A DNA stretch of 64,000 bases. It comes from Nitrobacter sp. NHB1 (GTDB taxonomy: Bacteria > Pseudomonadota > Alphaproteobacteria > Rhizobiales > Xanthobacteraceae). The DNA is taken from contig NZ_JBAMDA010000001.1 of NCBI RefSeq assembly GCF_036964665.1, positions 3,076,001-3,140,000 on the forward strand. Reading direction: 5' to 3'. Under the pieces are notes generated by a model. It worked only from the letters and a program-made list of their open reading frames with translations. It did not search any database and was not told the DNA's origin. Of the stretch, positions 1-64,000 are shown in pieces. Positions within the stretch are counted from its first letter, which is position 1, and every line of letters starts with the position of its first letter. A program made the translations under genes and the position numbers.

Positions 1-288
1 GGTGACGTCGTGCGGCGCGCCGACGCTCTCGAGCCAGGTGCGCGCCTGCGTGAATTCGCCAGGCAGCGCGAGATTGATGAGGTCGCCGGTGATGGCGATG
101 TGGTCGGGCGCTTGCGTCCTGATATCGGCAACCAGAGCGTCCAGCACATCGCGCCGATGAATGGCGTGCCTGCTGCGTTTCCAGTTCTGATAGCCGAGCG
201 CGCGCTTGCCCGCGAGCTGATGCAGCTTTGGTGCCGGCAGCGGCCCAAGATGCGGATCGGACAGATGTGCGAGCGTGAACGCGGCCAT
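1..288 (-). CDS. Metallophosphoesterase, N-terminal part (cut by window edge)
   Basis: This is the first 96 residues of a calcineurin-like metallophosphoesterase; the rest lies beyond base 1. The start is the ATG at 288, and the product opens MAAFTLAHLSDPHLGPLP. The D-x-H of LSDPHLG is the first metal-binding motif of the family, and ITGDLIN about 60 residues later matches the second (GD) motif. Members hydrolyse phosphomonoesters or phosphodiesters at a two-metal centre, but the substrate cannot be told from the N-terminus. The gene points the same way as the mbfA-like gene upstream, separated from it by a short palindromic repeat. Confidence 0.8.
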   Translation of the reverse strand, partial: MAAFTLAHLSDPHLGPLPAPKLHQLAGKRALGYQNWKRSRHAIHRRDVLDALVADIRTQAPDHIAITGDLINLALPGEFTQARTWLESVGAPHDVT

Positions 289-335
289 TTTGGTGACACT
301 ATTATCGAAAGGGCTAATGTCGGGGATTTTCTTGT

Positions 336-382
336 CGCATGATCTCTCCGGAAAACCGGTTCCCACTTTTCCGGATCATGCG
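336..382. repeat. REP-like palindrome, 47 bp
   Basis: This is an imperfect inverted repeat with outer arms CGCATGATC and GATCATGCG and inner arms rich in CCGGAAAA/TTTTCCGG around ACCGGTTCCCAC. The sequence is of the short intergenic palindrome type I associate with Bradyrhizobiaceae. It directly abuts the stop codon of the ferritin-like gene (TAG at 385..383), so the transcript of that gene would end in this hairpin, which could protect or terminate it. Confidence 0.7.
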
Positions 383-1339
383 CTAGGCGCTGCCAATCAG
401 GATTCCGGCGAGAAACACCAGCGCGCCGCCGACCGCGATCTGGAACGTCGCCTGCAACCATGGCGTATCCATGAAGCGGTGGCGTACCCAGGAGATGATG
501 CCGAGTTCGACGATCACGACGGCGACCGCCAGTACGGTGGCCACATAAAAATCCGGGATCAGATAGGGCAGGGTGTGGCCGAGGCCGCCGACCGCCGTCA
601 TCAGGCCGCACACGCCGCCGCGGATCAATGGCGAGCCGCGGCCGCTTAAGCTGCCGTCGTCCGACAGCGCCTCGGCGAATCCCATGGAGATGCCGGCGCC
701 GACGGAAGCCGCGAGGCCGACCAGAAACGTCTCGAACGGTTTGTGGGTCGCGAAGGCCGCTGCAAATAGCGGCGCCAGCGTCGAGACCGAGCCGTCCATG
801 AGCCCGACAAGGCCCGGCTGCACATACTGCAAAACGAACGCGCGGCGCTCGCTGTCGGCTTCGCCGGCCTTGACCTTCTCTGTGAGATGTTTCGCGGTAA
901 GTTGCCCGGCCAGCGAATCGTGCTTGTCTTCCTCCTCGGCGAGGCCGATCAGCAATTCGCGGATCGATGCATCGCGTGTGGTTTCGGCCGCCTTGCGATA
1001 GAACCGCGCTGTCTCCTTCTCCATGCCGAGGACGTATTTGCGGACCTCTTCGAGGCCAAGCGGCCGCGTCAGCCACAGCGGCTTTCGCTTGATGAAACCC
1101 GTGACGTCGTGACGGCGGATCAGCGGCAGGTAGTCGCCGAATTTTTCGCGGTAGAGATCGAACAGTCTGCCGCGATGGCGAACCTCTTCCTCCGCCATGC
1201 CGGAGAGGACGGCGGCGGAAGCCGGAAAAGGCTCGGCAAGTCCTTCGGCGAATCCGTGGTAGATGCGGCTGTCCTCTTCCTCGCTCGAGATGGCGAGCGC
1301 CAGAATCTCGCGTTCCGTCAAATCGGCAAACTGCTTCAC
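383..1339 (-). CDS. mbfA: Membrane-bound ferritin / VIT1-type iron exporter (MbfA-like)
   Basis: The 318-aa product joins an N-terminal ferritin/rubrerythrin-like domain (about residues 1-165) to a C-terminal VIT1 (Ccc1) transporter domain with several hydrophobic segments (about 175-318). The ferritin part carries repeated E-x-x-H type motifs, EEEVRH near residue 50 and EEEDKH later, that would form a di-iron site. The membrane part has [19 protein letters not shown], characteristic of the VIT1 family. Characterised MbfA proteins of Bradyrhizobium and Agrobacterium export iron and protect against iron and peroxide stress. I prefer the GTG at 1339, which starts exactly at the conserved domain; a TTG 10 codons upstream is possible. 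It is transcribed divergently from the Nudix gene. No convincing Irr box was found. Confidence 0.88.
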
Positions 1340-1451
1340 TGCTGCCTCGTGCCCCCGGAATGTTCTCAAGTTTTGGCAAGAGCAGCGCTATGATGCAAGG
1401 AATCATGCGAGAACGAATTGCGAAATCGCTGTTGCCGGGGGCTTGCGCGCC

Positions 1452-1940
1452 GTGAATTTCCAGCGTCTGCGCCGCGGTTTCGAGCCCGCGCTGCGCCGGT
1501 TGCTTCACCTGTACTGGCGGTTCGCCCGCGGCATGACGCTCGGCGTGCGGGGCGTGGTGCTGGACGGCGACAACAGGGTGTTTCTGGTCAGGCACAGCTA
1601 TATGGCGGGCTGGCATCTGCCCGGTGGCGGTGTCGAGGTCGGCGAGGCGTTCCGGACGGCGCTGCGGCGTGAGTTGATGGAGGAGGGGCGAATCGAGCTA
1701 TCCGGCGAACCGGTATTGCACGGCATTTTTCTCAACAGCCATGTCTCGCCGCGCGATCACGTCGCGGTCTACGTCGTCAGGGACTTCCGGCAGGATCGCA
1801 AGCCCGAGCCCAATCGAGAGATCGTCGATTGCGGCTTTTTCGCCGCCGCCGCGCTGCCGCCGGAGACCACGGCCGGCACGCGGCTGCGGATCGCGGAAGT
1901 CCTCGATCATGCGCCGCCGATACTTACCTGGCGTCGCTGA
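1452..1940 (+). CDS. Nudix hydrolase
   Basis: The 162-aa protein has the Nudix box GGGVEVGEAFRTALRREL followed by MEEG, matching GX5EX7REUXEE; the usual final glycine position is Arg. Nudix enzymes cleave nucleoside diphosphate derivatives at a Mg2+ site on the box glutamates. The substrate here is not predictable. The GTG at 1452 is preceded by a G-rich stretch and gives a normal family length; the frame is open further upstream but without a better start. It is divergent from mbfA and followed by a GNAT gene 69 bp downstream, so the two may be cotranscribed. Confidence 0.8.
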   Translation: MNFQRLRRGFEPALRRLLHLYWRFARGMTLGVRGVVLDGDNRVFLVRHSYMAGWHLPGGGVEVGEAFRTALRRELMEEGRIELSGEPVLHGIFLNSHVSPRDHVAVYVVRDFRQDRKPEPNREIVDCGFFAAAALPPETTAGTRLRIAEVLDHAPPILTWRR

Positions 1941-2009
1941 CCGGGCCGGTCACCATATCGGCGGCAGGCAATGGACCGCGCCCGTGGCAGATGCTATCTC
2001 GCCTCTCCG

Positions 2010-2543
2010 ATGTCCGATCTGTCCCTCACCATCCTGACCGAGACCGCCGCCGACGCGCAGGCCATCGAGCGTCTGCACGAGCGCACCTTCGGTCCGGGCC
2101 GTTTCGTGCTCAGCGCATACCGGTTGCGCGAGCATGTCGATCATTTGCTCGACCTTTCCCTGACCGCCCGCATCGGCACGCTGCTGGTCGGCTCGGTCAG
2201 GCTGTTGCCGGTCTGCATCGGTGACACGCCGGCGCTGCTGCTCGGCCCGCTGACGGTCGAGCCGCCGTTTCGCGGCCGCGGGATCGGCCGCGCGATGCTC
2301 GATCGCGCGCTCGATGAGGCGAGGGCGAAGGGACATCGTCTGGTGGTGCTGGTCGGCGATGAACCCTATTACGGCCGCGTCGGCTTCAAGACGATTCCGA
2401 AAGGGCAGGTCGATATGCCGGGCCCGGTCGATCGGGCCCGGCTGTTGGTATGTGAACTCGTGCCCGGTGCGTTCGAGGGCGTGTCCGGCATGATTCGACC
2501 GAACTGGACGTTCGCGAAAGAAGTTACACGCCCGGGCGAATAG
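2010..2543 (+). CDS. GNAT family N-acetyltransferase (YhbS-like)
   Basis: The 177-aa protein has the acetyl-CoA binding signature of GNAT enzymes: LGPLTVEPPFRGRGIGRAM carries the R/Q-x-x-G-x-G/A motif. YGRVGF is typical of the YhbS-like subfamily. The acceptor substrate is unknown. The ATG at 2010 (MSDLSLTIL) fits the family N-terminus; an in-frame ATG at 1971 would add 13 atypical residues. It is convergent with the TonB-dependent receptor gene. Confidence 0.82.
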   Translation: MSDLSLTILTETAADAQAIERLHERTFGPGRFVLSAYRLREHVDHLLDLSLTARIGTLLVGSVRLLPVCIGDTPALLLGPLTVEPPFRGRGIGRAMLDRALDEARAKGHRLVVLVGDEPYYGRVGFKTIPKGQVDMPGPVDRARLLVCELVPGAFEGVSGMIRPNWTFAKEVTRPGE

Positions 2544-2616
2544 CCTGAAATTGCAGAGACCGAAACGTCATGGCCGGATCCCGTTCCGGCCATCCACGTC
2601 TTTGGTGCGATCCGCC

Positions 2617-4905
2617 TCAGAACTTCTGCGTGATGCCGGCATAGAAACCGCGGCGCGGGCCGTACTGCGGGGCGAATACGCCGATCCCCGAGCCGTTCCT
2701 GATCTGGTAGACGGTGTCGAACAAGTTGACGACATCGAAACGCAGCGTGGTCGGCTTCGTTGCGCTGACGATGTTGAAGTCGTGCGACACGCCGAGATTG
2801 ACCTGGGTGTAGGACGGAACGTGGCTGCCGTTTGGCGTGCCGTCGGCGCCGTCGGCGCGCAAACCGCTGCCGAAGATGACCGACCCGCTGTATCGCGTGC
2901 CGCGCCACAGATAGGAGGCGCCCGCCGACGCCGTCCAGAGCTGGGAGTGATCGGTGTAGACGTAGTGGCCGGCGATGTAGGCAAGATCGTCAGCACTGAA
3001 CAGATACTGGTTTGAAACGACGTTGGTTGCGATCTGCTTGCCCCACGCGACGTTGCCATAGGCGCGGAAATTGCCGTTGGTATAGGTGGCTTTGAATTCG
3101 ACGCCAGCGTTCTCCGCCCGCTCGTAGTTGAAAGCGGTCAGTACATAGGCCGCGCCGAACTGGCCGTCGTCCAGTAAATCCTTAGCCTTTTTATAGTAAG
3201 CGTCGAGGCCGACCTCGAGACCGGGAATCGCATAAATCTTCTGGATCACACCGACGTCGAATACATGCGACCGCTCCGGCAGCACTGGATCGTTGGTCGT
3301 GACAGATGGCTGTTGCGTCGTGTTCTGCACTAGCGCGAGATTGACCGGCGCCGCCAGTACCTGCGGTGGCGGGGTGAAGTTGCGCGCATAGCCGGCATGG
3401 AAGGTGGTGCCTTCGAACGGCTTCCAGGTCAGGCTGACGCGCGGGCTCAACTGGTTGGCACTGATGTACTGCTCCATCTGGTCGAAGCGCAGACCGGCGT
3501 TCAGCGTCCACTGGCTGTTGATCTTCCATTCGTCCTGCAGATAGGTGCCGAACAGCCAGCCAGTCTTGGCACTCGAATCGAGCACCGTGAATGGCGCGTC
3601 GAACGGATCGCCGGCTCCATCGAGCGGCAGCACGGTGGAGGTGTTGTTGACCAGCGAATTTTCTGCGCTTGCCGTAAAGCCAAAGCGAAGAGTGTGGGCA
3701 TAGCCGATGCGCCAGGCGGTATCCTCCTGGATGCCGTTGACGATGCTGCGGCGATAGACGTCGGAGGCGACGCCGTTGAAGACGATGTCGCCGATCGCGT
3801 CCGGCGTGAAATGCAGCGCGCTGGTACGGTTGAAGTAGGAAATCTGGTAGTCGATATCATCGACCGATTTCTGATACGCCAGCACGTTGAACTGGTTGAA
3901 TTGGTGCTGCCGCTGGTCGAGCTGTGACGAGTCGAAATTCGAGACGCCATAGGCGGTAAATGCCGGCGTCTGTCCGGGATTGTTGGGGATTTGATAGCTG
4001 CCATTCGATACGCCGCTGATGAAGGTGAGGCGGCTGGTGGGATCGAGTACGGTCGAAAGGTAGAGGAATCCTTTTTCCTGATCGGTATGATCGTGAATGG
4101 CGTTGCGGGCCGATGTCGGATTTTCAAGTCCGAGATCGCTGCCGAAGTAGCGGCCCGATACGAAATACTGCGTCTGTCCGGCGGTGCCGCCGTATTCGAA
4201 ACTCGGCGTAATCGTTCCGCGGCTGCCGCCGTAGACACTGACGCTGCCGCTATTGTTGAACGCATCGTTTCGGGTCTGGATGTCGATCACGCCGGCGGTG
4301 CGCAGTCCATATTGTGCCGGCAGCGCGCCTGTTAGCAGCGACATATTGCCGATCAGCGCGGTGTCGAAAATCTGGCCGAAGCCGCCGACGCCGTCGGGGA
4401 GCGCGATGCCATTGATGCGGTATTGCAGATTGCCGTGCTCGTTGCGGACGTGAAAATCGCCGCCGGCGGCGGAATCCTGCGTCACGCCCGGCGCCTGCAA
4501 CAACACCTTGTCCAGCGTCGTATTGGTTCCCTGCGGCAACGAGGCGATGGCCTGCTGGCTAAGCGTGTAGGATGCCGCGCCCGTTGGCGCGACGATGTTG
4601 TCGCGCGCCATGTCGAGGCTGGAATTTTTCGCGGCCAGCGCTGCGGCTTCGGTTGGCGGCGGCGCCTGCGGCTTCTGACGATGCTGCGGCTCCTGCGGCT
4701 CCTGACGATGCTGGTGTGTGGCGACATGCGTCTTGGGACGGCGCGGCTTCTGAGGATGGCGCGGCGCCGTCACCTGGATTTCCGGCAGCCGCGTGGAGCC
4801 GCCGGCGGCAGGGGCGCCCTGCGACATGGCGGTGCTCCCGAGGCCACACCAGAGCAAGGAGGCCGAAGAGGATGCGAGAAGGGCGCGTTTGATTGAGAAG
4901 GGCAT
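2617..4905 (-). CDS. TonB-dependent outer-membrane receptor, probable zinc receptor
   Basis: The 762-aa product has a signal peptide (about 1-29, ending AMSQG), then a Pro/Gln/His-rich linker (about 48-85, with HPQKP, THVATHQHRQ and PQHRQK). A plug domain follows, including RNEHGNLQYRINGIALPDG and the ALPAQYGLRTAGVIDIQT motif. The rest is a long beta-barrel ending in a C-terminal phenylalanine (GITQKF), as outer-membrane barrels do. TonB-dependent receptors use TonB energy to import scarce metals, metal chelates or cofactors. The His-rich segment and the upstream Zur-type palindrome point to zinc, as for ZnuD-like receptors; that ligand is inference. It follows the His-rich small protein by 140 bp and is probably cotranscribed with it. 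Confidence 0.88.
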   Translation of the reverse strand: MPFSIKRALLASSSASLLWCGLGSTAMSQGAPAAGGSTRLPEIQVTAPRHPQKPRRPKTHVATHQHRQEPQEPQHRQKPQAPPPTEAAALAAKNSSLDMARDNIVAPTGAASYTLSQQAIASLPQGTNTTLDKVLLQAPGVTQDSAAGGDFHVRNEHGNLQYRINGIALPDGVGGFGQIFDTALIGNMSLLTGALPAQYGLRTAGVIDIQTRNDAFNNSGSVSVYGGSRGTITPSFEYGGTAGQTQYFVSGRYFGSDLGLENPTSARNAIHDHTDQEKGFLYLSTVLDPTSRLTFISGVSNGSYQIPNNPGQTPAFTAYGVSNFDSSQLDQRQHQFNQFNVLAYQKSVDDIDYQISYFNRTSALHFTPDAIGDIVFNGVASDVYRRSIVNGIQEDTAWRIGYAHTLRFGFTASAENSLVNNTSTVLPLDGAGDPFDAPFTVLDSSAKTGWLFGTYLQDEWKINSQWTLNAGLRFDQMEQYISANQLSPRVSLTWKPFEGTTFHAGYARNFTPPPQVLAAPVNLALVQNTTQQPSVTTNDPVLPERSHVFDVGVIQKIYAIPGLEVGLDAYYKKAKDLLDDGQFGAAYVLTAFNYERAENAGVEFKATYTNGNFRAYGNVAWGKQIATNVVSNQYLFSADDLAYIAGHYVYTDHSQLWTASAGASYLWRGTRYSGSVIFGSGLRADGADGTPNGSHVPSYTQVNLGVSHDFNIVSATKPTTLRFDVVNLFDTVYQIRNGSGIGVFAPQYGPRRGFYAGITQKF

Positions 4906-5045
4906 TGATCCAGTCCTGACGGCGCCGCGATCTTCTTCATCTGGAAGGCGGCTTCCCGTCTATGTGCGACAGGTTGAGTTCGACGTCGGCCCGTGGGATC
5001 GCCCGTGCAGTCCGGCCGATCCGGCGGATCGTCATGCAGTCGACG

Positions 5046-5477
5046 TCAGGAGGCGGGAGGCGCGCGCGGCTGGAACACGACGCGCCGCGATTCGAGGTGA
5101 TTGAATTCGGCGTCGGTGGCCCGGTAGAGGAAATGATACGTTTCGGGCAGTAGCAGCACCGGAGGCTCGGTGAACAGCACGGTGCCCGCGAGTGCCATGA
5201 CGGCGCAAACGGCGCAGTAATCGCTGTCCTGATCGTGACCTGATGCAGGCTTGGCCGGACTCGTGGCCGATGTCTTGGCGGAATTGTTGACGGCTGCGTC
5301 TTTGGTCGCAACGGTCTTGGTCTGGGTTTTGCCGGTGTCGCTCGCCTGCGCCGACACGGCGGGTGCCGCGAGCGCCGCAGCGCCGTGATGATGTCCGAAA
5401 GACAACACGAACTGGATCGCAAGCGCGAGCAGCGCGATCCGCGATCCGTGTTTGATGTTCGACCGAAACCACTTCAT
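5046..5477 (-). CDS. DUF2946-like small His-rich membrane/secreted protein
   Basis: The 143-aa product has an N-terminal hydrophobic segment (about 13-27), a histidine cluster SFGHHHGAAA, an Ala/Thr/Lys-rich low-complexity stretch, and then GHDQDSDYCAVCAVMALAG. The C-x-x-C and histidines suggest metal binding. This layout resembles DUF2946 proteins, which often sit next to metal-related TonB receptors. The function is not known. The ATG at 5477 gives a signal-like N-terminus; longer in-frame extensions run through the promoter palindrome and are unlikely. It lies directly behind the Zur-type operator and upstream of the receptor gene, which suggests a role in zinc acquisition. Confidence 0.65.
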   Translation of the reverse strand: MKWFRSNIKHGSRIALLALAIQFVLSFGHHHGAAALAAPAVSAQASDTGKTQTKTVATKDAAVNNSAKTSATSPAKPASGHDQDSDYCAVCAVMALAGTVLFTEPPVLLLPETYHFLYRATDAEFNHLESRRVVFQPRAPPAS

Positions 5478-5526
5478 CGCAGCAGCAGGCCCCCGCGGCG
5501 GAGGCTCGTCATTCCCCCGGCGCCAA

Positions 5527-5545
5527 GATGTTATAATATAACATC
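5527..5545 (-). promoter_or_regulatory. Zur-type zinc operator (perfect 19-bp palindrome)
   Basis: The sequence GATGTTATAATATAACATC is a perfect inverted repeat around a single central A. Its core GTTATAATATAAC matches the zinc uptake regulator (Zur) box known from many proteobacteria. It lies 50-68 bp upstream of the DUF2946-like start codon, where repressor binding would block the promoter. Its AT-rich core stands out against the surrounding GC-rich DNA. Confidence 0.82.
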
Positions 5546-5652
5546 GGTGTTTCGGGCCGATGTCAACGGCGGCCTGCTGTGGCCTCGCGATGTGACCGTC
5601 AAATCGGGAGACTGTGGGTTTTGAGCAACGGATTGCGGGATCGGGGGGGTCC

Positions 5653-7716
5653 TCAGCGTCCCTCACGCAGCCATGTTACGGCAAAAGCGCCGAGCAGCAG
5701 CAGCAGGCCGATCAGCCCGGCGAACACCGGCAGCACGCCGACGCCGCGGACCACGCTGGCGTCGCGCATCCGTACCCCCATCCAGCCGTCGCCGCGAAAC
5801 ACGCTGGAAGAATGCACCGGAACGATGCGCGGAACGTCGACGCCTGAGCCGTCCGCGATCCGCCGCGCATCGCCGCCGCTGGCCTGCGCGAGCGGCTTGA
5901 GTTCGTCGACGGTCGACGTCACCTCGGAGAACTCCTTCGGATTGACCGGGCCGACATTGACCAGCGCCTTCAGCGTGCCGTCGGTCGCCTGCCACAATCC
6001 GAGTTCGTCGGCGGTCAGCGTCGCTTTCCAGAGGCCGGGTTCGCTGGCGTTGAGCGTCATTTCGCGGGTCTTGCCGGAGGGCGACGTCACGGTGACCGGC
6101 GTGACGCTGTCGGCCATGGTCTGGCGCTGCACGACCAGATCCTTGCCGCTGACCTGAAGACGCAAGGCCTCTTCGTCGAGTTCAGGCTGCTTCATCAGCC
6201 AGTGCGACGTCCGCCGCAGCAGGTCGATATACGGGCCGCCGCCCTCGTAGCCGCGCGCCCACAGCCAGATGTGATCCGACAGCAGCAGCGCGACGCGGCC
6301 TTCGCCATAGTGCGACAGCAACAGCAGCGGCTTGCCGTCGGCGCCGGTCATGACCGGCGGCACCGAAGCGTTGCGGGTGTCGACCTCGCGGAAAAACCGG
6401 CTCCAGTGCGGCGGGTCGCTTGCGGACCCTGCGAGTCCGCGGGTGACCGGATGGCGCTTGCCGGCCTCGCTCAGGCGCGCATGGAACGGCTTGTCGGTGA
6501 CGCCGACCGGTTCGGCCGGCAGCACCGTATCCAGCGGCGTCCGCCAGATGCTGGTGGTCGAGGCGTAGTCGGGACCAGCCGAGACCAGCACCGCGCCGCC
6601 TTCACGCACGTAACGCGCGATGTTGTCGAAATAGGCGATCGGCAGCACGCCCTGGCGCGCGTAGCGGTCGAAGATGATGAGCTGGAATTCGTTGATCTTC
6701 TGCTGGAACAGTTCGCGCGTCGGAAAGGCGATCAGCGACAGTTCGTTGATCGGCGTGCCGTCCTGCTTCTCGGGCGGACGCAAGATCGTGAAGTGAACCA
6801 GGTCGACGCTGGGGTCCGACTTCAAGAGGTTGCGCCAGGTGCGTTCGCCCGAATGCGGCTCGCCCGATACCAGCAGCACCCGCAGCTTGTCGCGGACGCC
6901 GTCGATCGGCACCACGGCGCGATTATTGACCGGCGTCAGTTCGTTCGCCAGCGGCGAGGCCTCGATCTCGACGATGTTCTGCCCGGCATGTTTGATGCCG
7001 ACATCGACGTTGACGGTTTCCCCGCTCGCAACGGTGCGCTCGCCGATAACCTCGCCGTCGCGGCGCACGACCACTTTCGCGTGTTCGCCGCTGACGCCCT
7101 GATCGTCGAGCCGGTAGGTGATGGTCTGGGTCTGGCCGACGATGCCGAAACGCGGCGCTGCGACGACCGCGATGCGGCGGTCGCGCTCGTCCTTGTGGCC
7201 GGTGATCAGGGCATGGACCGGCGCCTTGAATCCGAGGGCAGCGACGTTGTCGGGAATGTCGTGAACGCGTCCGTCGGTGATCAGGAAGGCACCGGCGACG
7301 CGGTCGGTCGGCACGTCGGACAGGGTCGAGGAAAGCGCCGAGAACAGCTTGGTGCCGTCGGTCTCGCCGTCGGCCTGGCCCGCATCGACGACGCGGACTT
7401 CAAGTCCCTTGATCTGCTTGAGGCGGTCGACCAGCGCCTCGCGCGCCTTCGCGGTCTGGTCGGTGCGGTCGCCGAAATTCTGGCTCGGGCTCTTGTCGAC
7501 GATGACGGCGGCCACCGAGGACAGCGGTTCGCGCTCCTCGCGGGTGAACGACGGATTGGCGAGCGCGAGCAGGATCAGCGCCAGCGCAGCCACGCGCACC
7601 GCCGCGCCCCGCGCGCGGCCGACTACGAGCAGCACCGCGATCAAGACGATCGCAGCGAGCGCGGTCCACAGCACGACCACGGGAACCAGCGGGGTGAAGG
7701 CGATGCCGTAGGTCAT
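5653..7716 (-). CDS. Glutamine amidotransferase-like membrane protein of MoxR cluster
   Basis: The 687-aa protein has two N-terminal membrane segments (about 10-32 and 41-55) and a large exposed region with a VWA-like stretch (AAVIVDKSPSQNFGD, GAFLITDGRVHD). A class-I glutamine-amidotransferase-like fold follows (LLVSGEPHSGERTWRNLLKS, AVLVSAGPDYA), and there is a C-terminal membrane helix (about 662-682). It is the last gene of the MoxR/DUF58/DUF4159 cluster. Such clusters are thought to build or regulate envelope complexes, but this protein has no established activity. A repeat of about 80 bp lies between it and the preceding gene. Confidence 0.7.
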   Translation of the reverse strand: MTYGIAFTPLVPVVVLWTALAAIVLIAVLLVVGRARGAAVRVAALALILLALANPSFTREEREPLSSVAAVIVDKSPSQNFGDRTDQTAKAREALVDRLKQIKGLEVRVVDAGQADGETDGTKLFSALSSTLSDVPTDRVAGAFLITDGRVHDIPDNVAALGFKAPVHALITGHKDERDRRIAVVAAPRFGIVGQTQTITYRLDDQGVSGEHAKVVVRRDGEVIGERTVASGETVNVDVGIKHAGQNIVEIEASPLANELTPVNNRAVVPIDGVRDKLRVLLVSGEPHSGERTWRNLLKSDPSVDLVHFTILRPPEKQDGTPINELSLIAFPTRELFQQKINEFQLIIFDRYARQGVLPIAYFDNIARYVREGGAVLVSAGPDYASTTSIWRTPLDTVLPAEPVGVTDKPFHARLSEAGKRHPVTRGLAGSASDPPHWSRFFREVDTRNASVPPVMTGADGKPLLLLSHYGEGRVALLLSDHIWLWARGYEGGGPYIDLLRRTSHWLMKQPELDEEALRLQVSGKDLVVQRQTMADSVTPVTVTSPSGKTREMTLNASEPGLWKATLTADELGLWQATDGTLKALVNVGPVNPKEFSEVTSTVDELKPLAQASGGDARRIADGSGVDVPRIVPVHSSSVFRGDGWMGVRMRDASVVRGVGVLPVFAGLIGLLLLLGAFAVTWLREGR

Positions 7717-7740
7717 GCGCTAACTCACACCGCAGCTTCC

Positions 7741-7820
7741 GTCATTGCGAGGAGCGTAAGCGACGAAGCAATCCAGTCCTGCATGCATGGCGCTGGATTG
7801 CTTCGCTTCGCTCGCAATGA
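7741..7820. repeat. Dispersed inverted repeat, GTCATTGCGAGGAGCG family
   Basis: The left arm GTCATTGCGAGGAGCG...GAAGCAATCCAG faces the right arm CTGGATTGCTTC...CTCGCAATGA. A second full copy is at 24991-25074 and a degenerate one near 41442. It lies inside the MoxR gene cluster, between the DUF4159 gene and the amidotransferase-like gene. Confidence 0.85.
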
Positions 7821-7844
7821 TGAATGAACGGTTCATGTTGGCCT

Positions 7845-10661
7845 TTATTGCCCCAGCCGTTCGATCAGCGCCGGCGCGTGGACCTGGTCGGCCTTGTAGT
7901 TGCCGGTCAGCGTGTACATCACGATGTTGACGCCGGCGCGGAAGGCGAATTCGCGTTGACGCGGTTCGCCCGGCGAAAGCGGCAGCATCGGCTGGCCGTC
8001 GGGACGCATCGCCCATGCGCCCGCGAGATCGTTCGAGGTGATGATGATCGGCGAGACGCCGTCGCCACCGCGCGCCGGCCGCGCCGCCGCCTCGTCATCC
8101 TCGTTGCGCGGCAGCGCCTCGACCCAGGTCTGGCCGGTGGTGAAGCGGCCCGGAAAATCGTGCAGCAGATAGAACGTCTTGGTCAGCACATGCTCGTGCG
8201 GCACCGGCTCGAGTTCGGGGACGTCGAGCGATGAAAGGATGACGCGCAGTGCCTGCATCCCCGGTGTCCGGGATTCGCCGTCCGGTCCCGGCAGCGCATC
8301 GATCGCATCGCGGGTATCGAACAGGACGGTGCCGCCGTGCTTCATGTAGGCGTCGATCTTGTCGAGGGCGCTTTGCGGCGGCTTCGGCGCGCCCGGCACC
8401 ACCGGCCAGTAGATCAGCGGGAAGAACGCCAGTTCGTCGCGGGCCGGGTCGACGCCGACCGGCTCGCCGGCTTCAAGCGCCGTGCGTTGCGCCAGAAACA
8501 ATGTGAGCCCGCTCAACCCGGCCTTGACGATGTTATCGACGTCGGCGTTGCCGGTCACGACATAGGCCAGCCGTGTCTGTGAGGTGGCCTTCATCGCGAA
8601 CGCGTCGCTTGCACTGTCGGCGCGCGACGGTGAGGGCGCTACCGCGATCATCGGCAGCGCCAGCGCGAAAGCCAGCGCGGCATGGGCGGCGCGGCGACGC
8701 AGCAATGCGGCGAGGCCGCCGCCAAGCAGCGCCACGATGACGGCGTCGATCAGAAACAATGCAAGCGACGAGGATAGCAGGATGCCCCGCAGATCGTGTG
8801 GTTCGGCATTGGTGAAACTCGCCCGCCGCGCTGTCAGTGTCGAGGTATCGAGCGGCACGATCCGGTCGGATGCCGCCAGCGTGTTGACGGCGGTCGGTCC
8901 GTCGGCGGGGCCGTAGAATCCGGGCGGATGCTCGATGGAGCCGCGGCCGCGGTAGTCGACCGGCAGGGGCTTGGCCGTGGCGGGCGGCGGTCCGAAAGCG
9001 CCGAAGCCGTCGAGCGTCCGCAGCGGCGCGACGGTTTCCGCTTTGGCGTTCGTCGTGGGGCTCTTGCCGGTGTTCGCGGTATAGCCGGAGGCATCGACGA
9101 TCCGCCGCAGCATCTCGACGAAGGTGCCGGACATCGGCAGATCGGACCAGCGCATGTCGGCGCTGACGTGGAACAGCACCAGCAGGCCCTTGCCGCGACG
9201 TTCGCCGGTCACCAGCGGCGTTCCGTCGACGAGCGACGCCCAGCTTTTCGCCGGGAGCGCCGCATCCGGTTCGGCCAGCACCTGCCGGCTGACGGTGACG
9301 TCCTTCGGCACTGCAAGGCCTGCGAACGGCCCGTCCGTGGCGAACGCTGCAAGATGCTGCGGCTTCTCCCATGTCATGCTGCCGCCGAGACTGCGGCCGC
9401 CGTGCCGCAGTTTCACCGGCACCAGATCGTCATCGGCCTGCGCCAGACGCGGCCCCGCGAACCGCACCAGCACGCCGCCATGGTCGAGCCAGGCGTCGAT
9501 GCGCTGGCGCAATTCCGGCGACAGCGCGCCGACGTCGGCCATCACGATCATCGGCAGTTTCTGATCCAGAAATTGGGTGACGACCTCCTGCGGGGCGCCC
9601 TTGTCGCCGAGCCGCACATCGGCGAACGGCGCCAACGCGCGTGTCAGATAGAACGTCGAGGCGAGCAACGGCTGCGCCGTATCCGTGCTCGATCCGCTGA
9701 CCACGCCGATGGCGCGACGGCGCCAGCGCTTGTCGAGCAGTTGCACCGCGCCTGCAGATCGTTCGCCCGCGATTTCCAGCCGGGCGATGTCGTTGCGCAA
9801 CTCCAGCGGCAGGTCGAACGCGGCTTCGGTTTCGCGGCCCTGCGGCGGAAACGCATAATGCGTCTCGCCGATCGGCGACCCCTTCTGGTCGAGCGCGCGG
9901 ACGATCCCGGTCGTCGGGCCGTTCGCGGTAGCGCGCAAAACCTTCACGGTCATATTGGCCGCGGCATTTTCCGCTGCGACCAGCGCATGCGCCGGCGGCG
10001 CGCCGCCCTCGACAATGGTCAGGGAACGGTCGCCGATCACCTTGCGAAGCCCGTCGACGAATTCCGCCCCACGTCCGCTGTCGATGCCGTCGGACAGCCA
10101 CACGATGTCGCTATCGCCGGTTGCTTTCAGGAACCGTTCGATCGCCGGAAGCGTCTCGACGCGCTCAACCGCGTAAGGCTTCGGCGCAAGCTGCCGCAGC
10201 GCCACGCGCGCGGTTCCGGCCGGCATCAGCGCGATGTCGCGCGCCGGCTCCGACAAAGGCACGATGGCGACGCCGCGCCGGTCGCTGTCGGCCTCCGTGA
10301 TGAGTTCATCCGCGGCCCTGATCCGCGTCTCCCAGCTCGATGCGGCGCTCCAGCCGTCGTCGAGCAGGATCGTCAATGGCGCGGTGCTGCGGGCGGCGCC
10401 GGCCTTTGGATTCCAGACCGGTCCGGCGGCCGCGAAGATCACCAGCGCGGCGGCCGCAAGTCGCAATGCCGTCAGCCACCACGGGGTGCGCGAGGGGGTT
10501 TCTTCCTTCGCGGCGATATCGAACAGCAGTCGCGTTGGCGGAAAATCGATCCGCCGCGGGCGCGGCGGCACCACCCGCAGCAGCCACCAGAGCAGCGGCA
10601 GGCTGAGCAGTCCGAGCAGCATCAGCGGTTGCAGGAACGACAGCGGAAGCGCCGACATCAT
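7845..10661 (-). CDS. BatA/DUF4159 domain membrane protein of MoxR cluster
   Basis: The 938-aa product begins with a BatA-type N-terminal membrane region (MSALPLSFLQPLMLLGLLSL, then PTRLLFDIAAKEETPSRTPW and a second helix). It continues with a VWA-like region and ends with a DUF4159 domain in about the last 210 residues (TRLAYVVTGNADVDN, ELAFFPLIYWPV, HGGTVLFDTRDAI). A membrane helix at about 640-665 precedes DUF4159. The start ATG overlaps the DUF58 stop as ATGA (10661-10658), so translation is probably coupled. The same frame stays open to 11327, but that part is antisense-like shadow of DUF58. The biochemical role is unknown; MoxR partners usually act in maturing envelope or metal-dependent complexes. 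Confidence 0.8.
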   Translation of the reverse strand: MMSALPLSFLQPLMLLGLLSLPLLWWLLRVVPPRPRRIDFPPTRLLFDIAAKEETPSRTPWWLTALRLAAAALVIFAAAGPVWNPKAGAARSTAPLTILLDDGWSAASSWETRIRAADELITEADSDRRGVAIVPLSEPARDIALMPAGTARVALRQLAPKPYAVERVETLPAIERFLKATGDSDIVWLSDGIDSGRGAEFVDGLRKVIGDRSLTIVEGGAPPAHALVAAENAAANMTVKVLRATANGPTTGIVRALDQKGSPIGETHYAFPPQGRETEAAFDLPLELRNDIARLEIAGERSAGAVQLLDKRWRRRAIGVVSGSSTDTAQPLLASTFYLTRALAPFADVRLGDKGAPQEVVTQFLDQKLPMIVMADVGALSPELRQRIDAWLDHGGVLVRFAGPRLAQADDDLVPVKLRHGGRSLGGSMTWEKPQHLAAFATDGPFAGLAVPKDVTVSRQVLAEPDAALPAKSWASLVDGTPLVTGERRGKGLLVLFHVSADMRWSDLPMSGTFVEMLRRIVDASGYTANTGKSPTTNAKAETVAPLRTLDGFGAFGPPPATAKPLPVDYRGRGSIEHPPGFYGPADGPTAVNTLAASDRIVPLDTSTLTARRASFTNAEPHDLRGILLSSSLALFLIDAVIVALLGGGLAALLRRRAAHAALAFALALPMIAVAPSPSRADSASDAFAMKATSQTRLAYVVTGNADVDNIVKAGLSGLTLFLAQRTALEAGEPVGVDPARDELAFFPLIYWPVVPGAPKPPQSALDKIDAYMKHGGTVLFDTRDAIDALPGPDGESRTPGMQALRVILSSLDVPELEPVPHEHVLTKTFYLLHDFPGRFTTGQTWVEALPRNEDDEAAARPARGGDGVSPIIITSNDLAGAWAMRPDGQPMLPLSPGEPRQREFAFRAGVNIVMYTLTGNYKADQVHAPALIERLGQ

Positions 10662-11599
10662 GCCATACGCCCCGCTTTGACCGACGTGGCGCCGCCGCCC
10701 TTGCTCGCCATCATGCCGCCGTGGAGGAACAGCAGCAGTTCGGCTGCGGACCGGTCGGTGGTGTGGGTCGAGAACAGCCAGTCGAGCGCCTTGGTCTCCG
10801 CGCGGATCTGGTCGCGATGCAGCGCGACGCGCGCGACGTAGTCGCGGGCCCATCGTTCGGCGCGGCCCGCGGTGATGACGCGGCCGTCCTCGGGTTCGAC
10901 GAACTCGACGCGTCCCGAATAGGGGAATGTCTCCTCGGCGGGATCGACGACCTGCAGCAGCGTGCCGTGCGCGCCGGAGGCCGACAGCCCGGCGAGTATG
11001 GTGGTTATCTCCGCGATCGGCGACCAGAAGTCCGACAGCACCACGATTTCCGATCGCGCCGGCGGCACGAACGATGGCGGCAGGCTGGCGCGCGCAAGAT
11101 CGTCGTGCAGCATCGCCTGCGCCATCTTGTCGATGACGTTGCGGCTCGCGGTCGGGTTCATCAACCCGGGAACGCCGACGCGCTCGCCGCCGGCCACCAG
11201 CAATTCGGCCAGCGCGAAGGTCACGATCAAAGCGCGCTCGAGCTTGCTGTCGCGCGCCTGTCGGGAGGCGAAGGCCATCGACGCCGAACGGTCGGGCCAG
11301 ACCCACACGGTGTGCGCGGCCTCCCACTCGTGCTCGCGGACATAGAGATGATCGTCGCGCGCGGAACGGCGCCAGTCGACATTCTGCGACGGTTCGCCGG
11401 ATACGAAACGGCGGTATTGCCAGAAGCTCTCACCCGAACCGGCGCGCCGGCGGCCATGCAGGCCGTGAATCACATTGGCGGCGATGCGGCGGGCTTCCAG
11501 CACGAGACGCGGCAGTGATGCCGCCAGCGTGCGGCTTTCGCCATCGGCACGTCTGACTGCTTCGAGTTCCCTCCTGACATGCTCGGCCGCGGCGACCAT
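10658..11599 (-). CDS. DUF58 domain protein (VWA-like MoxR partner)
   Basis: The 313-aa protein carries the DUF58 signature: GSGESFWQYRRFVSGEPSQ, then VDWRRSARDDHLYVREHEWE, then a VWA-like domain with VWPDRSASMAF (MIDAS-like D-x-S-x-S). MoxR AAA ATPases and DUF58 proteins form conserved pairs that act as chaperone-like systems. The start ATG at 11599 overlaps the moxR stop as ATGA, and its own stop overlaps the next start in the same way. The upstream open frame (to 11809) lies inside moxR and is not used. Confidence 0.87.
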   Translation of the reverse strand: MVAAAEHVRRELEAVRRADGESRTLAASLPRLVLEARRIAANVIHGLHGRRRAGSGESFWQYRRFVSGEPSQNVDWRRSARDDHLYVREHEWEAAHTVWVWPDRSASMAFASRQARDSKLERALIVTFALAELLVAGGERVGVPGLMNPTASRNVIDKMAQAMLHDDLARASLPPSFVPPARSEIVVLSDFWSPIAEITTILAGLSASGAHGTLLQVVDPAEETFPYSGRVEFVEPEDGRVITAGRAERWARDYVARVALHRDQIRAETKALDWLFSTHTTDRSAAELLLFLHGGMMASKGGGATSVKAGRMA

Positions 11600-12624
11600 C
11601 AACCGATCCGCGTCTTCAGTTGCCCGATCACGTCGGAAATGGTGCGGCCTTCGGCGCGGGCGGAGAACGTCAGCGCCATGCGATGCTTGAGCACCGGCTC
11701 GGCGAGGTCGAGCACGTCGTCGATCGACGGCGCAAGACGCCCGTCGAGCAGCGCGCGGGCGCGCACCGCGAGCATCAGCGACTGGCTGGCGCGCGGTCCC
11801 GGTCCCCATGCGATCAGTTTTCCGGTTTCACCGCTCTCGGGGCCGGGGCGAGCGGAGCGCACCAGCGATAGAATGGCTTCGACCACGCTGTCGCCGACCG
11901 GCAGCCGCCGCACCAGCCGCTGCGCGGCGAGAACGATATCGGCGTTCATTGCGGCTTTCGCCAGGGCTTCCTCGGCGCCGGTGGTCTCAAACAGGATGCG
12001 CCGTTCCGCGTCGCGATCCGGATAGTCGACATCGATCTCCATCAGGAAGCGGTCGAGCTGCGCCTCCGGCAGCGGATAGGTGCCCTCCTGCTCCAGCGGA
12101 TTTTGCGTCGCCAGCACATGAAAGGGTTTCGGCAGGTCGTGGCGCGCGCCGGCGACCGTGATGTGCTGCTCCTGCATCGCCTGCAGCAGCGCCGATTGCG
12201 TGCGCGGGCTGGCGCGGTTGATTTCGTCGGCCATCAGAAGCTGCGCGAATACCGGTCCGGCTATGAAGCGGAACGAGCGCTTGCCGCTGCCGCTCTGGTC
12301 CAACACCTCGGCGCCGAGGATGTCCGAGGGCATTAGGTCCGGCGTGAACTGGACGCGCTTGGCGTCGAGTCCGAGCGTGACGCCGAGCGTCTCCACGAGC
12401 TTGGTTTTGGCAAGGCCGGGAACGCCGATCAGGAGCGCATGGCCGCCGGAGAGGATCGTCACCAGCGTGTTTTCGATGACGCGGTCCTGACCGAAGATGA
12501 CGGTGGAAATCGCGTCCCGCGCCGCGCGGATTTGCTCCGCGACCTGCTCGGCCGAGCGAACGATCACGTCTTCCAGTTTCTCGACGCCCAGTTTTTCGAC
12601 GCCTTTGTCAGGGTCCGCAGCCAT
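11599..12624 (-). CDS. MoxR family AAA+ ATPase
   Basis: The 341-aa protein has Walker A GVPGLAKTK (about 67-75), Walker B LLMADEINRASPRTQSALLQ (from about 129), and sensor/arginine-finger regions (FHVLATQNPLEQEGTYPLPEAQLDRF) typical of MoxR. These ATPases act as chaperones with VWA proteins. It is the first gene of the minus-strand cluster with DUF58, DUF4159 and the amidotransferase-like gene. A 224-bp divergent spacer separates it from the DUF1285 gene. Confidence 0.92.
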   Translation of the reverse strand: MAADPDKGVEKLGVEKLEDVIVRSAEQVAEQIRAARDAISTVIFGQDRVIENTLVTILSGGHALLIGVPGLAKTKLVETLGVTLGLDAKRVQFTPDLMPSDILGAEVLDQSGSGKRSFRFIAGPVFAQLLMADEINRASPRTQSALLQAMQEQHITVAGARHDLPKPFHVLATQNPLEQEGTYPLPEAQLDRFLMEIDVDYPDRDAERRILFETTGAEEALAKAAMNADIVLAAQRLVRRLPVGDSVVEAILSLVRSARPGPESGETGKLIAWGPGPRASQSLMLAVRARALLDGRLAPSIDDVLDLAEPVLKHRMALTFSARAEGRTISDVIGQLKTRIG

Positions 12625-12848
12625 CCGTCACTCCTTGCGCGAGGCCGCGCCATTTGCGTCGTTACGCCTCTTAAGCATTACGCGAACGTCATGTATTCGT
12701 TGAATTAAACTATTGCCACAATACCGGCTTTTCGAGCTATGGCATCACGAAGTGGCGAGGTGCCGTGCCAGTTCCGGCGTCCGACCCGCAGCTACTGGGC
12801 TTGTGTCCGCCTTTGTGCCAGAACAGGCGACCAACCTCAGGGTAAACC

Positions 12849-13454
12849 ATGGCGAAGCAAGGGCGATCCGAGAGCCGGACACTGGACGGGCTGACGACCG
12901 CCGCGCGTGATGCCGCCGGCTCGCCCGGCAAGGGTCTGCCGCCTGTGCATTTGTGGAATCCGCCGTTTTGCGGCGATCTGGACATGCGAATCGCCAGCGA
13001 CGGCACCTGGTTTTACATGAGAACGCCGATCGGCCGGCCGGCGCTGGTGCGGCTGTTCTCCACGATCCTGAAGCGTGAGGACGGCAAACACTTTCTGGTG
13101 ACGCCGGTGGAGAAGGTCGGCATTCGCGTCGATGACGCGCCGTTTCTGGCCGTCGAGATGATCGGGGATCGGGACGATAACGGCCGCCTGCTGCGGTTCC
13201 GCACCAATGTCGGCGATTGGGTTCCCTGCGATTTTGGGCATCGGTTGCGCTTCGAGCCCTCGGAGGGCGGTGGATTGAAGCCCTATCTGCACGTTCGGGC
13301 CGACCTCTGGGCCAAGGTGACGCGGGCGCTGTATTACGATCTTGTTGACATGGGCGAGCAACGAATGATCGATGGACGGATGATGTTTGGGATCGAATCG
13401 GGTGGCGAGTTTTTTGCGATGGCGGATGCGGAGCAGGTGAGGGACGCAGGTTGA
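12849..13454 (+). CDS. DUF1285 family protein
   Basis: The 201-aa soluble protein matches the DUF1285 pattern: PPVHLWNPPFCGDLDMRI, DGTWFYMRTPIGRPALVRLF, and EDGKHFLVTPVEKVGIRVDD. The function is unknown. It starts a plus-strand run of four overlapping genes (DUF1285, CoA-type Nudix, DUF6111, CCA enzyme), a gene order I associate with Rhizobiales. Its stop overlaps the TTG start of the Nudix gene. Confidence 0.85.
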   Translation: MAKQGRSESRTLDGLTTAARDAAGSPGKGLPPVHLWNPPFCGDLDMRIASDGTWFYMRTPIGRPALVRLFSTILKREDGKHFLVTPVEKVGIRVDDAPFLAVEMIGDRDDNGRLLRFRTNVGDWVPCDFGHRLRFEPSEGGGLKPYLHVRADLWAKVTRALYYDLVDMGEQRMIDGRMMFGIESGGEFFAMADAEQVRDAG

Positions 13455-14128
13455 CCGGGCCTGTGGAGAAGACAGGCGCCGCGAACACCGATGCCGGTGC
13501 CGGGGATTTTTTCGACCGCGCGCGGGCGCGGCTGCGATTCGATATCCCCGCGGGGCTGACCGACGCCGGCACCGTTCCGCTGACCGGCGATCAGGACCGC
13601 GATTTCGTGCTCCAGGAGACCGCCCGGGAAGAGCCGATGCGGGCGGCGGCGGTACTGATCGCGGTGGTGGCGCACGACGAGCCGACCGTGTTGCTGACAA
13701 AGCGGTCGGCCCATGTCAGCGACCACGCCGGCGAGATCGCATTTCCCGGCGGCAAGATCGAGGCGACCGACACCTCGCCGGTCGACGCGGCGTTACGCGA
13801 GGCGTGGGAAGAAGTCGGGCTGCCCCGCGACTTCGTCGAGCCGATCGGGTATCTCGATCTCTACGGCACGAGTTTTGGCTACCGTGTCCTGCCCACGGTG
13901 GCGCGGGTGAGGCCGGGGTTCGACCTTCATATCAATGCGGGTGAAGTGGAAGAGGCATTCGAGGTGCCGCTGTCGTTTCTGATGAACCCGGACAACCACA
14001 AGCAGGGTTGGAAGCTGGCCCGCGGCAGGATGCGCTCGTTCTACGAGATGCCGTTCGAGGAGCGTTATATCTGGGGCGCGACCGCCGGGATCCTGCGCGT
14101 GCTGTACGAGCGAGTCTATCTCAAATGA
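13451..14128 (+). CDS. CoA pyrophosphatase-type Nudix hydrolase (NudL-like)
   Basis: The 225-aa protein has a Nudix box in GGKIEATDTSPVDAALREAW followed by EEVGL, preceded by LLTKRSAHVSDHAGEIAFPG, the signature of the CoA-cleaving subgroup. Members hydrolyse CoA or acyl-CoA to phosphopantetheine and 3',5'-ADP. The likely start is TTG at 13451, overlapping the DUF1285 stop as TTGA; a GTG four codons downstream is possible. Its stop overlaps the next ATG. Confidence 0.87.
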   Translation: MTGPVEKTGAANTDAGAGDFFDRARARLRFDIPAGLTDAGTVPLTGDQDRDFVLQETAREEPMRAAAVLIAVVAHDEPTVLLTKRSAHVSDHAGEIAFPGGKIEATDTSPVDAALREAWEEVGLPRDFVEPIGYLDLYGTSFGYRVLPTVARVRPGFDLHINAGEVEEAFEVPLSFLMNPDNHKQGWKLARGRMRSFYEMPFEERYIWGATAGILRVLYERVYLK

Positions 14129-14388
14129 TACGTCCGGTTCTTATGGAGATCGGAATCTTCCTGATTCCGTTTGCGATCTATGCGGCGTTCCTTGTCGCTA
14201 ACCGTGTGGACTTCATGATCGTCGCCTCGTGGCCGGTGCACATCGTCAAGAGGCTCACGCTCGCGGCGCTGCTGCTGGTCGTCGTCAGCTTCATCCTGCT
14301 GGCGCGGTTTTCGGGCGCGCCGCCGGATTCGACCTACATCCCGGCGCATGTCGAGAACGGTAAACTCGTGCCCGGAGTCGAGAGGTGA
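14125..14388 (+). CDS. DUF6111 family small membrane protein
   Basis: The 87-aa protein has two hydrophobic helices (about 4-22 and 43-60) with a short loop, followed by a soluble tail HVENGKLVPGVER. Its start overlaps the Nudix stop (ATGA), and its stop overlaps the CCA enzyme start (GTGA). It resembles the DUF6111 proteins found between these two genes in rhizobia; no function is known. Confidence 0.78.
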   Translation: MIRPVLMEIGIFLIPFAIYAAFLVANRVDFMIVASWPVHIVKRLTLAALLLVVVSFILLARFSGAPPDSTYIPAHVENGKLVPGVER

Positions 14389-15641
14389 ACACGGCCTGCT
14401 CGCTACACGAAGCGGGCTGGCTGAAATCGGGGCCTGCGGTGCGCGTTCTCGCGCTGCTCGGTGGAAACGGCGAGGAGGCGCGCGTCGTCGGCGGCGCGGT
14501 GCGCAACGCCTTGATGGGGCTACCGGTCGGCGAGATCGACTTCGCGACCACGGCGCTGCCCGAGGAGGTCATCCGCCGCGCGGCCGCCGCCCGCATCAAG
14601 AGCATTCCGACCGGGATCGAGCACGGCACCGTCACGCTGGTCGTCGAGGGCCGGCCGTTCGAGATCACGACGCTGCGCGAGGACGTCGAGACGTTCGGCC
14701 GCAAGGCCAGGGTCGCGTTCGGCCGCGACTGGGCGCGCGATGCCGAGCGCCGCGATTTCACCATCAACGGCCTGTCGGTCGGCAGCGATGGCACGGTGCA
14801 CGACCATGTCGGCGGGCTCGACGATATCGCGGCAAGGCGCGTGCGCTTCATCGGCGATCCGGACCGGCGCATCGCCGAGGATTACCTGCGTATTCTCCGC
14901 TTCTTCCGCATCCATGCCGCCTATGGCGCGGGCGAACCCGACCGGGCCGGCTATCTCGCCTGCATCCGTGGCCGCGCCGGGCTTGCCACGCTGTCGGCCG
15001 AACGATTGCGGGCGGAGATGCTGAAACTGGTGGTTGCGGAGGGCGCGGTGGAGGCGCTGGTCGCGATGGAGGATGGCGGCCTGCTGCTGGCCATTCTCGG
15101 CGGCGTCGCCTATCGCGGGCCGCTCGCGGCGATGATCGTCGCCGAGCATGCGCTGGGGCTCGCACCGGATCCGATCCGCCGTCTCGCGGCGCTTGCGGTG
15201 TCGGTCACCGAAGACGCGCGGCGGGTCGCGCAGCGATTGCGGCTCTCCAATGCCGAGGCCAAGCAACTGGATTCGATGGGCCACCGCTGGTGGCGGCTCG
15301 GCAGCATGGACGAGGCCACCGCGCGGCGGCGGCTGTACCGGCTTGGCGCGCCGCGCTTCCGCGACCGGCTGATGCAGGCCTGGGCGCGGGCGGGCCTCGG
15401 CGCCGATCCGGCGCTGTGGCTAAACGTCGCAACCCTGCCGCAGCGCTGGCAGCCGCCGGCGTTTCCGTTGAAGGCGGAGGACTTCGTCGGCCGCGGAATA
15501 GCGGCAGGTCCAGCGCTCGGACACGTTCTGACGATCGCGGAAGATGCCTGGCTCGCGGCGGATTTCCCGCTCGATTCCGCGCAGCTTTCGGCGATTGCGG
15601 ATCAGACCGTCGCGCGTTTCACGCGCGATCACCGGTTGTGA
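14385..15641 (+). CDS. cca: CCA tRNA nucleotidyltransferase / poly(A) polymerase family
   Basis: The 418-aa protein has the class-II nucleotidyltransferase head RVVGGAVRNALMGLPVGEID followed by FATTALP. Next comes PTGIEHGTVTLVVEGRPFEI, then the RRDFTINGL and RVRFIGDPDRRIAEDYLRIL motifs that define CCA-adding and poly(A) polymerase enzymes. It would add or repair the 3'-CCA of tRNA. The GTG start overlaps the stop of the DUF6111 gene. It is convergent with hemF, with only 7 bp between the stops. Confidence 0.9.
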   Translation: MNTACSLHEAGWLKSGPAVRVLALLGGNGEEARVVGGAVRNALMGLPVGEIDFATTALPEEVIRRAAAARIKSIPTGIEHGTVTLVVEGRPFEITTLREDVETFGRKARVAFGRDWARDAERRDFTINGLSVGSDGTVHDHVGGLDDIAARRVRFIGDPDRRIAEDYLRILRFFRIHAAYGAGEPDRAGYLACIRGRAGLATLSAERLRAEMLKLVVAEGAVEALVAMEDGGLLLAILGGVAYRGPLAAMIVAEHALGLAPDPIRRLAALAVSVTEDARRVAQRLRLSNAEAKQLDSMGHRWWRLGSMDEATARRRLYRLGAPRFRDRLMQAWARAGLGADPALWLNVATLPQRWQPPAFPLKAEDFVGRGIAAGPALGHVLTIAEDAWLAADFPLDSAQLSAIADQTVARFTRDHRL

Positions 15642-15648
15642 GCGTGAT

Positions 15649-16536
15649 CTAGGGCCACTTCACCTCGGGCGGCATCGAGGACAGGATCGACTCGACGTTG
15701 CCGCCGGTCTTCAGCCCGAAGATGGTGCCGCGGTCGTAGAGCAGATTGAATTCGGCGTAGCGTCCGCGCCGGATCAACTGCTCCTCGCGATCGGCCGCGG
15801 TCCACGGCGTGTGGAAGTTGCGGCGCACCAGTTCGGGGTAAACCTTGAGCAGCGCCCGTCCGACATCCTGCGTGAAGGCGAGGTCGGCGTCCCAGTCGCC
15901 GCTGTCATGCCAGTCGTAGAAGATGCCGCCGATGCCGCGCGCCTCGTTGCGATGCGGTAGATGGAAATACTCGTCGCACCAGGTCTTGTATTTGTCATAG
16001 TCCGCGATGGCGGCATGGGCATCGCAGGCGGACTTCATCGCCGCGTGAAAGGCGACGCTGTCGGCATCCTCCTGGGTGCGTCGCCGCATAAGAACCGGCG
16101 TCAGGTCGCCGCCGCCGCCGAACCAGGCCTTCGTCGTCACCACGAAGCGGGTGTTCATGTGAACCGCGGGAATATGCGGATTGCGCATGTGGGCGATCAG
16201 CGAGATTCCCGACGCCCAGAATTTGGGATCGGCCTCGGCTCCCGGAATCTGCGCGCGAAACTCCGGCGCGAATTCGCCATGCACGGTCGAGCAGTGCACA
16301 CCGACCTTCTCGAACAGCCGCCCGTGCATCATCGACATGACGCCGCCGCCGCCCGGTTCGCCGGTGTGGTCGGTGCGCTCCCACGGCGTGCGGACGAAAC
16401 GCCCCGCGCTGCCGCCGTAGAGCGAGGCGGGCGCGTCGTCTTCCAGCTTTTCAAAAGCCGCGCAGATATCGTCGCGCAGGTGCTCGAACCATGCGCGGGC
16501 GCGGATTTTGCGATCGTCGCACTGGGCTGCCTCCAT
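15649..16536 (-). CDS. hemF: Oxygen-dependent coproporphyrinogen III oxidase
   Basis: The 295-aa enzyme decarboxylates coproporphyrinogen III to protoporphyrinogen IX in heme synthesis, using O2. It carries [63 protein letters not shown] and [20 protein letters not shown], all hallmarks of HemF. I choose the ATG at 16536 because AAGGAGA lies 6 nt upstream of it; an ATG at 16551 would place that Shine-Dalgarno inside the gene. Upstream is the repeat composite rather than an obvious promoter. Confidence 0.95.
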
Positions 16537-16566
16537 CGAGGTCTCCTTCATGGGATGAAACCGGCT

Positions 16567-16947
16567 GGAGCGCTTACCGTTCTGATGGAATCAGAACGGG
16601 CGCTCTAAGTTATTGAGTGATCGCATTTCCTTACGGTTTACGGTGAACCGGTGTCCACTTCACCGAAAAATGCTCAACTGGTCCCATTCTAACATTCGCA
16701 TCCGGTTTCAGCGCGCCTTCTTGCGAATGCTGGAATCGAAGGACCAGTAGCAAATATAAGTTGCTTGTGGAGTTTTGAACTTGACATTAGCGTCCGGGAC
16801 GTGCGGCTAGATGGATCGCAAATGTCAAATTCGCTCCACTAGAGCATTTCCCGGTGAAGTGGACACCGGTTCACCGTATGGAAATGCGGCCATTCGATAG
16901 CTTGGAGCGCTTACCGTTCTGATTCCATCAGAACGGTAAGCGCTCTA
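16567..16947. repeat. Nested inverted-repeat composite (~380 bp)
   Basis: This fills most of the gap between hemF and the TPR gene. The order is palindrome P1 (16568-16606, GAGCGCTTACCGTTCTGATG...), arm L (16622-16675, with GGTGAACCGGTGTCCACTTC), and a two-hairpin core (16678-16841). These are followed by arm R (16843-16889), an inverted copy of L, and P2 (16905-16945), an inverted copy of P1. P2 is a perfect 19-bp-arm palindrome with a 3-nt loop. The whole unit could fold back on itself as one long hairpin. No coding potential is visible. Confidence 0.85.
16678..16841 (+). repeat. Two-hairpin dispersed element, copy 1
   Basis: Hairpin 1 runs from CTGGTCCCATTCTAACATTCG to its partner CGAATGCTGGAATCGAAGGACCAG. 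A linker (AGTAGCAAATATAAGTTGC...) follows. Hairpin 2 is built on TTGACATT...AATGTCAA, and the element ends CTCCACTAG. A second copy lies at 61581-61737 and a decayed 3' end at 40358-40403. Paired changes in hairpin 2 (TTAGCG versus TTCGCT, with matching partners) suggest the structures are conserved. It could be a MITE-like element or a structured RNA. Confidence 0.7.
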
Positions 16948-17006
16948 AGGCATACCGGTGTCCGCTTTTTTGCTAAACTCATCCGTGCGTCAGGAGTGCA
17001 CCGTTC

Positions 17007-17600
17007 ATGGCTGTGTCCGATATCATGCTTGCGGCGAAGCTAAACGATCAGGCCGAACTCTTAAAAGAAAAGGGGCGCTACGCCGAGGCCGAGCCGCTCT
17101 ACAAGCAGGCACTGGCGATCGTCGAGAAGGCGCGCGGGCCCCATCACCCCTCTGTCGCGCTGGCACTGACCGATCTGGCCGAACTGTACAGCGCCCAGGG
17201 TCGCTACGCCGATGCCGAGCCGCTCTATAAACGGTCGCTGTCGGCCTGGAAAAGCGCCCTCGGGCTCGATCACCCCGAGGTCGTGCAATCGCTGAACGGT
17301 CTGGCCTCCCTGTACAGGGCCCAGGGTCGCTACGCCGATGCCGAGCCGCTCTACAAGCGAGCACACGCGATCTTCCACAAGGTGCTCGGCCCCGATCATC
17401 CCTCTGTCGCGTCGGCGCTGAGCAATCTGGCCTCAGTCTACAAAGAAGAGGGCCGCTACGCCGATGCCCAGCCGCTCTACGAGCGGGCACTGACGATCCG
17501 GGAGAACGTGCTCGGCCCCGATCACCCCGATGTCGCGCAATCGCGGAGCAATCTGGCCGACCTGTACAGCGCCCAGAAAGAGAATCCCTCTAGTTCCTAG
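17007..17600 (+). CDS. Kinesin-light-chain-type TPR protein
   Basis: The 197-aa protein is four copies of a 42-residue tetratricopeptide unit; the GRYA-A-PLY core recurs at residues 23, 65, 107 and 149, exactly 42 apart, followed by LGPDHP-type turns. TPR arrays bind partner proteins. It has no signal peptide, membrane helix or catalytic domain, and stops abruptly just after entering a fifth unit (NLADLYSAQ). It may be a fragment of a longer TPR protein. AGGAG lies 10 nt before the ATG. The stop overlaps the stop of queD on the other strand, and the upstream side is the repeat composite. Confidence 0.75.
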   Translation: MAVSDIMLAAKLNDQAELLKEKGRYAEAEPLYKQALAIVEKARGPHHPSVALALTDLAELYSAQGRYADAEPLYKRSLSAWKSALGLDHPEVVQSLNGLASLYRAQGRYADAEPLYKRAHAIFHKVLGPDHPSVASALSNLASVYKEEGRYADAQPLYERALTIRENVLGPDHPDVAQSRSNLADLYSAQKENPSSS

Positions 17601-17962
17601 GTCCGCGTGCCGAAATAGGTGCAGCTTTCGCCACAACTGTCGCGATGCACGCTGACATGGGTCACTTGTCCTGCGCGCTGGACATGGTCCCAGATGAAAC
17701 GCGCCAGATTCTCCAGCGTCGGCTGGCCGAGTCCTTCGACGTCGTTGAGGAACTTATGATCGAGCTTGTTCCGGACCTCGCTCATGCCGCGTTCGAGCAG
17801 GCCGAGATCGAGCACCATGCCGGTCGCGGGATCGGGCGTGCCGCGGACGCTCACCTCGGCGCGGAAAGAATGGCCGTGGATCTCCATGCTAGCGGTCCCA
17901 AATGTCGTTCCAGGCAGCGAATGCGCAGCCTCGAAGCGGAACGATTTCGTCAACTCCCACAT
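17597..17962 (-). CDS. queD: 6-carboxytetrahydropterin synthase-like protein (QueD family)
   Basis: The 121-aa protein has the QueD/PTPS zinc-site histidines (FRFEAAHSLPG and IHGHSF) and LDHKFLND plus PTLENLARFIWD, which are typical of the family. QueD makes 6-carboxytetrahydropterin on the way to queuosine. However, at the usual catalytic cysteine (four residues before the HGH) the sequence is SMEIHGH, so Ser replaces Cys. Related alphaproteobacterial sequences may share this. It lies 43 bp downstream of queE and is probably cotranscribed with trmL-queE. Confidence 0.85.
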   Translation of the reverse strand: MWELTKSFRFEAAHSLPGTTFGTASMEIHGHSFRAEVSVRGTPDPATGMVLDLGLLERGMSEVRNKLDHKFLNDVEGLGQPTLENLARFIWDHVQRAGQVTHVSVHRDSCGESCTYFGTRT

Positions 17963-18004
17963 CGCTGAAATCTGCCTCTATCTCATCCAAGTTCGCGGCT
18001 TCAT

Positions 18005-18637
18005 CTACCTGATCCCCAGCGTCTTGTGCGTTTGCAGGCTGAGCCGCCACTGCGGATGCCGCAGGCAATAGTCGACGGCGCGCGCAGTGTTGTCGGCCGC
18101 ATCCGGCCCGTCCATCGGCTGCAACGAAAACCGCTCGAAGGCGAGGTCCATGAAGTCCTCGGGCCGGGCGTCCGCCTGCGGATAGACCAGCTTGAGTTCG
18201 TGACCCTTGGTGACGCGCATATCGGCGCCGGCCTTCGGACTGACGCACAGCCAGTCGATGCCGTCGGGCGGCGCGATGGTGCCGTTGGTCTCGATGCCGA
18301 TCTCGAAGCCGCGGGCGTGCAGCGCGTCGACGAGTGCCTTGTCCACTTGCAACAGCGGCTCGCCTCCCGTCAACACTGTGTAGCGATGGGGAGCCGATCC
18401 GGTCCATTGCGCGGCGACGGTGTCGGCCAGGGCGTCCGCGGTGGCGTAGCGCCCGCCCAGCGTCCCGTCCACGCCGACAAAATCGGTGTCGCAGAATCGG
18501 CAGGTGGCCGTGGCGCGGTCTTCCTCGCGGCCGCTCCACAGGTTGCAGCCCGCGAAGCGACAGAATACCGCAGCCCGGCCGGCATGGGCGCCTTCGCCCT
18601 GCAACGTCAGAAAAATCTCTTTGACCGCGTAGCTCAC
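18005..18637 (-). CDS. queE: 7-carboxy-7-deazaguanine synthase (radical SAM)
   Basis: The 210-aa enzyme rearranges 6-carboxytetrahydropterin to 7-carboxy-7-deazaguanine in the queuosine pathway. The cluster cysteines are C31, C46 and C49, a C-X14-C-X2-C spacing typical of many QueE proteins rather than the usual CX3CX2C. Other motifs are FLTLQGEGAHAGR, TVLTGGEPLLQ, and ELKLVYPQ. The GTG start at 18637 overlaps the trmL stop as GTGA and has AAGGA just upstream. Confidence 0.93.
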   Translation of the reverse strand: MSYAVKEIFLTLQGEGAHAGRAAVFCRFAGCNLWSGREEDRATATCRFCDTDFVGVDGTLGGRYATADALADTVAAQWTGSAPHRYTVLTGGEPLLQVDKALVDALHARGFEIGIETNGTIAPPDGIDWLCVSPKAGADMRVTKGHELKLVYPQADARPEDFMDLAFERFSLQPMDGPDAADNTARAVDYCLRHPQWRLSLQTHKTLGIR

Positions 18638-19104
18638 GAAATCCTTTCCGGGACGGCCGGCCCTGTCTGCCGCAAAGCCTCGCCCACCGCGATTGCGGCC
18701 GCCATGGCGACGTTCAGCGAGCGCAAGCCTGGCTTTATCGGTATCACCAGACGTGCATCGGCGGCGTCCGCGACGGCGTCCGGGACACCGGCGCTTTCAC
18801 GCCCGAACAGAAGAATATCGGCATCGGCATAGCGATGGTCCAGATAGGGCCGGGCGCCTCTGGTCGTGAACAGGACCAGCCGGCCGCCGTCTCCGGCGCG
18901 CCATTGCTGGAATTTTGGCCAGGAATCGTGGCGAACGATGGCGACCTGATCGAGGTAGTCCATGCCCGCGCGGCGGAAATGGCGATCCGAGACCGGAAAT
19001 CCGGCCGGCTCGATGATATGGGCCTCGACATCGAGGCAGGCACACAGGCGGAGAATTGTCCCGGTGTTCTGCGGGATGTCGGGTTGAAAAAGCGCAATCC
19101 GCAT
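18634..19104 (-). CDS. trmL: tRNA (cytidine/uridine-34 2'-O)-methyltransferase (TrmL)
   Basis: The 156-aa SPOUT methyltransferase starts MRIALFQPDIPQNTGTILRL and carries LLFGRESAGVP and IPIKPGLRSLNVAMAAAIAV, the knot motifs of TrmL. It methylates the ribose at wobble position 34 of certain tRNA-Leu species. The ATG at 19104 gives the standard N-terminus. The stop overlaps the queE start, so TrmL and QueE are translationally coupled. Confidence 0.92.
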   Translation of the reverse strand: MRIALFQPDIPQNTGTILRLCACLDVEAHIIEPAGFPVSDRHFRRAGMDYLDQVAIVRHDSWPKFQQWRAGDGGRLVLFTTRGARPYLDHRYADADILLFGRESAGVPDAVADAADARLVIPIKPGLRSLNVAMAAAIAVGEALRQTGPAVPERIS

Positions 19105-19301
19105 TGGCTCACGGCTCTCATGAAATGGCTTCGCGGCTGCCGGCAGATTTTGTGCACTGCACGAGTGAGCGAGTGAGACCGATAGCGCACTTGCGCTCAT
19201 CCGGCGAGGGTGCCAATAGAACGGCCGCTCGCAAGATGCATCCCTGGAGTGGTTACACTAATAGCAACAAGACCGGCAGCGGATAAGAAGGGGTTGGAAT
19301 C

Positions 19302-19829
19302 GTGACGACATCGTCTTCGGCAGGACAAAGCCGCCGTGATTTCCTTTTCGTAGCAACCGGTGCGGTCGCCGCCGTCGGTGCAGCTGCCGTGGCGTGGCCG
19401 CTAGTGGCCCAGATGAATCCGGATGCGTCCACGATCGCCGCCGGCGCGCCCATCGAGGTCGATCTTGCTCCGGTCGCCGAAGGACAGGACATCAAGGTGT
19501 TCTGGCGCGGCAAGCCGATCTTCATCAGCCACCGCACCAAGAAGCAGATCGAGGACGCCCGTAACGTTAATGTCGCAAGCCTGCCCGATCCGGCGAGCGA
19601 CCAGTCGCGCGTCAAGGAAGGTCATGACCAGTGGCTCGTCGTGATCGGCATCTGCACCCACCTGGGCTGCATCCCGATCGCCCATGAGGGCGCCTATGAC
19701 GGCTTCTTCTGTCCCTGCCACGGCTCGGTGTACGATACCTCCGGCCGGATCCGCCAGGGGCCGGCGCCGCTCAATCTTGCCGTCCCGCCTTACGCCTTCG
19801 TCTCCGACAGCAAGATCAAGATCGGATAA
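19302..19829 (+). CDS. petA: Ubiquinol-cytochrome c reductase Rieske iron-sulfur subunit
   Basis: The 175-aa Rieske protein has a twin-arginine N-terminus ([13 protein letters not shown]) that also serves as membrane anchor. Box I is CTHLGC (C118, H120, C123) and box II is CPCHGS (C137, C139, H140). C118, H120, C137 and H140 bind the 2Fe-2S cluster, and C123/C139 form the disulfide. It passes electrons from ubiquinol to cytochrome c1. The GTG at 19302 fits the family N-terminus. It leads the petA-fbcH operon (63 bp spacer). Confidence 0.96.
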
Positions 19830-19892
19830 GACCGAAAAGACTCGCCCCGAACGCGTCGTTTCATTCCTCAGGATCGCATTCAGGATCGCATC

Positions 19893-21959
19893 ATGAGCGG
19901 ACCATCCAGCTTCCAGCCGCGAAATCCCGTCATCAAATGGATCGAGCGGCGCTTGCCGATCTTCGGCCTCGTCCATTCCTCGTTCGTCGCCTATCCGACG
20001 CCGCGCAACCTGAACTACTGGTGGACGTTCGGCGGCATCCTCTCGTTCATGCTCGCCGTGCAGATCGTGACCGGCATTATCCTGGCGATGCACTACACGC
20101 CGGAAGCGACCATGGCCTTCAATTCGGTCGAAGCCATCGTCCGCGACGTCGACTACGGCTGGCTGTTGCGTTACCTCCATTCGAACGGCGCCTCGATGTT
20201 CTTCATCGCCGTTTATATCCACATGCTTCGAGGCCTGTATTACGGTTCCTACAAGGAGCCGCGCGAGGTCCTGTGGATTCTCGGCGTCATCATCTACCTG
20301 TTGATGATGGCGACAGGCTTCATGGGCTACGTGCTGCCGTGGGGGCAGATGAGCTTCTGGGGCGCGACCGTCATCACCAACCTGTTCTCCGCCATTCCCT
20401 ATTTCGGCGAGAGCATCGTGACCCTGCTGTGGGGCGGCTATTCGGTCGGCAATCCGACGCTCAATCGCTTCTTCTCGCTGCACTACCTGCTGCCGTTCGT
20501 GATCGCGGGCGTGGTTGTGCTGCACGTCTGGGCGTTGCATGTCGCCGGTCAGAACAATCCGGCCGGCGTCGAGCCCAAGACCGCGAAGGATACGGTGCCG
20601 TTCACGCCTTACGCGACCACCAAGGATGCATTCGGCCTGTCCTGCTTCATCCTGTTCTATTGCTGGTTCGTCTTCTACATCCCGAATTATCTCGGCGATC
20701 CCGACAACTACATCCCGGCCAACCCGGGCGTGACGCCCGCGCATATTGTGCCGGAATGGTACTACTTGCCGTTCTACGCGATCCTGCGCTCGATCCCGAA
20801 CAAGCTCGCGGGTGTGGTGGCGATGTTCAGCGCCATCCTGGTCCTGGCATTCCTGCCCTGGCTCGATTCCGCCAAGACCCGCTCGGTGCGTTATCGTCCG
20901 CTCGCCAAGCAGTTCTTCTGGATCTTCGTCGCGGTTTGTCTCGGCCTCGGCTATCTGGGCGCGCAGCCGCCGGAAGGCATCTATGTGATCGTCGGGCGCA
21001 TCCTGACGGTGTGCTACTTCGCCTATTTCCTGATCGTGCTGCCGACCCTGAGCCGCATCGAGAAGCCTCGCACTGTTCCCAATTCGATCGCCGATGACGT
21101 GCTGGGGAAGAAACGCTATGTGGCCTCGGCCCTGGCGGTGCTCGCGGCCGTCGGGTTGCTGGTGCTGGATGGCGGCTCGACGGCGCGGGCGGCGGGCGGG
21201 CATGGCCCGCCGGCTCCGCCCTCGCTGAGCTGGTCCTTCGCGGGCCCGTTCGGAAAATTCGATCAGGGCCAGTTGCAGCGCGGCTACAAGGTCTACAAGG
21301 AAGTCTGTTCGGCCTGCCATTCGATGAATCTGCTGCACTATCGCAACCTGGCCGATCCCGGCGGTCCTGGGTTCTCGACCGCCCAGGCCGAGGCGCTGGC
21401 TTCCGAGATCCAGGTGAAGGACGGCCCTAACGACGCCGGCGATATGTTCGAGCGGCCGGGACGCCTCGCCGACAAGTTTCCCGCGCCGTTTCCAAACGAG
21501 AACGCCGCCCGCGCGGCCAACGGCGGCGCGGCTCCGCCCGATCTCTCCCTGATGGCCAAGGCGCGGGGCTACGAGCGCGGCTTTCCGCAGTTCATCTTCG
21601 ATGCCTTCACCCAGTTCCAGGAAAAAGGCCCGAACTACATCTATGCGCTCCTGACCGGTTTCAAGGACGAGCCGCCGAAAGGGTTCACGCTGCCGGAGGG
21701 CTCGTTCTACAACCAGTACTACCCGGGCCATGCCATCAAGATGCCGAACCCGCTGTCGGACGACCAGGTGACCTATGACGACGGGACGCCGCAGAAGGTC
21801 GATCAATATGCGAAGGACGTGTCTGCCTTCCTGATGTGGGCCGCCGAGCCGAAGCTGGAGGAGCGCAAGCGGATCGGTCTGCAGGTCATGATTTTCATGC
21901 TCGTGTTTGCCGGGCTGCTCTACTTCACCAAGAAGGCGGTCTGGGCCGACGCACATTGA
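19893..21959 (+). CDS. fbcH: Fused cytochrome b / cytochrome c1 precursor
   Basis: The 688-aa polyprotein is cytochrome b (about 1-405; eight helices, with the [17 protein letters not shown] and [14 protein letters not shown] quinol-site motifs) fused to cytochrome c1 (about 410-688). The c1 part has its own signal-like helix ([16 protein letters not shown], then ARAAGG), the heme motif CSACH at 472-476, and a C-terminal anchor ([15 protein letters not shown]). In Bradyrhizobium japonicum such a fusion is cleaved after membrane insertion, and the same is expected here. An intrinsic terminator follows at 21983. Confidence 0.96.
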
Positions 21960-21982
21960 ATTTGTGTGGGACGCGATGAGTC

Positions 21983-22013
21983 AAAACGGCTCTCTTGCGG
22001 GAGCCGTTTTTCG
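21983..22013 (+). terminator. Intrinsic terminator of petA-fbcH
   Basis: A 10-bp stem AAAACGGCTC / GAGCCGTTTT with an 8-nt loop, followed by a short T stretch, lies 23 bp after the fbcH stop. The A/T flanks make it suitable for termination on both strands, so it could also serve the convergent PEBP gene. Confidence 0.85.
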
Positions 22014-22035
22014 TTTCGGGAACGCAGGCCCGCCG

Positions 22036-22533
22036 TCAGCGCTTGAACAGGCCCATCACCGCCGATTTCGCCAGCGTGTTGAAATGAAGCTGGAACCCGA
22101 CCACCGCCGCCGAGGTGTCGGCGTTGGCGTTGATGTTGCCGCCGACGGCGTGCACGGTAAAGAAATAACGGTGCGGGTGATCGCCCTCGGGCGGGCAGGG
22201 GCCGCCGTAGCAGGCGGAGCCGAAATCGGTGCGGGTCTGCAGCGCCCCCCTCGGAAGCTTGCCGCTGTTGGGATTGCCGGCGTCGAGCGCAAGCTCCGTC
22301 ACTGAGGGCGGGATATTGATGACGACCCAGTGCCAGAAGCCGCTGCCGGTCGGCGCATCCGGATCGTAGCAGGTCACGGCGAAGCTCCTGGTGCCCGCCG
22401 GCGCTCCGCTCCAGCGCAGGTGCGGCGACCGGTTGCCGCCCGCGCAGCCGTGACCGAAATCCGCCGACAGGATATGATCCTTGGCGAGATAGTCGCCGTC
22501 CTCGAAACTGTCGCTCACGACCTTGAACGCCAT
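22036..22533 (-). CDS. YbhB/YbcL family PEBP-like protein
   Basis: The 165-aa protein belongs to the phosphatidylethanolamine-binding/Raf kinase inhibitor-like family: CAGGNRSPHLRWSGAPAGTR, the ligand-site motif DPDAPTGSGFWHWVV and the second motif GDHPHRYFF. Bacterial members have no settled function; small-ligand binding is likely. There is no signal peptide, so it is probably cytoplasmic. It is convergent with fbcH and divergent from the trp leader. Confidence 0.9.
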   Translation of the reverse strand: MAFKVVSDSFEDGDYLAKDHILSADFGHGCAGGNRSPHLRWSGAPAGTRSFAVTCYDPDAPTGSGFWHWVVINIPPSVTELALDAGNPNSGKLPRGALQTRTDFGSACYGGPCPPEGDHPHRYFFTVHAVGGNINANADTSAAVVGFQLHFNTLAKSAVMGLFKR

Positions 22534-22619
22534 GATGGTCTCCCGGTTTAGGGTGAACGGGAATCTAGCGCGGATCGTGGAGTGCGCAACCGCGATTGCG
22601 GTGGGCTACCCCAGCGCCC

Positions 22620-22648
22620 TTGACATCGCGCAATCAAGGTGGTGATTT
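22620..22648 (+). promoter_or_regulatory. Candidate promoter of the trp leader
   Basis: A perfect TTGACA (22620-22625) and a weak -10 TGATTT (22643-22648) are 17 bp apart. Initiation about 7 bp later would fall on or next to the A of the trpL ATG at 22656, making the leader mRNA leaderless, as reported for trpL in Sinorhizobium meliloti. The -10 match is poor, so the exact start is inferred. Confidence 0.55.
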
Positions 22649-22655
22649 CGCCGCC

Positions 22656-22703
22656 ATGAACACCCTCGCTCGCCTGACCCGTCTCTGGTGGCCCACCTTC
22701 TGA
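22656..22703 (+). CDS. trpL: trp operon leader peptide, 15 aa
   Basis: The short reading frame encodes MNTLARLTRLWWPTF. Two adjacent tryptophan codons near the end are the classic sensor of tryptophan-controlled attenuation: ribosome stalling at TGG-TGG changes folding of the RNA downstream. The stop codon lies in the loop of a small hairpin (CCACCTT/AAGGTGG, 22693-22709), and a terminator follows. No Shine-Dalgarno precedes the ATG, in line with leaderless translation. Confidence 0.88.
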   Translation: MNTLARLTRLWWPTF

Positions 22704-22743
22704 AGGTGGCCGGTGCGATTTTGCTCCAATTTTGATCGTCAAA

Positions 22744-22777
22744 AGGCCGTCACGCAGAGCGACGGCCTGTTTCGTTT
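22744..22777 (+). terminator. trp attenuator terminator
   Basis: An 8-bp perfect stem AGGCCGTC / GACGGCCT (22744-22751 and 22761-22768) with a 9-nt loop is followed by the T-rich GTTTCGTTTG. It sits between the trpL stop and trpE(G), exactly where an attenuator is expected. High tryptophan would let it form and stop transcription. Confidence 0.85.
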
Positions 22778-22819
22778 GTCCTGTGTGGCGCTCCCTCCGC
22801 AAGTCTCGTAAGAGGAACC

Positions 22820-24982
22820 ATGAACAGGACCGTCTTTTCCCTTCCCGCGCAAAGCGAGTATGCGACCGCCGGTGGTCTCGCCGTCAGCCGGTCGATCGAG
22901 CATTTTACCGGCGGCAGCCGGCTCGACGATCTGATCGGCCTGCTCGACCGCCGCCGCGGCCTGGTGCTGTCGTCGGGCACGACGGTGCCGGGGCGTTATG
23001 AGAGTTTCGACCTCGGCTTTGCCGATCCGCCGCTCAAGATCGAAACCACGGGGCTGAATTTTGCCATCGAAGCCACCAATGCCCGTGGCGAGGTGCTGAT
23101 CGCCTTCCTCGGCGATACCTTAAGCGAACCCTGTGCGGTCGTCACCGAAAAGACCGCGCGCCGGATCGCCGGCCACATCGTGCGCGGCGAAGCGCCGGTG
23201 GAGGAGGATCAGCGCACCCGGCGCGCGAGCGTGATGACGCTGGTGCGGGCGCTGGTGGCGGCGTTCGCCTCAGATGCCGATCCGATGCTCGGCCTCTACG
23301 GGGCGTTCGCCTACGATCTCGTGTTCCAGATGGAAGACCTGGTGCAAAAGCGCGCGCGCGAGGCCGACCAGCGCGACATCGTGCTGTTCGTCCCGGATCG
23401 CCTGCTCGCCTACGACCGTGCCACCGGCCGCGGTGTGACGCTGAATTTCGAGTTCGCCTTCGGCGGCCGGTCCACCGAAGGGTTGCCCACGGACACCGGT
23501 GATAGCGTCTACACCAAGACCGGACGGCAGGGTTTCACCGATCACGCCCCCGGGGAATATCAGGCCACGGTGGAAACGGCGCGTGCTGCGTTCGCGCGCG
23601 GCGACCTGTTCGAGGCGGTGCCCGGGCAGTTGTTCGCCGAGCCTTGCGAGCGCACGCCTGCCGAAGTGTTTCAGCGGCTGTGCCGGATCAACCCGTCGCC
23701 CTATGGCGGGCTGGTCAATCTCGGCGACGGCGAATTTCTGGTGTCGGCCTCGCCGGAAATGTTCGTGCGCAGCGACGGCCGCCGGATCGAGACCTGCCCG
23801 ATTTCCGGCACCATCGCGCGCGGCGCCGACGCCATCGGCGACGCCGAGCAGATCCGCGAGCTGCTCAATTCGGAGAAGGACGAGTTCGAACTCAACATGT
23901 GCACCGACGTCGATCGCAACGACAAGGCGCGCATCTGTATGCCGGGAACGATTAAGGTGCTTGCCCGCCGCCAGATCGAGACCTACTCAAAGCTGTTTCA
24001 TACTGTCGATCACGTCGAGGGCATCTTGCGGCCGGGCTTCGACGCGCTCGATGCGTTTCTCACCCACGCCTGGGCGGTGACGGTGACCGGTGCGCCGAAG
24101 AAGTGGGCGATCCAGTTCGTCGAAGACAACGAACGCTCGTCGCGGCGCTGGTACGCCGGCGCGTTCGGCGTCGTCGGCTTCGACGGCTCGATCAACACCG
24201 GTCTCACCATCCGCACCATCCGCATGAAGGACGGGCTGGCGGAGGTGCGCGTCGGCGCCACCTGTCTGTTCGACAGCAAGCCGGAGCTTGAGGATCGCGA
24301 GTGCCAGACCAAGGCGGCGGCGCTGTTCCAGGCTCTGCGCGGCGACGCGCCGAAGCCGCTCTCGGCGGTGGCGCCGGATGCGACCGGCTCCGGCAGGCGC
24401 GTGCTGCTGATCGATCACGACGACAGTTTCGTGCACATGCTGGCGGATTATTTCCGTCAGGTCGGCGCCAGCGTCACCGTGGTGCGTTACGTCCACGCCC
24501 AGGACATGCTCGACAAACAGAGCTACGATCTGCTGGTGCTGTCGCCCGGTCCCGGCCGGCCGGAGGATTTCGGCATGGCCAAAACCATTGGCACCGCGCT
24601 GGAGAAGAAACTGCCGGTGTTCGGCGTCTGCCTCGGCGTGCAGGCGATCGGCGAGTATTTCGGCGGGCGTCTCGGCCAGCTCGCTCAGCCGGCGCATGGC
24701 CGGCCGTCGCGCGTGCAGAATCGCGGCGGGCGGCTGATGCGCAATCTGCCCAACGAGATCGTGATCGGCCGCTATCATTCGCTGTATGTCGAGCGCGAGG
24801 GTTTGCCCGACGTGCTGGAGGTGACGGCGACCACCGACGACGGCGTGCCGATGGCGCTCGAACACAAGACGCTGCCGGTCGGCGGCGTGCAGTTTCACCC
24901 CGAATCGCTGATGTCGCTCGGCGGCGAGGTCGGCCTGCGGATCGTGGAGAATGCGTTCCGGCTGGGCGAGGGGGCACCCTAA
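22820..24982 (+). CDS. trpE(G): Fused anthranilate synthase components I and II
   Basis: The 720-aa fusion converts chorismate and glutamine to anthranilate, the first step of tryptophan synthesis. The TrpE part (about 1-520) has SPEMFVRSDGRRIETCPISG, DVDRNDKARIC and FGVVGFDGSINTGLTIRTI. The TrpG glutamine amidotransferase part (about 530-720) has the nucleophile motif FGVCLGVQAIGEYFGG and the His-Glu pair in GVQFHPESL. This fusion is typical of Rhizobiales. It is controlled by the trpL attenuator upstream. Confidence 0.96.
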   Translation: MNRTVFSLPAQSEYATAGGLAVSRSIEHFTGGSRLDDLIGLLDRRRGLVLSSGTTVPGRYESFDLGFADPPLKIETTGLNFAIEATNARGEVLIAFLGDTLSEPCAVVTEKTARRIAGHIVRGEAPVEEDQRTRRASVMTLVRALVAAFASDADPMLGLYGAFAYDLVFQMEDLVQKRAREADQRDIVLFVPDRLLAYDRATGRGVTLNFEFAFGGRSTEGLPTDTGDSVYTKTGRQGFTDHAPGEYQATVETARAAFARGDLFEAVPGQLFAEPCERTPAEVFQRLCRINPSPYGGLVNLGDGEFLVSASPEMFVRSDGRRIETCPISGTIARGADAIGDAEQIRELLNSEKDEFELNMCTDVDRNDKARICMPGTIKVLARRQIETYSKLFHTVDHVEGILRPGFDALDAFLTHAWAVTVTGAPKKWAIQFVEDNERSSRRWYAGAFGVVGFDGSINTGLTIRTIRMKDGLAEVRVGATCLFDSKPELEDRECQTKAAALFQALRGDAPKPLSAVAPDATGSGRRVLLIDHDDSFVHMLADYFRQVGASVTVVRYVHAQDMLDKQSYDLLVLSPGPGRPEDFGMAKTIGTALEKKLPVFGVCLGVQAIGEYFGGRLGQLAQPAHGRPSRVQNRGGRLMRNLPNEIVIGRYHSLYVEREGLPDVLEVTATTDDGVPMALEHKTLPVGGVQFHPESLMSLGGEVGLRIVENAFRLGEGAP

Positions 24983-24990
24983 TCTCAGCC

Positions 24991-25074
24991 CGTCATTGCG
25001 AGGAGCGTAGCGACGAAGCAATCCAAGCTTCGCTCCTCTTGTTACTGGATTGCTTCGCTTCGCTCGCAATGACG
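24991..25074. repeat. Dispersed inverted repeat, GTCATTGCGAGGAGCG family
   Basis: A full copy: left arm CGTCATTGCGAGGAGCGTAG... and right arm ...GGATTGCTTCGCTTCGCTCG ending CAATGACG. It lies between trpE(G) and apt and shares both arms with the copy at 7741-7820. Confidence 0.88.
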
Positions 25075-25112
25075 ACAGGGCGCAACGGTCACCTCCGATT
25101 GGGAAAAGTCAT

Positions 25113-25652
25113 ATGACCTTCGAAGACGATCTGCAGGCCTCGGTCCGCACCATTCCGGATTATCCGAAGCCGGGGGTCATGTTCCGCGACATCACCACGC
25201 TTCTGGGTGACGCGCGCGCGTTCCGCCGCGCGGTCGATCAGCTTGTGCATCCCTGGGCCGGCCTGAAGATCGACAAGGTCGCCGGCATCGAGGCGCGCGG
25301 CTTCATCCTCGGCGGTGCAGTGGCGCACCAGCTCTCCGCCGGATTCGTGCCGATCCGCAAGAAGGGCAAGCTGCCGCATCAGACCGTGCGGATGGCCTAT
25401 GCGCTCGAATACGGCACCGATGAAATGGAAATGCATGTCGACGCCATCGCCGAGGGCCAGCGCGTCATTCTGGTCGACGACCTGATCGCCACCGGCGGCA
25501 CGGCCGAGGGCGCGGTGAAACTGCTGCGCCAGATCGGCGCCGATGTCGTTGCTGCTTGCTTCATCATTGATCTGCCGGACCTCGGCGGCGCCGCCAAGCT
25601 GCACGCGATGGATGTCCCGGTGCGGACGCTGATGGCGTTCGGGGGGCATTGA
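25113..25652 (+). CDS. apt: Adenine phosphoribosyltransferase
   Basis: The 179-aa enzyme salvages adenine with PRPP to give AMP. The PRPP loop is [20 protein letters not shown], and the N-terminal [18 protein letters not shown] and [14 protein letters not shown] are Apt signatures. The ATG at 25113 fits the family; the open frame upstream runs through the repeat. It appears monocistronic, with a stem-loop just after its stop. Confidence 0.95.
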
Positions 25653-25655
25653 ATT

Positions 25656-25680
25656 CTTCACCCTCCCGGGGAGGGTGAAG
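25656..25680. terminator. Stem-loop between convergent genes
   Basis: An 11-bp perfect stem CTTCACCCTCC / GGAGGGTGAAG with a 3-nt loop lies between the apt stop and the converging ParA-like stop. There is no T-run on either side, so it is only a weak intrinsic terminator candidate; it could instead be a short dispersed palindrome. Confidence 0.45.
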
Positions 25681-25693
25681 GCGATGGACTCGC

Positions 25694-26362
25694 TCACCCC
25701 CGTTGTTGCGCCAGTTCCAGTTCGATCTCGCGAAAACTGGAGTAGTTGTTACGGGTCCACTGATGCAGTTCGGTGGACGTATCCTTCTCCGTTCGCAGAT
25801 AGTCGGTGAAGGAGAAGGTCAGCCGGTCGATGTAACTCTTGAGAAACGCCGGAAGTGCTGCGATGTGCATCACCCGACTGTGCATGAAGGTCTCGGGCAG
25901 GTCTCCGCGCAGGACGAACTCGTTATCGACGGTAACGACCGCGCCGGGCGGCAGCGTTGCCCGCAGGGTCTCATAGCCGCGCGCGGAAACGCGGTCGCTG
26001 TCGGCCATGAACAGGATAACCGGCGCCACGCCACGCCGGGCGGCTTCCTTGATGAAGCCGATTTCCTCGATCATCCTGAAGAATTCATCGAAGGCGTGGT
26101 AGCCGAGGTCGATCACCTTGGCGAGGTCGTCATCGACGATCAGCTGGTCCATCAGCGCCATCTTGCCGAAGGTGTCGTCGATCTCCGCGGTCTCGGTGAG
26201 GCGCGGCAGGTAGTCGACCAGCGAGGGTTCCTTCAGGTTGACGTCGAACGCAAGGACATCGCCCCGCTGCAAGCGCAGATACTCGCTGAGCTGCCGCGCG
26301 ATCAGTGTCTTGCCGACCTGCGGACGTGGCGAACAGATGATGTAGACAGGCGTGCGGGGCAT
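25694..26362 (-). CDS. ParA/MinD-like ATPase with atypical P-loop
   Basis: The 222-aa protein has a P-loop at residues 11-19 (SPRPQVGKT) and a ParA-like DVNLKEPSLVDYLPRL region. It lacks the signature lysine of the deviant Walker motif (KGGVGKT), so its ATPase cycle may differ from true ParA. The C-terminal part (YHAFDEFFRMIEEIGFIKEA, FMHSRVMHIAALPAFLKSY) is unfamiliar to me. The start is uncertain: MPRTPVYIICS at 26362 is favoured, while an ATG at 26419 would add 19 residues. It lies next to another ParA-like gene on the same strand, separated by 215 bp of repeat-derived sequence. Confidence 0.65.
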   Translation of the reverse strand: MPRTPVYIICSPRPQVGKTLIARQLSEYLRLQRGDVLAFDVNLKEPSLVDYLPRLTETAEIDDTFGKMALMDQLIVDDDLAKVIDLGYHAFDEFFRMIEEIGFIKEAARRGVAPVILFMADSDRVSARGYETLRATLPPGAVVTVDNEFVLRGDLPETFMHSRVMHIAALPAFLKSYIDRLTFSFTDYLRTEKDTSTELHQWTRNNYSSFREIELELAQQRG

Positions 26363-26418
26363 ACGGAGCGATACATCAACGAGCGAGCGCCAGCGGTGTC
26401 GATACAATACCATAGTCA

Positions 26419-26523
26419 TTGCGGGGCGTAGCCGCTCGAAGAACGGCGTCGCTTCGTTCGTCTATGACCAGGCTATCCATCATTGAAGGGGGATGGATGC
26501 GCGGGTCAAGCCCGCGCATGACG
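26419..26523. repeat. Degenerate repeat remnant with perfect hairpin
   Basis: The segment begins like the GTCATTGCG family (CATTGCGGGGCGTAG...). It ends in a perfect 9-bp hairpin, ATGCGCGGG / CCCGCGCAT with loop TCAAG (26497-26519), which resembles the end arms of other short repeats here. It fills the gap between the two ParA-like genes. Confidence 0.5.
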
Positions 26524-26577
26524 CAACAGTTGGAGGACGCGTGCGGTCAGATCGAAACCAGCTGCGTTAAGCTACTT

Positions 26578-27333
26578 TTAGCCGCCCGAGGTGCGGGAGT
26601 TGCCCTTCTTCGAGGCGACGATGTCGGTGAGCTTGATGCGGTCGAACTCGCGCCAGACATTGGCGAGCCAGTGGCGGACATAGCCGCGCAGGACGAACGA
26701 GTAGTTCGCGGACTCGTTCTTCGGTCCCTTGTTGGCCACGAACTTGAGGAACGGCACCGACGATACCTCGACCTGCTCGTAGGCCATCTCGTTGAGCTTC
26801 GGAATGGTGATCTCGGTCGCATCCTTGATCTTGTGGAAGTAGGAGTTGTAGGTCGCCTGGTCCCACTCGAAGAAGCTCGTGTTGTTGATGAAATTCTTCA
26901 CCAGGAAATATTTCGCGCCGGACATGAAGTTCGCGGTCTCCGCGATCTCGTCCAGCGAGGCGATCGAGGGGCCGAGGATGTGGAACACCGCGAAGGTGAT
27001 CTGCCCGGCCTTCGCCGCATCGAGGAATCCGATGTCGCGAAGCGAACCCAGCGCCGGGGACAGCATTCCGGCGCGGACGTCGATCACGGTGACGCTGGCT
27101 TTGGCCGTGTTCAGCGTGTCGAAGATCTTCATCTGGTCCGCGGTCGTCGTCATGTCGACGATCTCGGTGATATCAGGGTGAAAGCGCCTCAGCGTACCGC
27201 GCGGCGATTCGGTATCGAAGGCACGGGTGGGCACGTTATTGGCGTTGAAATAGTCGAGCACGGTGCGCGAAACCGTGGTCTTGCCGACCCCGCCCTTGTC
27301 CGCACCGACCACAATCACTGCTGGCTTCGCCAT
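26578..27333 (-). CDS. ParA/MinD-like P-loop ATPase
   Basis: The 251-aa protein has the deviant Walker A motif ADKGGVGKTT (residues 11-20), including the signature lysine, a DTESPRGTLRRF segment at the usual switch region and VIDVRAGMLSPALGSL at Walker B. ParA/MinD ATPases position DNA or protein cargo. No parB, parS or flagellar/pilus genes are nearby, so the cargo is unknown. The ATG at 27333 has a GGGGGT Shine-Dalgarno just upstream. The adjacent ATPase on the same strand suggests that the two work together. Confidence 0.75.
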   Translation of the reverse strand: MAKPAVIVVGADKGGVGKTTVSRTVLDYFNANNVPTRAFDTESPRGTLRRFHPDITEIVDMTTTADQMKIFDTLNTAKASVTVIDVRAGMLSPALGSLRDIGFLDAAKAGQITFAVFHILGPSIASLDEIAETANFMSGAKYFLVKNFINNTSFFEWDQATYNSYFHKIKDATEITIPKLNEMAYEQVEVSSVPFLKFVANKGPKNESANYSFVLRGYVRHWLANVWREFDRIKLTDIVASKKGNSRTSGG

Positions 27334-27535
27334 GAGACCCCCAAGCTGAAATCCGCAACCCGCGCATTGTCGCGCGGCCGGAATGTCCCCCAATGTGTGC
27401 TTGGGGCGCGACCATGGCAGAAACGAGGGAGAATTCAATTCGATATGTTAAATCCGGTAAAATTCGTTAAGGCGTGACGAAATCGCGGGCGCTTATGCAC
27501 TGCGCAAGCAGGAACCGACTTCGAAACGGCAAAAA

Positions 27536-28693
27536 TCAGGAGTGATTGCCCCAAGGGCCGCGAGCGGGCGGCGTCGCGCTGGGCGGCGGCGTGGGCTCGC
27601 TCCACGGCCCAGGCGGGAATTCCTGTCCGCCGGGCAGCTTTGGATCGGTCGCGGCGCGCTCGGGCTGGTTGTGCGGCCGCATCGGGCCGGGATCGTGGCC
27701 GCCGGCATATGTCACCAGCGCGCGCACTCGCGTCTCGATCGATGGATGGGTGGCGAACAGGTCGGAGAAGCCTTCGCGCGGGTTGTCGACGCACATTTCC
27801 ATCACGGCCGAGGTCGCGCCCGGAAGCTCGCCGCGGTTCTCGATTTTGCGCAGCGCCGAGATCATGGCATCCGGATCCTTGGTCAACTCGACCGAGCCGG
27901 CATCGGCCATCAGTTCGCGCGAGCGCGACAATGCCATCCGCACCATCTGCGACAAAAGCCAGGCCAACGCGATCAGGGCGGCTGCGAGAATCACGGCGAT
28001 AATGGCGCCCCCTCCGCCGCCTTTGCTGTTGCCGCCGGAGGAGGAAGAGCGGGACGAACGCCAGCCTCCGCCGCCGACCCGCGTGCCGCTGTTGAAGAAG
28101 ATGCGGAAGAACAGTTCGGCGACGAAGCCAACTACGCCGGCGATGACGACGGCGACCACCATCAACTGCACGTCGCCGTTGCGGATGTGGGTCAGCTCGT
28201 GGCCGAGCACCGCTTCCATTTCCCGATCATTGAGCGCCTTCATCAGGCCGGTGGTGACGGTGATGGCGTATTGGCGGCGGTTCAGGCCGGTGGCGAAGGC
28301 GTTGACTGCGTCGGTGTCCACCACCTTCAGCTTCGGCATCGGGATGCCGCGCGAGATGCAGAGGTTTTCCAGCAGGTTGTAGAGCCGCGGCTGGTCCTTG
28401 CGGCTGACATCATGGCCGCCGGTGACCGCGTCGATCATCCACTGATGGAAGAAATAGGCGATGACGATCCACAGCGCGGAACCCGCCGTGGCGAAGGGAA
28501 AGGCGACGATCAGGTCGTGCCAGGCCTGGCTGAGATAGAACGCCGCGGTGCGGCCGGTGTCGAACTGCAAGACCTCGGCGATCAGCGCGCCGGCGAACAC
28601 CATCACGTAAATCAGGACGAACAGCCCGGCGAGCAAAAACATCGAACGGATCCTGTTCGATGCGATGTGGGTGTAGAGACCGTAGGCTGCCAT
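27536..28693 (-). CDS. M48 family membrane metallopeptidase (HtpX-like)
   Basis: The 385-aa protein has two N-terminal membrane helices (about 17-45 and 60-88), the zinc motif in EAVLGHELTHIRNGD (HExxH), and two more helices (about 178-203 and 240-262). They are separated by a Gly/Ser-rich loop (SSRSSSSGGNSKGGGGG). The third zinc ligand is probably in SRELMADAGSVELT. A Pro-rich C-terminal tail follows. M48 peptidases degrade damaged or misfolded membrane proteins. It is directly downstream of lemA, a pairing seen in many bacteria. Confidence 0.9.
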   Translation of the reverse strand: MAAYGLYTHIASNRIRSMFLLAGLFVLIYVMVFAGALIAEVLQFDTGRTAAFYLSQAWHDLIVAFPFATAGSALWIVIAYFFHQWMIDAVTGGHDVSRKDQPRLYNLLENLCISRGIPMPKLKVVDTDAVNAFATGLNRRQYAITVTTGLMKALNDREMEAVLGHELTHIRNGDVQLMVVAVVIAGVVGFVAELFFRIFFNSGTRVGGGGWRSSRSSSSGGNSKGGGGGAIIAVILAAALIALAWLLSQMVRMALSRSRELMADAGSVELTKDPDAMISALRKIENRGELPGATSAVMEMCVDNPREGFSDLFATHPSIETRVRALVTYAGGHDPGPMRPHNQPERAATDPKLPGGQEFPPGPWSEPTPPPSATPPARGPWGNHS

Positions 28694-28731
28694 CAGGTTA
28701 GTCCTCGAACGTCGGCGTGGACATATCCTCG

Positions 28732-28853
28732 GTCGTCATGCCGGGATGCGCCTCTTGGCGCGGGCCTCAGATGCGCAATTGCACATCGGGGAATCCATAC
28801 TCTCTGCGGTGATTACGGATTCCTGGCTCGCGCTTCGCGCGCCCCGGACCGAC
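28732..28853. repeat. Dispersed inverted repeat between lemA and the M48 gene
   Basis: A 122-bp segment with GTCGTCATGCCGGG at one end and CCCCGGACCGAC at the other, plus inner GAATCC / GGATTC arms and an AGATGCGCAATTGCACATCG segment. I recognise this as a common intergenic repeat type of Bradyrhizobiaceae. It separates lemA from the downstream M48 gene. Confidence 0.7.
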
Positions 28854-28868
28854 AGGGTGGTCCTGCCC

Positions 28869-29429
28869 TCAGAACTTCACCTGCGGCGTCTGCTCCACCG
28901 CGGTGCGGCTGGCGCCGAGGTCGAAGAACTCCTTGCGGGTGAAACCGAACGTCCCGGCGAACAGCGCCGCCGGCATCTGCTGGATGGCGGTATTGTATTC
29001 CTGGACCGCGTTGTTGAAGAAGCGGCGGCTGGCGGCGATCTTGTTCTCGAGGTCGGACAGTTCGCCGGCGAGCTGCTGGAAGTTGGCGTTGGCCTTGAGG
29101 TCCGGATAGGCCTCCGACAACGCGATCAGGCGGCCAAGCGCGCCGCTCAACTGGTTCTCGGCGGCGCCGACCTGCGCCGGGCCCTGCGCTGACAGCGCGG
29201 CGTTGCGGGCCTTGACGACATCGTCCAGCGTCCCGCGCTCGTGCGCTGCATAGCCTTTCACGGTTTCGACGAGGTTCGGGATCAGGTCGTGACGCTGCTT
29301 GAGCTGCACGTCGATGTCGGCGAAGGCCTGGCCGACGCGCTGGCTGAGTGCGACCAGCCGGTTATAAGCGAGGAGCGCGAACACAGCGAGAACGACGATG
29401 GCGCCGAGAACAATCCAGCCGGTCGACAT
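28869..29429 (-). CDS. lemA: LemA family protein
   Basis: The 186-aa protein has an N-terminal membrane anchor (GWIVLGAIVVLAVFALLAYN) followed by the LemA helical core: RVGQAFADIDVQLKQRHDLI, PNLVETVKGYAAHE, SRRFFNNAVQEYN. LemA proteins are predicted to be membrane-anchored with an exposed helical bundle; the function is unknown. The ATG at 29429 is preceded by AGGAG. It heads the lemA-M48 peptidase pair. Confidence 0.9.
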   Translation of the reverse strand: MSTGWIVLGAIVVLAVFALLAYNRLVALSQRVGQAFADIDVQLKQRHDLIPNLVETVKGYAAHERGTLDDVVKARNAALSAQGPAQVGAAENQLSGALGRLIALSEAYPDLKANANFQQLAGELSDLENKIAASRRFFNNAVQEYNTAIQQMPAALFAGTFGFTRKEFFDLGASRTAVEQTPQVKF

Positions 29430-29622
29430 GAGAAGGGCTCCTGAATAAGACGAGGCGAGGACGGCTACCGTAGACGATATTCCGCGCAAACGGCAGGTTC
29501 CGCCGGGAGGCGGCACCTTTTGGTCTGGAAAAACCTTAGAAAAGTTCAAGTTGTCCGGTATTTTGTTCTGTGTGAAGGATGATTTGCAGGATTTGGATGT
29601 GACGGATCAGGACGGCGAGCGC

Positions 29623-30051
29623 ATGATCGTGGACGAGCAGTCTTTCGGCGCGGGGGTGGCCGGCGCCGTGGGTCCGCGTGCCGCCACGCCGCGGATGATG
29701 CGCGGTGTCTTTCTGGTGCTGGGTATCGGGCTCGTCGCACTCGGCTTCATCGGCGCGTTCCTGCCGGTGCTGCCGACGACGCCATTCCTGATCCTGGCCG
29801 CCGCCTGTTTCGCGCGTTCCTCGCCCCGGCTGGAAAACTGGCTGTTGCAGCATCCGCGTTTCGGCTCGCTGCTGCGCGGCTGGCGCGAGCGCGGCGCGAT
29901 TCCCGTTAAGGCCAAGCTGATGGCACTGGGCGGCACGGCTATCGGTTTTGCGGGTTTCTGGTTCGGCAGCCATCCGGGACCGTGGCTCACGGCGGCAGTG
30001 GCGCTGCTGATGCTGACCGGGCTGACTTACGTCTTTACGCGGCCGTCATAG
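29623..30051 (+). CDS. YbaN family (DUF454) inner membrane protein
   Basis: The product is a small membrane protein with two or three helices (FLVLGIGLVALGFIGAFLPV, ALGGTAIGFAGFWFG, WLTAAVALLMLTGLTYV) and the DUF454 signature LPVLPTTPFLILAAACFARS followed by SPRLENWLLQHPRFG. The function is unknown. The start is uncertain: I use the ATG at 29623 (142 aa); a TTG at 29551, a GTG at 29572 or an ATG at 29695 are possible. The gene is divergent from lemA. Confidence 0.78.
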   Translation: MIVDEQSFGAGVAGAVGPRAATPRMMRGVFLVLGIGLVALGFIGAFLPVLPTTPFLILAAACFARSSPRLENWLLQHPRFGSLLRGWRERGAIPVKAKLMALGGTAIGFAGFWFGSHPGPWLTAAVALLMLTGLTYVFTRPS

Positions 30052-30070
30052 CCGACGGGAATAACGGGAA

Positions 30071-31141
30071 TCACGTCTCGGCCAGGTTGACGGTGTCGCC
30101 CCAACTGATCCGGCGTACGCGGGCATAGGCGGCCTTGTCGCGACGGGAAAATGTCGTGAGGCCGGCGCGCCCGTCCGGTTGGCATAGCTTGACGCGCATC
30201 CCCGCCTTGGTGACCAGCGGCGGCGCCAGCACCCGCGCCGGATGTTGCCGGGCGGGCGTTCGGGCCAGCGCGACATAGCTGAATTTCTCATCCTCGAAAG
30301 GAAGCTCCGCGCCCTTGATGTACTTGTGCGCGCGCGATCGCGGCAGTCGCTGCACGAAATGGCACCAGTCCGGCGCGGCTTTTTGTTTTGACGCGTTTTC
30401 TTCACGCGAAGCGGTATCCATCCTCGGGTCACGCCCGAGGACATGCTTCGCTGAAAACGTTACGAGCGGACATTCTTCGTTGTGCGGGCAGGGCGCAATG
30501 ACATACGCGCCTTGGGCAACCAGCCGGCGGCGTAGGTCGAGGATGCGTTGATAGCCCGCGGGCGTACCGGGTTCGACGACCAGCAGCATGTCGCGGCTGG
30601 CCGCCCACATGAGATCGGCGAGTGCAGCCTGCCGGTCGGCATTCATTTCGCCGATGACATAGCTCGCGACGACGAGATCGGCGCTCGCGGCCGCATCGCG
30701 GAGCCCGCCTGATGCTTCGCTTTGCGCATAGCGGAGGTCGTGTAGCCGCGCCTGATCGGCGGCGAGGTCGAGCGCAAGCGTCCGCAGCGCCGGATTGGCG
30801 TCGATCGCGGTGAATTCGCAGAGAGAATCGAACGCCTGCGCCGTCGCCCATGTCGCGGTGCCGGGTCCGGCGCCGACATCGAGCAGGCTGTCCGGCGCGA
30901 AGTCCGGGCGTATCTCGCGGAGCGCATTGAGGCAGGCGACGACGGCCGCATAGGTCGCGGGCATCCGCGCCAGCGCATAGGCAAGTGCGTCGGATTCGCT
31001 CCGGATCGCTCCCGAGCCGCCGCCGCCGCGATAAGTTTGCGAGATCGCCGCCGCGCGAACCGCGGCATCGTTGCGGGAGAGGCCTTCAGCCTTCCGCTGC
31101 AATGCGACCTTCAATTCGGCAGGGAGATCGGGAGCGATCAT
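30071..31141 (-). CDS. Rsm22-family small-subunit rRNA methyltransferase-like protein with repeat insertion
   Basis: The 356-aa protein has the SAM-binding motif LLDVGAGPGTATWA (about 86-99) and the Rsm22-type cysteine cluster: APCPHNEECPL (C218, C224) and DWCHF (C260), followed by RLPRSRAHKYIKGAELPFED. Mitochondrial Rsm22 is implicated in small ribosomal subunit maturation; bacterial members are uncharacterised. Between CPL and DWCHF, where relatives have almost nothing, about 30 residues are inserted (VTFSAKHVLGRDPRMDTA...). This stretch is encoded by a dispersed palindromic repeat in frame (30379-30461). The ATG at 31141 is the natural start. Confidence 0.82.
   Translation of the reverse strand: MIAPDLPAELKVALQRKAEGLSRNDAAVRAAAISQTYRGGGGSGAIRSESDALAYALARMPATYAAVVACLNALREIRPDFAPDSLLDVGAGPGTATWATAQAFDSLCEFTAIDANPALRTLALDLAADQARLHDLRYAQSEASGGLRDAAASADLVVASYVIGEMNADRQAALADLMWAASRDMLLVVEPGTPAGYQRILDLRRRLVAQGAYVIAPCPHNEECPLVTFSAKHVLGRDPRMDTASREENASKQKAAPDWCHFVQRLPRSRAHKYIKGAELPFEDEKFSYVALARTPARQHPARVLAPPLVTKAGMRVKLCQPDGRAGLTTFSRRDKAAYARVRRISWGDTVNLAET
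30379..30461 (-). repeat. Palindromic repeat element inserted in frame in the Rsm22-family gene
   Basis: The sequence TTGACGCGTTTTCTTCACGCGAAGCGG..., then CCTCGGGTCACGCCCGAGG and GACATGCTTCGCTGAAAACG, is nearly identical to the intergenic element at 51539-51667 and close to 37909-38010. It is read through as roughly residues 228-255 of the host protein without a stop or frameshift. Confidence 0.88.
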
Positions 31142-31149
31142 GAACCAGT

Positions 31150-31283
31150 GTCGTCCCCGCGAACGCGGGGACCCATAACCCCAGACTGAATTCAGCGTAC
31201 CAAGATTGCAACGAGCAGGAAACAGCGCGCTGCAGCAGCAATTCGCGCCGCGACGTATGGATCCCCGCGTTCGCGGGGGCGAC
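31150..31283. repeat. GTCGTCCCCGCGAACGCGG family inverted repeat
   Basis: The left arm GTCGTCCCCGCGAACGCGGG followed by GACCCATA faces the right arm TATGGATCCCCGCGTTCGCG followed by GGGGCGAC, about 134 bp overall. Related copies lie at 35036-35195 and 51742-51876, with a variant at 37749-37902. It lies between the smc stop and the Rsm22-family start. Confidence 0.88.
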
Positions 31284-31288
31284 AAGTC

Positions 31289-34200
31289 TCACGCCACGTT
31301 CTGGTCGAGAATCTTCACCGCGTCTTCGAGATCGACCGACACCAGTTGCGAGACGCCGCGCTCGGCCATGGTGACGCCGAACAGCCGGTTCATCCGCGCC
31401 ATCGTGATCGGATTGTGGGTGATGATGATGAAGCGCGTCTCGGTGGACGATGTCATCTCGTGCAGGAGATTGCAGAAGCGTTCGACGTTGTGGTCGTCGA
31501 GCGGCGCGTCGACTTCGTCCAGCACGCAGATCGGCGACGGGTTGGTGAGGAACACCGCGAAGATCAGCGCCAGCGCGGTCAGCGCCTGCTCGCCGCCCGA
31601 GAGCAGCGACAGCGTCTGCGGCTTCTTGCCTGGCGGTTTGGCGATGATCTCAAGCCCGGCTTCGAGCGGATCGTCGCTCTCGATCAGGTGCAGCGCCGCT
31701 TCGCCGCCGCCGAACAGTTCGGTGAACAGCCGCTTGAAGTGGGTATTGACGGTCTCGAACGAGGTCAGAAGCCGCTCACGCGCCTCGCGGTTGAGGCTCT
31801 GGATGCCGGTGCGCAGCTTCTTGATGGCTTCGACGAGGTCGTCGCGCTCGGTGGCGAGCGAGGTGTGCTGGGTCTCGACCTCGCGCAGTTCCTCCTCGGC
31901 GCGCAGGTTAACGGCGCCCAATCGCTCGCGGTCGCGGCGCAGCTTTTCGAGATCGGCTTCGATCCCCAGTAGCGGCGGCAGTTCGACGCCGGGCTGAATC
32001 TCGGCCAGCGAGGCGACCGCGTCGGGCTCGACCTCGAGCATGTCGCGGATTTCCCGTTCGGTATCCTCGAGACGGCGCTTGCTGCCGTCCATGCGTTCCT
32101 CGGCGCGTGCGGTGGCTTCGCGCGCGCTCGACAGCGCCTCAAGCGAGATTTTCGCAGCGCGATCGGTTTCCGCCATCACGGCTTCGGCTGATGCGAGCGC
32201 GTCGGCCGCGTCGCGGCGATCCTTCTCGGCGTGCTCGATCTCGCTGATGACGGCGCTGCGCTTTTCCGCGAACAGAGCCGGCGCGTTGTCGAGGTCGGCG
32301 CGCTCGGCTTTCACCTCGGTGACGCGCGCTTCGATGGTAGCGATCTGCGAGGCCGCGCTCCGGCTGCGGGCCTGCCATTCGTTGCGTTCGGCCGATATTG
32401 CCTGCAGACGGCGATCCGCGAGTTCAGCTTCGCGCGCCAGCGCCTGGGCTTCGGCGCGAACCTGCGCGGCGAGGCGGCGATGGCCGTCGATCTCGGCCCG
32501 CACCTCGCCGAGCTTCGTCTCGGTGCCGAGGCTCGGCGGTAACGCGCCAAGAGCCGCCGTCGCGGCCTCATGGGCGGCGGCGGCCTCAAGGCGGTCGTTG
32601 GTCAGGCGGCTGTGCGCTTCGGTCAACGCCGAGCGGCGCGCCGCGTGGCGGTTGATCTCGCGCTCGGCGCTCGCATGATGTTCGCGCGCGGCATCGACTT
32701 CGCGCTGCGCCGCGCGCCAGGCATTGCGCGCCTCGCTCTCGGCTGACGCGGCGGCGCTGACGACCTGACCGGCGGCGGCGACGGCCTGCTGGGCCGTTTC
32801 CAGCACCTGCCGCCGCTCAGCGACGTCGGTGCGCGCGCGCTCGATCTCGCTCTCGATATCGGCCAGCCGTGCGCGCTCGGCAAGACGCCGCGCCGCGCCG
32901 GTCGGCGCGTGGGCCGCGGTCACAAAGCCGTCCCAGCGCCAGACATCGCCTTCGAGCGACACCAGCCGCTGACCGGTCTTCAGATGCGCAACCAGCTCCG
33001 CGCCACGCTCTTTGGCGACAACGCCGATCTGCGCCAGCCGCCGCGCCAGTTCCGGCGGCGCCTGCACGTGGGTCGCAAGCGATTCGACGCCCTCGGGCAG
33101 CGCCGGATCGTCCGTCGTGACCGCCGCGCCGGTCCAGCGCATCGGCGCGGACGGATCCACCGGCGCATCGAGGTCGTCGCCGAGCACCGCGCCGAGCGCC
33201 TTCTCGTACCCCTTGCCGACGCTGATGCCGTCGATGATCGGCGGCCACAGGTTCTTGCTTTCGCCGTTGAGAATCTTGGCGATGGTCTTGGCTTCGGTCT
33301 CGAGCCGCTGGGCGCGCTTGTCGGCATCCTGTAGCGGGCCGCGCGCCGCTTCGACGCCGGAGCGCGCCATGTCGAGCCGGCTGCGTGCGGCGGCATGTTC
33401 GGCCTCGCGCTCGCGGCTCAGGCTTTCCGATTGCGCCAGCGCCTGCTGTGCGCCTTCGATCGCCGCAGTCAGTGCATCGAGATCGCCGAAACCGCTGGTC
33501 TGCTGCGCCAACGCTTCGCTCTCGCGCTGGACGCCCGCGATGTCCTGATCGATGCGCGCGAGACGGTCGCGATGGGTCCGCACGTTGGCTTCAAGCTGGT
33601 TGCGCCTGGCGGTGAGGTCGGCCAGCACGCGGGTCAGCTCCGCGAATGTGGCCTCTGTCGCGGCCAAAGTCGTTTCCGCCTGCGTGCAGCGCTCCTCGAC
33701 GCCGCTGCGTGTCTCCACGCGCGACTTGATCTCGTCCTTCAGCTCGACGTCCTCGGTGTCGAGACGCCGCAAGGCGTCGTCGGCATCGGATGATTGCCGC
33801 TGCTCGCGCTCAATGTCGGAGGTAAATTGCATCAGCCGGCCATCAAGCTCGGCGGCGCGCTCCCTGGCGCGCTCCTCCTCGCGGTCGAGCGCTTCCCGCG
33901 CGCTGGTGAGGCGCTGCAGACCGGCGGCGGCGCGGGCTTCCGCCTCGCGCAGCGACGGCAATTCGGAGGCGCGCTCCGCCTGGAGACGAGCGGCTTCGGC
34001 CTGCTCGCGGGTGCGTTCGGCCAGTTCGCGAACATTGAGGTCGTGGATCCTGGCGGCTTCCGTTACCTCTGTCTGAGCGTCCAGCCAGCGCAGGTGGAAC
34101 AGCATGGCCTCGGCCTTGCGGACTTTCGCCGCGACGTCGCGATAACGGATCGCTTGCCGCGCCTGCTTCTTGAGACCCTCCATCTGGCCTGCGAGCTGGC

Positions 34201-34795
34201 CGATCACATCCTCGACGCGGGTGAGATTGGTTTCGGCGGCCTTCAGCCGCAGCTCGGCCTCGTGACGGCGCGCGTGCAGGCCGGCGACCCCGGCGGCGTC
34301 TTCCAGAACGCGGCGGCGCTGCTCGGGTTTCGCCTGGATGATTTCGCCGATCTTGCCCTGGTGCACCAGCGCCGGCGAGCGTGCGCCGGTGGCGGCGTCG
34401 GCGAACAGGATCTGCACGTCCCGCGCACGAACGTCACGGCCGTTGATGCGATAAACCGAGCCGGCCTCGCGCTCGATGCGGCGCGAAATCTCCAGCGTCT
34501 CGGAATCGTTGACGGCCGACGGCGCGGTGCGATCGGAATTGTCGATCGACATCACCACTTCGGCGTGGTTGCGCGCCGGACGGTTGCCGGAGCCTGCAAA
34601 GATCACCGCTTCCATATCGGCGGCGCGCAGCGACTTGTACGAAGTCTCGCCCATCGCCCAGCGCAGCGCCTCGACCAGATTGGATTTGCCGCAGCCGTTC
34701 GGCCCGACCACGCCGGTGAGGCCGGGCTCGATCACGAAATCCGTGGGTTCGACGAACGACTTGAAACCGTGAAGGCGAAGGCGCGTGAGTTTCAT
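31289..34795 (-). CDS. smc: Chromosome segregation protein SMC
   Basis: The 1168-aa SMC ATPase has Walker A GPNGCGKSN (31-39), long coiled coils with an internal hinge at about residues 500-620, the signature LSGGEQ (about 1065) and Walker B CVLDEVDAPLDD (about 1090). It compacts and segregates the chromosome, usually with ScpA and ScpB encoded elsewhere. The ATG at 34795 is used; a GTG two codons upstream is possible. It lies downstream of the dsbA-like gene, with 420 bp of mostly repeat sequence between. Confidence 0.96.
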   Translation of the reverse strand: MKLTRLRLHGFKSFVEPTDFVIEPGLTGVVGPNGCGKSNLVEALRWAMGETSYKSLRAADMEAVIFAGSGNRPARNHAEVVMSIDNSDRTAPSAVNDSETLEISRRIEREAGSVYRINGRDVRARDVQILFADAATGARSPALVHQGKIGEIIQAKPEQRRRVLEDAAGVAGLHARRHEAELRLKAAETNLTRVEDVIGQLAGQMEGLKKQARQAIRYRDVAAKVRKAEAMLFHLRWLDAQTEVTEAARIHDLNVRELAERTREQAEAARLQAERASELPSLREAEARAAAGLQRLTSAREALDREEERARERAAELDGRLMQFTSDIEREQRQSSDADDALRRLDTEDVELKDEIKSRVETRSGVEERCTQAETTLAATEATFAELTRVLADLTARRNQLEANVRTHRDRLARIDQDIAGVQRESEALAQQTSGFGDLDALTAAIEGAQQALAQSESLSREREAEHAAARSRLDMARSGVEAARGPLQDADKRAQRLETEAKTIAKILNGESKNLWPPIIDGISVGKGYEKALGAVLGDDLDAPVDPSAPMRWTGAAVTTDDPALPEGVESLATHVQAPPELARRLAQIGVVAKERGAELVAHLKTGQRLVSLEGDVWRWDGFVTAAHAPTGAARRLAERARLADIESEIERARTDVAERRQVLETAQQAVAAAGQVVSAAASAESEARNAWRAAQREVDAAREHHASAEREINRHAARRSALTEAHSRLTNDRLEAAAAHEAATAALGALPPSLGTETKLGEVRAEIDGHRRLAAQVRAEAQALAREAELADRRLQAISAERNEWQARSRSAASQIATIEARVTEVKAERADLDNAPALFAEKRSAVISEIEHAEKDRRDAADALASAEAVMAETDRAAKISLEALSSAREATARAEERMDGSKRRLEDTEREIRDMLEVEPDAVASLAEIQPGVELPPLLGIEADLEKLRRDRERLGAVNLRAEEELREVETQHTSLATERDDLVEAIKKLRTGIQSLNREARERLLTSFETVNTHFKRLFTELFGGGEAALHLIESDDPLEAGLEIIAKPPGKKPQTLSLLSGGEQALTALALIFAVFLTNPSPICVLDEVDAPLDDHNVERFCNLLHEMTSSTETRFIIITHNPITMARMNRLFGVTMAERGVSQLVSVDLEDAVKILDQNVA

Positions 34796-35035
34796 GGCCA
34801 CTCTGCTGTACTGGCAAGACGCGAATCAGCCCACGGTTACAATACCATACGCAGTATTGCCGGCAGCTCCCGAGTCGCGCATCTCGCGAGGTTCGACAAT
34901 GGCGAGGGCGGCGCATCAGGGCAACCGCGCAAACGGGCTTTTCCAGAGGCTTTTGCAGGAGTTATGCGGGAACTCGCGCCGCGCTGTTTGAAAATTGAGT
35001 CAGAGCTGGTCAGGGTGCCAACCAAAACTGTTAGC

Positions 35036-35195
35036 GTCGTCCCCGCGAAGGCGGGACCCATACACCGTGTCCTCGCTATAGAAGCACAGAAGCGACAACG
35101 ATCTGACATGCGGTAAGCCGCTTCGTTGTACCACAGTCGTCATGGGTTATGGGTCCGCCGCCCCGGTGCGCAATTGCGCACGAGGCGGGGACGAC
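35036..35195. repeat. GTCGTCCCCGCG family inverted repeat
   Basis: A 160-bp element with left arm GTCGTCCCCGCGAAGGCGGG followed by ACCCATA, and right arm TATGGGTCC...GGCGGGGACGAC. It lies in the 420-bp gap between smc and the dsbA-like gene. The rest of that gap (34796-35035) shows no gene or clear motif. Confidence 0.8.
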
Positions 35196-35215
35196 GGCAG
35201 GGAGCGTTTCGTTCG

Positions 35216-35878
35216 TCAGCTTTTCAACAAGGGATCGATCTTCTTTTTGAATTCCTCGAATGATATCTCGCCCTTCACCATCTCGCCGTTGATGAAGAAC
35301 GTCGGCGTCGAGTTCACCTTCAAAACCTCGTTGGCATACTTCTGGTCGGCTGCGATCTTGTCGAGCAGGGCCTGATCCTTCAGGCAGGTTTCGACCTCCG
35401 GTCCGCTGAAGCCGGCCTGCTTGCCGATCAGTTTCAGCGATTCCGTGGTCTTCGACCCGGTCCATTCATCCTGCGACTTGAACAGCGCGTTGATGATGGC
35501 GAAATATTTCCCCGCGTCGTCCTTGGCGATGCAGCGAGCCAGCATCGAGCCGGCGGCGGCTTTGATATCGAGCGGGAACTCGCGGAACACGTAGCGGATC
35601 TTGTTGGTGTCGATATAGGCCGCCTTGATTTTCGGGAACACGTCTTCCGCAAAGCGCGCGCAGTGCGGGCATGTCATCGAGGCGTATTCGGTGATGGTGA
35701 CGGCGGCGTCCTTGGGACCGAGCGCCATGTCCGGCAGCGAGACCGGTTTGGCAACCTCCGCGGCGGTGGCGTTCTGGGCCATGGCCTCGCCGATCAGGTG
35801 CCAGGGCGAAAGAGCTGCGAAGGCGGCGAGCCCGGTGAGCGAGAGGGCGGCGTTAAAGGCGCGGCGCGTGATGATCAA
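35216..35878 (-). CDS. DsbA-family periplasmic thiol oxidoreductase
   Basis: The 220-aa protein has a signal peptide with a twin-arginine-like start (TRRAFNAALSLTGLAAFAAL), a thioredoxin fold with CPHC in EYASMTCPHCARFAEDVFPK, and the cis-proline motif STPTFFING. It belongs to the DsbA/BdbD group that oxidises exported proteins. The start is the TTG at 35878, with GGGAG about 8 nt upstream; no ATG gives a proper signal peptide. It sits in the conserved mutY-dciA-dsbA-smc neighbourhood. Confidence 0.88.
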   Translation of the reverse strand: MIITRRAFNAALSLTGLAAFAALSPWHLIGEAMAQNATAAEVAKPVSLPDMALGPKDAAVTITEYASMTCPHCARFAEDVFPKIKAAYIDTNKIRYVFREFPLDIKAAAGSMLARCIAKDDAGKYFAIINALFKSQDEWTGSKTTESLKLIGKQAGFSGPEVETCLKDQALLDKIAADQKYANEVLKVNSTPTFFINGEMVKGEISFEEFKKKIDPLLKS

Positions 35879-36012
35879 GGGTCTGCTCCCGAAACGGCGC
35901 AAGCGCGCCTGAAAACACATTTGTTCGCTAGCTTTAAACCAGAATTTGTTCGCTAGCTTGAAACGACAATTGTGGCAATGGCGCGCCGTCGGCGGCCAGC
36001 GCCACCGCAGCG

Positions 36013-36492
36013 TCAATTTCGCTTGATCGAGGCGCCGAGCCTGGCCAGGGCGGTGCGCAGATCGTCGTCCTCGATCGATGACAGCGTTCCCGCGATGCTG
36101 GCAACATCCGTCTCGTCCGGCGACGGGGCGGCTTTTCGCGAGGCCTTGCGCGACAAGGGCGCTTGCCGCAAGGCCAGCCGGCCGACCGCGTTCCAGCCGA
36201 AGAAGCGGTTGACCCGTTGCAGGATGACATCGGAGGTGTGTTGGATCTCCAGCGCCACCGGGCCTTCGACCCGCAGCACCAGCGTCGCCGGTTCCCGCGG
36301 CTGCCCGTCGACGGGGCGAGGCCACTGGATTTTCATCGGTTCGGAATGCGCGGCGATCTCGGGTCCTGCGATCTCTGCCCAGCGCGTCACCAGTTCGCGC
36401 GACGCAAATCCCTGCCGCGCATAGGCGTCGGAGAAGACATCGCCGAGCAGCGTGGAGAGCGGCTTGGCCGAGATCGGGCCGGGCTTGGACAT
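36013..36492 (-). CDS. dciA: DciA-like protein (DUF721)
   Basis: The 159-aa protein has the DUF721/DciA domain (about 12-110: LLGDVFSDAYARQGFASREL, VTRWAEIAGPEIAAHSEPMK, LVLRVEGPVALEIQHTSDVI) and a charged C-terminal tail. DciA loads the replicative helicase in bacteria that lack DnaC. The ATG at 36492 lies 28 bp from the divergent mutY start, so both promoters overlap. Confidence 0.85.
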   Translation of the reverse strand: MSKPGPISAKPLSTLLGDVFSDAYARQGFASRELVTRWAEIAGPEIAAHSEPMKIQWPRPVDGQPREPATLVLRVEGPVALEIQHTSDVILQRVNRFFGWNAVGRLALRQAPLSRKASRKAAPSPDETDVASIAGTLSSIEDDDLRTALARLGASIKRN

Positions 36493-36520
36493 GCACTGAC
36501 GCTTTGCAATAGATAAGGGC

Positions 36521-37735
36521 ATGATCCTAGCAGGTGCGGCCAACAAGCGAAAGAAACCAGCCGCTGCCGCTCCGCGTTTGCCGGACAGGCCCGGACTCCT
36601 GCTTGCCTGGTACGATCGGCACCGCCGTCGCCTGCCGTGGCGTGCGCTGCCCGACGAGGTCGCCGATCCCTATCGGGTCTGGTTGTCCGAGATCATGTTG
36701 CAGCAGACCACCGTGAAGGCGGTCGGGCCTTATTTCGAAAAGTTCCTGGCGCGCTGGCCGGATGTCGACGCGATGGCGCGCGCGTCGCTCGACGATATCC
36801 TGCGGATGTGGGCCGGACTCGGCTACTATTCGCGCGCGCGCAATCTCCATGCCTGCGCGGTGGCGGTGCGGCGCGATCACGGCGGCACGTTTCCCGATAC
36901 GGAAGACGGCTTGCGCGTGCTACCTGGGATCGGCGCTTATACGGCGGCGGCGATCGCTGCCATCGCCTTCGGCCGCCGCACCATGCCGGTCGACGGCAAC
37001 ATCGAGCGGGTGGTGTCGCGCCTGTTCGCGGTTGAGGAGCCGCTGCCGAAGGCGAAGCCGCGCATTCGGGAGCTTGCGGCGACGCTGCTCGGGCCCTCGC
37101 GATCGAGCGACGTGAAGACACGCGCCGGTCGCGACGACAAGAGCCGCGCTGGCGACGGCAAGAGCCGCGCTGGCGACGGCAAGAGCCGCGCTGGCGACGG
37201 CAAGAGCCGCGCTGGCGATTCCGCGCAGGCGCTGATGGATCTCGGCGCCACCATCTGCACGCCGCGGAAGCCGGCCTGCGTGCTGTGTCCGCTCGGCGAC
37301 GAGTGTGCCGCGCGGCTACGCGGCGATCCGGAGACGTTTCCGCGCAAGGCGAAGAAGAAGGCAGGCGCGTTGCGGCGCGGCGCGGCCTTCGTGGTGACGC
37401 GCGGCGATCACCTGCTGGTCCGCACCCGCCCCGAAAAGGGTCTGCTCGGCGGCATGACGGAAGTGCCGACCTCGGTCTGGCTTGCCGCGCAGGATGATGC
37501 GACCGCGCTGAAGCAGGCGCCGTTACTTGGGAGCGCCTCGCGCTGGCGGCGCAAGGCCGGCACGGTCACGCACGTCTTCACGCATTTTCCGCTGGAGCTT
37601 ACGGTCTATACCGCGAGCGCTGCCGCGCGTGCCCGCGCGCCCGAGGGTATGCGCTGGGTGCCGATCGCAACGCTGAAGGATGAAGCGTTGCCGAACCTGA
37701 TGCGCAAGGTCATCGCGCACGGGTTGGGCGAGTGA
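36521..37735 (+). CDS. mutY: A/G-specific adenine glycosylase MutY with tandem-repeat insertion
   Basis: The 404-aa enzyme removes adenine mispaired with 8-oxoguanine or G. It shows LPWRALPDEVADPYRVWLSE, the helix-hairpin-helix/catalytic Asp region LPGIGAYTAAAIAAIAFG then VDGN, the 4Fe-4S cysteines in CTPRKPACVLCPLGDEC, and a C-terminal Nudix-like 8-oxoG recognition domain. Residues about 200-234 are an insertion of tandem KSRAGDG heptads between LLGPSR and the QALMDLG helix. It is divergent from dciA. Confidence 0.93.
   Translation: MILAGAANKRKKPAAAAPRLPDRPGLLLAWYDRHRRRLPWRALPDEVADPYRVWLSEIMLQQTTVKAVGPYFEKFLARWPDVDAMARASLDDILRMWAGLGYYSRARNLHACAVAVRRDHGGTFPDTEDGLRVLPGIGAYTAAAIAAIAFGRRTMPVDGNIERVVSRLFAVEEPLPKAKPRIRELAATLLGPSRSSDVKTRAGRDDKSRAGDGKSRAGDGKSRAGDGKSRAGDSAQALMDLGATICTPRKPACVLCPLGDECAARLRGDPETFPRKAKKKAGALRRGAAFVVTRGDHLLVRTRPEKGLLGGMTEVPTSVWLAAQDDATALKQAPLLGSASRWRRKAGTVTHVFTHFPLELTVYTASAAARARAPEGMRWVPIATLKDEALPNLMRKVIAHGLGE
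37115..37222 (+). repeat. 21-bp tandem repeat inside mutY
   Basis: Four consecutive units of AAGAGCCGCGCTGGCGACGGC (37139-37222, the last with two changes) encode KSRAGDG three times and KSRAGDS once. A degenerate unit (KTRAGRD, 37115-37135) precedes them with a 3-bp spacer. Unit length is a multiple of three, so copy-number change keeps the frame. Confidence 0.93.
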
Positions 37736-37748
37736 AAGTTAATTCAAC

Positions 37749-37902
37749 GTCGTCCTGGCCAAGTGAGCGCAGCGAACGCAGAGCCGGGACCCAGAACCCC
37801 TGACGTCAGTGAGGGCAGAAGGCGGCTACTGCATTTCCTCAAACGAAATGACACGGCGTATGGGTCCCGGCTCGCGCGCAAGAGCGCTTGGCCGGGATGA
37901 CG
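37749..37902. repeat. GTCGTCCTGGCCAAG variant of the inverted repeat family
   Basis: A 154-bp element between mutY and the GST gene. The left arm GTCGTCCTGGCC...GCCGGGACCCAG pairs with the right arm TATGGGTCCCGGC...GGCCGGGATGACGG. It is related in plan to the GTCGTCCCCGCG copies but has different stem bases. Confidence 0.75.
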
Positions 37903-37908
37903 GCTACC

Positions 37909-38010
37909 AGAGCCTTTTCGCTTCTGATGGAATCAGAAGCGAGGCTCTATGATTTTGATTTGACGCGTTTTCTTCACGCGAACCGGTATCCACTTCGCTC
38001 GAAAACGCTA
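37909..38010. repeat. AGAGCC palindrome plus TTGACGCGTTTTC element
   Basis: Part one is a hairpin AGAGCCTTTTCGCTTCTGAT followed by GGAATCAGAAGCGAGGCTCT. Part two is TTTGACGCGTTTTCTTCACG followed by CGAACCGG...GCTCGAAAACGC. The same two parts occur at 51539-51667, and the second part is the element inside the Rsm22-family gene. Between 38011 and the GST terminator I see nothing else. Confidence 0.82.
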
Positions 38011-38081
38011 TAACCCGCGCTGGAAATCTGCGTTGGTTCCGGCAGCATTACCATCGGCGGCTTGGCGTTGAGAGCTTCGAT

Positions 38082-38114
38082 CTGAAAGGCCCTCCGGCGT
38101 GCGCCGAAAGGCCT
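38082..38114 (-). terminator. Intrinsic terminator of the GST gene
   Basis: On the minus strand the stem AGGCCTTTCGGCG / CGCCGGAGGGCCT (5-bp outer and 5-bp inner pairs around a 3-nt internal loop) is followed by TTTCAG. It begins 23 bp after the GST stop. The T-run is short. Confidence 0.6.
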
Positions 38115-38136
38115 CGTTACCGTTGATGAAGGACGA

Positions 38137-38823
38137 TCATGCCACCTTGGTCGTCATGTGACGGTAGAGGAAGCCCTTGGCTTCGTCGTCGTTCTCGGTC
38201 TTGAAGGTGAACTTGTCCTTCAGCGCGATCGCCCTCGCCGCGGCCGGCCGAACTGAGACCTCGTCGAGCAGCCGCTTGAAGTTGGGATATTTGGCAACGG
38301 CACTCTCGCCGATCACGCGCGGCGCCATGCGCGCCCAGCCCCAGAACGCCATATCGACGATCGTGTAGGTGTCGCCGACCATGTAGCGGCTGTTGGCGAG
38401 ATGATCGTCGAGAACCTTGTAGTGACGATGCGCCTCAAATTGGTAGCGGTTGTGCGCGTACTCCATGCCTTTCGGTGCATAATCCTTGAAATGCACGGCC
38501 TGGCCGGAATACGGCCCGAGGCCGGTCGCGATGAACATCAGCCACGACAGCAGTTGCGCGCGATTGGCCGGCGTATTCGCCGGCATGAACTTGCCGGTCT
38601 TTTCGCCGAGGTAAAGAAGAATGGCATTGCTGTCGAACACGAACACGCCGTCGTCGTCGATCGCCGGCACCTTGCCGTTCGGATTCACTTTCAGGAATTC
38701 CGGCTTGAACTGGTCGCCCTTGCGGGTATCGACCGGCACGAGCTCGCAGGGCAGGCCGGCTTCTTCCAGGAACAGCGCGACCTTGTTCGGGTTCGGCGCG
38801 CCATTGAAGTAGAACGTGAGCAT
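38137..38823 (-). CDS. Glutathione S-transferase family protein
   Basis: The 228-aa protein has a thioredoxin-like N-terminal domain (MLTFYFNGAPNPNKVALFLE, NPNGKVPAIDD, FDSNAILLYLGEK) and a helical C-terminal domain (YTIVDMAFWGWARMAPRVIG). This resembles the YfcG/Ure2-like group, which includes glutathione-disulfide-bond oxidoreductases. The substrate is unknown. The ATG at 38823 gives the domain start. Confidence 0.88.
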   Translation of the reverse strand: MLTFYFNGAPNPNKVALFLEEAGLPCELVPVDTRKGDQFKPEFLKVNPNGKVPAIDDDGVFVFDSNAILLYLGEKTGKFMPANTPANRAQLLSWLMFIATGLGPYSGQAVHFKDYAPKGMEYAHNRYQFEAHRHYKVLDDHLANSRYMVGDTYTIVDMAFWGWARMAPRVIGESAVAKYPNFKRLLDEVSVRPAAARAIALKDKFTFKTENDDEAKGFLYRHMTTKVA

Positions 38824-38991
38824 CAAAAGATTCCCTGTTTGTTCTTGGTATGAATTGGGACGCGGGCGGATGTCCGCGAAGGAGCATTCCATGCTCGGAT
38901 TTTTCGATCAATGCAACCGACGAGTCGCTTGCACGGCTATGCGTTGTCAGCAGAGCCGACCGCTGTCAGATCGGAATTCGAGCCAAAGGCT

Positions 38992-40167
<1,176 letters not shown>

Positions 40168-40357
40168 CTAACAACCGACTGGCGTTACAGTGACCTGCCA
40201 AAGTAAAAATCGACTTAACTGCAGGACATCTTTCGTTTGATGCAGATGCGTTTTCGCAACCTGGTGCGCAGACCGACATCGTTTTCGATGACCGATATCG
40301 TTTCCGATTCATGTGCGCGGTTGCGGTCGCTGCGCTTCATCGTCGGCGCCGGTCGGG

Positions 40358-40403
40358 GTATCGCCGCGTTCCCGGGACGCGACTATCAAATTCACTCCAC
40401 TAG
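40358..40403 (+). repeat. Relic 3' end of the two-hairpin element
   Basis: The sequence around GCGTTCCCGGGACGCGACTA, ending TCAAATTCACTCCACTAG, matches the end of the two-hairpin element at 16678-16841 (CGTCCGGGACGTGCG...GTCAAATTCGCTCCACTAG). The rest of the element is missing. The remainder of the 383-bp gap between ccrM and the peptidase gene shows no gene. Confidence 0.55.
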
Positions 40404-40505
40404 GCAATTATTGCCGGGCAGGCTATTGATAAACGAGGTGGAAATTTTACGTTGGTGTCGCCCTTGCGGCGATGTCACGATCGATCGGACACGAGGACGA
40501 ACGCC

Positions 40506-41429
40506 ATGCGTTATGACGATTTTCGCCGCAGCGACAACATCGACGACCGTCGCGACGACGGCGGCGGCATGGGCGGAGGGGGTGGATTCGGAATGGGACG
40601 CGGCGGCCTCGGCGTCGGCACCATTCTGGTGCTCGGCCTGGTCGGCTACGCATTCGGCATCGACCCGCGCATCCTGATCGGCGGCGCGGAAATCCTGACC
40701 GGCGGCCAGGCACCGACCCATCAGACCGGCAGCCGCTCGTCGTCCGGCAAGGCCGGTGCGCCGTCCGACGAAATGGGCAGCATGATCTCCGGCGTGCTCG
40801 GCGAAATCGACGACCGCTGGAGCGAAATCTTCGCGGCTAGCGGTCAAAAATATCACGGTCCGCGAATCGTGCTGTTTCGCAACGTCACCAACGGCGGACG
40901 CTGCGGCATGGCGCAGTCCGCGATGGGTCCGTTCTATTGCCCGCCGGACAAACAGATATTCCTCGACACCAATTTCTTCAAACAAGTGGAAACGCGCTTC
41001 CATGGCTGCTCGGGCAACGCCTGCAAGTTCACCGCGGCCTACATCATTGCGCACGAGGCCGGGCACCACATTCAGAACCTGCTCGGCATCCTGCCGCGCG
41101 TGACGCGATTGCAGCAGCAGGCCAACAGCAAGGCCGAGGCGAACGCGCTGCAGGTGAGGGTCGAATTGCAGGCGGATTGCCTTTCCGGCGTCTGGGTCAA
41201 TCGCGAGGAGAAGAAGCGTCCTGGCTTCCTCGAAGCAGGCGATATCGACGCGGCGCTGACCACGGCGTCGGCGATCGGCGACGATACGCTGCAGCGGCAG
41301 GCGACCGGCCGTGTGGTGCCAGACTCGTTCACGCACGGTTCGGCGGCGCAGCGCAAGCGCTGGTTCATGACCGGCTACCAGCAGGGCACCGTGCAGGCCT
41401 GCAATACCTTCGCGACGGATCGTTTGTGA
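40506..41429 (+). CDS. YpfJ-family neutral zinc metallopeptidase
   Basis: The 307-aa protein has a Gly-rich N-terminal part (DDGGGMGGGGGFGMGRGGLG), one membrane helix (about 34-50), and a peptidase domain with the zinc motif IIAHEAGHHIQNLLGI. Conserved cysteines include RCGMAQSAMGPFYCPPD and CSGNACKF. YpfJ (DUF2342-like zincin) proteins are predicted membrane-anchored metallopeptidases; the substrate is unknown. The ATG at 40506 is used; the GTG at 40452 is an unlikely extension. Confidence 0.9.
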   Translation: MRYDDFRRSDNIDDRRDDGGGMGGGGGFGMGRGGLGVGTILVLGLVGYAFGIDPRILIGGAEILTGGQAPTHQTGSRSSSGKAGAPSDEMGSMISGVLGEIDDRWSEIFAASGQKYHGPRIVLFRNVTNGGRCGMAQSAMGPFYCPPDKQIFLDTNFFKQVETRFHGCSGNACKFTAAYIIAHEAGHHIQNLLGILPRVTRLQQQANSKAEANALQVRVELQADCLSGVWVNREEKKRPGFLEAGDIDAALTTASAIGDDTLQRQATGRVVPDSFTHGSAAQRKRWFMTGYQQGTVQACNTFATDRL

Positions 41430-41441
41430 AGGCACAGTTCA

Positions 41442-41493
41442 ATCCGTCATTGCGATGCTACGCGTCGCCCTTGAGTTCCTCGCAATGTGACGG
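41442..41493. repeat. Degenerate GTCATTGCG repeat
   Basis: The segment CCGTCATTGCGATGCTACGC ... CCTCGCAATGTGACGG keeps the end arms of the GTCATTGCGAGGAGCG family but has lost the middle. It lies between the peptidase gene and moaB. Confidence 0.6.
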
Positions 41494-41531
41494 TGAGGTT
41501 GCCTCAAAGCGAGCGCGAAGGAATTAGGTCC

Positions 41532-42095
41532 ATGCCCTCCATCGACGAGACAAAGCCCTTCATCCCGCTCAACATCGCGGTGCTGACCGTTTCCGACACG
41601 CGCTCGCTCGCCGACGACAAGTCGGGCACGACGCTGGCGGAGCGGTTGACCGCCGCCGGTCACAAGCTCGGCGCGCGCGAGATTGTCACCGACGACGTCG
41701 AGGCGATCCAGATCCTGGTGAGAAAATGGATCGCGGACGCGGGCATCGATGTCGTCATCACGACCGGCGGAACCGGGTTCACCGGGCGCGACGTCACGCC
41801 GGAGGCCGTCGAGCCGCTGTTCGAGAAGCGGATGGATGGCTTCTCGATCGTTTTCCACATGCTGAGCCACGCCAAGATCGGCACCTCGACGATCCAGAGC
41901 CGCGCCACCGCCGGCACCGCTGGCTCGACTTTCATCTTCTGCCTGCCCGGCTCGCCGGGAGCCTGCCGCGACGGCTGGGACAGTATCCTCGCCCACCAGC
42001 TCGATTACCGCTCGCGTCCCTGCAACTTCGTCGAGATCATGCCGCGACTCGATGAACACCTGCGCCGCCCGAAGGCCAAGGGCGCGTCGGCCTGA
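41532..42095 (+). CDS. moaB: Molybdenum cofactor biosynthesis protein MoaB
   Basis: The 187-aa protein has the MoaB/MogA fold motifs: LTVSDTRSLADDKSGTTLAE, VVITTGGTGFTGRDVTPEAV, AGTAGSTFIFCLPGSPGACR. It adenylylates or binds molybdopterin during cofactor synthesis. moaD and moaE lie 15 kb away in a different operon. The ATG at 41532 is chosen over an upstream GTG/ATG. Confidence 0.92.
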   Translation: MPSIDETKPFIPLNIAVLTVSDTRSLADDKSGTTLAERLTAAGHKLGAREIVTDDVEAIQILVRKWIADAGIDVVITTGGTGFTGRDVTPEAVEPLFEKRMDGFSIVFHMLSHAKIGTSTIQSRATAGTAGSTFIFCLPGSPGACRDGWDSILAHQLDYRSRPCNFVEIMPRLDEHLRRPKAKGASA

Positions 42096-42119
42096 CGGCT
42101 CTTAAGAACGTCGGGTTAT

Positions 42120-42134
42120 GTTCTTGATTTGTTC
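42120..42134 (+). promoter_or_regulatory. LexA (SOS) operator, GTTC-N7-GTTC
   Basis: GTTCTTGATTTGTTC is an exact match to the alphaproteobacterial LexA box. It overlaps a likely -35 (TTGATT, 42124-42129), followed 16 bp later by a -10 TATAGT (42146-42151). The transcript would start at or near the ATG at 42158, with no Shine-Dalgarno, so the mRNA is probably leaderless. Confidence 0.85.
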
Positions 42135-42157
42135 TGTTCAGGTGCTATAGTCTCGCC

Positions 42158-43321
42158 ATGAGCAGAGCATCTTCTGTTGCCCTCGGGCACCCGCCGATCA
42201 CGCCGCCCCCCGGATCGGCGGGTGCCGTGTCGCCTTTTACCGGGCTTGAGGTCGCCATCGACCGCGAGCGGCGGAGGGGGCGCGGCGCGCAATCCAACGT
42301 CAGCGGCCGCTACGAGACTGAGGCGCGGACAGCCTTCGACGATGGCTGGCAGAGCCTCGACGAGCTGCCACCGTTCAAGACCACGGTCGCCGTCGATGCC
42401 GCGCGAAAAGTCATCACCGGCAACGACTCGCCCGACATCGGCTTCGACCGCTCGATCAATCCCTATCGCGGCTGCGAGCATGGCTGCGTCTACTGTTTCG
42501 CGCGGCCCAGCCACGCCTATCTCGGCCTGTCGCCGGGGCTGGATTTCGAATCGAAGCTGTTCGCGAAGCCGGACGCCCCGGCATTGCTGGAGAAGGAACT
42601 GGCCGCGGACGGCTACGAACCGAAGATGATCGCGATCGGAACCAACACCGATCCCTACCAGCCGATCGAGCGCGACCAGAAGATCATGCGCGGCATCCTC
42701 GAAGTGCTGGAGCGCACCTCGCATCCGGTCGGCATCGTGACGAAATCGGCGCTGGTGACGCGCGATATCGACATCCTGTCGCGCATGGCGAAGCGCAACC
42801 TCGCCAAGGTGGCGATTTCGGTGACCTCGCTCGATTCCAGGCTCGCGCGTTCCATGGAGCCGCGGGCATCGACGCCCATGAGGCGGCTGGAAGCGCTGCG
42901 AATGCTGTCGGAGGCCGGCATTCCGACCACCGTGATGGTGGCGCCGGTGATCCCGGCTCTGAACGATTCCGAGATCGAGCGGATTCTGGATGCCGCTGCC
43001 CATGCTGGCGTCAGGGAAGCGAGCTATGTGCTGCTGCGCCTGCCGCTCGAGGTGCGCGATCTGTTCCGCGAATGGCTGATGGCGAACTACCCCGACCGCT
43101 ACCGCCATGTCTTCGCGCTGATCCGGGACATGCGCAATGGCCGCGACTACGATTCGCAATGGGGCGCGCGGATGAAAGGCGCCGGGCCGATGGCGTGGAT
43201 GATCGGTCGCCGCTTCGAGATCGCCTGCGAAAAGCTCGGCCTCAACAAGCGGCGTTTGAGACTGACGACGGACCATTTCGCGAAGCCGAAACGCAGCGGG
43301 CAGCAGTTAAGTCTGTTCTGA
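42158..43321 (+). CDS. PA0069-family radical SAM protein, SOS-regulated
   Basis: The 387-aa protein has the radical SAM cluster motif in RGCEHGCVYCFARPSHAYLG (CX3CX2C) and PYQPIERDQKIMRGILEVLE, IVTKSALVTRDIDIL, and SISVTSLD-like segments of the PA0069/SplB-related group. Spore photoproduct lyase, a related enzyme, repairs UV damage; PA0069 proteins themselves are uncharacterised. The LexA box upstream suggests a role in DNA repair or damage response. The start is the ATG at 42158, predicted leaderless. Confidence 0.88.
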   Translation: MSRASSVALGHPPITPPPGSAGAVSPFTGLEVAIDRERRRGRGAQSNVSGRYETEARTAFDDGWQSLDELPPFKTTVAVDAARKVITGNDSPDIGFDRSINPYRGCEHGCVYCFARPSHAYLGLSPGLDFESKLFAKPDAPALLEKELAADGYEPKMIAIGTNTDPYQPIERDQKIMRGILEVLERTSHPVGIVTKSALVTRDIDILSRMAKRNLAKVAISVTSLDSRLARSMEPRASTPMRRLEALRMLSEAGIPTTVMVAPVIPALNDSEIERILDAAAHAGVREASYVLLRLPLEVRDLFREWLMANYPDRYRHVFALIRDMRNGRDYDSQWGARMKGAGPMAWMIGRRFEIACEKLGLNKRRLRLTTDHFAKPKRSGQQLSLF

Positions 43322-43433
43322 ACCGAACTTCCGCCGTGGCGACGGCCCGCGAATCGCGGAACCGGGGCGCGGACAGCGGGCATAAATGCATTTCGGGATT
43401 GTCTTGAGGCCGTTCCGTCCGCACCATCCCCGA

Positions 43434-44162
43434 ATGATTCGGGAACCATCCAGAGACAAGCCAGGAAAATCGCCGGCCATCGCCCCGAGCTTCCGGCATG
43501 AGCGCGCGCTCATCAAGCGCGGCGTCTGGCCGGTCGCGGGTTGCGACGAGGTCGGGCGCGGGCCGCTGGCGGGTCCGGTGGTAGCCGCGGCGGTGGTGCT
43601 CGATCCGAAGCGTATTCCCAAAGGCATCGACGATTCCAAGCGCCTCACGGCGGCGCGACGCGAGGAATTGTTCGAGGAGATCATCGCAACCGCGTCTTTC
43701 GCGGTGGCGTGCGCGTCGACCGCGCGGATCGATCGCGACAATATCCTGCGCGCGTCGCTGTGGGCGCTGGCGCGCGCGGTTCATGCACTGCCGGACATGC
43801 CAAAGCATGTCTTCGTCGATGGCCGCGACCGGATCGAGATCGCTTGCGCGTGCGAGCCGGTGATCGGCGGCGATGGCCTCGTGCTGTCGATCGCGGCCGC
43901 CTCGATCGTCGCCAAGGTTACGCGCGACCGGCTGATGTGCAAGCTGGCGCAGGACTGCCCCGGCTACGGCTTTGAGAGTCACAAGGGTTATGGCGTACCG
44001 GCGCATCTGGAGGCGCTCGGCCGTCTCGGACCGAGTCCGCATCATCGCAGCTTCTTCGCGCCGGTGGTTGCAGCACGCGAACGTCACCGCGCGCCACCGA
44101 TCGGGGAGAGCGCCTCTGTGAGCGAAACATCGGGCGGGATATCGGTCGAGGCGGCGATCTGA
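43434..44162 (+). CDS. rnhB: Ribonuclease HII
   Basis: The 242-aa enzyme removes ribonucleotides and RNA primers from DNA. The catalytic motif [20 protein letters not shown] and the later DGRDRIE and [12 protein letters not shown] segments carry the four acidic residues. [19 protein letters not shown] is typical of the family. I use the ATG at 43434 ([11 protein letters not shown]); an ATG at 43386 would add 16 residues. Confidence 0.94.
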
Positions 44163-44266
44163 CCGGTCGGGCCGGTTGCCTCGCCGGCTCGCGCGCCTTA
44201 TCACTCGCGGGCACCTCACTCACGCGCACCCGGAACTCCGCAAGACCCGCCGCCATCAGGCCCTTC

Positions 44267-45775
44267 ATGCGCTTCACCTCGCTGGTTGTCGAACTGATCC
44301 GCGCCCGGCCGCTGCTGGTGTTCTGGATCGTGGCGCTGTTTCAGGCGGCGATCTGGCTGCTGGTGCCGCTGCTGCTGTACCGAGGTCCGCCTGGTGATCT
44401 CGCGACGGCGCTGTCGTTCGGCCGGGAATATCAGGTCGGAACGGATCTCGGGCCGCCGCTTGCGTTCTGGCTCGCCGACATCGTCTATCGCGCCGCCGGC
44501 AACCACATGTTCGGCGTCTATGTGCTGTCGCAGCTCTGCTTCATCGTTGCATTCCGGGTTCTGTACGAACTGGCGCAGACCATTGTCGGCAGCCAGCAGG
44601 CGGTTCTTGCCGTCCTGCTGACCATGACGGTCACCGCGTTCGGGGCACCCGGCCTGACATTCGGCCCGCTGGTGCTCGCCTTCCCGCTGTGGGCGTTGCT
44701 GCTGCTGCATTCCTGGCAGATCGTCGGGCAGGGTCGCCGCAATGCGTGGTTTGCGCTGTCGATCGAAGCCGGCTTGCTGTTGCTGACCACATGGTCGGCG
44801 GTCGGGTTGTTGCTGGCGCTGATCGTGTTCGCCCTGGCGACGGAGCGGGGCCGAAATGCCCTGGAATCGATCGATTGGCTGTTCGCGCTGCTGGTGATCG
44901 GGGTGCTCGCGCTGCCTTACCTGATCTGGCTGGTGCGCGCCGACGCACTCGGTGCGCCGCCTTGGCCTGCTTTGGACGAGTTGCACCTGCGGCTATTGCG
45001 TTGGGGTGAACTGATCTTCTCACTCATGATCGCGATGGCCGGCCTTGTTTTGCTGATTGTCCTCAATTCCAATCTCGTCAATTGGAGGCCTGAAGACGCG
45101 CCGGTGATCGTCCGGCCGCCGGTTGATCCGTTGGCGCAGAATTTCGTCTACGTCTTCGCCCTCGCGCCGGCGCTCGGTGGAAGTCTCGTTGCGGCGCTGT
45201 TCGGGGTCGATCACGTCGTCGGAGGCGCGGCAATTGCGCTGTTGATGTCGGGTCTTGCGGTCGTGCTGTTCTCCGGCGAGTTGATTCATCTGCGCCGTCT
45301 GCGCGTGCTGCGCGTGGCGTGGCTCGCCGCGGTCGTGGCTCCGGCTCTCGCGGTGATCGCGACGATCGTTGTTCAGCCGTGGTTCGCAAGCACCGAGGTT
45401 ACGACGTCAATTCCCGCGCCGGCGATCGGCCGTTTCTTCGGCGAGAATTTCCAGCGCCGCACCAATCATCCGCTGCAGGCGGTCGCGGGCGATCCGCAAC
45501 TCGCGGCCCTCGTCGCACTCGGTCCGTCGCGGCCGCATCTCCTGCTCGACGCGGCGCCTGAGCGCACGCCGTGGATGACGTTTGCGAGGTTCAACGAACT
45601 TGGCGGCGTCGTGGTCTGGCGCGCGTCCGATACCGCGGGCACGCCCCCCGACGCCATCGCCAAGCGGTTTCCGGGCATCGTTCCGGAGATTCCGCGCGCG
45701 TTCGAGCGCCTCGTCAACGGCCGGCTGCCCTCGTTGCGGATCGGCTGGGCCATCGTCCGGCCGAAAGCGCCGTGA
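44267..45775 (+). CDS. GT39-like integral membrane glycosyltransferase
   Basis: The 502-aa protein has about 9-10 membrane helices and a C-terminal exposed domain (from about 385). Early motifs YRGPPGDLATALSFGREYQV and GTDLGPPLAFWLADIVY match the ArnT/PMT (glycosyltransferase family 39) architecture, in which loop-one acidic residues handle a lipid-linked sugar. Acceptor and sugar are unknown. It follows rnhB by 104 bp. Confidence 0.8.
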   Translation: MRFTSLVVELIRARPLLVFWIVALFQAAIWLLVPLLLYRGPPGDLATALSFGREYQVGTDLGPPLAFWLADIVYRAAGNHMFGVYVLSQLCFIVAFRVLYELAQTIVGSQQAVLAVLLTMTVTAFGAPGLTFGPLVLAFPLWALLLLHSWQIVGQGRRNAWFALSIEAGLLLLTTWSAVGLLLALIVFALATERGRNALESIDWLFALLVIGVLALPYLIWLVRADALGAPPWPALDELHLRLLRWGELIFSLMIAMAGLVLLIVLNSNLVNWRPEDAPVIVRPPVDPLAQNFVYVFALAPALGGSLVAALFGVDHVVGGAAIALLMSGLAVVLFSGELIHLRRLRVLRVAWLAAVVAPALAVIATIVVQPWFASTEVTTSIPAPAIGRFFGENFQRRTNHPLQAVAGDPQLAALVALGPSRPHLLLDAAPERTPWMTFARFNELGGVVVWRASDTAGTPPDAIAKRFPGIVPEIPRAFERLVNGRLPSLRIGWAIVRPKAP

Positions 45776-45786
45776 CGCCAGATCGA

Positions 45787-46656
45787 TCAAGCCTGCGCTG
45801 ACTGCTCCAGCGCCATATCTTCCAGCGCCTTGGCGATGGCGCGCAGGTCGAGCCACGCCAACCGCTTGGAGGACGGCGACCGCAGCAGGTATGCCGGATG
45901 GAACGTCGCCATCGCGCGGATCGTTCGTGTGCCGGTATCGTAGTCGAACCATTTGCTGCGGGTCTTCATGATTCCCTCGCGGGTCGGCAGCAGCGCCTGC
46001 GTCGACGGGTTTCCGAGCGTGACCAGCACGTCGGGGTTCACCAGTTCGATCTGGCGCTGGATGAACGGCAGGCAAATCTGGGTTTCCTGCGGCGTTGGCG
46101 TCCGGTTGCCGGGCGGCCGCCATGGAATGACGTTGGCGATGTAGACGTCGCTGCGCTTGAGGCCGATCGCCGCGATCATGCGGTTGAGAAGCTGGCCTGA
46201 ACGGCCGACGAACGGCAGGCCCTCGATATCCTCGTCGCGTCCTGGCGCCTCGCCGACGAACATCAGGCGCGCTTGCGGATTGCCGTCGGCGAACACCAGC
46301 CGCGACGCGGTGAATTTCAGCGCGCAGCCGTCGAAGCTGTCGAGCAATGTCCGCAACGCTTCGAGCGAGGGTGCGGTGCGCGCGGCCTCGCGCGCGGATT
46401 CGATGGCAATCTCCGGAGGCGGCGCGATCCCGGCGCGAGGCGCTGCCGTGACCGCGCGGTTTGGCGGCTGCCGCGCCGGAACGGGAGCGGTTCCGGCCGG
46501 CGCCACGACCGGCCGGTCGGGGGTGGCCAAATCGAGGACGGCCAAGTCGGGGGCGGACAGGCGGTCGACCGGTTCATCCCCCAGCGCACAATCCACCCCG
46601 GCCTCGAGATAAAAGGTCATAAGTTCTCGGACGGTGGGTGCGTGATCGGAGGTCAT
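45787..46656 (-). CDS. Family 4 uracil-DNA glycosylase
   Basis: The 289-aa protein removes uracil from DNA. It has GCALKFTASRLVFADGN, motif LMFVGEAPGRDEDIEGLPFV and GRSGQLLNRM, IANVIPWRPPGNRTP, and the His motif ATFHPAYLLRSP. Family 4 UDGs bind a 4Fe-4S cluster; the Cys of GCALK and CLPF are plausible ligands. The first 80 residues are a Pro/Ala-rich extension. The ATG at 46656 is used; 46668 is possible. It is divergent from the ETF-QO gene. Confidence 0.9.
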   Translation of the reverse strand: MTSDHAPTVRELMTFYLEAGVDCALGDEPVDRLSAPDLAVLDLATPDRPVVAPAGTAPVPARQPPNRAVTAAPRAGIAPPPEIAIESAREAARTAPSLEALRTLLDSFDGCALKFTASRLVFADGNPQARLMFVGEAPGRDEDIEGLPFVGRSGQLLNRMIAAIGLKRSDVYIANVIPWRPPGNRTPTPQETQICLPFIQRQIELVNPDVLVTLGNPSTQALLPTREGIMKTRSKWFDYDTGTRTIRAMATFHPAYLLRSPSSKRLAWLDLRAIAKALEDMALEQSAQA

Positions 46657-46846
46657 GGTGGCATGCATGCATACAAGGTTTTTGGGTTTTGCCGAAAATT
46701 AACCTGGACAGGACTCTGCATGGAACGCCGAAAGGGGCGCTTTCCATGGTTGTTCTCGGGAAAAAAATCGGAAACAACAAGCTTTGAGACGGCCAAGCCT
46801 TGGGAAACATTACAGACCCAAAGGTCGCCGGTTGCGGAAGCAGATC

Positions 46847-48508
46847 ATGAGCAGCGACGAATTGCCGCCCCGTGAATCGATGGATTTCGACGTCGTCATC
46901 GTCGGCGCGGGACCGTCGGGCCTGTCGGCGGCGATTCGGCTCAAGCAGCTCAATGCCGATCTCAGCATCGTCGTCGTCGAAAAGGGGTCCGAGGTCGGCG
47001 CGCATATTCTGTCCGGCGCGGTGATCGATCCGGCCGGGCTCGACGCCCTGGCGCCGGACTGGCGCGACGACGCCGACTGCCCGCTCAAGACCAAAGTCAA
47101 CGACGACCGATTCTACTGGATGACGCGGGGAGGCGCGATCCGGTTGCCCAACGTCCTCATGCCGCCGCTGATGAACAATCATCGCTGCTACATCGGCTCG
47201 CTCGGCAGCGTCTGCGGCTGGCTTGCGCAGAAGGCGGAAGCGCTCGGCGTCGAGATCTATCCCGGCTTCGCCGCCGCCGAAGTACTTTACGACGACAGCG
47301 GCGCGGTCCGCGGCATCGCGACCGGCGACATGGGCGTCGCGCGCGACGGATCGCACAAGAGTTCCTACGTGCGCGGCATGGAACTGCGCGGCAAGTACAC
47401 GCTGTTCGCTGAAGGCGCCCGCGGCAGCCTGTCCAGGCAGTTGATCGCCAGATTCGGACTCGACAAGGCCAGCCAGCCGCCGAAATTCGGCATCGGCCTC
47501 AAGGAAGTCTGGCAGGTCGATCCGGCCAGGCACCGGAACGGGCTGATCCAGCACTCTTTGGGCTGGCCGCTGAACAGTTCCACCGGCGGCGGCTCGTTTC
47601 TCTATCACTACGACGACGATCGCGTCGCCGTCGGCTTCGTCGTGCACCTGAACTATGACGATCCGTACCTGTCGCCGTTCGAGGAATTCCAGCGGTTCAA
47701 GACCCATCCCGCGATCCGCGGCGTGTTCGAGGGCGGCAAGCGGCTCGCCTACGGCGCGCGCGTCATCACTGAGGGCGGCTACCAGTCGGTGCCGCGCCTG
47801 ACATTTCCGGGCGGTGCGCTGATCGGCTGCGCGGCCGGATTCGTCAACGTCCCGCGCATCAAGGGCGTTCACAATGCCATGGGCAGCGCCATGCTGGCCG
47901 CGGAGCACGTCGCGGCGGCGCTTGACGCCGGGCGCGCCAACGACGAGATCGCCGGGTACGAGAATGCCTGGCGTGATTCCGCGGTCGGCAAGGACCTGTT
48001 CAAGGTCCGTAACGTCAAGCCGCTATGGTCGAAGTTCGGCACCATTGCCGGCGTGGCGCTGGGCGGCCTCGACATGTGGACCAACACGCTGTTCGGGTTC
48101 TCGCTGTTCGGCACCCGGTCGCACGCCAGGCCGGACGGCAAGACGCTCGATCCAGCCACGGCCCACGTGCGGATCGCCTATCCGAAGCCGGACGGCAAGC
48201 TGACCTTCGACAAGTTGTCCTCGGTGTTCCTCTCCAACACCAATCATGAGGAGGACCAGCCGGTTCATCTGAAGGTCGCCGACATGGCCCTGCAAAAGAC
48301 CTCGGAGCACGACGTCTATGCCGGACCGTCGAATCGCTACTGTCCGGCGGGCGTCTATGAGTGGGTCGAGGACACGGCCGGCCCGCGTTATCAGATCAAC
48401 GCCCAGAACTGCGTCCACTGCAAGACCTGCGATGTGAAGGATCCCAACGGCAACATCACCTGGGTTGCACCCGAGGGCGGCGGCGGACCTAATTATGAGG
48501 CGATGTGA
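46847..48508 (+). CDS. Electron transfer flavoprotein-ubiquinone oxidoreductase
   Basis: The 553-aa enzyme passes electrons from ETF to ubiquinone. It shows the FAD site VVIVGAGPSGLSAAIRL, FAEGARGSLSRQLIARFGLD and LIGCAAGFVNVPRIKG. The C-terminal 4Fe-4S ferredoxin-like part has RYCPAGVYEWVED and NAQNCVHCKTCDVKDP. The ATG at 46847 with GGAAG upstream is the start. Confidence 0.95.
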   Translation: MSSDELPPRESMDFDVVIVGAGPSGLSAAIRLKQLNADLSIVVVEKGSEVGAHILSGAVIDPAGLDALAPDWRDDADCPLKTKVNDDRFYWMTRGGAIRLPNVLMPPLMNNHRCYIGSLGSVCGWLAQKAEALGVEIYPGFAAAEVLYDDSGAVRGIATGDMGVARDGSHKSSYVRGMELRGKYTLFAEGARGSLSRQLIARFGLDKASQPPKFGIGLKEVWQVDPARHRNGLIQHSLGWPLNSSTGGGSFLYHYDDDRVAVGFVVHLNYDDPYLSPFEEFQRFKTHPAIRGVFEGGKRLAYGARVITEGGYQSVPRLTFPGGALIGCAAGFVNVPRIKGVHNAMGSAMLAAEHVAAALDAGRANDEIAGYENAWRDSAVGKDLFKVRNVKPLWSKFGTIAGVALGGLDMWTNTLFGFSLFGTRSHARPDGKTLDPATAHVRIAYPKPDGKLTFDKLSSVFLSNTNHEEDQPVHLKVADMALQKTSEHDVYAGPSNRYCPAGVYEWVEDTAGPRYQINAQNCVHCKTCDVKDPNGNITWVAPEGGGGPNYEAM

Positions 48509-48677
48509 CCACAATCTCGTGAGAGCCTGACGGCATGGCGTTCTGCGGCGGCCACGATGCCGCCACAGTAGAGGTGCTTTCGCAAAGACACTCGCGCAAA
48601 CCTGACGCGAATGTTAGAAGCGGATCGTGCAATGCTGGCGATCCGGTTGCGCATCGAGATCGCCTGAAGGTCGTGCC

Positions 48678-50486
48678 GTGAAACCTGGAGCTACGCGAAT
48701 CCCGATGTTGTCCATTCGTTTCAATCGCCTGGCGATGGCCGTTGCCGCCGCGACGTCGTTAGTGCTGTCCGGTCCGCTGGCGGCTCAGACACCCGAGCAT
48801 CCGACCGACACCGCGCAGTTTCCCAGTGCCCACGATTTGCGCACCATGACGAGGGCGGGCAGCTATCTCGCCGCGCGCCATGCCAGCGTGGAGCGCGACG
48901 CCAAGTCCGCGGCGGCGTTCTATCGCTCGGCGCTGCGCACCGATCCGAAAAACAACGAGCTTCTGGACCGCGCGTTCATCTCGTCGCTGGCCGAGGGCGA
49001 GATCGCCGCCGCCGTGAAACTCGCCGACCGCATCCTGACCGTCGACAAATCCAATCGCGTCGCCCGGCTGGTCATCGGCGTCCATTACCTCAAGCTGAAG
49101 AAGTACGCCGCCGCCCGGAAGAACATCAATCAGTCCGTCCGCGGGCCGATCACCGATCTGGTGGCGACGTTGCTGTCGGGCTGGGCCGACTATGGCGCCG
49201 GCAACGTCAAGCAGGCTGTCGCCAATATCGACAAGCTAACCGGCCCGGAATGGTATCCAATCTTCAAGGACCTGCATTCGGGGATGTTGCTCGATCTTGC
49301 CGGCCGGGAAAAGGACGCCGGCGTACGCCTTGAGCGTGCCTATAAACTCGACGACTCCGCGCTCCGCGTTGCCGATGCCTATGCGCGGTGGCTGTCGCGC
49401 AACAAGGACGACGCAGCGGCTCTGGCGGTGTATGAGTCGTTCGACAAGAAACTGGCGCGGCATCCGCTGATTCTGGAAGGCATCAAGGAGACCAAGGCCG
49501 GCAAGAAACTGCCGCAGCTCGTCAGTTCGCCGCAAACCGGCGCCGCCGAAGCTCTTTACGGCATTGGCGCGTCTCTGACCCGGCGCGGCGGCGAGGATCT
49601 CGCGCTGGTCTATCTGCAACTCGCGCTTTATCTCGCGCCCAATCATCCGATGGCGCTGTTGTCGCTCGCCGACCTCTATGAATCGGTGAAGAAGCCGGAG
49701 ATGGCGATCGGCGTCTATCAGCGCGTACCTGCCAATTCGCCACTGAAGCGCAATGCGCAGGTTCAACTCGCGACCGACCTCGATGCCGTCGATCGCAGCG
49801 ACGAGGCGATCAAGATTCTCAAGGATGTCACGGAGCAGGACCCGAAGGACCTTGAAGCTATCATGGCGCTCGGCAACATCGAGCGCGGTCACAAGAAGTT
49901 CGCCGATTGCACAAAGACCTACGCCAAAGGCATCGACGTGATCGCCGAGGCGAAGGACAAGCCGAACTGGGTCTACTACTATTTCCGTGGCATCTGCGAA
50001 GAGCGGTCGAAGAACTGGGACAAAGCGGAAGTCGACATGAAGAAGGCGCTCGAGATTCAGCCCGAGCAGCCGCACGTGTTGAACTATCTCGGCTACTCCT
50101 GGATCGATCGCGGCCTCAACCTCGACGAAGCCATGAAGATGATCAAGCGCGCCGTCGATCAGCGGCCGGACGACGGCTATATCGTCGACAGCCTTGGCTG
50201 GGCCTATTACCGCATCGGTAACTACGAGGAGGCGGTCAAGACGCTCGAGCGCGCCATCAACCTCAAGCCGGAGGATCCGACGGTGAACGATCACCTCGGC
50301 GACGCTTACTGGCGCGTTGGGCGGACGCTGGAGGCGAAATTCCAGTGGGCCCATGCGCGCGATCTGAAGCCGGAGCCGGACGAGCTGCCGAAGATCGAGG
50401 CCAAGATCGAAAACGGCCTGCCGGCGGACGAAACCCCGGCGGCTGCGTCGGCGGACAAGAAAAAGGAAGACGGCAAGGGCGGCTGA
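48678..50486 (+). CDS. Exported TPR-repeat protein
   Basis: The 602-aa protein has a signal peptide (MAVAAATSLVLSGPLAAQ) followed by at least eight TPR units, the clearest being AEVDMKKALEIQPEQPHVLN, YLGYSWIDRGLNLDEAMKMI and DSLGWAYYRIGNYEEAVKTL. The tail is Lys/Ala-rich. Such exported TPR proteins assemble envelope complexes; the partner is unknown. I choose GTG at 48678, which has AAGG 7 nt upstream; the ATG at 48705 lacks a well-placed Shine-Dalgarno. Confidence 0.85.
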   Translation: MKPGATRIPMLSIRFNRLAMAVAAATSLVLSGPLAAQTPEHPTDTAQFPSAHDLRTMTRAGSYLAARHASVERDAKSAAAFYRSALRTDPKNNELLDRAFISSLAEGEIAAAVKLADRILTVDKSNRVARLVIGVHYLKLKKYAAARKNINQSVRGPITDLVATLLSGWADYGAGNVKQAVANIDKLTGPEWYPIFKDLHSGMLLDLAGREKDAGVRLERAYKLDDSALRVADAYARWLSRNKDDAAALAVYESFDKKLARHPLILEGIKETKAGKKLPQLVSSPQTGAAEALYGIGASLTRRGGEDLALVYLQLALYLAPNHPMALLSLADLYESVKKPEMAIGVYQRVPANSPLKRNAQVQLATDLDAVDRSDEAIKILKDVTEQDPKDLEAIMALGNIERGHKKFADCTKTYAKGIDVIAEAKDKPNWVYYYFRGICEERSKNWDKAEVDMKKALEIQPEQPHVLNYLGYSWIDRGLNLDEAMKMIKRAVDQRPDDGYIVDSLGWAYYRIGNYEEAVKTLERAINLKPEDPTVNDHLGDAYWRVGRTLEAKFQWAHARDLKPEPDELPKIEAKIENGLPADETPAAASADKKKEDGKGG

Positions 50487-50640
50487 ACGCACGGCGAAAC
50501 GGCTCGCGCCTTCGGTCCGATCAAGATGTCTCTGTCGCTTCCGTTTCCCTTGCGGATCGCGAGGCCGAACGCAATCGCAAAAATCATTTGATTCGTGCGC
50601 GTTTTTGGATTTGACATCGGCCATGATCGTCACCGGCGCC

Positions 50641-51540
50641 ATGAACATGAAATCGACCGAACCGGCGCTGAGCGAGACCGCGCGCGCCAAGGTCAACCTG
50701 ACCCTGCGGGTGGTGGGCCGGCGCGCCGACGGTTTTCACGATCTCGAAAGCGTGGTCGCGTTTGCCGATTGCGTCGACCGCCTCACCCTGACGCCGGGCA
50801 CGGAGCTGTCGCTCGTCGCCGGTGGCCCGGGCGCGCAGGAGTGCGGTCAAACAGCCGACAATCTCGTTCTCAAGGCGGCGCGGCTGCTCGGCGAGAGGGT
50901 CACAAACCTGAAGACGGGCGTTTTCGCGCTGGACAAGCATTTGCCGGTCGCGGCCGGCATCGGCGGCGGCTCGGCGGATGCGGCTGCGGCGTTGAGGCTG
51001 CTGGCGAGGGCCAACGGCATTGCGATCGGTGATCGGCGCTTGATTGAAGTGGCGCGACTGACCGGCGCCGATGTGCCGGTTTGCGTCCGTTCGGAAGCCT
51101 GCGTGATGACGGGTGTCGGCGAGACCCTGCAGCCGTTGGGTTTGCCGGCGATGCCGGCCGTGCTGGTCAATCCGCGCGTTCCCGTCGCCACGAAGGACGT
51201 TTTCGCCGCGCTCGGCCTTCGGAAAGGCGAACTGCACCTCGGCGTCTCCGATGTGATCGAAGCGATCGTGTGGCCGAAGACCGGGGCGCCGACGGACGAT
51301 TGGCTGGCCATGCTGGCGGACGGCACCAACGATCTCGAAGCGCCCGCGATCCGCGTTCAGCCCGTGATCGGCGAGGTGCTCGCGAGGCTACGGGCAACCG
51401 GCGCGCGGCTGTCGCGGATGTCTGGCTCGGGCGCGACGTGTTTTGCGATTTTCGGCAACGAGGCCGACGCGCGTCGCGCCGCGCAAACGATCCGGCTCGA
51501 TCGTCCGCAATGGTGGGCTCATGCGGGGACGCTGAGCTAG
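50641..51540 (+). CDS. ispE: 4-diphosphocytidyl-2-C-methyl-D-erythritol kinase
   Basis: The 299-aa GHMP kinase phosphorylates CDP-methylerythritol in the MEP isoprenoid pathway. It has ARAKVNLTLRVVGRRADGFH, the ATP motif LPVAAGIGGGSADAAAAL, and MSGSGATCFAIF. The start is uncertain: ATGs at 50623, 50641 and 50647 lie close together with no clear Shine-Dalgarno; the domain begins just after 50647. The TAG stop is also the first base pairs of a dispersed repeat. Confidence 0.92.
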   Translation: MNMKSTEPALSETARAKVNLTLRVVGRRADGFHDLESVVAFADCVDRLTLTPGTELSLVAGGPGAQECGQTADNLVLKAARLLGERVTNLKTGVFALDKHLPVAAGIGGGSADAAAALRLLARANGIAIGDRRLIEVARLTGADVPVCVRSEACVMTGVGETLQPLGLPAMPAVLVNPRVPVATKDVFAALGLRKGELHLGVSDVIEAIVWPKTGAPTDDWLAMLADGTNDLEAPAIRVQPVIGEVLARLRATGARLSRMSGSGATCFAIFGNEADARRAAQTIRLDRPQWWAHAGTLS

Positions 51541-51667
51541 AGCCTTTTCGTTTCTGATGGAATCAGAAGCGGGCTCTATGATTTTGTTTGACGCGTTTTC
51601 TTCACGCGAACCGGTGCCCATCCTCGGGTCAAGCCCGAGGACATGCTTCGCTCGAAAACGCGCTCTA
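51539..51667. repeat. AGAGCC palindrome plus TTGACGCGTTTTC element
   Basis: The hairpin TAGAGCCTTTTCGTTTCTGA...AGAAGCGGGCTCTA is followed by TTTGACGCGTTTTCTTCACG, then CCTCGGGTCAAGCCCGAGG and ATGCTTCGCTCGAAAACG. It is the closest match to the copy inside the Rsm22-family gene. Its first bases coincide with the ispE stop codon. Confidence 0.85.
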
Positions 51668-51741
51668 TGTGCGGTCAATCGAGGTTCGTCGCAGCGGGCG
51701 CTCGCCTCCTCGAAAGCGCGAGGCGAGCCAACATGGTTGCT

Positions 51742-51876
51742 GTCGTCCCCGCGAACGCGGGGACCCATATTCCGTGTCGTTGCAATTGAAGAACAATGTC
51801 ATGCCCGTGCGTCGGGGATCTCTTCGCCGCGTCACTGACGTCAGGGGGTATGGGTCCCTGCGTTCGCAGGGACGAC
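51742..51876. repeat. GTCGTCCCCGCGAACGCGG family inverted repeat
   Basis: The left arm GTCGTCCCCGCGAACGCGGG followed by GACCCATA faces the right arm GGTATGGGTCCCTGCGTTCG followed by CAGGGACGAC. It fills much of the 429-bp gap between ispE and rlmJ along with the preceding repeat; no gene is visible in the gap. Confidence 0.88.
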
Positions 51877-51969
51877 CAAGGGATGAGACGCTCCGCATAC
51901 CCGTCGTCCCCCGGCAAGGCCGTTGCGCATGATGGGTTACTTTCATTGCGGGATGGCGTAACCAGCGCC

Positions 51970-52824
51970 ATGAACTACCGCCATGCCTTCCACGCCGGTA
52001 ACTTCGCCGACGTCATCAAGCATATCGTGCTGGTCCGCATCCTGACCTATCTGCACGAGAAGCCGGCTGCGTTCCGCGTCATCGACACCCATGCAGGCGC
52101 CGGCGTTTACGATCTCTCCGGCGAGGAGGCGGGACGCGGCGGCGAGTGGCTGACCGGCATTGCGCGGGTGATGCAGGCGCGGTTTTCGGACGCCGCCGGC
52201 GCATTGGTCGCGCCCTATCTCGATATCGTCAGGGCCTTCAATCCGCAGCGCGGCCTGCGGTCCTATCCGGGGTCGCCGCTGATCGCACGCGCTTTGCTGC
52301 GGCCACAGGACCGGTTGGTCGCGTGCGAACTCGAACCCGTCGCCCGCAAGCACCTGATCGGCGCGCTGCGCCGCGACGCCCAGGCAAACGTCGTCGATCT
52401 CGACGGCTGGGTGGCGCTGCCGGCTTTCGTGCCGCCGAAGGAACGGCGCGGGCTGGTGCTGATCGATCCGCCGTTCGAGCGCAAGGACGAGTTCGAACGG
52501 CTCGCCGGCGGATTTGCCGGAGCCTTCGCGAAATGGCCGACCGGCAGTTACCTGCTGTGGTATCCGGCGAAAAGCCGCCGGACTGCGGACGATCTGGCCC
52601 GCAGGGTCGGCGCTGCCACCGGTGGCGGGGCCGACAGATGCCTGCGGCTGGAATTCAGCGTGGCGCCGCAGACCGCGGACGGGCCGCTCACCTCGGCCGG
52701 GCTCCTGATCGTCAACCCGCCGTGGACGCTGATGGCCGAGTTGAAGGCCATCCTTCCCGAACTGGAGAAGCCGCTGGGTCAGGGCGGCGCCGCCAGGTTC
52801 AGGCTCGATGCGATCCGGGGCTGA
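51970..52824 (+). CDS. rlmJ: 23S rRNA (adenine-2030-N6)-methyltransferase
   Basis: The 284-aa protein matches RlmJ: MNYRHAFHAGNFADVIKHIV, IDTHAGAGVYDLSGEEA, LRSYPGSPLIARALLRPQDR, and the catalytic GLVLIDPPFERKDEF (DPPF). It methylates A2030 of 23S rRNA. The ATG at 51970 is the family start; the frame upstream runs through the repeat. Confidence 0.94.
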   Translation: MNYRHAFHAGNFADVIKHIVLVRILTYLHEKPAAFRVIDTHAGAGVYDLSGEEAGRGGEWLTGIARVMQARFSDAAGALVAPYLDIVRAFNPQRGLRSYPGSPLIARALLRPQDRLVACELEPVARKHLIGALRRDAQANVVDLDGWVALPAFVPPKERRGLVLIDPPFERKDEFERLAGGFAGAFAKWPTGSYLLWYPAKSRRTADDLARRVGAATGGGADRCLRLEFSVAPQTADGPLTSAGLLIVNPPWTLMAELKAILPELEKPLGQGGAARFRLDAIRG

Positions 52825-52939
52825 GGCATTCCCGTTTTGAAAGGTCCTATTTCGTCGTAGTCAGTTCGAAGGGAACCGTATTAAGCTGCCGCCGTTGCGA
52901 CTGGCTTTACGTTCCGCTTCCGCGAATGGAGGTGGCTAA

Positions 52940-53095
52940 GTGACAACGCCATCTGATGCGTCACCTGTCGAAACAGGCTTCGTTGTCGGTTATGGCCGTG
53001 ACGGCCGTGTTGTCTGGAAAGTGAATGTCCGGTCGAGTCGGCGCGCGGGGGCGCGGCGGCGCAGCAAGGGGAGAGGAGTCTGCCCATGTCCATGA
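52940..53095 (+). CDS. Small ORF overlapping cspA (51 aa)
   Basis: A GTG start at 52940 with an excellent Shine-Dalgarno (GGAGGT about 8 nt upstream) opens a 51-codon frame: an N-terminal part including GFVVGYGRDGRVVWKVN, then an Arg-rich tail. Its TGA (53093-53095) lies just inside cspA. It may be a translationally coupled leader peptide of the cold-shock gene. I do not recognise the product. Confidence 0.45.
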   Translation: MTTPSDASPVETGFVVGYGRDGRVVWKVNVRSSRRAGARRRSKGRGVCPCP

Positions 53096-53301
53096 CTGGA
53101 ACGGTCAAGTTCTTCAACGGGGAGCGCGGCTACGGCTTCATCAAGCCCGACGATGGCGGCCGCGATGTCTTCGTTCATATCACGGCTGTGGAATTGGCCG
53201 GATTGACGGAACTGTCCGAAGGACAGCGCATCACGTTCGAGGTCGAGCCGGACAAAAAGGGCAAGGGCCCCAAGGCGGTCAATCTCGTGCTCTCGTCCTG
53301 A
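53086..53301 (+). CDS. cspA: Cold-shock domain protein
   Basis: The 71-aa protein is one cold-shock domain with RNP1 GYGFIKP and RNP2 VFVHI motifs (MTGTVKFFNGERGYGFI, GRDVFVHITAVE). It binds single-stranded RNA/DNA and melts mRNA structure, often induced by cold. GGAG lies about 9 nt before the ATG at 53086, inside the upstream small ORF. Confidence 0.94.
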   Translation: MSMTGTVKFFNGERGYGFIKPDDGGRDVFVHITAVELAGLTELSEGQRITFEVEPDKKGKGPKAVNLVLSS

Positions 53302-53401
53302 TCTCGTTCTGACCTGGGCCTGCAAGGCGCGGCGTTCGTGCTGCGAAAGGTGCGTCAAGCGCGGCTGCGCTCGCGATGGACGGCGACACGTTGCCATCAC
53401 G

Positions 53402-53429
53402 AAAAATCCCGGCCGCGAACGGCCGGGAG
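53402..53429 (-). terminator. Intrinsic terminator of the outer-membrane barrel gene
   Basis: On the minus strand the perfect 8-bp stem CCCGGCCG / CGGCCGGG with a 4-nt loop is followed by ATTTTTC. It is about 30 bp after the omp stop. Confidence 0.88.
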
Positions 53430-53456
53430 TTAAAAGCGTGGTTGTTGTTGTTCTTG

Positions 53457-54077
53457 TTAGAAGTGATAGTTCACGCCGGCGCGGACCAGTCCGAACTGGT
53501 AGCTGTTGGGAGCGGCGGTGATCGTGAAGTTGCTGCTCGACAGGTCGACGTAGAGATATTCGACCTTCGCGGTCCAGTTCTGGTAGATGCCGAATTCGGC
53601 GCCGACGCCCACGGTCCAGCCCGCATTGGTGTGGGATTCCGACAGGCCAAACGTTTCAGCGCGCAGTGCGCCGAAGGCAAGGCCGCCGGTGCCGTAAACC
53701 AGTACGTTGTTGAAGGCATAACCGAGGCGGCCGCGCACCGTGCCGAACCACGGATTGGAGAATTTCCACGGCGCAAAGGTATCGTCGGCGGCACTGGCCT
53801 GGATGTCGCCTTCGAGACCGAACACCAGCGGCCCGCTCTGCCAGTTGTAGCCGGCCTGCACGCCGCCGAACACGCCGTCCGGCCTGGTGGCGCTGTTCTG
53901 GACGCTGCCCCAGGCATAACCGAGGTTGCCGCCCAGATACGGGCCCGCCCAGCTATAGGCGTTGAGCGGCTGATTGACGGTATAGGGCGAGCGGTAAGAG
54001 AAATCCGCGGCCTGCGCGGTGCCGATCAGCGCCATTGATGCCACGGCTGCCAATGCTGCGATCGTTGTCTCGCTCAT
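53457..54077 (-). CDS. Outer-membrane beta-barrel porin-family protein
   Basis: The 206-aa protein has a signal peptide (AALAAVASMALIGTAQAADF) and an eight-stranded OmpA/Omp31-like barrel: SWAGPYLGGNLGYAWGSVQN, VFGGVQAGYNWQSGPLVFGL, WTAKVEYLYVDL, and the terminal GLVRAGVNYHF ending in Phe. Omp25/Omp31-type proteins are common surface barrels of Rhizobiales. A terminator follows. Confidence 0.92.
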   Translation of the reverse strand: MSETTIAALAAVASMALIGTAQAADFSYRSPYTVNQPLNAYSWAGPYLGGNLGYAWGSVQNSATRPDGVFGGVQAGYNWQSGPLVFGLEGDIQASAADDTFAPWKFSNPWFGTVRGRLGYAFNNVLVYGTGGLAFGALRAETFGLSESHTNAGWTVGVGAEFGIYQNWTAKVEYLYVDLSSSNFTITAAPNSYQFGLVRAGVNYHF

Positions 54078-54351
54078 TTCGACTCTCCAACCCGCTATCG
54101 TCGTTCCCGCCGGGACTGCCGGGACATCGCAACCCGATCCATAGGGTTACGAAATCCCAAATCCCGTACGTAGGATTTATCGAAAGTTTTAAGTTAAACG
54201 GTTCTTAAGACGGCGCCGCCGCCGTCTGTTGTTCTTAAAAAAGTGTTACCGGCATGGCGGCGCGGGGAACCGGCGACACGCTGCCTCGCCGTGCGGCCAA
54301 CTCGGCGCCCCGCCGCTGGCATCGGCCGGTTTCATCGCTTAACTGAGGGAT

Positions 54352-56427
54352 ATGACGACCGATTCCTCCGATCCCGCAAAGCCGGCCGGACCCGGACACC
54401 TGCCTGGTTCCGGGGCGGACACGCAGCCAGGGGGGCTGGCGACGGGACAGGATGTCGATCCCGCAACCATCGAGACCGACGAGGACGACGAGGCGCGGCT
54501 GCCCGATGTTCCGGACGAGCTTACCGATGCGATCGCGGAGGGGCCGCTCGCGGTCGGCCGCGCGGCCATCGCGCACGCCGTTCGCCATGCGCCGACCTCG
54601 CCCGGCGTCTATCGCATGATGAACGCCGCGCGCGACGTACTCTACGTCGGCAAGGCCAAGAACGTGCGCAAGCGCCTGTCGTCCTATGCGCGGCCGACCG
54701 GCCAGGTGATGCGCATCGCGCGCATGATCGCGGCGACGTCCACCGTCGAGATCGTGTCGACCGGGACCGAGACCGAGGCGTTGCTGCTCGAAGCGAACCT
54801 GATCAAGCAGTTGCGGCCGCGCTTCAACGTGCAGCTTCGCGACGACAAGTCGTTTCCCTACATCCTGATCACCGGCGACCACTGGGCGCCGCAAATCCTC
54901 AAGCATCGCGGCGCGCAGTCGCGGCCGGGGCGCTATTTTGGACCGTTCGCGTCCGCGGGCGCGGTCGGCCGCACCATCACCGCCCTGCAGCGCGCGTTCC
55001 TGGTGCGCTCCTGCACCGACTCCTTCTTTGAAAGCCGCACGCGGCCGTGCCTGCTGTACCAGATCAAGCGCTGCGCCGGCCCTTGCACAGGCGAGATCGA
55101 CTTTCCCGGCTATACGGCGCTGGTTCGCGAGGCGACGGACTTCCTGTCCGGCCGCAGCCGCGCCGTGAAAGAGGATCTGGCCCGCGCGATGGAGCAGGCC
55201 TCCGACGATCTTGCTTTCGAGCGCGCGGCGCTCTACCGCGACCGGCTGGCCGCGCTGTCGGCGATCCAGTCGCAGCAGGGGATCAACCCACGCACGCTCG
55301 AAGAAGCCGACGTGTTCGCGATCCACCAGGAGGGCGGCTATTCCTGCGTCGAGGTATTTTTCTTCCGCACCGGGCAGAACTGGGGCAACCGAGCCTACTT
55401 TCCGCGCGCGGAAAAGTCGTTCACGCCGGAGGAGGTGCTGGGCGCGTTCCTCGCGCAGTTCTACGACGACAAGCCGCCGCCGAAGCTGATTTTGGTCTCG
55501 CACCGGATCGAGGAGGGCGAATTGCTGGCCGATGCGCTGTCGGTCAAGGCCGGTCACAAGATCGGGGTTTTGACGCCGCAGCGCGGCGAAAAGAAGGAAC
55601 TGGTCGCGCACGCGCTGACCAATGCGCGCGAGGCGCTGGGCCGCAAGCTGGCGGATACCGCCACGCAGTCGCGGCTGTTGCAGGGTTTGGCGTCTACCCT
55701 CGGCTTGCCGCAGGCGCCGCGACGCATTGAGGTCTACGACAACAGCCACATCCAGGGCACCAATGCGGTCGGGGCGATGATCGTCGCCGGCCCCGAAGGC
55801 TTTCTGAAAAACCAGTATCGCAAGTTCAACATCCGCTCCGAGGGTCTGACGCCCGGCGATGACTACGCGATGATGCGTGAGGTGCTGGAACGCCGTTTCA
55901 AAAGATTGCTGACGCAGAAAGCCGCGACCGATCCGGACAAGGCCGACGAGTCGGATAAGGATGCGGTGCCGCAATGGCCGGATCTCGCGATCATCGACGG
56001 CGGCCTCGGCCAACTCAATGCCGCCAGAGGGATTTTCGATGCGCTGGGGTTGAGTCAGGTCGCGCTGATGGCGGTCGCCAAGGGTCCCGACCGCGATGCC
56101 GGCCGCGAAACCCTGTTCCTGCCGGATCGCCCCGCCATCAAGCTCGAACCGCGCGATCCCGTCCTGTATTTCATCCAGCGGCTGCGCGACGAGGCGCATC
56201 GATTTGTCATAGGATCGCATCGCAAGCTGCGCAGGAAAGACATCCGCGAAGCCGGGTTGCAGGAGGTTCCCGGTATCGGCCCGGCGCGCAAGCGCGCGCT
56301 GCTGCATCATTTCGGGACCCTGAAGGAGATCGAGCGCGCCTCGGTTGCAGACCTCGGCAAGGTTCCGGGCATCAGCGCGGAAAGCGCCCGCAAAATCTTC
56401 GATTTTTTCCACGCCCGGCCGGGGTGA
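54352..56427 (+). CDS. uvrC: Excinuclease ABC subunit C
   Basis: The 691-aa nuclease makes both incisions in nucleotide excision repair. Domains in order are an acidic N-terminal extension (about 1-80), a GIY-YIG domain ([20 protein letters not shown]), a UVR motif (about 285-315), the RNase H-like endonuclease ([20 protein letters not shown]), and tandem HhH ([19 protein letters not shown]). No SOS box was found upstream. The extension is longer than in E. coli UvrC. Confidence 0.96.
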
Positions 56428-56563
56428 GGGTGGATTTTGTAATGATAGTCGGTGGTTTTTTTCGTATTAAGATCAACGGATAAGGTTGCCGCAGCCGCGA
56501 AGTCGGCAAATTGCGCTGCGCGGCCGGTTGACGTTCGCGCCATGACAGTATTGGTAAGACAAA

Positions 56564-57181
56564 ATGACCACCGTAACCAGCCAGGCGACTGCGAGGCCTA
56601 TGCTGTCGCTTCCGAATATTCTCACCTTTGCCCGGATTGCCGCGATCCCCGTGGTGGTGGGCTGCGTCTATGCGCAGTCGATCATGGACGGGCCGTTGCG
56701 GCTGCGCTGGGTGGCGCTGGGAGTGTTCGCCGCGGCCGGCCTCACCGATTTCCTCGACGGCTACTACGCCCGAATCTGGGATCAGCAGTCGGCCTTCGGC
56801 AAGATGCTCGATCCGATCGCCGACAAGCTCCTGGTTGCATCCTGCCTGCTGATGCTGGCGGCGGACGGCATCATCCATGGCTGGACATTGTGGGCGGCGA
56901 TCGTGATCCTGTGCCGCGAGATTCTCGTGTCGGGACTGCGCGAATATCTGGCGGGATTGCGTGTCAGCGTGCCCGTGACCAAGGTCGCGAAGTGGAAAAC
57001 CACGGTGCAACTGGTGGCGATCGGTTTCCTGCTGGCGGGCGAGGCCGGCGATCTGATATTTCCGTTCGTGACCCAGATCGGACTTCTGCTGTTGTGGATC
57101 TCCGCAATCTTCACCATCTATACCGGGTGGGACTATTTCCGCGCCGGCATCCACCACGTCATCAAGGAGGATGAAAAATGA
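56564..57181 (+). CDS. pgsA: CDP-diacylglycerol-glycerol-3-phosphate 3-phosphatidyltransferase
   Basis: The 205-aa integral membrane enzyme makes phosphatidylglycerophosphate. The CDP-alcohol motif is complete: D-F-L-D-G-Y-Y-A-R, then G-K-M-L-D-P-I-A-D (D-X2-DG-X2-AR-X8-G-X3-D-X3-D). It has several membrane helices. Its stop overlaps the moaD start as ATGA. Confidence 0.94.
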   Translation: MTTVTSQATARPMLSLPNILTFARIAAIPVVVGCVYAQSIMDGPLRLRWVALGVFAAAGLTDFLDGYYARIWDQQSAFGKMLDPIADKLLVASCLLMLAADGIIHGWTLWAAIVILCREILVSGLREYLAGLRVSVPVTKVAKWKTTVQLVAIGFLLAGEAGDLIFPFVTQIGLLLLWISAIFTIYTGWDYFRAGIHHVIKEDEK

Positions 57182-57429
57182 AGGTGCTGTATTTCGCCTG
57201 GGTGCGCGAACGGGTCGGCAAGGCCGAGGAGGCGCTCGATCCGCCGCCGGCAGTCGCGACGGTTGCCGATCTGATCGCGTGGTTGTCGCAGCGAGGCGAT
57301 GAATATGCCCATGCGTTCGACAAACCGAAGGTGATCCGCGCCGCAATCGACCGGATGCACGTCAAGCAGGATACGACGATCGCGGGTGCAAACGAGATTG
57401 CCTTCTTTCCGCCGATGACCGGCGGCTGA
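57178..57429 (+). CDS. moaD: Molybdopterin synthase sulfur-carrier subunit
   Basis: The 83-aa ubiquitin-like protein ends in the Gly-Gly needed for thiocarboxylation (PPMTGG). It donates sulfur to precursor Z together with MoaE. Its start overlaps pgsA, and moaE follows by 22 bp. Confidence 0.94.
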   Translation: MKVLYFAWVRERVGKAEEALDPPPAVATVADLIAWLSQRGDEYAHAFDKPKVIRAAIDRMHVKQDTTIAGANEIAFFPPMTGG

Positions 57430-57451
57430 TCTGTCAACGACGGCGCCATCC

Positions 57452-57919
57452 ATGACCGTTCCCGTCACCATTCGCCTACAGGAAGCGGACTTCGACGTCG
57501 CGCACGAAGTCGCGGCGCTGTCGCGCGGCAACACCGATATCGGTGCGGTCGTGAGTTTCAGCGGCATCTGCCGGGGCGACGAGGGCGGTGACGCGATCGC
57601 CGCGCTGATGCTGGAACATTATCCCGGTATGGCGGAGGCCGAGATCGCGCGTCATGCCGAGGAGGCGCTGGCGCGCTGGCCGCTCACCGGCATCACCATC
57701 ATTCACCGGTACGGGCGGATCGTACCGGGCGAGAATATCGTTCTCGTGGTCACGGCATCGTCGCACCGCGAGGCGGCATTTCAGGGCGCGGAATTCCTGA
57801 TGGACTATCTCAAGACGCGGGCGCCGTTCTGGAAACGCGAGGAGGGCGCCTCCGGATCCAGTTGGGTTGACGCCCATGATCGCGATGACTCCGCTGCGGC
57901 GCGCTGGGCCGAATCCTGA
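57452..57919 (+). CDS. moaE: Molybdopterin synthase catalytic subunit
   Basis: The 155-aa enzyme converts precursor Z to molybdopterin. Motifs include IGAVVSFSGICRG, LMLEHYPGMAEAEI, IIHRYGRIVPGENIVLVVT, and SHREAAFQGAEFLMDYLKTR followed by APFWKRE. Its stop overlaps the prmB start as TGATG. Confidence 0.95.
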   Translation: MTVPVTIRLQEADFDVAHEVAALSRGNTDIGAVVSFSGICRGDEGGDAIAALMLEHYPGMAEAEIARHAEEALARWPLTGITIIHRYGRIVPGENIVLVVTASSHREAAFQGAEFLMDYLKTRAPFWKREEGASGSSWVDAHDRDDSAAARWAES

Positions 57920-58944
57920 TGGCGAAGACCGCCGCGCGCGGTGGACGATCGAAAGTCGCGACCCGTAGTTCAGCCAAAAAACGCCGGCCGACGCGGGCAC
58001 CAGCCAAAGCTGCAAACTCCTCCGCCGCCAGAACCGCGGCTCCCGAACTCGCAACGATTTTCGACTATGTCCGCTTCGCAGCCACAAGGCTCAAGCGCGC
58101 GCGCGTTACGGTTGCCCACGGCACCAGCGATCCGGTGGCCGAGGCCGCCTTCCTGGTCGGCGAGGCCATGCACCTGCATCCGGACGAGGTCGAGCCGCTG
58201 GCCGCGCGGCGCGTGCCGAAGGCGGCCGGCCGGCGCATCCTCGGCTGGATCGAGCAGCGCGTCGCGACCCGCAAGCCCGCCGCCTATCTCGTCAACAGGA
58301 TGTATATGCGCGGCCTGGCGTTCTACGTCGACGAACGTGTGATCGTGCCGCGCTCCTTCATTGGGGAGCTTCTGGACTCGCATTTCGGCGACGACGATGT
58401 GCTGCGTCTGCGCGATCCCGCAACCGTGACCCGCGTGCTCGATCTCTGCACCGGCTCGGGATGCCTTGCCATTCTGGCCGCGCGCGCGTTTCCGAATGCG
58501 ACGGTCGATGCGAGCGACCTGTCGGCGGACGCGCTCGCGGTGGCCGCGCGCAATGTGCGCGAACACGACCTTGAGGATCGCATTCAACTCGCACAGGGCG
58601 ACCTGTTCGCGGCCGTCGGGAGCAAGCGATACGATCTCATCATCTCGAACCCGCCCTATGTCGATGCGAAGGGCATGGCGGGCCTGCCGCGCGAGTGCCT
58701 TGCGGAGCCCTGGATGGCGTTCGACGGTGGTGCCGACGGCATCGATCTGGTGCGACGGATCATCGACGGCGCCAAAACTCATCTCGCGTCCGGTGGCGGG
58801 TTGTTGTGTGAGGTTGGCCGCTGCAAGCCGGCGATCGAGAAGGCTTATCCGCGCGCGGATCTGCTCTGGCTCGACACCGAGGAGTCCGAGGGCGAGGTGT
58901 TCTGGATCGATGCCGCGACGCTTGCGGATTTTGTGTCCGCGTGA
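57919..58944 (+). CDS. prmB: 50S ribosomal protein L3 glutamine methyltransferase
   Basis: The 341-aa protein has an Ala/Lys-rich N-terminal extension (1-42), the SAM motif [16 protein letters not shown] and the catalytic [12 protein letters not shown] (NPPY), plus [20 protein letters not shown]. It N5-methylates a glutamine of ribosomal protein L3. It overlaps moaE upstream and the MATE gene downstream (GTGA). Confidence 0.92.
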
Positions 58945-60392
58945 CGCCCGGTCGGCGCGGCATGGCCGCCCTGCGCCTTCGGTTCTGGCCAAAGAGCGCG
59001 CTGTCACGCGACGCCTGGCTCGGAGAATTCCGGGCCACGCTGACGCTCGGCTGGCCGCTGGTCCTCACCAACCTCGCGCAAATCGCGCTGACCACCACCG
59101 ATGTGATCGTGCTGGGCCGCGTTGGTTCGTCTGCGCTGGCCGCCGGAACCCTTGGCGTCAATCTGTACCTCGCGATCCTGATTTTCGGCATTGGCATCAT
59201 TACTGCGACGTCGCCGATGATGGCCGAAGCGTTCGGTCGCAAATTGCACATGGTGCGCGACGTGCGGCGGACGTTCCGGCAGGGGCTATGGAGCGCGGTG
59301 CTGATTGCGGTGCCGAGCTGGCTGCTGCTCTGGCATACAGATGCGATCCTCATTCTGTTCGATCAGCAACCGCAGCTTGCAGCGGACGCCCAGGTGTTCG
59401 TGCGTGCATTGCAGTGGGGTATGCTGCCGACGCTGGGTTTCATTGCACTGCGTTCGTTCTTCGCTGCGCTGGAGCGTCCGTTATCGGCGATGATGGTGAC
59501 CGCAGCCGCGATCCTGTTCAATATCGTGGCGAACTGGGCGCTGGTGTTCGGTCATCTCGGTCTGCCTGCGCTGGGGCTCCGAGGGTCCGGCATTGCGACC
59601 ACGTTGTCGAATACCTTCCTGTTCGTCGGGCTGGCGCTGGTGGCGAGCTGTGGCCATAAGTTTCGTCGCTATCATCTGTTCGGCAACTGGTGGCGCGCCG
59701 ATTGGCCGCGTCTCGTCACGCTGTGGCGCGTCGGACTGCCGATCGGCGCTGCGCTCGCCTTCGAGATCACCGTGTTCAATGCCGCGGTGTTCCTGATGGG
59801 GCAGTTCGGCGCGGCCTCGATCGCGGCTCACGCCATTGCGATTCAGATCGCGTCGGTCTCCTTCATGGTGCCGATGGGACTGGCGCAGACCGCAACGGTG
59901 CGTGTCGGTCGCGCTTACGGCGCCGGAGACCGCGATGGGGTCGCCCGCGCCGGATGGGCGTCGTTTGCGCTGGCGATTGCTTTCATGGCCAACACCAGCG
60001 TGTTGATGATTGCCGCGCCGCGATGGTTGATCGGCGCATTCATCGACGTCAACGATGCGGCGAATGCCGAAGTGATCGGACTCGCGGCGTCGTTTCTGAC
60101 CTGCGCGGCGGTGTTTCAGATTGCCGACGGTGCGCAGGTGGTCGGCGCCGGTATGCTGCGCGGCTTGCAGGATACCCGCGTGCCGATGATCTATGCCGGT
60201 CTTGGCTATTGGGGCTTCGGCATGTCGCTGAGCTTGCTGTTTGCCTTCAAACTGGGATTTCGGGGCATCGGCATCTGGATTGGCCTGGCGTCGGGCCTCG
60301 CGGTGGTGGCCGTCCTGATGATCTCGCGCTGGATCAGACGTGAGCGGCTCGGTCTGGTGCCTCTAAAGGACATGCAGTATCGCGAGGCCTAA
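58941..60392 (+). CDS. MATE family multidrug efflux transporter (NorM-like)
   Basis: The 483-aa protein has 12 membrane helices in two MatE domains. Early motifs are [40 protein letters not shown]. The second half has [20 protein letters not shown] and [24 protein letters not shown] transporters export drugs or metabolites in exchange for H+ or Na+. The GTG at 58941 overlaps the prmB stop. Confidence 0.93.
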
Positions 60393-60427
60393 CCGCAAAA
60401 GAAGCCGAACGAACGCGCTGCCGGCGC

Positions 60428-61540
60428 TCACAGCACCTTGCGGGTCCAGTTGTGCGCGTCTGCCGCGCGGCCATACTGGATGTCGACCAGCTTCTTGCGA
60501 AAGCCCATCGCGACGGGACCGGCGGCGCCGCCATTGATGGTGAAATCGCCGTGCGCCGAGCACACCTTGCCGATCGGCGAGATGACAGCGGCGGTGCCGC
60601 AGGCGAAGGCTTCTTTCAGCTTGCCGCTGGCGGCATCAGTGCGCCACTGGTCGATTGTATAGGGCTCCTCGCGCACGCGCGTACCGGACTCCTTTGCGAG
60701 CGTGATGATCGAATCGCGGGTGATGCCCGGCAGGATGGTGCCGAGCGGCGGCGTCGAGAGCGAACCGTCGTCGAACACGAAGAAGATATTCATGCCGCCG
60801 AGTTCCTCGATGTAGCGGCGCTCGATCGCGTCCAGGAAAACCACCTGATCGCAGCCGCGATCGATGGCTTCGGCCTGCGCGCGCAGGCTGGCGGCGTAGT
60901 TTCCGCCGCATTTGACGGTGCCGGTGCCGCCGACCGCCGCGCGCGTGTAGTTTTCCGACACCCAGATCGAGACCGGCGCGGGACCGCCCTTGAAATAGGA
61001 GCCGACCGGCGAGGCGATGACGGCGAAGATGTACTCCGCCGAGGGCTTCACGCCGAGGAAGACCTCGTTCGCGATCATGAAGGGCCGCAGGTACAGGCTG
61101 CCTTCACCGCCCGGAATCCAGGCGCGGTCGACGCGCACGAGCTGCTTGATGGCTTCGATGAACACGGGCTCGGGGAGCGGCGCCATCGCCATGCGCTCGG
61201 CCGAATTGCGGAAGCGTCTCGCATTGGCGTCGGGGCGGAACAGGTTCACGCCGCCGTCGTCACGCTTGTAGGCCTTGAGGCCTTCGAAAATCTCCTGCGC
61301 GTAGTGCAGGACGGCAGTCGCAGGGTCGAGCGGGAAGCTGGCGCGGGATTCGACGCGCGCGCCGTGCCAGCCCTTCGCCTGATTGTAGCGCACCACGGCC
61401 ATGTGATCGGTAAACACCCGGCCGAAACCGGGGTTGGCGAGCTTTTCTGCGCGTGCAGTCGCGAGTGTCGGATTGACCGTCGGCTGGACGTCGAATTTCA
61501 ACGCCATCGCACCATCGATCGTATCGAGCGAAACTCCCAT
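60428..61540 (-). CDS. ilvE: Branched-chain amino acid aminotransferase
   Basis: The 370-aa PLP enzyme transfers the amino group between branched-chain amino acids and 2-oxoglutarate. The Schiff-base lysine is in GGTGTVKCGGNYAAS; EIFEGLKAYKRDDGGVNLF and YIEELGGMNIFFV are typical of the longer BCAT type (like BCAT of Bacillus and mammals). GGGAG lies about 8 nt upstream of the ATG at 61540. Confidence 0.95.
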   Translation of the reverse strand: MGVSLDTIDGAMALKFDVQPTVNPTLATARAEKLANPGFGRVFTDHMAVVRYNQAKGWHGARVESRASFPLDPATAVLHYAQEIFEGLKAYKRDDGGVNLFRPDANARRFRNSAERMAMAPLPEPVFIEAIKQLVRVDRAWIPGGEGSLYLRPFMIANEVFLGVKPSAEYIFAVIASPVGSYFKGGPAPVSIWVSENYTRAAVGGTGTVKCGGNYAASLRAQAEAIDRGCDQVVFLDAIERRYIEELGGMNIFFVFDDGSLSTPPLGTILPGITRDSIITLAKESGTRVREEPYTIDQWRTDAASGKLKEAFACGTAAVISPIGKVCSAHGDFTINGGAAGPVAMGFRKKLVDIQYGRAADAHNWTRKVL

Positions 61541-61580
61541 GGGTCTTCTCCCGGCTTTGCAGCAGTCCCGATGGCGGGCT

Positions 61581-61737
61581 GGTGGTCCGATTCTAGCATT
61601 CGCATCCCTTGCGGCAGGCACTTTCGCAAATGCTGGAATTACGGACCACCAGCAACTGCAAGTTTTCCTGTGGGGTTATGAATTGACATTCGCTGTCAGA
61701 CCTTTCGACAAGGCGGGTCGCGAATGTCAAGTCCACG
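61581..61737 (+). repeat. Two-hairpin dispersed element, copy 2
   Basis: Hairpin 1 runs from GGTGGTCCGATTCTAGCATT to AAATGCTGGAATTACGGACC followed by ACC. The linker has AGCAACTGCAAGTTTTCCTG. Hairpin 2 is TTGACATTCGC / GCGAATGTCAA. Order and both stems match copy 1 at 16678-16841. It occupies the middle of the 435-bp gap between ilvE and petP; no gene is visible there. Confidence 0.75.
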
Positions 61738-61966
61738 CCACCGATCGGTTCGGATCCTGGGCTCTTGCCCACCGGTCCGAAAGCCGGTTTCAGCTTTGGC
61801 GGAAGGCGCGAAGTCCAGTATGTTGGCCGAAATGCCGCCCGACGATCGTTACGGCCGAAACAATTCTCGGCCGCCTGGCCTCGCCGTTCGAAGATCAGGC
61901 CGGCTCCGGGACGAAGCGTTATAATATTTCGCCACGAATGGCAGCCTCGTAACATTGGAACCAAGA

Positions 61967-61987
61967 TATGTCAATATGACTGACATA
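61967..61987 (+). promoter_or_regulatory. Inverted repeat overlapping the petP start codon
   Basis: TATGTCA / TGACATA arms flank a 7-nt centre (TATGTCAATATGACTGACAT plus A). The ATG at 61976 lies in the centre. MarR-family repressors usually bind such palindromes in their own promoter, so this is a candidate autoregulatory operator. Confidence 0.55.
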
Positions 61988-62521
61988 AATTTCTCGATCC
62001 CAACCGTCATGGTTGCTGCCGGTCCGGAAGCATCGGGCAGGCGACCCGCGGAGACGCGATGGGACATCATCGAACTGCTGTTCTTCGCCTATCGCGATTT
62101 CGTCGGCGATCCCGATCATGTGCTGGAAAAATTCGGTTTCGGCCGCGCGCATCATCGCGTGATGCATTTCGTCCACCGTTATCCCGGCCTCGCGGTCGCG
62201 GATCTGCTCGACGTGCTGCGCATCACCAAGCAATCGCTGGGGCGGGTTCTCAAGCAGCTCCTCGATGAGGGCTATATCGTGCAGAAGGCCGGCGACGCCG
62301 ACCGGCGCCAGCGCCTTCTTTTCGCCACCCCGAAAGGCGAGGCGCTAGTGGCGCAACTCGCGGGTCTGCAGACCGACCGCATCATGCGTGCGTTGCGAGG
62401 CCTCGACGCGTCCGGCGCCGAGGCGGTGCGCAAATTTCTGCTCGGGATGATCGACCACGACGATCCCGACAAGGTGCTGGAGGCGATCCTGCGGGTCGAC
62501 GGCAAAATGGTGAAGGCATGA
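61976..62521 (+). CDS. petP: PetP-like MarR family regulator
   Basis: The 181-aa protein has a MarR winged helix (FGRAHHRVMHFVHRYPGLAV, ITKQSLGRVLKQLLDEGYIV and DADRRQRLLFATPKG). In Rhodobacter capsulatus a MarR protein of this type (PetP) is encoded with the response regulator PetR, and both are required for cytochrome bc1 expression. The start at 61976 lies within the inverted repeat. The stop overlaps petR (ATGA). Confidence 0.85.
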   Translation: MTDINFSIPTVMVAAGPEASGRRPAETRWDIIELLFFAYRDFVGDPDHVLEKFGFGRAHHRVMHFVHRYPGLAVADLLDVLRITKQSLGRVLKQLLDEGYIVQKAGDADRRQRLLFATPKGEALVAQLAGLQTDRIMRALRGLDASGAEAVRKFLLGMIDHDDPDKVLEAILRVDGKMVKA

Positions 62522-63246
62522 CGGTCACGCAAACGGCAGGAGTCGTGCGGCCGCCGGTGAGGCCGGCCGACGACGCCCCGCATCTGCTGCTGGTCGACGA
62601 CGACCGGCGTATCCGCGATCTGCTGTCGCGCTTTCTGGTGGGGGAGGGGTACCGCGTCACCACCGCCATGAGCGCCAGGGACGCCCGCTCGAAACTGCTC
62701 GGGCTGTATTTCGATCTGTTGATCCTCGACATCATGATGCCCGGCGAAACCGGCTTCGATCTCGCCCGCTTCATCCGCGTCTCGTCCTCGGTGCCGATCA
62801 TCATGCTGACGGCCCGGCACGAGGCCGAGAGCCGCATCGAGGGCCTGCAGATCGGCGCCGACGACTATGTCGCCAAGCCGTTCGAGCCGCGCGAACTGGT
62901 GCTGCGGATCGGGAACATCCTCAAGCGTACGATGCCGCTGCCGACGGTGCGAGCCGGATCGATCGCGTTCGGGCCTTACGTCTATCATCTGGAGCGCGGC
63001 GAGCTGCGGCAGGGCGACGACGTCGTTCATCTCACCGATCGCGAGCGCGAGATGCTGCGCGTGCTCGCCGCCACGCCCGGCGAGACGGTTCGCCGCGGCG
63101 AACTGAACGGCGGCGGCACCGTGAACGAGCGCGCCGTCGACGTGCAGATCAACCGGCTGCGGCGGAAGATCGAGCGCGATCCGGCCAATCCGCTGTTCCT
63201 CCAGGCGGTGCGCGGCGTCGGCTATCGCCTTGTCGCAGCGCCTTGA
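62518..63246 (+). CDS. petR: PetR-like OmpR-family response regulator
   Basis: The 242-aa protein has a receiver domain (LLLVDDDRRIRDLLSRFLVG; phospho-acceptor D71 in LLILDIMMPG; lysine in YVAKPFEPRELV) and a C-terminal winged helix (VDVQINRLRRKIERDPANPL followed by FLQAVRGVGYRLV). It resembles PetR of Rhodobacter. It overlaps petP and is followed by the kinase after 7 bp. Confidence 0.9.
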   Translation: MTVTQTAGVVRPPVRPADDAPHLLLVDDDRRIRDLLSRFLVGEGYRVTTAMSARDARSKLLGLYFDLLILDIMMPGETGFDLARFIRVSSSVPIIMLTARHEAESRIEGLQIGADDYVAKPFEPRELVLRIGNILKRTMPLPTVRAGSIAFGPYVYHLERGELRQGDDVVHLTDREREMLRVLAATPGETVRRGELNGGGTVNERAVDVQINRLRRKIERDPANPLFLQAVRGVGYRLVAAP

Positions 63247-63253
63247 GCTGCCG

Positions 63254-64000
63254 ATGCTGCCGATGATGAGCACGCTCGACGCCGGCCTGACGCTGATCCG
63301 CACCGCGTCCCGGCGCGTCTCGGTAGCCAATAGCCGGATCGAGCGGGCGTTCAAGAACTGGATGCCCAAGGGACTCTATGCCCGCGCGCTGCTGATCATG
63401 ATCGTGCCGATGGTGGTGCTGCAATCGGTGGTGGCCTTCGTGTTCATGGAGCGGCACTGGAACACGGTGACGCGACGGCTGTCGGCGGCGGTCGTGCAGG
63501 ATGTCGCCGCGCTGATCGATGTCTACAAGGACTACCCGCAGGACAAGGATCGCGCGACGATCCGGCGCATCGCACAGCAGCGGCTCGGGCTCGTGGTCGA
63601 TTTTCTGCCGCCGGGCGATATGCCGCCGCCCGGGCCGAAGCCGTTCTTCTCGCTGCTCGACCAGTCGCTCTCAGTGCAGATCAGCAGGCAGATCGGCAAG
63701 CCGTTCTGGATCGACACGGTCGGCCGGTCCAATCTGGTGGAGATCAGGATCCAGCTCGATGACGCGGTGATGCGGGTGTTCGCGCAGCGCAGCGCCGCCT
63801 ATGCCTCAAACTCTCAAATCTTCATCTTCTGGATGCTGGGCACGTCCTCGATCCTGCTGTTCGTCGCGGTGCTGTTCCTGCGCAATCAGATCAAGCCGAT
63901 CCTGCGGCTGGCGGATGCCGCCGAGAGTTTTGGCAAGGGCCGCGACGCGCCGAACTTCCGTCCGCGCGGAGCGCGCGAGGTCCGGCGCGCCGCGCAGGCG
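63254..64000 (+). CDS. EnvZ-like sensor histidine kinase, N-terminal part (cut by window edge)
   Basis: The visible 249 residues hold a cytoplasmic N-terminus, membrane helix 1 (about 43-65, ARALLIMIVPMVVLQSVVAF), a periplasmic sensor domain (about 66-185), helix 2 (about 186-207, IFIFWMLGTSSILLFVAVLF) and the start of a HAMP domain (LRNQIKPILRLADAAESFGK). The kinase core lies beyond the window. It is the probable partner of PetR. Confidence 0.88.
   Translation, partial: MLPMMSTLDAGLTLIRTASRRVSVANSRIERAFKNWMPKGLYARALLIMIVPMVVLQSVVAFVFMERHWNTVTRRLSAAVVQDVAALIDVYKDYPQDKDRATIRRIAQQRLGLVVDFLPPGDMPPPGPKPFFSLLDQSLSVQISRQIGKPFWIDTVGRSNLVEIRIQLDDAVMRVFAQRSAAYASNSQIFIFWMLGTSSILLFVAVLFLRNQIKPILRLADAAESFGKGRDAPNFRPRGAREVRRAAQA

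Follow-up and report, generated by a model that had tools for sequence, protein, structure and literature searches.

Can a palindromic repeat that otherwise lies between genes become part of a conserved protein, and when and in what form did it enter the gene? The question is raised by the rsm22 gene in the window, that is, in the whole 64,000-nucleotide stretch of Nitrobacter sp. NHB1 DNA analysed here. According to the original prediction, whose observation was confirmed and whose interpretation was partly supported by the present analysis, about 28 residues of the protein are encoded by an otherwise intergenic repeat.

The rsm22 gene and its insert

The rsm22 coding sequence occupies positions 30071 to 31141 on the minus strand, with the first ATG at 31141-31139 and the stop codon at 30073-30071. 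The product matches the Pfam Rsm22 domain (PF09243) in two stretches with 255 bits (cut-off 23), and among solved structures the best matches of an AlphaFold2 model (mean pLDDT 86.7) are METTL17/Rsm22 of human, yeast and trypanosome. The domain, the fold and four conserved cysteines place the protein in the Rsm22/METTL17 family.

Cys219, Cys225, Cys261 and Cys321 are invariant in an alignment of 42 rows. In human METTL17 residues C333, C339, C347 and C404 are reported to bind a [4Fe-4S] cluster (PMC11046306), and all four have invariant counterparts in the window protein. Cys219 and Cys225 (codons within 30470-30490, minus strand) align with C333 and C339. Cys261 (30362-30364, minus strand), the first presumed ligand past the insert, corresponds to C347 by order rather than by residue-by-residue alignment, and Cys321 (30182-30184, minus strand), the fourth presumed ligand, corresponds to C404 by order and context. 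By analogy with the human protein, the four cysteines of Nitrobacter Rsm22 are presumed to be [4Fe-4S] ligands.

The insert lies between the second and the third of these cysteines. Comparison of protein and codons with those of orthologues identified a net in-frame insert of 84 nt (28 codons) at 30380-30463 on the minus strand, slightly displaced from the predicted 30379-30461. It corresponds to residues 228-255 and consists of the long form of the repeat (see below). The loop that it extends has 7 residues between the second and the third ligand in human METTL17 and in the non-Nitrobacter orthologues, whereas in Nitrobacter it has 24-35. The copy is close to the element consensus along its whole length (three changes), and its alignment score of 147 was reached by none of 2000 dinucleotide shuffles, the best of which scored 36. 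The reading frame is uninterrupted across the repeat, and the predicted location between the motifs CPL and DWCHF (PDWCHF in this protein), free of frameshifts and stops, was borne out. It is thus confirmed that a copy of the repeat is read in frame within a real rsm22 gene. In the model pLDDT falls below 50 at residues 230-251 and 254-256, so that the inserted loop is predicted to be disordered. The simplest reading of the model would be a disordered loop with the presumed ligands left in place.

The repeat in the genome and its two forms

The gene copy belongs to a direct-repeat family, D2, with members at 30382-30457, 37954-38029 and 51582-51657 in the window. A 22-nucleotide pattern of the repeat, allowing up to three mismatches, had 125 matches (57 + 68) in the whole 3.79-Mb genome, while the same pattern written backwards had none; this upheld the claim that residues of Rsm22 are encoded by a repeat found elsewhere between genes. 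The repeat occurs in a short form of about 60 nt and a long form of about 85 nt, the difference being a 25-nt inner hairpin, which in the gene copy was located by consensus comparison at 30421-30445 (minus strand). Matches to the inner hairpin were found at 64 sites of the genome; 50 of these coincide with one of the 117 chromosomal copies examined, and the remaining 14 lie in what by eye are remains of the outer element, some of them weak. Since all 64 sites were judged to lie within the outer element, the idea that the inner hairpin is an independent repeat jumping into it is unsupported in this genome.

The two further window copies, named in the original prediction as the same repeat, are indeed intergenic, but both are accompanied by a second hairpin module (37909-37941 and 51539-51571), which the gene copy does not have, and only one is of the long form. 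The copy with its module at 37909-38029 (plus strand) is short, the inner hairpin being absent from the 37954 element, and that at 51539-51667 (plus strand) is long.

For 46% of its length the rsm22 copy also matched four Bradyrhizobium plasmids, which have no gene annotated under the match. Rfam gave no match at gathering score across the window and none up to E=1 at 30340-30500. The transposase domain Y1_Tnp (PF01797) had no match in eight of the nine Nitrobacter genomes, the window's included, and two partial matches in the genome G102. As PF01797 had no match in the window's genome, the repeat is not classed here as a REP moved by a RAYT, which supposes that the genome encodes Y1_Tnp/RAYT. 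We regard it as a REP/MITE-like palindromic element that appears to be, or to have been, mobile.

Several other repeats were observed. One long-form copy (L200, G000:C1:1561000-1561900) has fully symmetric arms and shares its loop variant with the rsm22 copy. In the window, short palindromes of the CGTC type (TGTCGTCCCCGCGAACGCGGGGACCCATA and relatives) occur at 31149-31177, 31256-31284, 35035-35063 and 51741-51769; the first two face each other just upstream of rsm22. Perfectly complementary 32-nt arms (16568-16599 and 16914-16945), 314 nt apart, enclose a 61-nt inverted pair (16639-16699 and 16818-16878), and the 32-nt arm is similar to the repeat's second hairpin module. The window also has a direct repeat with 126-nt spacing at 17039-17542 (about 500 nt, 70-75% alike), perhaps a repeat-protein gene, and a tandem repeat with 21-nt spacing at 37126-37230.

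To estimate how often copies are coding, 118 copies found by BLAST in selected loci of the window's genome were examined. These include 99 of 100 listed places (of the 125 pattern matches) and further copies; the one listed place outside the set is the window copy at 37954, where no frame is open by 40 residues on both sides. In 20 of the 118 copies 23 frames were open by at least 40 residues on each side and at least 120 in all, and rsm22 was the only one with a domain on both sides of the element. In an ApaG frame the element precedes the domain, and Pfam gave no match in the remaining 21 frames. A frame with no Pfam match may still be a gene, and strongly decayed inserts would escape such a survey. 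With a recognised domain split by one of 118 copies, genome-wide coding insertion of the RPE-1 kind was rejected, and the repeat is therefore not a coding-prone family like RPE-1. Four of the six frames are open in each consensus form (with the right flank as in the gene copy), thus permissive frames exist; the rarity of coding copies probably reflects the loss of harmful insertions.

Candidates with long open frames, found among the matches listed in other Nitrobacter genomes and a few in this genome, looked by eye like antisense or arginine-rich spurious frames, or had the element at the beginning, upstream or at the end of the frame, and none was convincing; candidate L225 had been matched through a methyltransferase domain, not through the repeat. 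In two loci of other Nitrobacter (L229 and L230) the repeat lies directly upstream of frames that by eye resemble dprA- and xerD-type genes.

Age of the insertion and a probable change of form

The site was compared in 65 orthologues from outside Nitrobacter (25 + 40 loci, 63 distinct); locus L105, with a match of 48 residues only, was left out, and the 71 of 119 family genomes with no Rsm22 match are not informative on the insert. All 65 have exactly three residues between CPx and DWC and do not have the insert, so the outcome that would have spoken for an ancestral loop, namely the same residues in all orthologues, did not occur. All nine Nitrobacter rows, representing eight species (L034 and L063 are the same gene; L061, L062, L064 and L063 are the genes of G135, G119, G164 and G083), have 20-31 residues between the two motifs. 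rsm22 was found in eight of nine Nitrobacter genomes, the ninth, G150, being 89% complete. The insert is present in each of the eight species with the gene, adding 28 residues in the window's species and 17-20 in the other seven, whose CPx-DWC spacing is 23 residues in five, 22 in one and 20 in one.

When the eight inserts were scored against the repeat consensus, the score was reached by none of 2000 shuffles in seven cases and by one of 2000 in the eighth, and stretches of the same length elsewhere in the Nitrobacter rsm22 genes scored at most 25. The weakest are the inserts of L033 and L034, with a score of 30 each (best shuffles 27 and 33). The clearest of the seven other species is L062, whose alignment to the short form has 45 identities, 6 mismatches and one gap of 9 nt; the predicted RNA fold of its insert was equalled by one of 200 shuffles. 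Judging by these alignments, the inserts of the seven other species are decayed short forms of the same repeat, which places the insertion before the radiation of the genus. On the distribution of the insert, carried by all eight species, it is neither recent nor private to the window's genome. In the tree the group of eight Nitrobacter had support of 99/99 and the node that separates L062 from the other seven had 93/92, just below the 95 mark; within those seven the window's species had no firm position in the tree.

The two forms of the repeat differ in their distribution across the bacterial family. The short form was found in 95 of 149 sampled genomes and in 34 of 47 genera, the long form in 13 of the 149: six of the seven sampled Nitrobacter (4-56 matches) and seven others (1-4); the Nitrobacter genomes G150 and G164 are outside these samples. 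Five Nitrobacter genomes have 18-56 long-form matches, the window's with 56 among them, and a sixth has 4. G119, the earliest Nitrobacter branch and the genome of L062, has 10 short and no long matches, which is weaker evidence than it would be in a copy-rich genome because G119 has few copies altogether. The long form is best seen as a later product of Nitrobacter. If the insertion is older than the split of G119 and the long form arose later, the inserted copy should have been short; the insert of the window's gene is long, so this gene would have changed from short to long in place. Such a switch is most likely what happened in the window's species, a view that is weakened by its dependence on G119 as the earliest branch and on a genome with few copies. 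The long-form insert is known from one genome and may also be a peculiarity of the assembly or the strain.

The consensus short form is open in the frame in which the gene enters it (AFSSEVDTGSREENASKQK), whereas the consensus long form meets two stops. In the left arm of the gene copy one nucleotide is deleted at 30452-30453 on the minus strand (TTTTC-AGCG vs TTTTCGAGCG), a deletion found in one of the 118 genomic copies, the rsm22 copy itself, and one that restores the frame. The gain of 25 nt less 1 nt amounts to 24 nt or eight codons, and the downstream frame is thereby rejoined. As either change alone would break the frame, one event seems likelier than two.

The divergence of the copy fits later rewriting. 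In the rest of rsm22 the synonymous divergence between the window's species and six other Nitrobacter is 0.35-0.53. A neutral copy as old as the genus would be expected to carry about 13.5 changes in 58 nt and the observed number of changes from the consensus is 3 (P 0.0007); at 60% of the neutral rate 8.1 changes would be expected (P 0.04). Both values are rough Poisson estimates.

We therefore favour, with a probability of about 0.8, a single insertion of the short form in an ancestor of Nitrobacter, which was tolerated, decayed in seven species and was switched to the long form in the lineage of the window. The short form, which is roughly 60 nt long, divisible by three and open in frame, would have inserted once into rsm22 of the common ancestor, where its target was the loop that joins two of the presumed four [4Fe-4S] ligands. 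Tolerated there as a disordered linker, it would have decayed in seven species with constraint relaxed. Within the window's lineage the copy would then have acquired the long form where it stood, the likeliest routes being ectopic recombination with a long intergenic copy or template switching to one, and the 25-nt gain would have been offset by the 1-nt deletion, with a net gain of 24 nt that kept the protein readable.

The loop might instead be functional and be kept by selection, for example by tuning the loading of the Fe-S cluster or the binding to the small ribosomal subunit. The insert was kept in eight of eight species with its frame intact and with a similar length in seven, it lies between presumed cluster ligands, and its pN/pS (0.60, pooled over 28 pairs) is below 1, which may indicate purifying selection. 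This value is, however, roughly double the 0.32 obtained outside the insert, the sequence is poorly conserved and predicted to be disordered, and any insert in a gene that the cell needs would be expected to keep its frame. Constraint on the insert is relaxed relative to the rest of the gene, though not proven to be neutral; we favour neutral tolerance of the loop and consider selection for a function rather unlikely.

Alternatively, the window's lineage may have lost the old insert, and the long form may have inserted a second time, independently, at the same site. The near-consensus sequence, the abundance of the long form in this genome (56 pattern matches) and two rare markers common to the gene copy and the genomic copy L015 (656513), namely the right-arm GCT variant and a rare loop variant, speak for it, although the sharing of these markers may be due to chance. 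On the same markers L015 might also have been the donor in a conversion in place. The GCT variant also links the gene copy to its orthologues: 4 of the 7 orthologous inserts have it, against only 3 of the 109 copies readable in the genome, one of which is the gene copy. Moreover, site and orientation are those of the orthologues, the right flank TCAAAACAAAAAGC is also found in L032 and L061, and the 1-nt deletion would still be needed for the frame. An independent second insertion is therefore unlikely.

Still less probable is an ancestral insert that was already long, was retained in the window's species and lost length independently in each of the other lineages. The copy in the window's gene is near the consensus over its whole length and the branching order of the species is partly unresolved, which would suit this history, but several separate deletions would have had to end at nearly the same length (the 23, 22 and 20 residues given above). 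The earliest branch, with its short matches only, and the near absence of the long form outside Nitrobacter suggest that the long form is younger than the insertion. Finally, a chance resemblance or a mispredicted gene, with an intergenic repeat beside an rsm22 pseudogene or a wrong call, could be suspected because long open frames that seem spurious also run through several other copies, but it is refuted by the conserved downstream half from DWCHF to the end, the two-stretch Pfam match, the four conserved cysteines, the confident METTL17/Rsm22-like model and insert homology far beyond that of shuffles, and its probability is negligible.

Insertion of the short form followed by a switch in place would make rsm22 a dated two-step history of a repeat turned protein, with in-frame insertion in the ancestor of the genus and later replacement of the form in one lineage. 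In between, the insert would have been tolerated as a disordered loop next to a presumed metal-cluster site and would have decayed in most species, and the newer form that arrived left the gene unbroken. The insert also provides a test of whether coding repeats share in the concerted evolution of their intergenic copies. A more speculative reading, which we hold to be less likely than not, is that a coding copy stays open to rewriting from intergenic copies: as the family moved from its short to its long form the rsm22 loop would have moved with it, a coupled 1-nt deletion saving the frame, and the length of the Fe-S loop in a ribosome-assembly factor would be set by a selfish repeat through its concerted evolution, which might also influence how the cluster is loaded.

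Comparison with known coding palindromes

The closest parallel is with the Rickettsia palindromic elements. RPE-1 to RPE-7 are described as palindromic repeats that occur intergenically as well as in frame within conserved genes, and an early survey reported RPEs in 19 reading frames (PMC2229807). Inserts at the same site that have diverged among orthologues of sister species, and placement in solvent-exposed positions, are also described (PMC3767692, PMC2229807). At the rsm22 locus the likeness drawn in the original prediction is right: the same repeat is intergenic and in frame in a conserved gene, and the orthologues from outside the clade (65 of 65) do not have the insert. It does not extend to the genome as a whole, where recurrent insertion in many genes, as seen with RPEs, has no counterpart among the 118 copies examined. 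RPEs are given as 100-150 bp long, longer than either form of the Nitrobacter repeat, their hosts belong to a different order, and no sequence relation was noticed; the likeness drawn here is one of phenomenon.

In-frame palindromes are less uncommon than the original prediction implied. GTAG/CGTC REPs are reported to be mostly intergenic palindromes that sometimes occur in frame inside ORFs of several bacteria, e.g. R. conorii, S. alaskensis and E. litoralis, and over half of the intragenic inserts are described as dimers or groups that encode 20-30 residues (PMC3733652). In some species REP elements are said to be nested in longer palindromes (PMC3733652). The outer element described here is longer than a REP of 20-40 bp, and in this genome its inner hairpin was seen only within the outer element (64 sites). 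By eye only, the inner hairpin (TGTC-CTCGGG-CTTGA-CCCGAG-GATGG) is reminiscent of a CGTC-tagged REP, which is characterised by a stem of 8-9 bp, a loop of 4-5 nt, CGTC, TGTC or CCTC at one end and a CCA-like tail.

Br-REP1 and Br-REP2 of Bradyrhizobium, a member of the same bacterial family as Nitrobacter, are palindromic intergenic repeats, and Br-REP2 is described as a component of a larger element that is present in Nitrobacter too (PMC5082802). Their printed consensus is by eye unlike that of the present element, and the parts of the report consulted describe no coding copies. At title and abstract level, the open-access literature yielded no report of this repeat in a Nitrobacter coding gene. 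Protein-coding palindromes as such are already known; what distinguishes the rsm22 insert from them is its probable growth in place together with a compensating deletion, in a case that is well dated.
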